From: a virus
DNA length: 30,080 nt
Direction: 5' to 3' (one strand)
IMG/VR virus record: IMGVR_UViG_3300033153_004564
Span: 1 to 30,080 of that record
The notes under the pieces were generated by a model. It made no database searches. It was not told the DNA's origin and worked only from the letters and a program-made list of their open reading frames with translations. The translations under genes and the position numbers were made by a program. Positions 1-30,080 of the stretch are shown here, piece by piece; position 1 is the first letter of the stretch; each line of letters begins with the position of its first letter.

Positions 1-399
1 TGAATATAAACTACTTATTCACATCTTTTAAAGGTAATGTGAATAGTCTGTAGCTCCTTACACACCGACATTCTAAGAGATTGATGTATAAGATAAATTA
101 ATACTACTATGTAGGTAGGGGGTGGGGTCAAATGTCTAGTGTGGGTGGAGAGTATACTACCTTTGTAAGAAGTTTTAAAAATCTCTCAATGCTTTCAATT
201 ATGCATTGGTACAAAATTATGTTTTTTCTGAGATGCTTTCTATAAAAAATATTATTATGTGTAGACTATTCCAGAGGAATAGTCATATTGGTTTAAGGGT
301 CGGAAGCTAATGCATATATAGACTATTGTATAGAAGACCAAAAAGTAAATAAAGAGTATGTTATGATGCTGTTTACACATGTATGTATAGGAGACCACA
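1..399. other. Non-coding control region, hairpin-rich and G-rich
   Basis: No convincing gene is seen in this stretch. It holds an inverted repeat at 16-24/37-45 (TATTCACAT with ATGTGAATA), a perfect 9-bp hairpin at 264-272/276-284 (GACTATTCC, loop AGA), and a cluster of G-runs at 114-148 (tracts of 2, 5, 4, 3 and 2 G) that stands out in AT-rich DNA. The word TAGACTATT occurs twice (263 and about 320). It lies upstream of the first rightward gene, so it may be a regulatory or origin-like region; that is inference. A 37-codon ORF at 132-245 exists but has no recognisable features. Confidence 0.5.
359..367 (+). promoter_or_regulatory. Extended -10 promoter for the regulator gene
   Basis: The sequence TGT-TATGAT matches an extended -10 element one base away from the TATAAT used elsewhere in the window. 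It lies about 32 bases before the ATG at 400, and an AGGAGA ribosome site follows at about 388-393. No clear -35 box is visible. Confidence 0.45.
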
Positions 400-774
400 A
401 TGGTTTATAAGACACAGAGTTATAGAGAGTATTATGATGAAGAGAGTATATCTATGGCCAAGACTGAGCTTGGGGGTAAAGAGTATAGACTATATAAACT
501 AATGAGAAAAACACACAACTTTACTAATCCAACTTATAATATCTATGCTAAATTATTAAACGTTTCTGTTAGTACCATAAAGAGAAGAGCTAAAGTCCTT
601 GTAGATAAAAACTTTTTATTTATGCAGAAACTTACCAGAAAGGATGGCGGTACTAAATATGACTACTACTTAGGTAGACAACTTGTTACTGCTATATTAT
701 CGCCTAGTGATAAGCAAGTAGAGATTAGAGAGATGCTGAATTCACATAGAGCATATATAAAAGCTGTAAGATAA
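400..774 (+). CDS. Winged helix-turn-helix DNA-binding protein
   Basis: This 124-residue protein has a helix-turn-helix core at about residues 44-68 (Asn-Pro-Thr-Tyr, then Ala-Lys-Leu-Leu-Asn-Val-Ser followed by Ser-Thr-Ile-Lys-Arg-Arg as recognition helix). A basic, glycine-containing wing follows at about 69-91 (Lys-Asp-Gly-Gly-Thr-Lys-Tyr). This layout resembles the HTH_36-type winged-helix domains found in phage regulators and replication initiators. The start is supported by AGGAGA eight bases upstream. It is the first rightward gene and stands alone between the 400-bp non-coding region and the tRNA unit, so a role in controlling transcription or binding a nearby origin is plausible. Its DNA target cannot be read from the sequence. 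Fold assignment is fairly sure; function is inference. Confidence 0.7.
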   Translation: MVYKTQSYREYYDEESISMAKTELGGKEYRLYKLMRKTHNFTNPTYNIYAKLLNVSVSTIKRRAKVLVDKNFLFMQKLTRKDGGTKYDYYLGRQLVTAILSPSDKQVEIREMLNSHRAYIKAVR

Positions 775-776
775 TA

Positions 777-785
777 TGATATAAT
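777..785 (+). promoter_or_regulatory. Extended -10 promoter of the tRNA unit
   Basis: TGA-TATAAT followed by TCT begins right after the stop codon of the regulator gene. Counting seven bases from the hexamer puts the start of transcription at about 792, two bases before the 5' arm of the long inverted repeat at 794. The same ATGNTATAATT word recurs at 3738, 11131, 13062 and 15849. Confidence 0.7.
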
Positions 786-793
786 TCTATGTC

Positions 794-874
794 GAACAAA
801 TCACTGAAGACAGAGGTGATGTATGGAAACACGATATGCTCATAAAAAGTGATTAAAGAGTAGGTGATTTGTTC
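794..874 (+). ncRNA. Structured leader RNA with a nine-codon ORF, upstream of tRNA-Gln
   Basis: A perfect 11-bp inverted repeat (GAACAAATCAC at 794-804 and GTGATTTGTTC at 864-874) brackets 59 bases and starts almost exactly at the predicted transcription start. Inside is ATG at 823 with nine codons (Met-Glu-Thr-Arg-Tyr-Ala-His-Lys-Lys) and TGA at 850-852, preceded by AGAGGTGAT, a strong ribosome-site match. The 5' arm AATCAC can also pair with GTGAT at 816-820 (over the ribosome site) or GTGATT at 849-854, so alternative folds are possible. tRNA-Gln begins three bases after the stem. What is seen is the repeat and mini-ORF; a regulatory switch or independent small RNA is inference. Confidence 0.45.
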
Positions 875-877
875 TAT

Positions 878-952
878 CGAGAGTTCGCCAAGTGGTAAGG
901 CATCTGATTTTGGGTCAGACATACATAGGTTCGAGTCCTATACTCTCCGCCA
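878..952 (+). tRNA. tRNA-Gln(UUG)
   Basis: A complete cloverleaf can be drawn: a 7-base acceptor stem (878-884 with ACTCTCC at 942-948), D stem GCC/GGC, anticodon stem TCTGA/TCAGA around loop TTTTGGG with anticodon TTG, T stem ATAGG/CCTAT around TTCGAGT, discriminator G, and an encoded CCA end. Position 1-72 is a C-C mismatch; glutamine tRNAs typically have a weak first pair, which helps the synthetase open the end. CAA is likely a frequent codon in this AT-rich genome. Confidence 0.93.
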
Positions 953-955
953 AAT

Positions 956-1041
956 GACTCTATGATGAAAGTGGTATACATGACGGACTTAAAATTCGTT
1001 GCTCCTAGAGCTTGCAGGTTCAACTCCTGCTAGGGTCACCA
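956..1041 (+). tRNA. tRNA-Leu(UAA)
   Basis: The acceptor stem GACTCTA pairs with TAGGGTC (one G-T pair), followed by discriminator A and encoded CCA at 1039-1041. The anticodon stem ACGGA/TTCGT encloses CTTAAAA with anticodon TAA. A long variable arm with a GCTC/GAGC stem shows it is a class II tRNA, and the T stem is GCAGG/CCTGC. Only three bases separate it from tRNA-Gln, so the two are surely co-transcribed. It reads TTA, a codon common in the phage genes. Confidence 0.93.
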
Positions 1042-1061
1042 ATTAAAAACTCCCTCCTTAC

Positions 1062-1091
1062 TTGACAACAATAATCTTTTCAGTATATAAT
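1062..1091 (+). promoter_or_regulatory. Consensus sigma70 promoter for the terminase operon
   Basis: TTGACA at 1062-1067 and TATAAT at 1086-1091 are both perfect consensus hexamers with 18 bases between them. Transcription should start near 1098, leaving a short leader before the AAAGGA ribosome site and ATG at 1117. It is the only promoter in the window where I see a full -35 box. Confidence 0.75.
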
Positions 1092-1116
1092 GTGGTATTA
1101 AGATTAAAGGATTCAT

Positions 1117-1299
1117 ATGTTTACAGACAATCCCAAAGGCTATGCAGAAGCACTGAATTATCTAGTTAGTATAGATAGATATTCTGATTTTATAGAGAAT
1201 AAAGAATTAGATAATCCCAAGTTGTTAGTACCATTTGCCAATGAAGTTCTTAAACAGAATAAGCCTTCTTATTTAAAATCCCTATACGAGAAGAAATAA
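1117..1299 (+). CDS. Small protein of unknown function before terminase
   Basis: This 60-residue protein is not recognised. It is rich in charged and aromatic residues, has no membrane segment, and ends in Tyr-Glu-Lys-Lys. AAAGGA lies seven bases before the ATG, just downstream of the consensus promoter. Its stop codon shares one base with the ATG of the terminase small subunit (TAATG), so the two are translationally coupled. By position it may be a packaging accessory or a non-structural early-late protein; there is no motif to decide. Confidence 0.65.
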   Translation: MFTDNPKGYAEALNYLVSIDRYSDFIENKELDNPKLLVPFANEVLKQNKPSYLKSLYEKK

Positions 1300-1979
1300 T
1301 GTTTGCCACAGGAACAGAAGTAGATAATCAGGAGCTAATGAAACAGCTCAAGATAAATACAAAGAAAGACTTTACGGTAGAAGCTTCAGAGCTTATAGAG
1401 AAAGTAATACTGGATGAAGACTTTGATAGTGACCAATTTAAAGAGAGTCTAATTACTTTCTCAGATGTGCTTAGGTCTAACAAGAGTACCTGTGCAATAG
1501 ACTATATTAAAGCAGTACAGTTCTGTTCTCACATGAGTACAGGAGCTACACAAGTAGGTGCTTACAGAAAAACATTCCCAGACAGAGTAGCAAGAAAGAG
1601 ATGTGTTGGAACAGTAAATGCTAGTGCCAGTATCTATCACAAGACACAATTAGTACAAGGTATTCTGAATCTGGCTCAAATACCAGTACATCTTATCTTC
1701 ATGGCTGAGAGACACAAGGCTATACATAAGTTAGTTTCTCTAATGGAGAATGTAGATGCTACTCACAGAATACAGATGGAGTCAGCAGATAAAATACTTA
1801 ATCATATTAAACCACCTGAAGACTCTAAATTGACACTGGATATAAATGTTAAGAATGATGCAATAGAAAACCTTGAGCTTACTATTAACAGGTTAGCAGA
1901 GCAACAAGTAGATATGATTAAGAAAGGTATGCATACAGCACATGATATAGTAGAAGCTGAAATAGAGACCGGTGAATAA
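1299..1979 (+). CDS. terS: Terminase small subunit (probable)
   Basis: The protein has 226 residues. Residues about 66-93 (Asp-Tyr-Ile-Lys-Ala-Val-Gln-Phe, then Gly-Ala-Thr-Gln-Val-Gly-Ala-Tyr and Thr-Phe-Pro-Asp) match the helix-turn-helix layout of phage small terminases, in which a helix is followed by a T-Q/E-A-Y turn and a final F-P-D. Residues about 128-170 form a helical stretch typical of the oligomerisation core, and the tail at 195-226 is acidic and probably coiled coil. It would bind the packaging start site and hand DNA to the large subunit. Position immediately before the large subunit, separated only by a 71-codon ORF, supports this. The small-subunit call rests on pattern and context, not on a unique motif. 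Confidence 0.7.
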   Translation: MFATGTEVDNQELMKQLKINTKKDFTVEASELIEKVILDEDFDSDQFKESLITFSDVLRSNKSTCAIDYIKAVQFCSHMSTGATQVGAYRKTFPDRVARKRCVGTVNASASIYHKTQLVQGILNLAQIPVHLIFMAERHKAIHKLVSLMENVDATHRIQMESADKILNHIKPPEDSKLTLDINVKNDAIENLELTINRLAEQQVDMIKKGMHTAHDIVEAEIETGE

Positions 1980-1981
1980 TT

Positions 1982-2197
1982 ATGGATACAGATGCATATA
2001 AAGCTAAAATAGCAGCAATGAAAGATAATATTAGAATATCTACAGATGATATAGTATTTGTATGGGATAAAGAAGGAAACAATATAATACAGATTGTATT
2101 TCCAACTATTCCAGATACAGCAATGTTTGATTATGCTAAAACGTATAATGCAACAATTATATTTACTCCTACAAGAAGGATGGTAGATGAAAGTTGA
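1982..2197 (+). CDS. Small protein between terminase subunits
   Basis: A 71-residue protein not recognised by family. It is predicted to be compact and mixed alpha/beta, with a hydrophobic strand around Ile-Ile-Gln-Ile-Val-Phe-Pro and a basic C-terminus (Thr-Arg-Arg). It begins two bases after the stop of the small subunit and overlaps the start of the large subunit by 11 bases, so all three are coupled. The position suggests a packaging accessory, but this is inference only. Confidence 0.6.
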   Translation: MDTDAYKAKIAAMKDNIRISTDDIVFVWDKEGNNIIQIVFPTIPDTAMFDYAKTYNATIIFTPTRRMVDES

Positions 2198-3734
2198 TGA
2201 ATATTTAAACTCAGTGGATTACTCCTATCCAGATTATGTACCTAGTAAGGCAGCAGTAAAGTTTATCTCCTTTATTAAGTTAGTGAATCAAGATAAAGGT
2301 GGAGAAGAAAATAGAAGTCCTGTAGTACATATGAAGATGTTGGATGCAATGTTCACAGCCAATAAGAGAACTGCTATTATGTGTCATAGGGGTATTGCAA
2401 AGACAACATTATTTGCAGAATATTTGTTTCCATATATAGCTGTATTTGGTAAACTAGATAATTTTGGTGAAGTAGACCTAGCAATATATGTTTCTGATAG
2501 TATTGAGAATGGTGTAAAGAATCTTCGTAAGAATATAGAGCACAGATATTATAATTCTGAGTTCCTAATGTCTCACTTTAAAATAAAGTTTACAGATACT
2601 AGATTAGAATTTATAAATAATAATGGTAAAAGATTTATTGTAAAGATGTATGGAGCTAAGACAGGAGTTCGTGGAGCTAAAGAACTAGGTAAGAGACCCC
2701 AACTAGCAATACTGGATGACTTAGTATCTGATGATGATGCTCGTTCTCCTACGGTAATAGCTAGTATTGAGAACACTGTTCATAAAGCTGTATCTAAAGC
2801 AATGCACCCAGCCAGAAGTAAAACGGTATGGTTAGGAACTCCATTTAATGAATCAGACCCTCTATATAAAGCAGTTGAATCAGGAGCTTGGAAAGTAGCA
2901 GTGTATCCAGTAGCAGAAGAGTTTAATGCTCACACCACAGAGGAGACTTTCGTCTCCTCATGGTGTGACAGATTTACTTATGAGTATGTAAAAGATGAAT
3001 ATGATTCAGCAGATAAACAAGGTAAGCTAGATGGATTCTATCAGGAGTTAATGTTACGAATTGTATCAGATGAAGAAAGAATTGTAAAAGATGATGATAT
3101 AGTGAAATATCAGTTTATGGATATAAAAGATAAACTAGATATATTAAATACATATATAACTACTGACTTTGCTACCTCAGAGAGAAAAGCCTCTGACCCT
3201 AGTGCTATTAGTGTATGGGGAGTAAATAACAATAATGACAATCTCTGGCTAGATGGAATTAATAGCAGACAACTTATGAATAAGAATATAGACCAATTGT
3301 TTGAGTTTGTTCAGATATATAAACCTATGGCTGTTGGAGTTGAGGTATCTGGTCAACAAGGTGGTTTTATCCCTTGGATTAAAAAAGAAATGATTGCTAG
3401 AAATATATATTTTAATATAATAGAAGTAAGACCTACTAAAAGTAAACTAGAAAGATTTATTAAATTCCAACCTAGAATGAGAATGAAAAAAGTTTGGTAT
3501 CCAACTGACCATAGAAAAGAGATAGTAGATGAGCATAGAGCACAATTAAGGTCTATTACCATGAACGGTATAAAGTCTAAATGTGATGACTGTATTGATA
3601 CAGTTACTATGTTGTCTGAGATGAAGACTATAGCCCCATCAACTGAAATAGAGGCTAAATTTAATTCTCAATTAGAGAGATGGGAACTTTCCAGTGAACC
3701 TGAAGAAAGTACTAATTCATATATTATAAATTAA
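2187..3734 (+). CDS. terL: Terminase large subunit (packaging ATPase/nuclease)
   Basis: This 515-residue protein is the DNA-packaging motor. The N-terminal ATPase carries a Walker A motif, Cys-His-Arg-Gly-Ile-Ala-Lys-Thr-Thr, at 66-74, a Walker B motif, Leu-Ala-Ile-Leu-Asp-Asp, at 173-178, and the coupling motif Trp-Leu-Gly-Thr-Pro at 215-219. The C-terminal RNase-H-like nuclease starts at Thr-Thr-Asp-Phe (Asp327), with Glu386 in Gly-Val-Glu-Val and a terminal acidic cluster Asp-Asp-Cys-Ile-Asp at 467-471. The basic-Arg-Gly loop is like terminases of T7-type podoviruses. AAGGA precedes the ATG by seven bases, inside the preceding gene. Codons about 249-261 encode a long perfect RNA hairpin (see separate feature), which is unusual for a structural gene. 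Confidence 0.93.
   Translation: MKVDEYLNSVDYSYPDYVPSKAAVKFISFIKLVNQDKGGEENRSPVVHMKMLDAMFTANKRTAIMCHRGIAKTTLFAEYLFPYIAVFGKLDNFGEVDLAIYVSDSIENGVKNLRKNIEHRYYNSEFLMSHFKIKFTDTRLEFINNNGKRFIVKMYGAKTGVRGAKELGKRPQLAILDDLVSDDDARSPTVIASIENTVHKAVSKAMHPARSKTVWLGTPFNESDPLYKAVESGAWKVAVYPVAEEFNAHTTEETFVSSWCDRFTYEYVKDEYDSADKQGKLDGFYQELMLRIVSDEERIVKDDDIVKYQFMDIKDKLDILNTYITTDFATSERKASDPSAISVWGVNNNNDNLWLDGINSRQLMNKNIDQLFEFVQIYKPMAVGVEVSGQQGGFIPWIKKEMIARNIYFNIIEVRPTKSKLERFIKFQPRMRMKKVWYPTDHRKEIVDEHRAQLRSITMNGIKSKCDDCIDTVTMLSEMKTIAPSTEIEAKFNSQLERWELSSEPEESTNSYIIN
2930..2968 (+). repeat. Long two-part hairpin inside the terminase gene
   Basis: TCACACCA at 2930-2937 pairs with TGGTGTGA at 2961-2968, and GAGGAGAC at 2940-2947 pairs with GTCTCCTC at 2952-2959. 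A small internal loop (CA opposite A) and a TTTC tetraloop complete a 16-bp structure, half of it G-C pairs, within AT-rich coding DNA. No T-run follows, so it does not look like an intrinsic terminator. Confidence 0.85.
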
Positions 3735-3737
3735 ATA

Positions 3738-3746
3738 TGTTATAAT
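3738..3746 (+). promoter_or_regulatory. Extended -10 promoter before the connector gene
   Basis: TGT-TATAAT follows the terminase stop by three bases. Predicted transcription start is about 3753, just at the AAAAGGA ribosome site, so the mRNA would have only about 12 leader bases before the ATG at 3765. Confidence 0.7.
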
Positions 3747-3764
3747 TCTTGAAAAGGATTGTCA

Positions 3765-4361
3765 ATGACTGCTCAGAATATGGTAGACAATGTTGCTAGA
3801 CAACTGGTTAATCTAAAAATAGGTGATACTGCTGTTCAGGCTAATGAAGACTCTCTTCTTCGTTTTCTAAATATAGCTAAGAATAAAATAGCTATAGATA
3901 CCTTGACATGGTTGAGTGGAGAAACTGTTTCAATGACTACAGAAAATGAATATACTCTAGCTTCAGTTCCTATTCAAATTATAGACATGTATGATGAAGC
4001 ACAAAACATAAGACCTAGAAATAGTGCAGATAGATTGGGTTACTATCAACTATCTCCTAAAGTTATTTATGTAAATAATCCTGAAGAGGATGTTGATTTA
4101 AAACTGAACTACTATTATACTCCCACTGACTATGTTATTACTGATACACTAGATATTCCTCCTTCATTAGAATTGGCTACAGAATACTTTATAAAGCATA
4201 TGGCTTATGATATATACAAAACAGAAAAAGAACAGATTCTAAAAGATAAAGCATTAGAAGATTATGAGAAAGAGAAGAATATCTATTTATCTAAAACAGA
4301 TAATGGTAATGTAGATACTATTGTTGATGTAAACCCAATTAAGCAAAAAGGATTAGTATAA
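3765..4361 (+). CDS. Head-tail connector/adaptor-like protein
   Basis: The reading frame can be opened from a TTG at 3759, but the ATG at 3765 lies six bases after AAAAGGA and gives a 198-residue protein, so I choose that start. The N-terminal half is helical with the pattern Leu-Leu-Arg-Phe-Leu-Asn-Ile-Ala-Lys, followed by Leu-Thr-Trp-Leu-Ser-Gly and a beta region through Ile-Asp-Met-Tyr-Asp. A second helical stretch (Leu-Glu-Leu-Ala-Thr-Glu-Tyr-Phe-Ile-Lys) follows. This layout resembles the podovirus adaptor family (DUF6682-like) that joins portal and tail. It sits between terminase and fibre, and ends TAATG-coupled to the fibre gene. Family assignment is from memory of the pattern and is moderate. 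Confidence 0.6.
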   Translation: MTAQNMVDNVARQLVNLKIGDTAVQANEDSLLRFLNIAKNKIAIDTLTWLSGETVSMTTENEYTLASVPIQIIDMYDEAQNIRPRNSADRLGYYQLSPKVIYVNNPEEDVDLKLNYYYTPTDYVITDTLDIPPSLELATEYFIKHMAYDIYKTEKEQILKDKALEDYEKEKNIYLSKTDNGNVDTIVDVNPIKQKGLV

Positions 4362-6622
4362 TGGGATTTAATAATATAAATGACCCGTCAGATGGAGAGA
4401 TTTTAATACCACCTAACGTACAATATGTAATAGGCATAGATGAATTAGTTATAGTACATTTACCAGCAGGAAGCAATCCAACTGCTACGTGGACAGAATT
4501 AACAAATACACTTACTATGTATATGGCTTTAAGTGATGTTTCTAATCCAGAAGAAGTTTTAATTGTTGGAGAGAACATAGATGATGTTGTCACCGTAGCA
4601 AACAATATAGATGATGTAATTATAGTTGCCACTAATATTGGTGACTTAGTTATCATAGTAGCTAATCTAACAAATATAAATATTGTAGCTGCTAATGACG
4701 CAAATATTACTATTGTTGCTGATATAAATGCTGATATAACTACTCTTGCTGGTATCGAAGCCAATATAGTTACTGTTGCTGGTATAAGCTCAGATGTTAC
4801 TACAGTTGCTGGTATAAGCACTGATGTAACTGCTGTAGCTGCTATAGAATCTGATGTTACAATAGCTGCTGCTAATGTAGCTGATATAACTAACTTTGCT
4901 GATGTATATCAAGGTGGTAAAGCTTCAGACCCAGCAACTAGAAATGACAGTTCAGCCTTGCAGACAGGAGATATGTATTTCAATACAACTGATGATGAAA
5001 TGAAAGTATATACCACTACATTAACTTGGATTGGAACAGTTACTCCATCAACAGACACTCCAACAAAAACAGGTAATACAACAGGAACAGAAACAACAAT
5101 CTTAGTAGTTACTGTTACAAACTGGAACGCAGTACAAACCTTAACTATTTCGGTAGAAGAAGGAAGTTATATAGATAATGAAGATGGAACAATAAGTTGG
5201 ACTCTTCCCGTATATACAGGTGGTGATGATAGCCATAATATGAGTATACAAGCAACTGAACCGTCTCATGTGATATCTGAAATTGCAACTCATACAGTAA
5301 CGGTTTTAGAAGCAGTAGGTGGAACAGACCAAACAATTTTGTTTGAAAATGGAACAATGACAGCTACAGAGTTTCCAGCTACAGGAAATATTGACCTTTC
5401 AGGAAATACAATTTTAGCAGATGCTGATGTGGCAAGTGCGACTTCATATAAGGTAGAACAAGATGGCGGTGATACTGATTTCATTAATGCCACTCCAACA
5501 GTAGACAATACAGCAATTAATTATACTGTTAGTGCAGGAGCAACAACATCAAATGTTACAATTACAGGGGCAGCTACTTTTGTAACAGGTGATATATTGC
5601 TTATGAACAAAACAGAAACTACAGCACTAGATGAAATAGACACAACTTCAATAACTACAGACAACGGAGGAGATAGTTACACTTTTGATATTTCAGGACT
5701 ATCTTTTACCAATGCTCCTTTGATTGTTGCTAAAGACACAGCTCATGTAACTACATCTTTAGTATCCACAGGATTGTCAGATGATTTTGAAACTAGAACT
5801 GTTCAGTCTCATACAGCAGATAAAAATGGAGCATTAACTGATATAATAAGCTCAACAGACCCCTTTGGTGGTGGAGAACTGTTAAGTAAATATCCATTAG
5901 ATGCCAACGGAACAGATATTGTTAGTGCAGTAAATGGTACTGTTACTGGTGGTAGTTTTGTTTCTGCTGAGTTTGGAAACGGTTTTAGAAGAAGCAGTGC
6001 AGCTCACAAGATTGTTGTAGCAGCAAATCCATTAGAAGGAATTTCTTTAGCTAGTATGTCTTTTTGGTTAAAAATGGAAGCAACAACAGCAAGAACAGAT
6101 ATTATGCAAATGAGTGATGCTGATGGTGATACATCAATATATGCTACCATAACTGATGGTGGAAATGATAAGTTTAATCTATTAACACAAGGGGTGTCGT
6201 TGTCCTCAGGTAATTTTACAGATAATAACCTCCATCATGTAATCTTAGAAAATCAAGCAAGTGGAAACCTTAAAGTTTTTGTTGATTTAGTTGAAAAAAC
6301 TGGTGCAGCATATGGAACAACTACACCAAAAATAGCTACAGGATTGTCGGCAGGAGGGGTAGATAGACTTATTGGAGACGCAGGAGATGATAGTTTTACA
6401 GATACTTATGTTACAGACCATATAGAATTTTATGATGGAACATTATCATCAGAACAAAAGCAAAATTTATTCGACCAATTTATTCCAGACCCAGCAACAT
6501 TAATTACTGATGTATTTGATACCGATACAAGAGTTGGAAGAGACTTTAAAGTAGATGTTGATTTAGCAGATGATGAAGATGAAGTAACTAGAATATCAAT
6601 TCCAATAGAAAAATTAGCATAA
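4361..6622 (+). CDS. Tail fibre/spike protein with beta-repeats and LamG-like domain
   Basis: This 753-residue protein probably forms the receptor-binding fibre. Residues about 67-182 are a ladder of short repeats of the type Ile-x-x-Val-Ala-x-Ile-x-x-Asp-Ile/Val, expected to form a trimeric beta-structure or shaft. A Gly-Asp-Met-Tyr-Phe-Asn...Trp motif at about 203-225 is common in phage fibres. Residues about 235-315 look like an Ig-type beta-sandwich (Thr-Trp, Asn-Glu-Asp-Gly-Thr-Ile-Ser-Trp). Residues about 506-705 resemble a concanavalin/LamG domain (Met-Ser-Phe-Trp-Leu-Lys, His-His-Val-Ile-Leu, Ile-Glu-Phe-Tyr-Asp-Gly), the likely sugar-binding part. The gene shares its first base with the preceding stop. 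The repeats are also visible as near-identical DNA units at about 4740-4840. Confidence 0.8.
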   Translation: MGFNNINDPSDGEILIPPNVQYVIGIDELVIVHLPAGSNPTATWTELTNTLTMYMALSDVSNPEEVLIVGENIDDVVTVANNIDDVIIVATNIGDLVIIVANLTNINIVAANDANITIVADINADITTLAGIEANIVTVAGISSDVTTVAGISTDVTAVAAIESDVTIAAANVADITNFADVYQGGKASDPATRNDSSALQTGDMYFNTTDDEMKVYTTTLTWIGTVTPSTDTPTKTGNTTGTETTILVVTVTNWNAVQTLTISVEEGSYIDNEDGTISWTLPVYTGGDDSHNMSIQATEPSHVISEIATHTVTVLEAVGGTDQTILFENGTMTATEFPATGNIDLSGNTILADADVASATSYKVEQDGGDTDFINATPTVDNTAINYTVSAGATTSNVTITGAATFVTGDILLMNKTETTALDEIDTTSITTDNGGDSYTFDISGLSFTNAPLIVAKDTAHVTTSLVSTGLSDDFETRTVQSHTADKNGALTDIISSTDPFGGGELLSKYPLDANGTDIVSAVNGTVTGGSFVSAEFGNGFRRSSAAHKIVVAANPLEGISLASMSFWLKMEATTARTDIMQMSDADGDTSIYATITDGGNDKFNLLTQGVSLSSGNFTDNNLHHVILENQASGNLKVFVDLVEKTGAAYGTTTPKIATGLSAGGVDRLIGDAGDDSFTDTYVTDHIEFYDGTLSSEQKQNLFDQFIPDPATLITDVFDTDTRVGRDFKVDVDLADDEDEVTRISIPIEKLA

Positions 6623-6632
6623 GGAATATAAA

Positions 6633-6887
6633 ATGCCTATAAAAGAAATAATTGAAGTCAATGGTGCTTTGAGAACGAAAAGAAAGATATTTGAACACGC
6701 AGAAATTAAAGATGTTTCTGCTGAAAGAAAAGAAGAAATAGTATCTACTGTTCTCAAAGAAGAAGACCAAATAAATTTACTTGCTGTGATAGTTGAACAA
6801 ATAGGTGACAGTATCGGATTAGATACTCCTGAATACAATTATGCTAAAGTAGAATTTGCTAAGATTAAAACAATATTAGGAACTTAA
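6633..6887 (+). CDS. Small protein downstream of the fibre gene
   Basis: An 84-residue, highly charged, helical protein that I do not recognise. AAGGA lies eight bases before the ATG. It begins 10 bases after the fibre and ends one base before the next ORF, so it belongs to the same transcript. Position next to a fibre gene would fit a fibre chaperone or small tail protein, but no motif supports this. Confidence 0.65.
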   Translation: MPIKEIIEVNGALRTKRKIFEHAEIKDVSAERKEEIVSTVLKEEDQINLLAVIVEQIGDSIGLDTPEYNYAKVEFAKIKTILGT

Positions 6888-6888
6888 T

Positions 6889-7128
6889 ATGGACAAGAAA
6901 AAAGATTGGTGTACTAGCTTTCCAGAATATTGGTATCAATGGTATCTGGGTAGATTTTATGTACCTATGTGGAGAAAAATCTATATAGGTCATTGTTGTG
7001 AAAAGCACGATGATGATTGTAAAACAAAAGTATTTATAAAATGTTTGCGAAAACATAATGTAGTAGGTAGATACGCAATTACTGCTGTAGCTGCCTCAGC
7101 TTGTTTTGCCAGATACGGAAAGGTTTAA
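6889..7128 (+). CDS. Small cysteine-rich protein with a Cys-Cys-x-x-His-Asp motif
   Basis: This 79-residue protein starts with Trp-Cys-Thr and an aromatic-rich segment (Pro-Glu-Tyr-Trp-Tyr-Gln-Trp-Tyr), then carries His-Cys-Cys-Glu-Lys-His-Asp-Asp-Asp-Cys at about 50-59 and two further cysteines. The Cys-Cys-x-x-His-Asp core recalls the phospholipase A2 active-site helix, but the next cysteine is one residue too far for the standard pattern. A moderately hydrophobic stretch near the C-terminus (Tyr-Ala-Ile-Thr-Ala-Val-Ala) could touch the membrane. It opens the lysis cassette: a membrane protein, a coiled-coil membrane protein and the amidase follow. Lipid or membrane action is inference. Confidence 0.6.
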   Translation: MDKKKDWCTSFPEYWYQWYLGRFYVPMWRKIYIGHCCEKHDDDCKTKVFIKCLRKHNVVGRYAITAVAASACFARYGKV

Positions 7129-7129
7129 T

Positions 7130-7276
7130 ATGAGAAGAGCAGAAATAACATTACTTACTATTTTGTATGTAGTTATTACAGCAGTTGCAAGTATGTATAT
7201 AGAAAAAGAATATGCAGTAACTGTAATTATAAATAATTCGATAGATAATAATATCACAATAGCTAGGGATAGATAA
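7130..7276 (+). CDS. Short membrane protein of the lysis cassette
   Basis: This 48-residue ORF begins Met-Arg-Arg-Ala-Glu, then has a hydrophobic segment at about 6-22 (Ile-Thr-Leu-Leu-Thr-Ile-Leu-Tyr-Val-Val-Ile) and a short hydrophilic tail ending Ala-Arg-Asp-Arg. It has one predicted N-terminal membrane helix. It starts one base after the preceding stop and shares its last base with the next ATG (TAATG), which strongly suggests it is translated. The position before the endolysin suggests an antiholin, small spanin or holin subunit; the sequence alone does not decide which. Confidence 0.6.
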   Translation: MRRAEITLLTILYVVITAVASMYIEKEYAVTVIINNSIDNNITIARDR

Positions 7277-7671
7277 TGGATGATGACCTAAAGAAATTAG
7301 TATTACAGAATGATGCTATACTTAGAACTGTTGTGACAACTATGGAGCACTTAGCTGGTGCAAACGATATGACAAATACAAAACTAGATAAAGTCGTTGA
7401 TGCATTAAATTCTCAGAATATTTTGATTGAAAAGTTTAATAATTTAGAAAGAGAATTACAAGAGTCTTTTATGAGAGTGCATAAAAAGATTGAAGCAATA
7501 GAGCATGTCCAAGCAACGGATGGCTGCACTCCGTTAAAGCTTGGAAACAAAGATGTTAAGTCTTTGGAGAAAAGAGTATCTAAAGCAGAGAACGAAAAGA
7601 CTTGGTTTATAAGAATAATTCTAACATTTATTATAATTGGTATATTAGGTTCTATAATTACATTTATATAA
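7276..7671 (+). CDS. Holin-like coiled-coil protein with C-terminal membrane helix
   Basis: The 131-residue protein is a long, charged, heptad-like coiled coil over about residues 1-108, followed by a strong membrane helix at 111-131 (Ile-Arg-Ile-Ile-Leu-Thr-Phe-Ile-Ile-Ile-Gly), ending directly at the stop. Such coiled coil plus C-terminal anchor proteins (XhlA-like or type III-like) are common next to endolysins. It ends nine bases before the amidase gene. Holin or holin-associated function is likely but not proven. A 13-bp RNA hairpin lies within codons about 78-90. Confidence 0.6.
   Translation: MDDDLKKLVLQNDAILRTVVTTMEHLAGANDMTNTKLDKVVDALNSQNILIEKFNNLERELQESFMRVHKKIEAIEHVQATDGCTPLKLGNKDVKSLEKRVSKAENEKTWFIRIILTFIIIGILGSIITFI
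7508..7545 (+). repeat. Hairpin inside the holin-like gene
   Basis: TCCAAGC at 7508-7514 pairs with GCTTGGA at 7539-7545, and AACGGA at 7515-7520 pairs with TCCGTT at 7530-7535. The loop is nine bases and the bulge is AAA. Thirteen base pairs in all, locally more GC-rich than its surroundings. Confidence 0.75.
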
Positions 7672-7680
7672 AGGAATATT

Positions 7681-8061
7681 ATGATTAAAGCAGTAATACA
7701 TTGTAGTCTCTCTCCACAAGGTAGAGGAGATAATGCTGAAACTATTCATAAATGGCATATAAACCCACCTCACAATTATGATGGTATAGGTTATCATTAT
7801 GTCATTTTAGAAGATGGTACTATAGAGAATGGTAGACCAGAGTATTGGTCTGGTGCTCATGCTTATCCACAAAACAAAGCTATTGGTATATGTCTTATAG
7901 GTATAGATGAGTTTACTCATGCTCAGTTTATCAGTTTAGAAAAGATTATAAAAGAACACAACTGGAAAGCAGAAGAAGTAGTAGGACACTATAAAGTAAA
8001 TACAAATAAAACTTGTCCTAACTTTTCGGTAGAAACTTTCTTGGTAAGTATAGGAGTGTAG
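7681..8061 (+). CDS. N-acetylmuramoyl-L-alanine amidase (endolysin)
   Basis: This 126-residue enzyme cleaves the amide bond between N-acetylmuramic acid and the peptide in peptidoglycan. It is an Amidase_2/T7-lysozyme-type domain with no extra binding domain. Zinc ligands are visible as His7 (Ile-His-Cys-Ser), His103 (Val-Gly-His-Tyr) and Cys112 (Lys-Thr-Cys-Pro-Asn-Phe). Lys110 two residues before the cysteine and Tyr38 in Gly-Tyr-His-Tyr correspond to catalytic helpers in the family. It is slightly shorter than T7 lysozyme (151 residues). It has no signal peptide, so it should depend on a holin for export, in keeping with the membrane proteins just upstream. AAGGA precedes the ATG. Confidence 0.93.
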   Translation: MIKAVIHCSLSPQGRGDNAETIHKWHINPPHNYDGIGYHYVILEDGTIENGRPEYWSGAHAYPQNKAIGICLIGIDEFTHAQFISLEKIIKEHNWKAEEVVGHYKVNTNKTCPNFSVETFLVSIGV

Positions 8062-8062
8062 A

Positions 8063-8500
8063 ATGGCATTTAGAAAGCAGAAGTGGAAAATAGCATTAGC
8101 ACAAGCTAATAATACTGTCTCTGGAATATCAGCTAAGTTTGCCAATGCTATGACCTCTCTTGGCATTACATTTACTGGAGACTCTGTAACGGGTAATGAA
8201 ACCACAGATAGAATAACTGTATTAGAACCTATAGTTCAGAATGTTACAGCTAATGCAACTATATCTTTAGGTAATTACTTGATTGCAGCGAATGCTACTA
8301 TTGCTGACCTTACAGTCACAATACCAACTGCTGTAGACAATAGTGGATATAAATATACTGTAGTAAAAACAGATAGTTCAGCTAATGTAGTTACCATAGA
8401 TAGTGTTTCGCTTTTAGCTGGGGAAACAGATATAGACTTGTTACATGAACAAGAAAGTTTAACTTTCTTTTCAGACGGAACAGAATGGATGGTAAAATAA
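8063..8500 (+). CDS. Putative virion protein with beta-rich C-terminal domain
   Basis: A 145-residue protein whose N-terminal third is helical and basic (Arg-Lys-Gln-Lys-Trp-Lys), followed by a beta-rich region rich in Thr, Val, Ala and Asn. The C-terminal pattern with Gly-Tyr-Lys-Tyr-Thr-Val-Val-Lys and a final Ser-Asp-Gly-Thr-Glu-Trp-Met-Val-Lys is typical of beta-sandwich repeats in phage fibres and head decorations. It starts one base after the amidase stop. Structural role is likely; exact location in the particle is unknown. Confidence 0.6.
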   Translation: MAFRKQKWKIALAQANNTVSGISAKFANAMTSLGITFTGDSVTGNETTDRITVLEPIVQNVTANATISLGNYLIAANATIADLTVTIPTAVDNSGYKYTVVKTDSSANVVTIDSVSLLAGETDIDLLHEQESLTFFSDGTEWMVK

Positions 8501-8501
8501 G

Positions 8502-9446
8502 ATGAGCATTTTAAGAGAAACATATTCGTATATAAGAGGAACTGCTGGAGAGTTAATCTCTTCGTTTAGTAATGCACTAAGTGTAAGTGTTAATGATGGT
8601 GCTGGAAATCCAATAGGTTCGACTTCAGATGCTTTAGATGTAAATATAAACAATGATGTAAATATCAGGATATTTGATAGCGATGGAAATCCAATATCTT
8701 CTAGCAGAGGAGCTATTGATACTCATGATGCTCATGTCCATCATGAGATAATAAACAAAGAGTTTAACAGACACACAGCAACTACTACAACATTGGCAGT
8801 CGCAACAGTAGGAGATGGAACAGAGTACCAAATAGAAGTAGTAGATGCCTCTAGTTTCTCGGCAGGAGATAATATTCATGTTGGAAATGGAGAACATGAA
8901 ATAACCCATCCTAAGATAATATCAATAGCAACAAACGTAATTACACTAGACCGTCGTTTAGATTTAGCTCATTCCATAGGAACATCAATAATAAAAGCAG
9001 TTCTTGATATAAGGTCATTAGCAGGAACATTAGTCTCTCCTGTTGAGTATTGGGTAGCTCCTCCTGAGGGGGAAGTTTGGCATTTAATGAGGATTTTATT
9101 TTCAATGTCTCACGGAACAGCAGGGGATTTAGGAAAATTTGGCGGGATAGCAGCTCTTACCAATGGCTTGTTTATGAGAGCAAAAACAAGTGGAAGTTTT
9201 GGTACTGTTACTAATTGGAAGACAAATGAAAATATAAAAACAGACATGTTTGACTTAGCTTTTGATACAAGAAGTGGAGGAGGCGGAGCTTATGGTACAT
9301 CATGCAGAGGAACTTTTTTTAAAACAGGTGCGATTGTTCGCTTAGATGGCGATGAGGGGGATAGATTGAGTATTTTCATTCAAGATGACTTAACAGGGCT
9401 TGATTCTTTCACCATGAAAGCTCAAGGTCATATTGAAGGACAGTAA
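8502..9446 (+). CDS. Putative tail/virion structural protein
   Basis: A 314-residue beta-rich protein with Gly/Ser/Asp-rich turns. It starts one base after the preceding stop. Residues about 1-75 contain short Asp-Gly-Asn-Pro-Ile turns in two copies (Ala-Gly-Asn-Pro-Ile and Asp-Gly-Asn-Pro-Ile) suggesting an internal repeat. About 95-165 resembles a small beta-barrel (Gly-Asn-Gly-Glu-His-Glu-Ile, then Ile-Thr-Leu-Asp-Arg). About 175-314 looks like a jelly-roll-type domain with Trp-His-Leu-Met-Arg-Ile-Leu and Ile-Phe-Ile-Gln-Asp-Asp-Leu. This resembles uncharacterised tail-associated proteins of podoviruses. No enzyme motif is visible. Confidence 0.6.
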   Translation: MSILRETYSYIRGTAGELISSFSNALSVSVNDGAGNPIGSTSDALDVNINNDVNIRIFDSDGNPISSSRGAIDTHDAHVHHEIINKEFNRHTATTTTLAVATVGDGTEYQIEVVDASSFSAGDNIHVGNGEHEITHPKIISIATNVITLDRRLDLAHSIGTSIIKAVLDIRSLAGTLVSPVEYWVAPPEGEVWHLMRILFSMSHGTAGDLGKFGGIAALTNGLFMRAKTSGSFGTVTNWKTNENIKTDMFDLAFDTRSGGGGAYGTSCRGTFFKTGAIVRLDGDEGDRLSIFIQDDLTGLDSFTMKAQGHIEGQ

Positions 9447-9464
9447 AATAAAAAGGAATTAAAA

Positions 9465-10118
9465 ATGGACACAGAACAAACACTAGGTAGCTTCTCAACA
9501 GATGTAGCAGCTAATTATGATGCACTATTTACAAAGATAGGTGCTACACTTACAGCAGAGTTTGATGCTGATAGATTAACTGGAGATGTATATGGCACTG
9601 TAATGGCTCAAGCTATTCAGTCAACCATAGCTGGTGCTATAGAAATGTCTAAGCAAGAAGTATTGTTAGATGAGCAAGAAGAGTTACTTCAAGCACAGAT
9701 AGCTAAGACTGTAGCTGACACATCTTTTACAGCCACTCAAGAGGCAGAGTTAATTGCATCTGTTGGTTATAATAATAAGATAAAGGCACTAGATTCTATG
9801 GGTGATATGATTGGTACTATGGGAGCTGGTAGTTTAACTATTAGTGAAGATATGTGGTCATTTTATTTCTCAATGATTAGAGAACTTGTATCAACTCGTA
9901 AAGATTGGATAAATGGCTGGGATGCTAATGCTAATACACCAGATGTCTCTGCTACTACACCTACTACTGGTGACTTCTATACAGTAACAACTGCTGGTAC
10001 AACATCTCTTGATGGTATAGCAAACTGGATTATTGGCGACATAGCTTACTTCGATGGGTTTGCTTGGAGAAAAGATTTATCATCTCCACCTGATACTAGT
10101 ATCGACAAGTTGACATAA
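9465..10118 (+). CDS. Putative virion protein with fibre-type C-terminal module
   Basis: The 217-residue protein has a helical N-terminal part of about 145 residues, with a glutamate/glutamine-rich stretch at 60-85, and a C-terminal module at about 160-205. The latter reads Gly-Asp-Phe-Tyr-Thr-Val...Ala-Gly-Thr-Thr-Ser-Leu-Asp-Gly...Trp-Ile-Ile-Gly-Asp, then Phe-Asp-Gly-Phe-Ala-Trp-Arg-Lys. That Gly-Asp-x-Tyr-x-Val/Trp-x-x-Gly-Asp/Asp-Gly-x-x-Trp pattern is widespread in phage tail fibres and chitin-binding-like modules. AAAAGGAATT precedes the ATG. It shares one base with the next gene (TAATG). Confidence 0.65.
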   Translation: MDTEQTLGSFSTDVAANYDALFTKIGATLTAEFDADRLTGDVYGTVMAQAIQSTIAGAIEMSKQEVLLDEQEELLQAQIAKTVADTSFTATQEAELIASVGYNNKIKALDSMGDMIGTMGAGSLTISEDMWSFYFSMIRELVSTRKDWINGWDANANTPDVSATTPTTGDFYTVTTAGTTSLDGIANWIIGDIAYFDGFAWRKDLSSPPDTSIDKLT

Positions 10119-10522
10119 TGATAGTTACCAAGAGATACTTAACCGGTTCTAATCATATCAAATTATATAAGTATCTTCTTGGTGTCGAAGCAACTGAATT
10201 GCCTAACCTAAATGACTTTCTTGCTATATGTAGGAAAGGTCATGTATTGTTATCTAAGATGGATGATGGAATTATTATAGGTGGTTCACTTACCTATGAA
10301 ACTAAAGACAGATACTTTGTAGCTCATTGTCATATAGATAAAATATTTAGAAATACTAAAGTATTTGTTTCTTACTATGCAAAGATACAAACTTGGACTC
10401 AAAAGAGTGATAAACCTGTCTACACCAAGTTAAAAGATTTAACTGGTGTTGAGAAGCTTATGACTAAAGTACATGGTAATATATATGAGATTGACAAGGA
10501 GAAAAAACTGTGGGAGGTGTAG
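10118..10522 (+). CDS. Conserved-looking phage protein of unknown function
   Basis: A 134-residue mixed alpha/beta protein. Features are a central beta stretch (Gly-Ile-Ile-Ile-Gly-Gly-Ser-Leu-Thr-Tyr) and a His-Cys-His-Ile-Asp sequence at about 70-74. The ribosome site is poor and its ATG overlaps the preceding stop, so it depends on coupling. The size and central beta-sheet recall acyltransferase-like virion proteins of T7-type phages, but I do not see a diagnostic acetyl-CoA site and would not name it. Its 3' end overlaps the next gene by 13 bases. Confidence 0.55.
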   Translation: MIVTKRYLTGSNHIKLYKYLLGVEATELPNLNDFLAICRKGHVLLSKMDDGIIIGGSLTYETKDRYFVAHCHIDKIFRNTKVFVSYYAKIQTWTQKSDKPVYTKLKDLTGVEKLMTKVHGNIYEIDKEKKLWEV

Positions 10523-11130
10523 TAGATGCAGTCAGCGATATTATCGAAACAGTCGTTGATATCGTAGAAGGTGGATTCGATATTGTTGAAGATATAGTAA
10601 AAGGAACAATTGTTTTAGCTGAAGGTGCTTTAGAGGGAGACATGGATGCCATACTTGCTATAGGAGTTATGGCTGCTGGAGGATACTTTGCTTATGCTGG
10701 GTATGCTGGTGTTGCTACTTCTCAAACATCTCTTTGGTTGTCAAAACTTTCTGTTATCTCTTGGGAATATAGTACCCTAAGTACACTTCGTAATATTGGT
10801 GTTTTATCACAACAAGATTTTACTCAAGCAAGAAGACACTTAGAGCAAATGGAGTCATCAGCTATGAGTGCAAGTCTAGCCCTATCTTTCTCTAGCAATA
10901 AAAACAAATGGTTGGCTGGAGGAGATTTATATAATGAGATTTATGCTGGTGGAGACTTGTTTAATATTACAGGAAGTAGAAACCAACATAGAATGTTTGG
11001 TAGACCAGATGCTAATTCAGATGCTAGGTTGAGTCGTACACTTGGAAACACACATGATTATCACAGAAGAACATCCGCACATAAAATAGGTACTGAAAAT
11101 TTCAGTGTATTTTTGTTTGGCTCTAAATAA
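10510..11130 (+). CDS. Putative membrane-interacting virion/ejection protein
   Basis: This 206-residue frame begins with GTG, eight bases after AAGGAG inside the preceding gene. The N-terminus is an amphipathic run of Val-Asp-Ile-Val/Glu-Asp-Ile-Val repeats (about 5-38). A hydrophobic, Gly/Ala-rich segment at about 47-70 (Ala-Ile-Gly-Val-Met-Ala-Ala-Gly-Gly-Tyr-Phe) could insert in a membrane. The rest is polar with a His/Arg-rich tail. This pattern fits proteins injected with the genome or acting at the cell envelope; the role is inferred from composition and position among tail genes. Confidence 0.55.
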   Translation: MGGVVDAVSDIIETVVDIVEGGFDIVEDIVKGTIVLAEGALEGDMDAILAIGVMAAGGYFAYAGYAGVATSQTSLWLSKLSVISWEYSTLSTLRNIGVLSQQDFTQARRHLEQMESSAMSASLALSFSSNKNKWLAGGDLYNEIYAGGDLFNITGSRNQHRMFGRPDANSDARLSRTLGNTHDYHRRTSAHKIGTENFSVFLFGSK

Positions 11131-11139
11131 TGATATAAT
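11131..11139 (+). promoter_or_regulatory. Extended -10 promoter of the portal gene
   Basis: TGA-TATAAT directly follows the preceding stop codon. Predicted start of transcription is about 11146, at the AAAAGGA ribosome site, giving a leader of only about 11 bases before the ATG at 11157. Confidence 0.7.
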
Positions 11140-11156
11140 TTTGAAAAGGAAACCAT

Positions 11157-13058
11157 ATGACTAATGAAGAAGCCCTTAAAATAATCCTAAGTGATATAAA
11201 GCAATCTAAAGATGCTAAGAAAGATATTGATGCAAAGATAGACACTTGGATTAAAGAGTATCAAGGTGAGGCATATGGCAATGAGAGAGAAGGTTATTCT
11301 AAACTTGTAGTTAAAGATATAAAGAAAGCTGTAGAGTGGTTTATTCCTAATGCAGTAGAACCTTTTGTTAAGTCTCCCAGAATTGTAGCGTTAGAAGGTA
11401 TCACTGCTGAAGACGTAGAGAGAGCAAAGATGCATGAGAGATTAATTAATCATCAATTTGTTCGTAAATTTGATAGATATGCATTCATCCACGATATGAT
11501 GAAAGTCTCTGGAACTGAAGGTACTACAAATATAAGATGTGGATGGAAACTTGAAGAAGAAGTTAAAACTAAAACATTTGAAGGATTAGTAGAAGAAGAA
11601 CTTCGTGCAATAGAAGACGAAGGTATGGAAATCACTGAACTTAAAAATGTTAATGGTAAATACGATGTTACAGTAGAAAATAGAATTGCTACAAAGAATG
11701 ACCCAGATGCTAAAGTATTAAAGAATGAAGACTTCTTTCCTGACCCATCTGCCACATGTATAGAAGACTCTAGGTTTGGTGCTGAAAGATTTCCTTCAAC
11801 TATAGGTGAACTAAGAGCTAGTAATAACTATACAGAGGCAGAACTATTAGAGATTGATTTATCTCTTGAGAAAACAGATTCAGAGTTAGGTTCTCAAAGA
11901 GAGCAGCGTAGAAAAGAAATGGGCGGAGGTGACCACGAATCACTCGCTGAAGCAGCCAAGAAAGTTACTGTATACGAATACTTTGGATGGCTTGACTTAG
12001 ATGATGATGGTATAGAAGAACCTATCATGGCTACTATTATAAACGATAAACTTCTTCAGATTACAGATAATCCATATCCAGATAAAGAACTTCCTTATGT
12101 ATCTATTCCTTTCTCTAAAACACCTTTTTCATTTTGGGGAGAACCTTTAGCAGAGTTCCTATCAGATAATCAAAAGATTAGAACATCTATTATGCGTGGT
12201 GTTATTGATAATATAGCTCGTTCTAACAATGGTAAGAAGTTTATTAAGAAAGGTTCATTAGATGCTGTGAACAAACGTAGATATGAAAACAACCTTGATG
12301 GTCTTATAGAGTACAATGGAGAAGCTGCTGAAATATTTGATGGTGAATACAATCAGATAGCTCCTAGTGTATTTAATCTATATGAAGTAATTCAACAAGA
12401 ATCTGAAGGATTATCTGGTATCAACAGAACTATGCAGGGTACTGACAGTAGAGGTATCAATGATTCTGCTACTGGTGCAGCTATTCAGCAAGATATGTCT
12501 CAGAAGAGAATGATGGATGTTATCCGTAGACATGCAGATGGATTAGAGAAGGTATTTAGAAAGTGGATTTCTTATAATAAAGAGTTCTTGACAGATGAAG
12601 AAGTTATGAGAATCAACGGAGAGTTTATTCCATTTACCAGAGATGACATTAGTGGTGAGTTTGACATTAATATAACTGTTGGTACTGATGGAGTTGCTGA
12701 AGCCAAAGTAAATCAAATTAGTATGTTGATGCAACAAGTCGGTAAGTTATCTGATGTTGCTACTATACCAGATAGGTTCTTCAATAAAATGTTAGCTAAG
12801 CTAGCAGATGAATGGGGATATGTAGATATAGCACAAGACTTAGAAACTGCTGAAGCACCTCAACCGTCACAAGAACAAATAGAAGCTCAACAATTACAGA
12901 TAGAAGAGCTACAAGCTAAGATAGATGAGATTGTTAGTAAGACTCAACTCAATGAAGCTAAGGCTGTAGAAGCAGGTTCTAATGCTAATGAGACTAATCT
13001 TAATAATAAGATGACAGCTCTTGGTGTTACCAATGATAAGCAAGAGGCTAAAAAATAG
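11157..13058 (+). CDS. Portal protein
   Basis: The 633-residue protein matches portal proteins of podoviruses. The N-terminal region contains the typical basic/helical stretch with Val-Lys-Asp-Ile-Lys-Lys-Ala-Val-Glu-Trp-Phe-Ile-Pro-Asn-Ala (about 51-65), followed by Glu-Pro-Phe...Ser-Pro-Arg-Ile-Val. A Pro-Phe-Ser-Phe-Trp-Gly-Glu-Pro-Leu-Ala segment at about 323-332 and Ser-Gly-Ile-Asn-Arg-Thr-Met-Gln-Gly at about 420-428 are also typical of the family. The last 85 residues are a glutamine/alanine-rich coiled coil (Glu-Glu-Leu-Gln-Ala-Lys-Ile-Asp). It forms the ring through which DNA enters and leaves the head. Its own promoter and the downstream order of scaffold and capsid give a complete head module. 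Confidence 0.9.
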   Translation: MTNEEALKIILSDIKQSKDAKKDIDAKIDTWIKEYQGEAYGNEREGYSKLVVKDIKKAVEWFIPNAVEPFVKSPRIVALEGITAEDVERAKMHERLINHQFVRKFDRYAFIHDMMKVSGTEGTTNIRCGWKLEEEVKTKTFEGLVEEELRAIEDEGMEITELKNVNGKYDVTVENRIATKNDPDAKVLKNEDFFPDPSATCIEDSRFGAERFPSTIGELRASNNYTEAELLEIDLSLEKTDSELGSQREQRRKEMGGGDHESLAEAAKKVTVYEYFGWLDLDDDGIEEPIMATIINDKLLQITDNPYPDKELPYVSIPFSKTPFSFWGEPLAEFLSDNQKIRTSIMRGVIDNIARSNNGKKFIKKGSLDAVNKRRYENNLDGLIEYNGEAAEIFDGEYNQIAPSVFNLYEVIQQESEGLSGINRTMQGTDSRGINDSATGAAIQQDMSQKRMMDVIRRHADGLEKVFRKWISYNKEFLTDEEVMRINGEFIPFTRDDISGEFDINITVGTDGVAEAKVNQISMLMQQVGKLSDVATIPDRFFNKMLAKLADEWGYVDIAQDLETAEAPQPSQEQIEAQQLQIEELQAKIDEIVSKTQLNEAKAVEAGSNANETNLNNKMTALGVTNDKQEAKK

Positions 13059-13061
13059 TTA

Positions 13062-13070
13062 TGATATAAT
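13062..13070 (+). promoter_or_regulatory. Extended -10 promoter of the scaffold/capsid genes
   Basis: TGA-TATAAT lies four bases after the portal stop. Predicted start is about 13077, with a 56-base leader to the ATG at 13133. This leader is longer than for the other internal promoters and contains the small inverted repeat GCTC-TT-GAGC. AAGGA precedes the ATG by about nine bases. Confidence 0.7.
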
Positions 13071-13132
13071 TCTTTTATGGCATCTTGCTCTTGAGCGTGT
13101 AAGTCCGTAAAATTAAATTAAGGAACAAGTGC

Positions 13133-13432
13133 ATGAACACTCCTGTAGAAGTCCAAGCTGATTTACAAGTCGCAGCAGACATTAAACTAGGCGAAGCATT
13201 AGTTAGACTAGAAAAAAATAAAGATTTCAAGTTAGTCATTAGAGAGTTATTTCTTGATGGCGGTTCTGTGAATCTGGCTAAGAATATTAATGTTGTTAAG
13301 AACCAAGATGAAGTAATTGAACAAATACGTTCAAGAGGTTATCTCTATAGATTCCTTATGGAATTAGAGGCAAACCATTTAGATGCTATGAATGAGTTAG
13401 TATCTATGCAACAAGAGCAAGGAGAAGACTAG
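13133..13432 (+). CDS. Small head-module protein
   Basis: A 99-residue helical protein with the pattern Leu-Val-Arg-Leu-Glu-Lys-Asn-Lys-Asp-Phe-Lys-Leu-Val-Ile (about 24-37), a Leu-Phe-Leu-Asp-Gly-Gly-Ser-Val-Asn-Leu-Ala segment, and a late Ile-Arg-Ser-Arg-Gly-Tyr-Leu-Tyr. Small proteins with this N-x-D-F-K-x-V-I arrangement are common just before the scaffold in podoviruses, but I know of no firm function. Its stop abuts the scaffold ATG without a gap. Confidence 0.65.
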   Translation: MNTPVEVQADLQVAADIKLGEALVRLEKNKDFKLVIRELFLDGGSVNLAKNINVVKNQDEVIEQIRSRGYLYRFLMELEANHLDAMNELVSMQQEQGED

Positions 13433-14437
13433 ATGGAAAAAGAACAATCTGATGAGCAATCATATGACGAACTCTATAACCAAGGTTTTGATGAACAGAA
13501 TACTGAAGTAAAAGCTCACGAAGAAAAAGAAGAGGTTATCGAAGAGGATAACATTGAAGAAGATATTGATACTTCAAAAGAGCAACCAACTGAAGAAGAA
13601 GAATCAGAGGAAAAGAAAGAATCTAAAGAAGAGTCTGAAGAAGACGAATCTAAAGAGGAAGATACTACTGAGGAAAAAGATTCGGACTCTGTTGAAGAGG
13701 AAATATATACCATTACTATAGGTGGGCAAGAAGTAAACTTAACTATTGATGAGATGAAAATATTTGCACAGAAGGGCGGAGATTACACACGTAAGACTCA
13801 AGACTTAGCTAAGAATCGTGCAGATGTTGAACTTATGATTGAGAAAGGTTTATCTCGTGAAGACCTAGTAATGATAGCAGACATCAAGTCTGGAAACAAG
13901 GAAGCCTTTGCTGTATTGGCAAAACAAGCTGGAATTGACCCAGTTGAAGTCGAAGAAGATTCAACATATAAGCCAGAGGTTGTTAATCACAACTATGAAC
14001 TTAATGATATCATTTCTGATATAAGAAATGATAGTGTCAATGGTAATACTATTGATAACTGGGTAGCTGCATTACCTAACAGTGCTAGAAGTTCTTTTGC
14101 TGATAATCCAGCAATATTAAAAGGACTTCATATAGACACTGTAAATGGTGTTAGTAAAGAGATTATGCCAGAGGTTATAAAACAACTGGCTATGAATCCT
14201 AATGCTGACTTTGTGCAAGTTTACCAAAGCGTAGGACAAGCGTATGTGAACCGTAAAGCAGAGACTAAAGAGAAAGAGATTAAAACTGTTTCTAAAAAGC
14301 CTGAAGCTAAACGTGAAACTAAACAAAGAGCTAATATATCCAAGACTAAAACAACACATCTTAAAGACCATCAAGACATATGGGAAGATGATGAATTGTA
14401 TGAATCTATGAAGAAAAAATTAGCTGATATGAAGTGA
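13433..14437 (+). CDS. Capsid scaffolding protein
   Basis: The 334-residue protein has a strongly acidic, low-complexity N-terminal third (about 1-90) of Glu/Lys/Ser/Asp runs, a structured middle starting at about 92 with Tyr-Thr-Ile-Thr-Ile-Gly-Gly-Gln-Glu, and a basic, lysine-rich C-terminus at about 275-334. An acidic helical protein immediately before the major capsid gene, ending in a basic coat-binding tail, is the usual layout of podovirus scaffolds. It would direct coat assembly around the portal and leave the head before or during packaging. The assignment rests on composition and position. Confidence 0.8.
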   Translation: MEKEQSDEQSYDELYNQGFDEQNTEVKAHEEKEEVIEEDNIEEDIDTSKEQPTEEEESEEKKESKEESEEDESKEEDTTEEKDSDSVEEEIYTITIGGQEVNLTIDEMKIFAQKGGDYTRKTQDLAKNRADVELMIEKGLSREDLVMIADIKSGNKEAFAVLAKQAGIDPVEVEEDSTYKPEVVNHNYELNDIISDIRNDSVNGNTIDNWVAALPNSARSSFADNPAILKGLHIDTVNGVSKEIMPEVIKQLAMNPNADFVQVYQSVGQAYVNRKAETKEKEIKTVSKKPEAKRETKQRANISKTKTTHLKDHQDIWEDDELYESMKKKLADMK

Positions 14438-14444
14438 GGATAAG

Positions 14445-14801
14445 ATGAAGAAATTTTTAATTGCGTGTATCGCATTAATGACAATCGGTGGTTCTATATA
14501 TGCTGCTGAATCTGTTGGGAAAATCGTAGGAGAAGCTACTGCTACTGAAGTAGAGCTAGGGTATACACCAACCTATATTAAGGTTGTTAATGAAACTGAC
14601 AATCTTACATATGAGTATTTTGTTGGGATTGATGCTAATAAAACAATATTAACAACTGGTTCAACTGGTGTAATTAGTTATGATACAGCTACACTTTTTG
14701 TATCAGTAGGTGCTGTTACAGATGATGATGGCAGTAAATTCTTTGGTTTTAGCGTTGACTCAGATGCGTCTGACGTTATTTATTATGAAGCAAGAAAATA
14801 A
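14445..14801 (+). CDS. Decoration-like capsid-module protein with a signal peptide
   Basis: This 118-residue protein starts with Met-Lys-Lys-Phe-Leu-Ile-Ala-Cys-Ile-Ala-Leu-Met and continues to Ser-Ile-Tyr-Ala-Ala-Glu, a classical Sec signal peptide with a probable signal-peptidase I cut after Tyr-Ala at about residue 21. The mature part is a beta-rich domain of about 97 residues (Val-Gly-Lys-Ile-Val, Tyr-Thr-Pro-Thr-Tyr-Ile-Lys-Val-Val-Asn) like phage head-decoration or fibre domains. It lies between scaffold and capsid, seven bases after the scaffold stop and nine before the capsid ATG. Export of a protein coded in the head module is unexpected; it may act in the envelope or be a captured domain. 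Confidence 0.65.
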   Translation: MKKFLIACIALMTIGGSIYAAESVGKIVGEATATEVELGYTPTYIKVVNETDNLTYEYFVGIDANKTILTTGSTGVISYDTATLFVSVGAVTDDDGSKFFGFSVDSDASDVIYYEARK

Positions 14802-14810
14802 GGATAAATT

Positions 14811-15785
14811 ATGAGTAATACTACTTTAACACAACTTCCTGCTAATATACAGGGGTTTTATGATAGAAAGTTGCTAGAAAGAGCTGAGGCTTTACTAGTT
14901 CACGATATGTATGGACAAGAGAGAGGTCTTCCAAAGAAGAATGGTACTCGTACTAACTTCCGTAGATTCTCGAATCTTGCAGTTGCTACAACTCCGTTGA
15001 CTGAGGGTATTACTCCTTCTGGTTCACAACTTGCTGTTACTGACATCAATGCTACAGTACAACAATATGGTGACTATGTAACACTTACTGATATGGTAGA
15101 TGTTCATGGATTAGACAATACTGTTTCTGAAGCAACAGATATTCTAGGTTATCAAATGGGCCAAACTATTGATGAAGTTATCCGTGATGCAGTTGTTCCT
15201 AACTTAGCAAACAATATTTATATTGCTGCTAGTGAAGCTGCTACTGTTGCTGGTAATATTTGTACACCTACCGCTGTTAAGGCAGCTATTCTTCAGTTGA
15301 AGAATCAAAATGCTATGAAGTTTACTGGTATGGTTAATGCTACTGATGGTGTTGGAACTTCTGCTATTAGAGCTTCATTCTGGGGTATTATACATCCAGA
15401 TGTTACTTATGACATGGAAGATGTTACTGGATGGATTTCTGCTGAAAACTATGCTTCTACTAAAACTCTTAAAGAGGGTGAAGTTGGTAATGTAAAAGAA
15501 GTTCGTTTCATTGAGACAACTCAAGCATATATCAATGTTGATGGTGGAGATACTAATGTTGATACTTACCATACAGCTATTTTTGCTGAAAATGCATATG
15601 GTGTTGTAAAGGTTCGTGGTAAAGGTAACGCAGGAGTTATAGTTAAACCTCTTGGTTCATCTGGTACTGCTGACCCATTAAACCAAAGAAGTACAGTTGG
15701 TTGGAAAGTAACTACTGTTGCTAAGATTCTTAATGATGCATATGCCGTATCTATTGTTTCTAGCTCAAGTCAGGGAGATAACTAG
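14811..15785 (+). CDS. Major capsid protein, N4-gp56 family
   Basis: The 324-residue protein matches the N4-gp56 family of HK97-fold coat proteins. The N-terminal arm includes Gly-Phe-Tyr-Asp-Arg-Lys-Leu-Leu-Glu-Arg-Ala at about 15-25, then Leu-Pro-Lys-Lys-Asn-Gly-Thr-Arg-Thr-Asn-Phe-Arg-Arg-Phe, Thr-Pro-Leu-Thr-Glu-Gly-Ile-Thr-Pro and Gln-Tyr-Gly-Asp-Tyr-Val-Thr-Leu-Thr-Asp, all family hallmarks. The C-terminal half includes a Trp-Gly-Ile-Ile-His-Pro-Asp-Val segment. It builds the icosahedral shell. A ribosome site AAGGATAA precedes the ATG. The stop codon lies within a hairpin and a second hairpin follows, reminiscent of the terminator after gene 10 of T7. Confidence 0.9.
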   Translation: MSNTTLTQLPANIQGFYDRKLLERAEALLVHDMYGQERGLPKKNGTRTNFRRFSNLAVATTPLTEGITPSGSQLAVTDINATVQQYGDYVTLTDMVDVHGLDNTVSEATDILGYQMGQTIDEVIRDAVVPNLANNIYIAASEAATVAGNICTPTAVKAAILQLKNQNAMKFTGMVNATDGVGTSAIRASFWGIIHPDVTYDMEDVTGWISAENYASTKTLKEGEVGNVKEVRFIETTQAYINVDGGDTNVDTYHTAIFAENAYGVVKVRGKGNAGVIVKPLGSSGTADPLNQRSTVGWKVTTVAKILNDAYAVSIVSSSSQGDN

Positions 15786-15834
15786 TATTTAATACTGGTG
15801 TCCTGCTAGAATCACCTTTGGGTGATTCTGTGCA
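15781..15834 (+). terminator. Tandem hairpins after the capsid gene
   Basis: The first hairpin (15781-15788 with 15792-15799) contains the capsid stop codon. The second has AGAATCACC at 15808-15816 paired with GGTGATTCT at 15821-15829 around TTTG, with outer TGC/GCA pairs to 15804 and 15834. No U-run follows, so it may be a factor-dependent terminator, a partial terminator or an mRNA-stabilising or processing structure. A new promoter starts only 15 bases later. Confidence 0.6.
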
Positions 15835-15848
15835 GCATACTAAACATA

Positions 15849-15857
15849 TGCTATAAT
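15849..15857 (+). promoter_or_regulatory. Extended -10 promoter after the capsid gene
   Basis: TGC-TATAAT lies 23 bases before the ATG at 15880. Predicted transcription start is about 15864, with the AGAAGGAAG ribosome site immediately after. Confidence 0.7.
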
Positions 15858-15879
15858 TTTAAAAAGAGAAGGAAGAAAA

Positions 15880-16362
15880 ATGTCAGTTGAAAACAACCAA
15901 GATGTTAATATCGAAGATGTAAAAAAGGTAGATGAGCTAAGTGAACTAAAGGAATATGCTAGAGACTTAGGATTAACAGTCCATCCTAAAGTTGGTCTTA
16001 AAAAACTTACTGAGCAAATAGAAGCTAAAGAAAGAGAGTTTGCTACTCAGCAAGGTGACAAAAAGAAAAAGCGTACTGCTGTTACTTCTGGTAAGAAAGT
16101 TAAAATTATAGTTGAGAGTCGTGAGGGTGATGATGCACCAATAGACCAGTTTATCGGGTATCAGTCTATGGAGACAGGAGCTAAAGAAAATATCTTAATT
16201 ATGTTTGGAGAAGAGATAGATGTATCTGAAGCTATGTATGAACATATTAAAAGTATTAAGTTTGGAGAAAAGAAATCTAAACTAGTTCTTGATGAAGATG
16301 GTATTCCTCAAAAAGTTTGGTATACAAAAAAGAAAACTAGATTTATTGTAAGTAAGGTTTAG
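15880..16362 (+). CDS. Structural protein with N-terminal HeH/LEM-like helices
   Basis: A 160-residue protein. Residues about 20-50 (Leu-Lys-Glu-Tyr-Ala-Arg-Asp-Leu-Gly-Leu, then Lys-Lys-Leu-Thr-Glu-Gln-Ile) match the short helix-extended-loop-helix (HeH/LEM-like) module often found in phage head or tail proteins. A lysine-rich linker follows, and the C-terminal part is beta-rich (Ile-Leu-Ile-Met-Phe-Gly-Glu-Glu-Ile). It has its own promoter directly after the capsid gene. It may be a head completion or tail attachment protein; function is inferred from position. Confidence 0.6.
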   Translation: MSVENNQDVNIEDVKKVDELSELKEYARDLGLTVHPKVGLKKLTEQIEAKEREFATQQGDKKKKRTAVTSGKKVKIIVESREGDDAPIDQFIGYQSMETGAKENILIMFGEEIDVSEAMYEHIKSIKFGEKKSKLVLDEDGIPQKVWYTKKKTRFIVSKV

Positions 16363-16367
16363 TGATT

Positions 16368-16393
16368 ATAGTCTCATCTTAGGATGGGATTAT
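16368..16393 (+). terminator. Hairpin between head and ejection genes
   Basis: ATAGTCTCATC (16368-16378) pairs with GATGGGATTAT (16383-16393) with two G-U pairs around TTAG. The G-U pairs mean the fold is stable only as RNA read from the + strand. No long U-run follows, so it may be a weak terminator or an mRNA end-protecting structure. Confidence 0.5.
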
Positions 16394-16417
16394 TAAACAT
16401 TAACTTGGAGGTGTTTT

Positions 16418-16921
16418 ATGGCTTTTGGAACGGAATTTTTAAGTAATTTAGGTAGCAATGCATTAAGTTTTGCACAACAAAATCCTGCTTTAACTGGTGG
16501 GCTATTAGGTGCTGGTGCAGGTTATCTAGCTGATGGTAAACAAGGTGCTTTTCTTGGTGGTGCTGGTGGTGCTGCATTAGGCTATGGTGCTGGTAGAGGA
16601 TTGTTTGATGGTGGTGGTGAAGAATTTGGCTTTGGAGATGATTTATTTACTCTAGGTGCAGATGGACAAAGAATTCCAAAAGGAACTGGTAATCAACCTT
16701 TTCAGATTGGTGGTGCAGGACTTAAAGAATTAGGTGCTGTAACTAGTGGAGCTAGTGATATATATTCAACTCTCAAAGAATCAGAACAAGCTAAAGATTT
16801 AATCAATCTACAAAAGCAAACTATAAACCAAGGTCTTCTTAGACAGAGAGAAGCTGACGAAAGAAGAGAAGAAACTCAGAGAGCTGCTTCAGCAGGTTTT
16901 GGTAATTACTATTACGCATAA
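16418..16921 (+). CDS. Glycine-rich ejection-type virion protein
   Basis: This 167-residue protein starts after an unusually strong ribosome site (GGAGGTG, four bases before the ATG), suggesting high expression. Residues about 26-62 are a Gly/Ala-rich hydrophobic region (Thr-Gly-Gly-Leu-Leu-Gly-Ala-Gly-Ala-Gly), like the membrane-active segments of internal virion proteins. Residues about 115-160 are a charged helix (Leu-Lys-Glu-Ser-Glu-Gln-Ala-Lys) with Arg-Arg-Glu-Glu, and the end is Gly-Asn-Tyr-Tyr-Tyr-Ala. It is the first of three consecutive genes before the 1462-aa protein and matches the small first member of podovirus ejection sets. Confidence 0.65.
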   Translation: MAFGTEFLSNLGSNALSFAQQNPALTGGLLGAGAGYLADGKQGAFLGGAGGAALGYGAGRGLFDGGGEEFGFGDDLFTLGADGQRIPKGTGNQPFQIGGAGLKELGAVTSGASDIYSTLKESEQAKDLINLQKQTINQGLLRQREADERREETQRAASAGFGNYYYA

Positions 16922-16930
16922 GGAGATATA

Positions 16931-17881
16931 ATGCCATTTAATTATAATATAGATGCACCTTCAGCAAATGTTGGAGGACTTGGAAACTTAGTTAAACAAG
17001 CTTCTAGGTCTCCTTTAGATGCTCTTGGTAAGACAATGACTGAATTAGATACTATTGCTACACAGAGAGGTAAAGAACAATACTCTACTGGATTGTCTGC
17101 TTTGTTATCTGAAGCTAAAACATCTCAAGACTTAGCTGCTATAAATGTAGACCCAAGTAGAATCACTCCTGAGTTAAGTAAACTATATGAAAGTAAACAA
17201 TCTCAGTTTGCAAATCTTGATAGACTAGCACAACAAGAAAAAAAGTTTATATATGGTAAAGAAAGAGATATTATTGCAGACCAATTTAAAGGAGCTGAGT
17301 TTACTCAAGCCCAAGATATAGCTGAACAAATTCAAGAAAATAAAGACAGACAATTTGGACTAGATAAAATTAGACAAAAAAGAGTTCTTGAGAATACATC
17401 ATTTAATAATATGTTGGCTATGAAAAAGTTTGATGAGATTAAGAAACAAAATGAACTTGGCAATGCTCTTGAAAAACTAAAAATTACTGGTAAGCAAAAA
17501 GTTCCTAAGCAGTCTATTGTGGATGTAGCTATTGAGAAAGAACAAGGTAAAGAGATAGCTAAACTAACTACTCAAACTCATGATGAAGCAACCAAAGTTG
17601 TCACTAGAGGAATGAGTCAAGATAATTGGTTACTAAAGACTCAGCCTAGTGCAGACCAAGTAAGAGTATTTAGTTCAGGTCAGAATGTATATTTATCAGA
17701 CCCAACTATTCCTCCTCAAGATAAAAGATTATATCAAGGTATGTCTGATAAACAGAAAGTAAATTTTATATATGCAAGACAAGGATTGTCCGCTAAACAA
17801 AAAGGTGGACTTACTCAGTTGTTACAACCTAACATCTTTGGTGCATCAGATATTACATTAGAACAATTAAATAGACAATAA
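16931..17881 (+). CDS. Putative ejection/internal virion protein
   Basis: A 316-residue, largely helical, charged and glutamine-rich protein with no enzyme motif. It opens with Asn-Tyr-Asn-Ile-Asp-Ala-Pro-Ser and contains Gln-Gly-Met-Ser-Asp-Lys-Gln-Lys near the end. AAGGAGATATA before the ATG is a strong ribosome site. It lies nine bases after the glycine-rich protein and nine before the 1462-aa protein, the usual middle place of a three-member ejection set. The role is inferred from position, size and composition. Confidence 0.65.
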   Translation: MPFNYNIDAPSANVGGLGNLVKQASRSPLDALGKTMTELDTIATQRGKEQYSTGLSALLSEAKTSQDLAAINVDPSRITPELSKLYESKQSQFANLDRLAQQEKKFIYGKERDIIADQFKGAEFTQAQDIAEQIQENKDRQFGLDKIRQKRVLENTSFNNMLAMKKFDEIKKQNELGNALEKLKITGKQKVPKQSIVDVAIEKEQGKEIAKLTTQTHDEATKVVTRGMSQDNWLLKTQPSADQVRVFSSGQNVYLSDPTIPPQDKRLYQGMSDKQKVNFIYARQGLSAKQKGGLTQLLQPNIFGASDITLEQLNRQ

Positions 17882-17890
17882 GGAAATACA

Positions 17891-20800
17891 ATGACTGCTT
17901 CTGAATTCCTAGAGAAAGAGGGAGCTTCTGACGACTCCCTAAATCCTAAAGACTTCTTAGGACTCCCTAGAAAACTTACCGCACAAGAATTTACTACACT
18001 TGAAGAACAAAAAGAAAAGGGTTTTGCTCAAGACCTATTTGAAGGTGTTGGATATAATATTTCTCGTCTTGCTAATACTGCTGCTGACTTTATGGAAGAA
18101 GAACTTGGACTAAGTGCAGTACAAGGTGAATTTGAAAAAAAGACTAGAGCATTTCAAAAAGACTTTGAACGTAGACAAGAAATAGAACAGCAAGGTATTG
18201 TTGGGGGTAATATAACTCCCGGTAAAATTGCTGCTGAGATGTTTACATATGGTGCTCCACTAGCAAGACTTGGAGTAGTAGGAACTGGATTGTCTGCTAT
18301 ACCAAAAACTGCTGCTGCATGGGGAGCTGCTGATGCTGCTATCTCTGCTTCACTTGGATATGATAGAGCAAGAATAGAAGATGATGCATTACTAGCTGGA
18401 TTGTTTGGTGGTGGAGTAGGTGTTGGTGCTAGACTATTATCTAAAACTGCCCCTAAACCTCAACCACAGTTCTCTAAAGCAGAACAACCTGAAGTAACTA
18501 TAGATGGTCATTTCTTTCCTGATGAAGAGATAGAAGTTATAAAAGCAGTTGATGAAGCTATTGAGACTGCTAGACCTTCTACCAGAGATGTAGAAGTATC
18601 TGAAGAAGTATTAAAAGAGAGTATAGCCAAACCTAATAAAGAACAACATGACATACTACTTAGAGGTGAAGGTAAAGAGTTTGACTTGCTTATAGAAAAG
18701 AAAGTATCTCAAGAAGTTGGATTGGGTAAATTAGAGAAAGATGAAGCAGGAGTTCTTACTGAAGAAGCTAGAGCTAGATTCAAAGAGTTTAAAGATACTG
18801 TAAATACAATCCTAGAAGACCCTAAAGCTAAAGAGGTGTATAGACAACAGTTCTTAAATGAGACTAAACAAATAAGAGTTACTAAAGAGAAGCTTATTAA
18901 AGAGCCTACACAAGAAGAAGTAGTTGCTGGACAGGTCAAAGCTCAAGAAGCAGAAATAAAGAGACAGGAGATAGCTAAGAAAGCTTCTAAGGAGATAAGA
19001 GAAGTAATTGAAACTAAAGCTCCTAAGATTAAACGTAAAAAGACTCAAGCAGAAATTAAAACTGAGAAAGCTATCAAGACTATAAAAGAATCTGATAGTA
19101 CAGAATTTAAAATAGCTGATAAACCTACTGATATAATTAAAGCAGGTAAAGATGAAATAACTGTAGGAGTAGATGAAGCCACTATGACTACCAAGAGAGC
19201 TTATAGAGGAGAGTCTATAATTCCTGAAAGAGTTAGTGCTAAAGAATATAAATTTGCTAAAGACAGAAAAGCTGAAATAGCCAAAAGAAAAGATAAAGCA
19301 GAAGCGAAGAGCATTAGAATAGCTAGAGAGAACAGAGAGTTTGCATATAATAATGGTCTTGCATTTAAGAAGTCTAATCCAAATGCTACTATTAGACAAA
19401 TGGAAGCAAGGGCTAATGCTGAAATAAAACTAATGCCTAAAGGTATAGATAAAAAAGCATTAAGACAAGAGTTCATCAGAGGTATGCAACAAGGAATTCC
19501 AGAACCTAAGATTAAGTCTAAAGAAACTATTAAGGCTAAGCCTAAGAAAGACAAAGTAACTACTATCAAAGAAACTAAAGTTCCTGAACACAGCAAAGAG
19601 ATACATGCTAAGATTTCTGAGAAGATAGGTGATACTAAAGTTATTATCAGAGAAGGCCTAAAGAATGCCAAGGGAGAAAAAGCCAAAGGCTTTTACGACC
19701 CTGATACTGATACTATCTTTATAGATGCTAGTGCAGTTGATACACATGCTCCAATGCACGAGATGATACATGCTGTTATTCATAAAGCTATTAGAAAAGA
19801 TAAGAAGTTAGCTTCTGAGTTCCAAGAGCTTATGGACGAAATGATTAATGTAGCTAAAAAGAAAGATGGATATTGGACTAGAGACTTAGATGAATTTATA
19901 GCAGAAGGATTATCTAATCTTAAAGTTATTACATTCTTAAAGAATGCTCCATATAAGAATACTTCTATGTGGGATAAGTTTAAAAATCTAATTGCTAAAA
20001 CTCTTGGTTTTGACATAAGTGCATTTGGTAAACTAAATAGATTGTTTGAAGAAACAATAAATGTCTCTCCTAAAAATAAGATTATGAAAGAAGTAGATAA
20101 GCTTGATGGTATACTAAGAACAAAAGTAGAGAAGTCTACGACTTCTCTACTTAATAGACTAGGTATTAGTAAAGAAGGTGAATCTATTACTAATTGGAGA
20201 GCTTCCTATGAAACAGAAGGAGCTTTTAAAACACATGAGTCTATTCACTCTAAAACTAGAGATGCTTTAAACCAAGCAGCGTTAGCAGGTAAGCAAACTA
20301 AGAGTCTAATCAAAAGAGCCTTAGAAGAGTTTGGTCATAAGTTAAATGGTAAGTTTGATAAAGCATTTGCTGTACATGTAATGGATACTGACTATTCATC
20401 TATTAGAGAAATCTCTTCTATGAAACAAGCCAACAAGTTTTTAAAAGATAATGCTGATATATATAATAAAGCTAAACAATATATCAATCAGACTTCTTTA
20501 GGGCTTAGAGATAAAGGTGCAATGAATCATGTGAACTTTACTAATAATGGTTATGCTATTGCTCTAAGAGCTGGTATAGATGTTAAAAATGCAAGTGTTA
20601 TAGATAAGCTTATAAGTGTCAAGTCTATGAATTCAGAAGATTGGAGATTTATAGAATCTAATGCTGGTAAAGAACACTTTGATACTATGCTAAATATTCT
20701 TGATAGAACTAGAGCACAGTCTTTTGATATATTTAAAGTTAGTCCTCATAATAGAATAAAAGGATATTCTTCAGAGATATATGATTCTATCTACAGATAT

Positions 20801-22279
20801 AATATGGTTAATGGTAAGTTGGTTAGGTCTGTAGATATAGAACCATCTATAGTTCAAGGAGCCTTACCTCAAGCATTAGATAAAGCTAGAACTGGTGAAG
20901 TAATACAGTTTCCAGAAGATATGCCAGTTCGTATTAGAGAGGACTATGCATTGTCTCAAGGTCTTGGTATTATCTTAGATGCATCTTCTAATCCGGTTGC
21001 TATGAGAAGAGTAGCATCAGAAGCTCAGAGAGTAAAGATGGGTAAACAAGTATATGCTTCTGATGTAATGTCTCTTACTTATGAGAACAGTATTAGAAAG
21101 CTTACTCAAAGAGATGGTGTAGTTCAAGAGATAAAAAATCTAGCTGAAGAAACAAATGATTTATTCTCTACTATACCAACTAAAGGTATGGTAAAACTTT
21201 CTGATGCTGAATTACATTTACTACCTAAAGAAGTTCAAGCATATGTTCAGTATGTTAATCCAAGTTTCAAACATATGTTAGTTGGTAATAAGCAGATACA
21301 AGTATTTAAAAGTGGAATACTTGGAATTACTGAGAAATTAATGAAAGATACTGTTCTTCACTTCAAAGAAAATGTTGTACTAAAGAATCCTGCTTCATGG
21401 GCTAATAATCTAGCATTTGCTTTCTTCATGAATGCACAAGCAGGGATAAGTCCATCTAGAAGCTTTAAACTAATGAAGAAAGGTCTTAAAGAGAAATCTC
21501 GTTCTGCTGAGTTACTTAGAAAGGCATACAAACTAGAGATTGCTAAGAAGTCTAATACTGCTGAGTACAAAGCAATTATGAAAGAACTTAATAGTAATTT
21601 CTACTACAACCTAGATAGACAAGGTATGGGTGTTACGGTAATGTCAAATATACTTGATACTCCTACTAGAAGCCATAGACTTACTGACAAAGCTTTAAGA
21701 CTTGCTACTAATAAGATATTTGGTAAAGAGATAGGAGATAAGATAACTACTGTTGCTTCTAATATTTATATATCACCTCAAGCTAAAACAGGACAAATGG
21801 CTATGAGACTATTTGGTGATATAGATGCTATGGGAAGATATGCTATGGCTGTAGATGATTTTGCTAAACATGGAAATATGGACAAAGCAATTAAGAAGTC
21901 TAATAGTGTATATGGAGATTTGGATATGATAGCTCCTATGTGGTCACAAGCTATTCAGCAGTATGGTTTCATTCCATTTAGTAACTGGTTCTTTAGAGTG
22001 TCTGGTGGTATGACTAAGAATACTAGAGAGAATATCACTAAAGCTCTAGGAGTGTTTGCATTGCTTGAAGGTATGGCATACATATCTGACAAGAGAACTG
22101 ACTCTATGAACCCTTTAAAGACTCTTGTATCAACTCCTGTAGATATGTTTATTATGAGTCCTTATAATAAGACTGAGAATTATTTTAAATCAGTAGTTAG
22201 TCCAGCTATATATAAGAAAGCTATTAGAGCAGCAGAGCAAGGAGACCCTGTTAGTATTGCAATTACAAACGACTTCTAA
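17891..22279 (+). CDS. Giant ejection protein with an HExxH zinc-protease-like site
   Basis: The 1462-residue protein is the largest gene and the last of the + block. Residues about 90-190 are Gly/Ala-rich and possibly membrane-interacting, and about 235-570 are highly charged and helical (Lys/Glu/Arg). At 622-628 Met-His-Glu-Met-Ile-His-Ala gives an HExxH zinc-binding motif with His623, Glu624 and His627. Glu668 or Glu672 in Asp-Glu-Phe-Ile-Ala-Glu-Gly may be the third ligand, as in gluzincin-type domains found in large phage polyvalent proteins. The C-terminal half has long helices and a Phe/Trp-rich segment near 1365-1430. Its size and place match the largest podovirus ejection protein; protease activity is inferred from the motif. 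Confidence 0.75.
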   Translation: MTASEFLEKEGASDDSLNPKDFLGLPRKLTAQEFTTLEEQKEKGFAQDLFEGVGYNISRLANTAADFMEEELGLSAVQGEFEKKTRAFQKDFERRQEIEQQGIVGGNITPGKIAAEMFTYGAPLARLGVVGTGLSAIPKTAAAWGAADAAISASLGYDRARIEDDALLAGLFGGGVGVGARLLSKTAPKPQPQFSKAEQPEVTIDGHFFPDEEIEVIKAVDEAIETARPSTRDVEVSEEVLKESIAKPNKEQHDILLRGEGKEFDLLIEKKVSQEVGLGKLEKDEAGVLTEEARARFKEFKDTVNTILEDPKAKEVYRQQFLNETKQIRVTKEKLIKEPTQEEVVAGQVKAQEAEIKRQEIAKKASKEIREVIETKAPKIKRKKTQAEIKTEKAIKTIKESDSTEFKIADKPTDIIKAGKDEITVGVDEATMTTKRAYRGESIIPERVSAKEYKFAKDRKAEIAKRKDKAEAKSIRIARENREFAYNNGLAFKKSNPNATIRQMEARANAEIKLMPKGIDKKALRQEFIRGMQQGIPEPKIKSKETIKAKPKKDKVTTIKETKVPEHSKEIHAKISEKIGDTKVIIREGLKNAKGEKAKGFYDPDTDTIFIDASAVDTHAPMHEMIHAVIHKAIRKDKKLASEFQELMDEMINVAKKKDGYWTRDLDEFIAEGLSNLKVITFLKNAPYKNTSMWDKFKNLIAKTLGFDISAFGKLNRLFEETINVSPKNKIMKEVDKLDGILRTKVEKSTTSLLNRLGISKEGESITNWRASYETEGAFKTHESIHSKTRDALNQAALAGKQTKSLIKRALEEFGHKLNGKFDKAFAVHVMDTDYSSIREISSMKQANKFLKDNADIYNKAKQYINQTSLGLRDKGAMNHVNFTNNGYAIALRAGIDVKNASVIDKLISVKSMNSEDWRFIESNAGKEHFDTMLNILDRTRAQSFDIFKVSPHNRIKGYSSEIYDSIYRYNMVNGKLVRSVDIEPSIVQGALPQALDKARTGEVIQFPEDMPVRIREDYALSQGLGIILDASSNPVAMRRVASEAQRVKMGKQVYASDVMSLTYENSIRKLTQRDGVVQEIKNLAEETNDLFSTIPTKGMVKLSDAELHLLPKEVQAYVQYVNPSFKHMLVGNKQIQVFKSGILGITEKLMKDTVLHFKENVVLKNPASWANNLAFAFFMNAQAGISPSRSFKLMKKGLKEKSRSAELLRKAYKLEIAKKSNTAEYKAIMKELNSNFYYNLDRQGMGVTVMSNILDTPTRSHRLTDKALRLATNKIFGKEIGDKITTVASNIYISPQAKTGQMAMRLFGDIDAMGRYAMAVDDFAKHGNMDKAIKKSNSVYGDLDMIAPMWSQAIQQYGFIPFSNWFFRVSGGMTKNTRENITKALGVFALLEGMAYISDKRTDSMNPLKTLVSTPVDMFIMSPYNKTENYFKSVVSPAIYKKAIRAAEQGDPVSIAITNDF
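20124..20152 (+). repeat. Perfect 13-bp hairpin inside the giant ejection gene
   Basis: AAGTAGAGAAGTC (20124-20136) pairs perfectly with GACTTCTCTACTT (20140-20152) around the loop TAC. It falls at codons about 745-754, where a helical stretch continues into Leu-Leu-Asn-Arg-Leu-Gly. No U-run follows. Confidence 0.8.
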
Positions 22280-22288
22280 GTCGTTTGT
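22265..22288. terminator. Convergence hairpin shared by both operons
   Basis: ACAAACGACTT (22265-22275) and AAGTCGTTTGT (22278-22288) form a perfect 11-bp inverted repeat with CT between them. Both the + stop (TAA at 22277-22279) and the - stop (TAG at 22278-22276) lie in its centre. On the + strand TTTCTCTATTT follows the stem, fitting an intrinsic terminator in that direction. On the - strand the following sequence is less T-rich, so termination there is less sure. Confidence 0.75.
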
Positions 22289-22581
22289 TTCTCTATTTCT
22301 AGGTTATCTACTTTTTTTATTTCATTAAGTATATTCTCTGTGAGCCTAATTACTCTAGTGTAGTAGTTCATTTTTTGAACATCTTCATTTGTTCTATCTT
22401 TCCAGCATTGCCCACAGAAGTTATCAAATACTTCTTTTATTACTTCTAGTTTCCAGTTAAGATAACCTCTATATGACATATCTATTTGGTTATACATTAC
22501 CTCTCTTCTAGGTAGATTCATAAGTATATAGTCTGGTACTATCTTAGCATTTGCTTCTACTTCAAATCCATGTAATGTCAT
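22276..22581 (-). CDS. Small protein of unknown function, end of the minus operon
   Basis: A 101-residue protein that I do not recognise. It has a Gly-Phe-Glu-Val-Glu-Ala-Asn-Ala start, a Cys-Gly-Gln-Cys-Trp pair at about 56-60 and a helical acidic C-terminus. Its ATG overlaps the stop of the upstream 59-residue ORF (ATGA-type), so it is translated by coupling. It is the last gene of the replication block and its stop overlaps the opposite stop of the giant ejection gene by four bases. Confidence 0.65.
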   Translation of the reverse strand: MTLHGFEVEANAKIVPDYILMNLPRREVMYNQIDMSYRGYLNWKLEVIKEVFDNFCGQCWKDRTNEDVQKMNYYTRVIRLTENILNEIKKVDNLEIEKQTT

Positions 22582-22757
22582 TCTTGTTCCTTGTTTGCTA
22601 TTTCAACTATTCTTTCACTCATGTCTTGAAATATATCATTAAGATATTCTTCTCCATATTCATTCCATAATCTATTAACTTCCTCTTCGTTACATTCATT
22701 ATAATTTGTCATGTTTTCAATAAAATCTTCTTTTAGTTCATCAATTAAATTGCTCAT
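22578..22757 (-). CDS. Small acidic protein
   Basis: This 59-residue ORF has the start Met-Ser-Asn-Leu-Ile-Asp-Glu-Leu and is strongly acidic (Glu-Glu-Glu, Glu-Tyr-Gly-Glu-Glu-Tyr). AGGAGAG precedes the ATG by three to four bases, and its TGA overlaps the ATG of the following 101-residue gene. Overlap plus ribosome site supports translation. Small acidic phage proteins often mimic DNA or bind host enzymes, but there is no specific evidence here. Confidence 0.65.
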   Translation of the reverse strand: MSNLIDELKEDFIENMTNYNECNEEEVNRLWNEYGEEYLNDIFQDMSERIVEIANKEQE

Positions 22758-22766
22758 TTCTCTCTC

Positions 22767-23495
22767 CTATAAATTCATAGATTGGTCTGTATAACCTACT
22801 TGTTCTTTATGTTCTACAACAGTTACTTTATTCTTAGATAACCATTTGTTTATCATAGACTGTTCTTTCTCTTTACTACACTGTGGTATCTCTTTCTGTT
22901 TTCTTTTCTTTATAGGAGCTTCCATAGTGTCTAGGTCTACTACTTGAAACTTAACAGTTACTTTATTATGTTTAGCTCCATCAGTACCTATTTGTTGATA
23001 TTTATTTTTATTTACTTTCTTCTTATAAACTTTTGGCTTTCTAGTATGTTCTCTACAAGATTTAATTCTATTATTTAATTCTGATGTTACTTGAAGAGTA
23101 TTATTATCTTCTTTTATTTGTATATTACTTCTTTTATTTGAGCATTTACTACAATAGTTAGTTTTTCTTTTTATAGTTACTTCTCTTATACTTGGACAAG
23201 TTGGACAGAAGTACCAGTATCTTACAAGGTCTTTATAATGTTTTCTTGTTGAACCTTTTCTTTCTATACCATTATGTTTTATAGAGCACTTTAAACATCT
23301 TAATGCTTTAGCATCTCTTTTAAATACAGATGTTTTTATATCTCCACAGTCTATACATGTACGAGTATATAGTTTAGCTGCTTGTCTAGGTCTACCCTTC
23401 TTATTTTTATAGCTACACCTTCTACATAATGTACCTCTAGGTTTATTTTTGATGAATCTTTCTTCATTACATTGATGACATACTACTTTGAACAT
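22767..23495 (-). CDS. Triple zinc-ribbon protein
   Basis: This 242-residue, lysine-rich protein has three tandem zinc-ribbon pairs: Cys6/Cys9 with Cys24/Cys27, Cys47/Cys50 with Cys67/Cys70, and Cys97/Cys100 with Cys115/Cys118. Each is of the Cys-x-x-Cys...Cys-x-x-Cys type, spaced about 45 residues apart. The C-terminal half (about 125-242) is basic and low in complexity. Such proteins bind nucleic acid or partner proteins. The ATG overlaps the 3' end of the RuvC-like gene by 13 bases, so the two are coupled and may work together on DNA. I know no named family with three such ribbons. Confidence 0.75.
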   Translation of the reverse strand: MFKVVCHQCNEERFIKNKPRGTLCRRCSYKNKKGRPRQAAKLYTRTCIDCGDIKTSVFKRDAKALRCLKCSIKHNGIERKGSTRKHYKDLVRYWYFCPTCPSIREVTIKRKTNYCSKCSNKRSNIQIKEDNNTLQVTSELNNRIKSCREHTRKPKVYKKKVNKNKYQQIGTDGAKHNKVTVKFQVVDLDTMEAPIKKRKQKEIPQCSKEKEQSMINKWLSKNKVTVVEHKEQVGYTDQSMNL

Positions 23496-23968
23496 AATTC
23501 TTCAATGTAATATCTTCCTATTAGATATGCATCTGCTTTACCAGAGTTAGTAACTAATGGAGTAAATCTTTTAGCTAATTCAGTAGCAGCTTTTTTAGGT
23601 GTATTAATAAGGTCAAAGTGTGCTTTCCAAGCTCTAGGTCTAACTAGAATAGTTTCGTCTCCGTAGGTAGCTGCAAATGCTTGTAATGCACCATAGTTCA
23701 TTCCAAAATTAAACATGGAGACATTACCATTACCCGGCATTGCACTTACAGATTCTATAACAACTATTTCAGGAGATACATTAAGAAAGATTCTGTCTAG
23801 TTCTTTAAAGTCTAGTTTCTTTTTCTTTCTTTTTTTATAGTCTATAAACTCTATGGTTGGCATTTTAAATATTTCTATACATTTACCATCTTCAAACCAA
23901 GCTAATGCTCCTGTAATGCCTACATCAATAGAGAGAATTCTTGTTCTTTTAAATATCCTTGCCATCAT
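23483..23968 (-). CDS. RuvC-like Holliday junction resolvase
   Basis: A 161-residue RNase-H-fold nuclease of the RuvC type. The first strand carries the catalytic Asp15 in Ile-Leu-Ser-Ile-Asp-Val-Gly-Ile-Thr-Gly. The second acidic residue is Glu72 in Val-Val-Ile-Glu-Ser-Val-Ser-Ala-Met-Pro-Gly, and the terminal acidic motif is Gly-Lys-Ala-Asp-Ala-Tyr-Leu-Ile with Asp146. These three positions match RuvC-type resolvases, and the Gly-Asn-Gly-Asn-Val loop resembles the DNA-binding region. It should cut branched DNA formed during replication and recombination, clearing it before packaging. The alternative second ATG (23965) is better spaced from AAAGGA, so either start is possible. Confidence 0.85.
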   Translation of the reverse strand: MMARIFKRTRILSIDVGITGALAWFEDGKCIEIFKMPTIEFIDYKKRKKKKLDFKELDRIFLNVSPEIVVIESVSAMPGNGNVSMFNFGMNYGALQAFAATYGDETILVRPRAWKAHFDLINTPKKAATELAKRFTPLVTNSGKADAYLIGRYYIEELCSK

Positions 23969-24101
23969 CTTGTCCTTTAATGAATTTGTATGCTGCTTTA
24001 AATAAGTCTACTCTTCTTTTCTTCTCCATCATTAGTCTATCATCTATCCATAAAGTCCAGAAATTTGTTATGTTATCTTTTACTATTACAAATTTTTTCA
24101 A
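23949..24101 (-). CDS. Short lysine-rich protein with TTG start
   Basis: A 50-residue ORF that starts with TTG five bases after AAAGGA and overlaps the TGA of the zinc-finger gene upstream. It reads Lys-Lys-Phe-Val-Ile-Val-Lys-Asp near the N-terminus, contains Phe-Trp-Thr-Leu-Trp and a basic helix with Glu-Lys-Lys-Arg-Arg, and overlaps the RuvC-like start by 20 bases. The good ribosome site and its exact fit between neighbours support it. No function can be read. Confidence 0.6.
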   Translation of the reverse strand: MKKFVIVKDNITNFWTLWIDDRLMMEKKRRVDLFKAAYKFIKGQDDGKDI

Positions 24102-24343
24102 GTTATTCCTTTTTTTTTCTTTGCGTTACTAAGAGCCATTCTAATTCTATCTTTTTCATTTTGACAATATTGACAAGTGTATAAATAATACTTACCATTA
24201 AAAGCAAACTCATTAAGCTTTTTAGTTTTCTCACATCCCTTACATTTTCTCTTAATCCAGTATGCTTTAAAAGACTTTATCATTTTTTTTATTTTTGCAT
24301 GATTATTTTTTTTCTTCTTTGTATAAGCAATTCTTTTATTCAT
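24098..24343 (-). CDS. Small lysine-rich zinc-ribbon protein
   Basis: An 81-residue basic protein with Cys34-Lys-Gly-Cys37 and Cys57-Gln-Tyr-Cys60 framing a Leu-Asn-Glu-Phe-Ala-Phe segment. That order (Cys-x-x-Cys, Lys-x-Leu-x-x-Phe, Tyr, Cys-x-x-Cys) is like the zinc-binding N-terminus of phage endonuclease VII-type proteins, but the catalytic part is absent. It may be a stand-alone DNA-binding ribbon or a degenerate nuclease. Runs of six to eight A's in the coding strand code for the lysine tracts and could cause slippage. AGGTAATAT precedes the ATG. Confidence 0.6.
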   Translation of the reverse strand: MNKRIAYTKKKKNNHAKIKKMIKSFKAYWIKRKCKGCEKTKKLNEFAFNGKYYLYTCQYCQNEKDRIRMALSNAKKKKGIT

Positions 24344-24362
24344 ATATTACCTTATATAAACC

Positions 24363-24394
24363 CTCATCTCAGAACACATAGTGTTCTGAGTGAG
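24363..24394 (-). terminator. Hairpin after the 57-residue ORF in the minus operon
   Basis: CTCAGAACAC (24368-24377) pairs perfectly with GTGTTCTGAG (24381-24390) around ATA, extended by CTCA/TGAG past a one-base bulge. It lies six bases beyond the stop of the gene at 24400-24573, in the longest inter-gene gap of the operon. On the minus strand the following bases are GGGTTTATATAA, which is only weakly U-rich. Partial terminator or RNA-processing site are both possible. Confidence 0.6.
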
Positions 24395-24399
24395 AGTTC

Positions 24400-24573
24400 T
24401 TACTTTCTCAACAAACGTCTTGTTGTATCTTCATAACTCTTTATACATCTTTTACCAAAGTTAAAATCTCTCTTTAGTTTAAAATGCTTTTTATTCATTT
24501 TTCTAAATTCTTCTGCATTATGCTTATCACACTCTGCTTCAATAATTAGAAAATCAGTTTTATGACAACTCAT
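24400..24573 (-). CDS. Small basic protein, overlapping gene
   Basis: A 57-residue ORF that begins Met-Ser-Cys-His-Lys-Thr-Asp-Phe and ends Thr-Arg-Arg-Leu-Leu-Arg-Lys, basic and probably helical. Its ATG lies 14 bases inside the preceding gene's 3' end, a coupling arrangement seen across this operon, and it ends just before the 24363-24394 hairpin. No family is recognised. Confidence comes only from overlap, length and the hairpin that follows its stop. Confidence 0.55.
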   Translation of the reverse strand: MSCHKTDFLIIEAECDKHNAEEFRKMNKKHFKLKRDFNFGKRCIKSYEDTTRRLLRK

Positions 24574-24802
24574 CAATCATATCCTTGACTTCTTGGATTC
24601 TGTTATGTATAAGCTGAATAGCCTGATTCTTTTTATTCTCATCAACACACAGCAGTAACCTCTTCGTTGAAACTTCGTATATATAAATCAGGCTACGAAG
24701 AGGTCTTATAAATAAATCTATACCATCTAAAGTAAATAATTTAGCTCCAGATTTTGGTACAGATATTTCACAAATAGTTAAATAACTATATTTATCAGTC
24801 AC
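24560..24802 (-). CDS. Small protein of unknown function with GTG start
   Basis: An 80-residue protein that starts with GTG sharing a base with the stop of the ssDNA-binding protein gene (TAGTG). It is mixed alpha/beta, with Leu-Thr-Ile-Cys-Glu-Ile, Phe-Ile-Arg-Pro-Leu-Arg-Ser-Leu and a helical tail. The part of the gene coding for about residues 34-61 contains two long interleaved inverted repeats (see feature 24619-24703). No known family. Confidence 0.6.
   Translation of the reverse strand: MTDKYSYLTICEISVPKSGAKLFTLDGIDLFIRPLRSLIYIYEVSTKRLLLCVDENKKNQAIQLIHNRIQEVKDMIDELS
24619..24703 (-). repeat. Interleaved inverted repeats, possible RNA pseudoknot
   Basis: Two stems cross. CCTCTTCGT (24659-24667) complements ACGAAGAGG (24695-24703), and TAGCCTGATT (24619-24628) complements AATCAGGCTA (24686-24695). 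In the minus-strand transcript the order is arm 1, arm 2, 18-base loop, arm 1', 30-base loop, arm 2', the topology of an H-type pseudoknot. Both stems lie in the 80-residue gene. Only the base matches are seen; folding is inferred, and the absence of bases between arms 1 and 2 may strain the structure. Confidence 0.55.
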
Positions 24803-25515
24803 TAAAACCCTGCATTAGCTGTGGTTGTATTACCACTTGTATTTTGATTAGCTGTACTTGTACTGTCTTTAGATTTATTTCTTTTATCCTTTTCAGGATT
24901 CTTAGAAATATACTCTAAGAACTTTGCTTTGTTCTCAGCAGGTTTAGAGTTCATCTTTTCACTACCAAACAAATCAGTAGTTGGGTCATAGAAATGTTCT
25001 ACAATAGGCTTAACAACAAAGTTAGCTTCATCATTATACTTATCTTCTTTTGTCATTTGAACACAGATTCCAATAGGTTTCTCAATCCAAGATACTACAA
25101 CATCTTTATTTACTAAAGCATCTTGTTTAGCTTCATAGTCATATTCCTGAATTTGTTTAGGTTCAGAATCAGGTAAACCAAAGACATTGTTAATTAGAAA
25201 GTTAAGATTTTTAATCTTAGTGAATCCTGGAAGATTTATTTCATCTCCAGACTTTTTATCGGTATAAGTAGTTTTATTACCCTTAGCAGTTCCAGATTGA
25301 ATCCATTCTGTGATATATGTCTTGTTACCATCTGCATCCTCCAACTCAAGAGTAATACCTATTGCACCACTATCTGCTACATTTACTTTAGCCATCTTTA
25401 TGATAGCTGTATAGCATCCTGATGTATCATATCTACTTCCACCAGAAGATACTCTTTCTTCTTGGTCAGCACCCTGACTAGTGTTGTTAGCAATATTACC
25501 TAATATTCCTGTCAT
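24802..25515 (-). CDS. Probable single-stranded DNA-binding protein
   Basis: A 237-residue protein with an OB-like beta-rich region at about 25-160 (Ser-Gly-Gly-Ser-Arg-Tyr-Asp, Cys-Tyr-Thr-Ala-Ile-Ile-Lys, Ile-Thr-Leu-Glu-Leu-Glu-Asp) and a low-complexity, Ser/Thr/Asn-rich tail ending in phenylalanine. It resembles DUF669-like and SSB-like proteins that travel with Sak4-type recombinases, here immediately upstream in the same operon. Unlike classical SSB it lacks an acidic tip. The ATG is preceded by AAAAGGA. The 46-base gap before it is one of the few in the block. The ssDNA-binding role follows from pattern and context. Confidence 0.6.
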   Translation of the reverse strand: MTGILGNIANNTSQGADQEERVSSGGSRYDTSGCYTAIIKMAKVNVADSGAIGITLELEDADGNKTYITEWIQSGTAKGNKTTYTDKKSGDEINLPGFTKIKNLNFLINNVFGLPDSEPKQIQEYDYEAKQDALVNKDVVVSWIEKPIGICVQMTKEDKYNDEANFVVKPIVEHFYDPTTDLFGSEKMNSKPAENKAKFLEYISKNPEKDKRNKSKDSTSTANQNTSGNTTTANAGF

Positions 25516-25561
25516 ACATATCCTTTTCTAGTTCTTTCAATCAACGAATCGTATCTTTATA

Positions 25562-26224
25562 TTATTGGTGGTATGCTTTTACTGCATCATGGAATAATGT
25601 AATATCATTTGGTATCCATGTTTCAATCATATCAAAAGGAGTCTTAGCAGATACTCCAACATATCCTTTAGTCTTATTAGTTAAATATAAATACTCTGGC
25701 ATACCATCTGCATCTGGTTTGACTATATTGTAAAGAACATAAGTGAAGTGACCTTCTAATCCTCCTCCTTTTAAACTACCTTGTATTCTTGAAAAAGTTT
25801 TATTTACCATTTCTTTATCATCATATATATCTTGTGCATGAGCAAGGAATATATAATTGATTCTACTTCTCTTAGCCATATTAATAATTTTAAGGATATA
25901 TGATTTATAATCTCCCCATGCTTTCATACCATTACTAGAGTTCTCTATATGCTCTGTATAGAACATATCTCCTAAAAAGGTAATTGTATCTATTACACAG
26001 TATTCTATACTCTCATCACTCTCTATCTGCTCCATACCATTAATTAATTGCTGAGTGCTATCAAGACTAATGTTCTTATTTAATTCAGCATGTTTAAAAG
26101 GTATTGGCTTAGAATCTACATTTACATAACATACTTTAGATAAATCTAAATTTCTTAGTGCTGAAGTTTTTCCACAACCTGAATCGGCACAACAGAGAAC
26201 TGTCATATCTACTTTATCATTCAT
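25562..26224 (-). CDS. Sak4-like RecA-fold ATPase (single-strand annealing recombinase)
   Basis: This 220-residue protein has a P-loop at residues 13-20 (Ala-Asp-Ser-Gly-Cys-Gly-Lys-Thr) and a Walker B strand at 75-79 (Tyr-Cys-Val-Ile-Asp, Asp79). It then shows Phe-Leu-Ala-His-Ala-Gln-Asp and a Ser-Arg-Ile-Gln-Gly-Ser-Leu-Lys-Gly-Gly-Gly region. This matches the short RecA-core Sak4/AAA_24 family of phage recombinases, which anneal single strands with help from an SSB. Its neighbours fit exactly: an SSB-like protein downstream and a RuvC-like resolvase further on. The ATG overlaps the upstream stop, and GGAGATATACA is a strong ribosome site. Confidence 0.82.
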   Translation of the reverse strand: MNDKVDMTVLCCADSGCGKTSALRNLDLSKVCYVNVDSKPIPFKHAELNKNISLDSTQQLINGMEQIESDESIEYCVIDTITFLGDMFYTEHIENSSNGMKAWGDYKSYILKIINMAKRSRINYIFLAHAQDIYDDKEMVNKTFSRIQGSLKGGGLEGHFTYVLYNIVKPDADGMPEYLYLTNKTKGYVGVSAKTPFDMIETWIPNDITLFHDAVKAYHQ

Positions 26225-26622
26225 TGTATATCTCCTCTAAAATCAATATCAGGTAAAATTGTTTGCGGTTTAAATATCACTCTATAATGATATGCATTTA
26301 CACTTTTTGGTTCTAATTGTTCAGCAAAATAAGTTACATTATCAGATAAGCCAAGATAATGTTTTTTATAGCTATCTTCTCCCGTTTTACAAATTACTGC
26401 TACTCTTCTTGAGTTTGGTTCTAAAGAACACTTACCATTTATAGTAAGCATATACTCGCTCGTTATTCCATTGTAAAAAACAATTCTTCTATCAACCTCA
26501 AACATATCAGATGCTTTTGAAATATTCTCTGACACTATTCTTGCATCAGTACATCCACTTAAAAACATAGTTATAGCAATTGTAATTGTTATAATTGTTT
26601 TATTTATAATTCTATTACTCAT
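26221..26622 (-). CDS. Beta-sandwich-type phage lipoprotein
   Basis: The 133-residue protein starts with a basic N-terminus and a hydrophobic stretch at about 8-21, followed by the lipobox Leu21-Ser22-Gly23-Cys24, so Cys24 should be lipidated. Residue 25 is Thr, not Asp, predicting sorting to the outer membrane. The rest is beta-rich, with Arg-Arg-Ile-Val-Phe-Tyr-Asn-Gly-Ile-Thr, Cys-Lys-Thr-Gly and Tyr-His-Tyr-Arg-Val-Ile-Phe-Lys-Pro-Gln. This resembles a widespread phage lipoprotein family usually called beta-sandwich lipoprotein. Sitting between primase and recombinase genes it should be made early, which fits a superinfection-exclusion role; this role is inference. ATGA overlaps link it to both neighbours. 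Confidence 0.75.
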   Translation of the reverse strand: MSNRIINKTIITITIAITMFLSGCTDARIVSENISKASDMFEVDRRIVFYNGITSEYMLTINGKCSLEPNSRRVAVICKTGEDSYKKHYLGLSDNVTYFAEQLEPKSVNAYHYRVIFKPQTILPDIDFRGDIQ

Positions 26623-28760
26623 TCTTCTTCTCCTATTTGATTTAACTTCTTAGCTACTGATTTCATTACAGTTCCCCATATTTCTTTATCAGAAATTTTA
26701 TCAGTTAATGTTGCATTCATTTTGAATACTTTTTCTTCTATTGTATCTATATCTAATCCAGCATCAGCTAACATAAAAGCATATCTAGCTAGATGATTAT
26801 TTCTACTCCCTTTTATAGCATTTAAAGCAAACCATCTTTCTAGTTCATCAAGATTAGATAAGTCTGCTATTACTTTTTTCTTTTCTTCCGCTTTAGTTGT
26901 ATTAGGAATGAAGTCTATACTCTCTATATGCTTACCATCATTTTCAAAGATAAGAGCATCTGGATTGCCAAAATAGAACCTAGCAGCATCTACACATTTT
27001 CTATCTACTTCAAATGGTATCCAGTTCATAATGTTTTTTATAAACTCTGTAAATTCTTCTCCATCCATAGATAGTGTTCTGTCCAGTGGCATTACGATTC
27101 TAAATCTATCTGCTATATCTCCATTCTTTTCTTTTCTATGACTTCTAGTTGTTCCTATAGTATATTTATACTCTCCTAAGAGTGCCATAGCCATCTGTAA
27201 AGATACATTTTCATCTATATCAAGAATTATTATATTGAAGTCTGGTTTTGCATTCTCAATGTTTCTATAACCTTCTTTAAAGTGATGTGCTGAATAGTTG
27301 AATGAAGACTTTAAAATATTTTTTATATCATCAAACTTACCTAGTCTATTATCATAATTCTCAGTTATCTCCGTAGATAAACTTAGGATAGTATTTGTTC
27401 CATCATATCCTTTTAATTGCTGTGCAGATATGAATTCTATTCCATCTATAATATTTCTTTTAATTACTGCATTGTTTTTATATGCATATGCTGTAGCAAG
27501 AACTAGCATTTCTTCTTTTTGTTGTTTAGATGTGGATGAATAGAAATGTAGTTGTTCAACTAAGTCTGCTTGTGTAATATTTTTTTCTTGGTCTAATATA
27601 AAATCAAGTAATCTAACATGATTTGCTGGTCTATTCATAATGTTCTTAAATGCTATTCCACTTTCTTCTGCTACTGCTATTGCATCAGTTACATCTTCTT
27701 CTGAGATACTATCTCTATCATCTATGAAACATAATATACCTGCTAGTTTAACAACTTTCCAGTATCTATGAGATATTTCTGCTCTTTCTATTTCCTGATG
27801 TCTTTTAAAGCTCTTAGCTCTTTTGATACAATCTTTTTCATAGTCTATAATTATTGTTGCTACTTCATCTATAATAGATAAAACTTTACCTTGGTATCTC
27901 TTATCAGCAAATTTAGCAAAGTATAGTTTCACTTCATCCATATTAGCTGCTACAGACATATCTCTCATTGCTGCTAGTTTATCTTGCGTAGATATTTCTA
28001 TGGCTTCTACTTCATCACTTAGATAACCAAAGAACATTCTACGAGCATATCCTTGAGCTAGTAAGTCTATAAATATCTTTTCTGCTTTACCTCCATTTAA
28101 AAGTCTTGCAGGTGTACCAAAGAAGAATGCATTAGCTGGTACTTTTAAAGACTCGCTATTACTATCTACTTTAATTAGCTTCTGTTTGGCTTTACCTATG
28201 TCATATGCTTCTAGGAATAATGCTAAGACTTCAGATACTCTTTCTATATTTAATGCTATTTCATCTATCTCTAAATTAGTAGCACCAAGTTCAATCATAG
28301 ATAGTTTTACTCTTTTAGCCTTTACACCCTCTATAGTAGCATCAGAGAAGCTATAAAGATGTTTAGGTAGCCTATTCCATTCTTTTAATACTTCTGCTAG
28401 TTCTATAGGCTCTGAAGTACCATTAGTGATAGCTCTTTGTTCTGCTAAGAAATGTAATCTATCATCAGATACTTCAGGAGCTAATTGTTTCATAAATCTT
28501 TCTTCAAACATTCCTGTAATGTTTTCTTCAAGAAGATTTGTAATCTTACCTTTACCAACTCCTGAACTAGCTAACATCATTCCATAAAAGTTTACAGGTA
28601 TAAGAGTTCCATCCATATAATGCACTTTAACTCTCATATTAGCACTAAGCTGTGCCATCTTATTCATAATCATCATTACTGTAAAATGTGTATCACTTTC
28701 TGGAAGTTTAGATTTTACTATGCTGATTATTTCATTTAGTTTCTTATTCTTTAAACTCAA
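26619..28760 (-). CDS. P-loop ATPase/primase-polymerase fusion protein
   Basis: The 713-residue protein begins with TTG at 28760, six bases after GGAG. The N-terminal part resembles DUF3987-type ATPases: a P-loop-like Ala-Ser-Ser-Gly-Val-Gly-Lys-Gly at 64-71, which lacks the usual final Ser/Thr, and Ile-Asp-Glu-Val at about 297-300. The C-terminal part resembles an archaeo-eukaryotic-type primase: Asp514-Ile-Asp516, Thr-Arg-Ser-His541, Arg-Phe-Arg-Ile-Val-Met-Pro-Leu at 552-559 and Asp-Ala-Ala-Arg-Phe-Tyr-Phe-Gly at 591-598. Together it would unwind DNA and make primers. Most phage fusions carry the primase first, so the reversed order stands out. It overlaps both neighbours. Confidence 0.75.
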   Translation of the reverse strand: MSLKNKKLNEIISIVKSKLPESDTHFTVMMIMNKMAQLSANMRVKVHYMDGTLIPVNFYGMMLASSGVGKGKITNLLEENITGMFEERFMKQLAPEVSDDRLHFLAEQRAITNGTSEPIELAEVLKEWNRLPKHLYSFSDATIEGVKAKRVKLSMIELGATNLEIDEIALNIERVSEVLALFLEAYDIGKAKQKLIKVDSNSESLKVPANAFFFGTPARLLNGGKAEKIFIDLLAQGYARRMFFGYLSDEVEAIEISTQDKLAAMRDMSVAANMDEVKLYFAKFADKRYQGKVLSIIDEVATIIIDYEKDCIKRAKSFKRHQEIERAEISHRYWKVVKLAGILCFIDDRDSISEEDVTDAIAVAEESGIAFKNIMNRPANHVRLLDFILDQEKNITQADLVEQLHFYSSTSKQQKEEMLVLATAYAYKNNAVIKRNIIDGIEFISAQQLKGYDGTNTILSLSTEITENYDNRLGKFDDIKNILKSSFNYSAHHFKEGYRNIENAKPDFNIIILDIDENVSLQMAMALLGEYKYTIGTTRSHRKEKNGDIADRFRIVMPLDRTLSMDGEEFTEFIKNIMNWIPFEVDRKCVDAARFYFGNPDALIFENDGKHIESIDFIPNTTKAEEKKKVIADLSNLDELERWFALNAIKGSRNNHLARYAFMLADAGLDIDTIEEKVFKMNATLTDKISDKEIWGTVMKSVAKKLNQIGEEE

Positions 28761-28953
28761 CTATATCTCCTTTAAATAAATTTACTGCTCTCTTTATAAA
28801 TATCTTTTCAAATACATTTATTTCAAGACTATCTATTACTTCAATGTATGTAGTTCTAAAACATTTTATTATCATCCTCTTCTTTAAATCATTTCCATTG
28901 AATAGATTAAGCTCAGGAGGAAATAGTTTATTATTTAGTATTAGTCGTTCCAT
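28744..28953 (-). CDS. Small protein of unknown function
   Basis: A 69-residue basic protein with Pro-Pro-Glu-Leu-Asn-Leu-Phe-Asn-Gly-Asn near the start and a hydrophobic helix with Val-Phe-Glu-Lys-Ile-Phe-Ile-Lys. It is TAATG-coupled to the gene upstream and overlaps the primase-ATPase start by 17 bases, whose ribosome site lies within it. No family recognised. Confidence 0.6.
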   Translation of the reverse strand: MERLILNNKLFPPELNLFNGNDLKKRMIIKCFRTTYIEVIDSLEINVFEKIFIKRAVNLFKGDIVEFKE

Positions 28954-29159
28954 TAGTATTTATTCCAATTAGGAGAACCTATCTCTTTTAGTATTCTTCT
29001 TACTAACATACGATTAACTCCTTTTGAATTATATGGAAAACTAACATGCTTATCATTTTTGTTTATATATTTTCTATGTGAAGATTTAATTTTAGTAGTA
29101 CATGGTTTATATTCACATGCTTTGATTTCTTTAATTAGTTTTCGTACACATACTGACAT
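28953..29159 (-). CDS. Small basic protein of unknown function
   Basis: The frame can be opened at 29165, but the ATG at 29159 lies seven bases after AAAGGA and shares a base with the TGA of the helicase gene (TGATG), so I prefer the 68-residue form. It is Lys/Arg-rich (Cys-Val-Arg-Lys-Leu-Ile-Lys-Glu, Ser-Ser-His-Arg-Lys-Tyr) and ends Asn-Trp-Asn-Lys-Tyr. A nucleic-acid-binding role is possible from charge only. Confidence 0.6.
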   Translation of the reverse strand: MSVCVRKLIKEIKACEYKPCTTKIKSSHRKYINKNDKHVSFPYNSKGVNRMLVRRILKEIGSPNWNKY

Positions 29160-30007
29160 CACCATATCCTTTTATTTCCTGTAAATACATATATCTTATA
29201 CATTGCACGGCTCATAGCTACACTCAGAAGCCTTAGATATGTATTTAGGTCTATTGGGTTGTTAAATTGATTTCTAGGCTTTGTATGACTTGTAATGAAG
29301 TCTCTAGCATCTATATATACAATAGGATAACTTTTTCCTTGCACTTTGTAAGTCGTTAGAGCATTGAAGCCAAGATTCTTATATCTATCTATTATTACAT
29401 TTTGATAAGCAGTTACAATATAATCATCTTGTTCTATATCTATTAGATTCTGAAATACTTTATGGTCATCTACTATTTCAAGATGACTTCCTATATGGTC
29501 TTTTATTTTAGGATAAGATTGTGTTTCTACACAATTATCTAAATGATTTACTAATAGTTTCAAATGTTCTGATTTAGCTCTCATATTTTGAGTAAGTTCT
29601 ACAAATGGATAATCCATAAGATTTACTGTGATGCCTACAGTTAGTTGGTTAGAATCTCCTACGAGTATTACTTTATTTGGAAGAGCATTTAGTATTCTCA
29701 TAATTTTTACTTGTAACATAGATGCTTCATCTATAAGAATTATATGATGGGGTCTTAGTTTAGGATAATTATTTACTATTTCACAACGTATTCCTAATCC
29801 AAGATATTTATGAATAGTTATTCCATCTATTACTTTAGCAGCTTCATTAGTAGTTGCAGTTAATTGTATGTTTTGTAAACCATGATATAGTTTATCTATC
29901 AGCCAAGATTTGCCTGTACCTGCTCCACCTGATATAGATATAACCTTTTCAGTAGAATCTAGAAACTTTTCTATTTTGTTATAAGCTCTTTGTTGGTCTT
30001 TATTCAA
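29159..30007 (-). CDS. Small RecD/Dda-like SF1B helicase
   Basis: The 282-residue protein shows the ordered helicase motifs: Walker A Gly-Gly-Ala-Gly-Thr-Gly-Lys-Ser at 27-34, motif Ia Thr-Ala-Thr-Thr-Asn-Glu-Ala at 50-56, Walker B Leu-Ile-Asp-Glu-Ala-Ser at 91-96, motif III Val-Ile-Leu-Val-Gly-Asp-Ser-Asn-Gln-Leu at 113-122, and motif VI near Ser-Val-Ala-Met-Ser-Arg-Ala. This is the RecD/Dda/Pif1 group, about a third shorter than T4 Dda (439 residues). The frame extends four codons upstream to another TTG (30019), but TTG at 30007 is five bases after GGAGG, so I chose it. It overlaps the upstream partial gene by eight bases and starts the small-gene run before the primase-ATPase. Confidence 0.85.
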   Translation of the reverse strand: MNKDQQRAYNKIEKFLDSTEKVISISGGAGTGKSWLIDKLYHGLQNIQLTATTNEAAKVIDGITIHKYLGLGIRCEIVNNYPKLRPHHIILIDEASMLQVKIMRILNALPNKVILVGDSNQLTVGITVNLMDYPFVELTQNMRAKSEHLKLLVNHLDNCVETQSYPKIKDHIGSHLEIVDDHKVFQNLIDIEQDDYIVTAYQNVIIDRYKNLGFNALTTYKVQGKSYPIVYIDARDFITSHTKPRNQFNNPIDLNTYLRLLSVAMSRAMYKIYVFTGNKRIW

Positions 30008-30080
30008 CTGTTCCTCCAAATCCTATATCAGTATCAGAAGAGGCAATTGCCTCTTCTGATACATTCATAAATTCTAAGTC
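30000..30080 (-). CDS. Partial gene, C-terminal end only
   Basis: The minus strand is open from the window edge to a TAA at 30002-30000, giving the last 26 residues of a protein with an acidic, Ser/Gly-rich tail (Val-Ser-Glu-Glu-Ala, Ser-Asp-Thr-Asp-Ile-Gly-Phe-Gly-Gly). Only this frame is open. The end overlaps the helicase start. An acidic Asp-x-Asp-Ile-x-Phe tail resembles the tip of SSB proteins, but 26 residues are too few to assign. A 32-bp palindrome lies inside. It could also be non-coding if the true stop lies upstream of the window edge. Confidence 0.5.
   Translation of the reverse strand, partial: DLEFMNVSEEAIASSDTDIGFGGTVE
30031..30062. repeat. Perfect 32-bp palindrome
   Basis: GTATCAGAAGAGGCAA at 30031-30046 is followed directly by its exact reverse complement to 30062. 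There is no spacer, giving 16 perfect pairs (less a small loop in RNA). It lies 24 bases upstream of the helicase start, in or next to the tail of the partial gene. Confidence 0.9.

Follow-up and report, generated by a model that had tools for sequence, protein, structure and literature searches.

Introduction

Small accessory proteins decorate the heads of some tailed phages. Lambda gpD, T4 Soc and Hoc, phage L Dec, T5 pb10 and N4 gp17 are small, mostly beta, and often encoded near the head genes. These proteins are made and bound to the capsid in the cytoplasm. N4 gp17 contains three Ig-like domains (PMC11768535). Purified pb10 binds assembled T5 heads quasi-irreversibly when it is added to them (PMC5292684). 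A review of decoration proteins mentions neither a signal, nor the periplasm, nor secretion. A different kind of small phage protein, T5 Llp, is involved in superinfection exclusion; it is periplasmic, contains a disulfide and blocks the receptor (PMC9586334). Llp is a lipoprotein.

The 118-aa protein described here resembles both types. It shares with the decoration proteins a small size, a mostly beta composition, an accessory distribution and a place near the head genes, but it has an export signal, and no sequence or fold match to them is detectable. With T5 Llp it shares a small size, a phage origin and an export signal; however, the clade to which it belongs has no conserved lipobox.

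Results

The gene lies in the window, which is the whole stretch of 30,080 nucleotides analysed here and corresponds to bases 1-30080 of an AT-rich viral record of 41,759 bases. The features of its head operon are listed in Table 1. The earlier note had placed a protein between the scaffold and the capsid, and this is a real open reading frame: the scaffold stop is 7 bp before its start, the start of the major capsid protein (MCP) is 9 bp after its end, and a GAGG Shine-Dalgarno sequence 5' of the ATG gives it a ribosome-binding site of its own. Promoter-like sites near the gene are fewer than in shuffled sequences. A moron with its own promoter and terminator was considered and rejected, with no promoter-like site just upstream and no terminator-like site in the gap between the gene and the MCP.

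Table 1. Features of the head operon around the 118-aa gene, with the terminase of the record.
Feature	Position	Strand	Basis or remark
Terminase	in the same record		PHROG 38
Portal protein, N4 gp59-like	11157..13058	+	PHROG 1216; same operon as the 118-aa gene
Scaffold-like protein, N4 gp57-like	13433..14437	+	PHROG 2120/3927; upstream neighbour
Ribosome-binding site region GAGGATAAG	14435..14444	+	overlaps the TGA stop of the scaffold gene
118-aa head-module protein, predicted signal peptide and mature all-beta domain	14445..14801	+	open reading frame; homologues
Predicted Sec/SPase I signal peptide, residues 1-20, MKKFLIACIALMTIGGSIYA	14445..14504	+	kept in L002 and L006; pLDDT below 50
Mature all-beta domain, nine predicted strands, motif VELGYTPTYIKVVNETDN	14505..14798	+	motif common to cytosolic MCP-adjacent homologues
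Major capsid protein (MCP), N4 gp56 type	14811..15785	+	PHROG 1357; downstream neighbour

The nearest named relatives of the portal belong to Alteromonas and Achromobacter phages, which are N4-like and infect Gram-negative hosts. This makes a Gram-negative host, with a periplasm, likely. The counterpart of the scaffold in Alteromonas phage AD45-P1 is annotated as N4 gp57-like. PHROG 2120 calls this scaffold-like family a 'tail length tape measure protein', despite its place directly before the MCP; the label is a probable annotation error that spreads, AD45-P1 included. A 77-aa 'major coat protein' encoded after the AD45-P1 MCP, examined because it might be a membrane protein, proved not to be.

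The predicted signal, MKKFLIACIALMTIGGSIYA followed by AES, has the n/h/c layout of a Sec type I signal. It contains a KK pair, an 18-residue run without charged or strongly polar residues, and a site between IYA and AE, at residue 20, that follows the (-3,-1) rule. At -3, Ile is permitted though not optimal, so that the word 'textbook' used in the earlier note is slightly generous; the elements themselves are present and are kept in two homologues. A simple hydrophobicity and charge filter for signals was passed by only 4 of 530 forward open reading frames of at least 90 aa at loci other than the window, and two of these four are the homologues of the window gene in L002 and L006. A chance origin of the signal is unlikely.

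Six close loci (L001-L006) were found by a search with the MCP. Between the scaffold and the MCP, L002 encodes a 115-aa homologue (49% identical to the window protein; signal MKKILLGMFLAVSAMFGAEA) and L006 one of 120 aa (45% identical; signal MKKTLIALLAIACLVTVGSA). All three proteins start with MKK and have an apolar run (18, 15 and 17 aa in the window, L002 and L006) and a cleavage-rule site at residue 20. Since this layout is kept although the mature domains diverge by 36-54%, the signal is best explained as retained through selection for export. The window protein is quite probably translocated by Sec and cleaved, as judged from these features. A further scan with the three signal-bearing sequences gave nothing new, the patterns being partly spent on the common MKK start. 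The MCP of L006 (4214-5101) lacks a stretch of about 30 residues found in its relatives, around PKNNGTRTNFRRYSNLAVATTPLSEGVTPNGSQ in L002; the gap is a true deletion or comes from faulty assembly.

L002 and L006 share two Cys residues, in EVC[LI]GF and ACYGF, and both positions are occupied by other residues in the window protein. The pair may form a periplasmic disulfide, though its conservation may also be a coincidence. A lipoprotein of the Llp, Cor or Ltp type was considered and rejected because no Cys is conserved across the signal-bearing clade: L002 has no Cys within residues 1-34, and Cys8 of the window protein is too early in the h-region for a lipobox.

The other close loci differ in this slot. 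L005 has a 95-aa homologue (33% identical) between the scaffold and the MCP, which starts with MRANDAGTFTS and has no hydrophobic segment; the distance from the scaffold stop to its start codon leaves no room for one. The first 70 bases of the L005 contig, far from the family gene, translate like sequencing-adapter read-through (QAEDGIRDTSVTGVQTCALPIS) and are probably a contig-end assembly artefact. In L001, L003 and L004 the scaffold is followed directly by the MCP (gap of 11-32 bp). No family member turned up anywhere in L001 when its whole 37.7-kb record was searched with a profile, and none was present in the L003 and L004 records, which are both short fragments. The gene is thus accessory.

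About ten more distant homologues were found by an alignment search and further profile and pattern searches (L021, L026, L029-L034, L068 and MW202426.1 UOF76809). All of them are without a signal peptide. Wherever the neighbour was checked it is an N4 gp56-type MCP, either of PHROG 1357 or annotated as MCP, and the family gene is usually downstream of it; L005, where the gene lies between the scaffold and the MCP as in the window, is the exception. The conserved core of the family is V-x-LGF-x-P-x-YV-x-x-x-N. The window protein belongs to this family by its homologous domain and by its place beside a gp56-type MCP. A DNA pattern for LTTGSTGVI gave four more candidate relatives, all without a signal, of which L068 is clear, L064 weaker, L067 doubtful and L059 supported by the pattern only. 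A single-sequence search with the window protein found no relative among 50,697 phage records and none in IMG/VR. When genome contigs were scanned with the family alignment, no cellular homologue was seen, and the same scans with the MCP found only distant relatives in MAGs, mostly of Clostridia. A search of plasmids for relatives found none.

Since the small beta family has no significant match in Pfam, PHROGs, NCBIfam or PDB sequence profile searches, it is an uncatalogued family that accompanies gp56-type capsid modules. The AlphaFold2 model of the window protein (from a 12-sequence alignment) leaves the signal region without structure, with pLDDT below 50 for residues 1-19, and has nine strands in the remainder. 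The L002 model is better, with a mean pLDDT of 77.9 and an identical layout of nine strands. In 10-residue blocks of the mature part, pLDDT ranges from 51 to 88 in the window protein and from 66 to 92 in L002. Foldseek found no significant match for the beta domain in the PDB. In BFVD a single match had E below 0.001; the other neighbours were moderate (best TMq 0.56-0.58) and included phage fibre and structural domains. Two of these, A0A8S5MH89 and A0A6J5QL19 with DUF7483, rank among the best for the L002 model (TMq 0.56-0.57, E 3e-3 to 8e-3); they are larger virion proteins, and the likeness is one of fold class only. The Pfam sequence search gave no DUF7483 match in the small beta family.

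The trees of the capsid and of the small protein do not agree on the position of L005. In the MCP tree, L005 is the sister of the window (86% identity, support 96/93), and the nearest scaffold to that of the window is also in L005 (66%). In the tree of mature domains, the window, L002 and L006 form one clade (support 99/97) with L005 outside, and a pairing of the window with L005 is rejected (p-AU 0.03). The placement of L005 just outside the exported clade has a support of only 65/46. As far as this small sample of the slot shows (three exported occupants and one without a signal), the signal-bearing form arose once. L002 and L006 are more alike in the exported protein (64% identity) than in the MCP (57%); between L002 and the window, MCP identity is 80%. 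This suggests horizontal exchange, and the exported form has apparently moved between phages.

The earlier note had named homologues without a hydrophobic N-terminus as evidence that would count against its proposal. Such homologues exist, in the same slot in L005 and beside the MCP in about ten other cases, but they fall outside the signal-bearing clade. Their position shows that a cytosolic head-module family either gained the signal or lost it; the hydrophobic segment is not thereby meaningless.

Endonuclease genes also occur in this slot. L002 has an HNH-like endonuclease gene (1799-2302, recognised by eye) between the gene for the exported protein and the MCP, and in Stenotrophomonas phage StenR_269 the corresponding place between scaffold and MCP is taken by a gene annotated as an intron homing endonuclease (L048 3011-3460). 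It is plausible, but unproven, that these endonucleases are the motor of the exchange.

Discussion

The distribution of the family suggests that, in viruses of the window type, a shell-associated protein has been converted into one with its site of action outside the cytoplasm of the host. The most likely function is the envelope role raised in the earlier note, which remains the leading idea. More specifically, the protein is tentatively proposed to be a late envelope or receptor-blocking factor, similar to Llp, and a Sec-exported variant of a cytosolic MCP-adjacent beta family. It would be made from the head operon late in infection, driven through the Sec translocon and cut by signal peptidase I after about residue 20. 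The beta domain would then fold in the periplasm, where the Cys pair of two of the three members may form a disulfide. From the periplasm, and in the medium after lysis, the domain would bind a component of the host envelope. The outcome could be that re-adsorption or superinfection is blocked, or that progeny are spared inactivation on debris; T5 Llp acts in this way from the periplasm. The envelope as the target of the exported domain is itself a tentative assignment.

This reading has the best precedent because T5 Llp is small, periplasmic, disulfide-containing and receptor-blocking. The fit is incomplete. The window protein does not have the Cys pair, and with no lipobox conserved in the clade it is not a lipoprotein of the Llp or Cor type. 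In addition, every other member of the family that was found is in a head module, beside the MCP where this was checked, and is without a signal, which points to the capsid as the ancestral partner.

That ancestry is the basis of the first alternative, in which the exported protein folds in the periplasm, apart from the proheads, and binds mature capsids only once lysis mixes the compartments. In this way it would retain the capsid partner of its ancestors, and would either not bind too early or benefit from oxidative folding. The association of the family with gp56-type MCPs agrees with this, as does the fact that near relatives have members with and without a signal in one and the same slot. 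The behaviour of T5 pb10 shows that adding a protein this late is physically feasible. However, no earlier example was found of a tailed phage that exports a capsid component by Sec, and this alternative is doubtful. The general form of the idea, that a tailed phage exports its own decoration protein by Sec and coats the virion only at lysis, with exported and cytosolic versions swapped in the slot, is unlikely.

The name 'decoration protein' fits the window protein by position, size and fold class, and is unproven. The earlier note had compared its beta domain to those of decoration proteins. The nine strands predicted by AlphaFold2 agree with a small beta domain, and a small accessory head-module gene that is missing from some relatives is typical of such proteins; nevertheless, with no fold match in the PDB, the likeness to them is one of gene position only. 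If export is true, related head operons carry one family as an exported version, a cytosolic version or no version. They would then offer a natural contrast between the recruitment of a capsid-associated fold to the envelope and heads that are finished outside the cytoplasm.

Another possibility is that the protein is some other exported late accessory, acting for example in host-surface glycan binding, lysis timing or protection from other phages, which recombined into the head operon and has no link to the capsid. The patchy presence of the gene, the higher identity of the exported proteins than of the MCPs in L002 and L006, and the endonuclease genes in the same slot are consistent with such an origin. 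The gene has no promoter or terminator of its own, though, and since the family is otherwise found beside MCPs it is not a foreign moron. An accessory of this kind is likewise unlikely.

The hydrophobic N-terminus could instead remain uncleaved and serve as an inner-membrane tether of the assembling heads or of the protein itself, or as a hydrophobic arm in the virion. All three proteins have a hydrophobic segment after KK, and their beta domain comes from a head-module family. The apolar run of 15-18 aa would make a marginal transmembrane helix, with weak transmembrane-like sums of -0.2, +2.0 and -1.1 kcal/mol, values close to zero or unfavourable; these sums are position-independent and use a scale that is reportedly that of Hessa et al. 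2005. The cleavage-rule site at residue 20 in all three also argues against retention, and the beta domain, if exported, would be separated by the membrane from the cytoplasmic heads that it is meant to hold. The anchoring of heads to the membrane, which the earlier note offered as its second option, is thus weakened, and an uncleaved N-terminus is quite improbable. Both the membrane tether and the coat added only at lysis are less likely than the envelope or receptor-blocking factor.

It is very improbable that the signal is an artefact, such as a wrong start or a chance hydrophobic N-terminus on a cytosolic decoration protein: cytosolic homologues exist and in the window Met12 offers another start in frame, but the ribosome-binding site is at Met1, the signal is kept in three diverged proteins and the filter is rarely passed, and the L006 homologue has no further ATG until about residue 60, so its start is not a mis-call that hides a shorter protein, and a wrong start codon was ruled out.

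A second candidate exported protein of the phage is encoded at 26221-26622 on the minus strand of the window. It belongs to Phage_VG64 / PHROG 478 (E about 1e-51) and starts with MSNRIINKTIITITIAITMFLSGC, a lipobox-like signal, so that its product is a probable lipoprotein. The PHROGs label of this family is recombination directionality factor.
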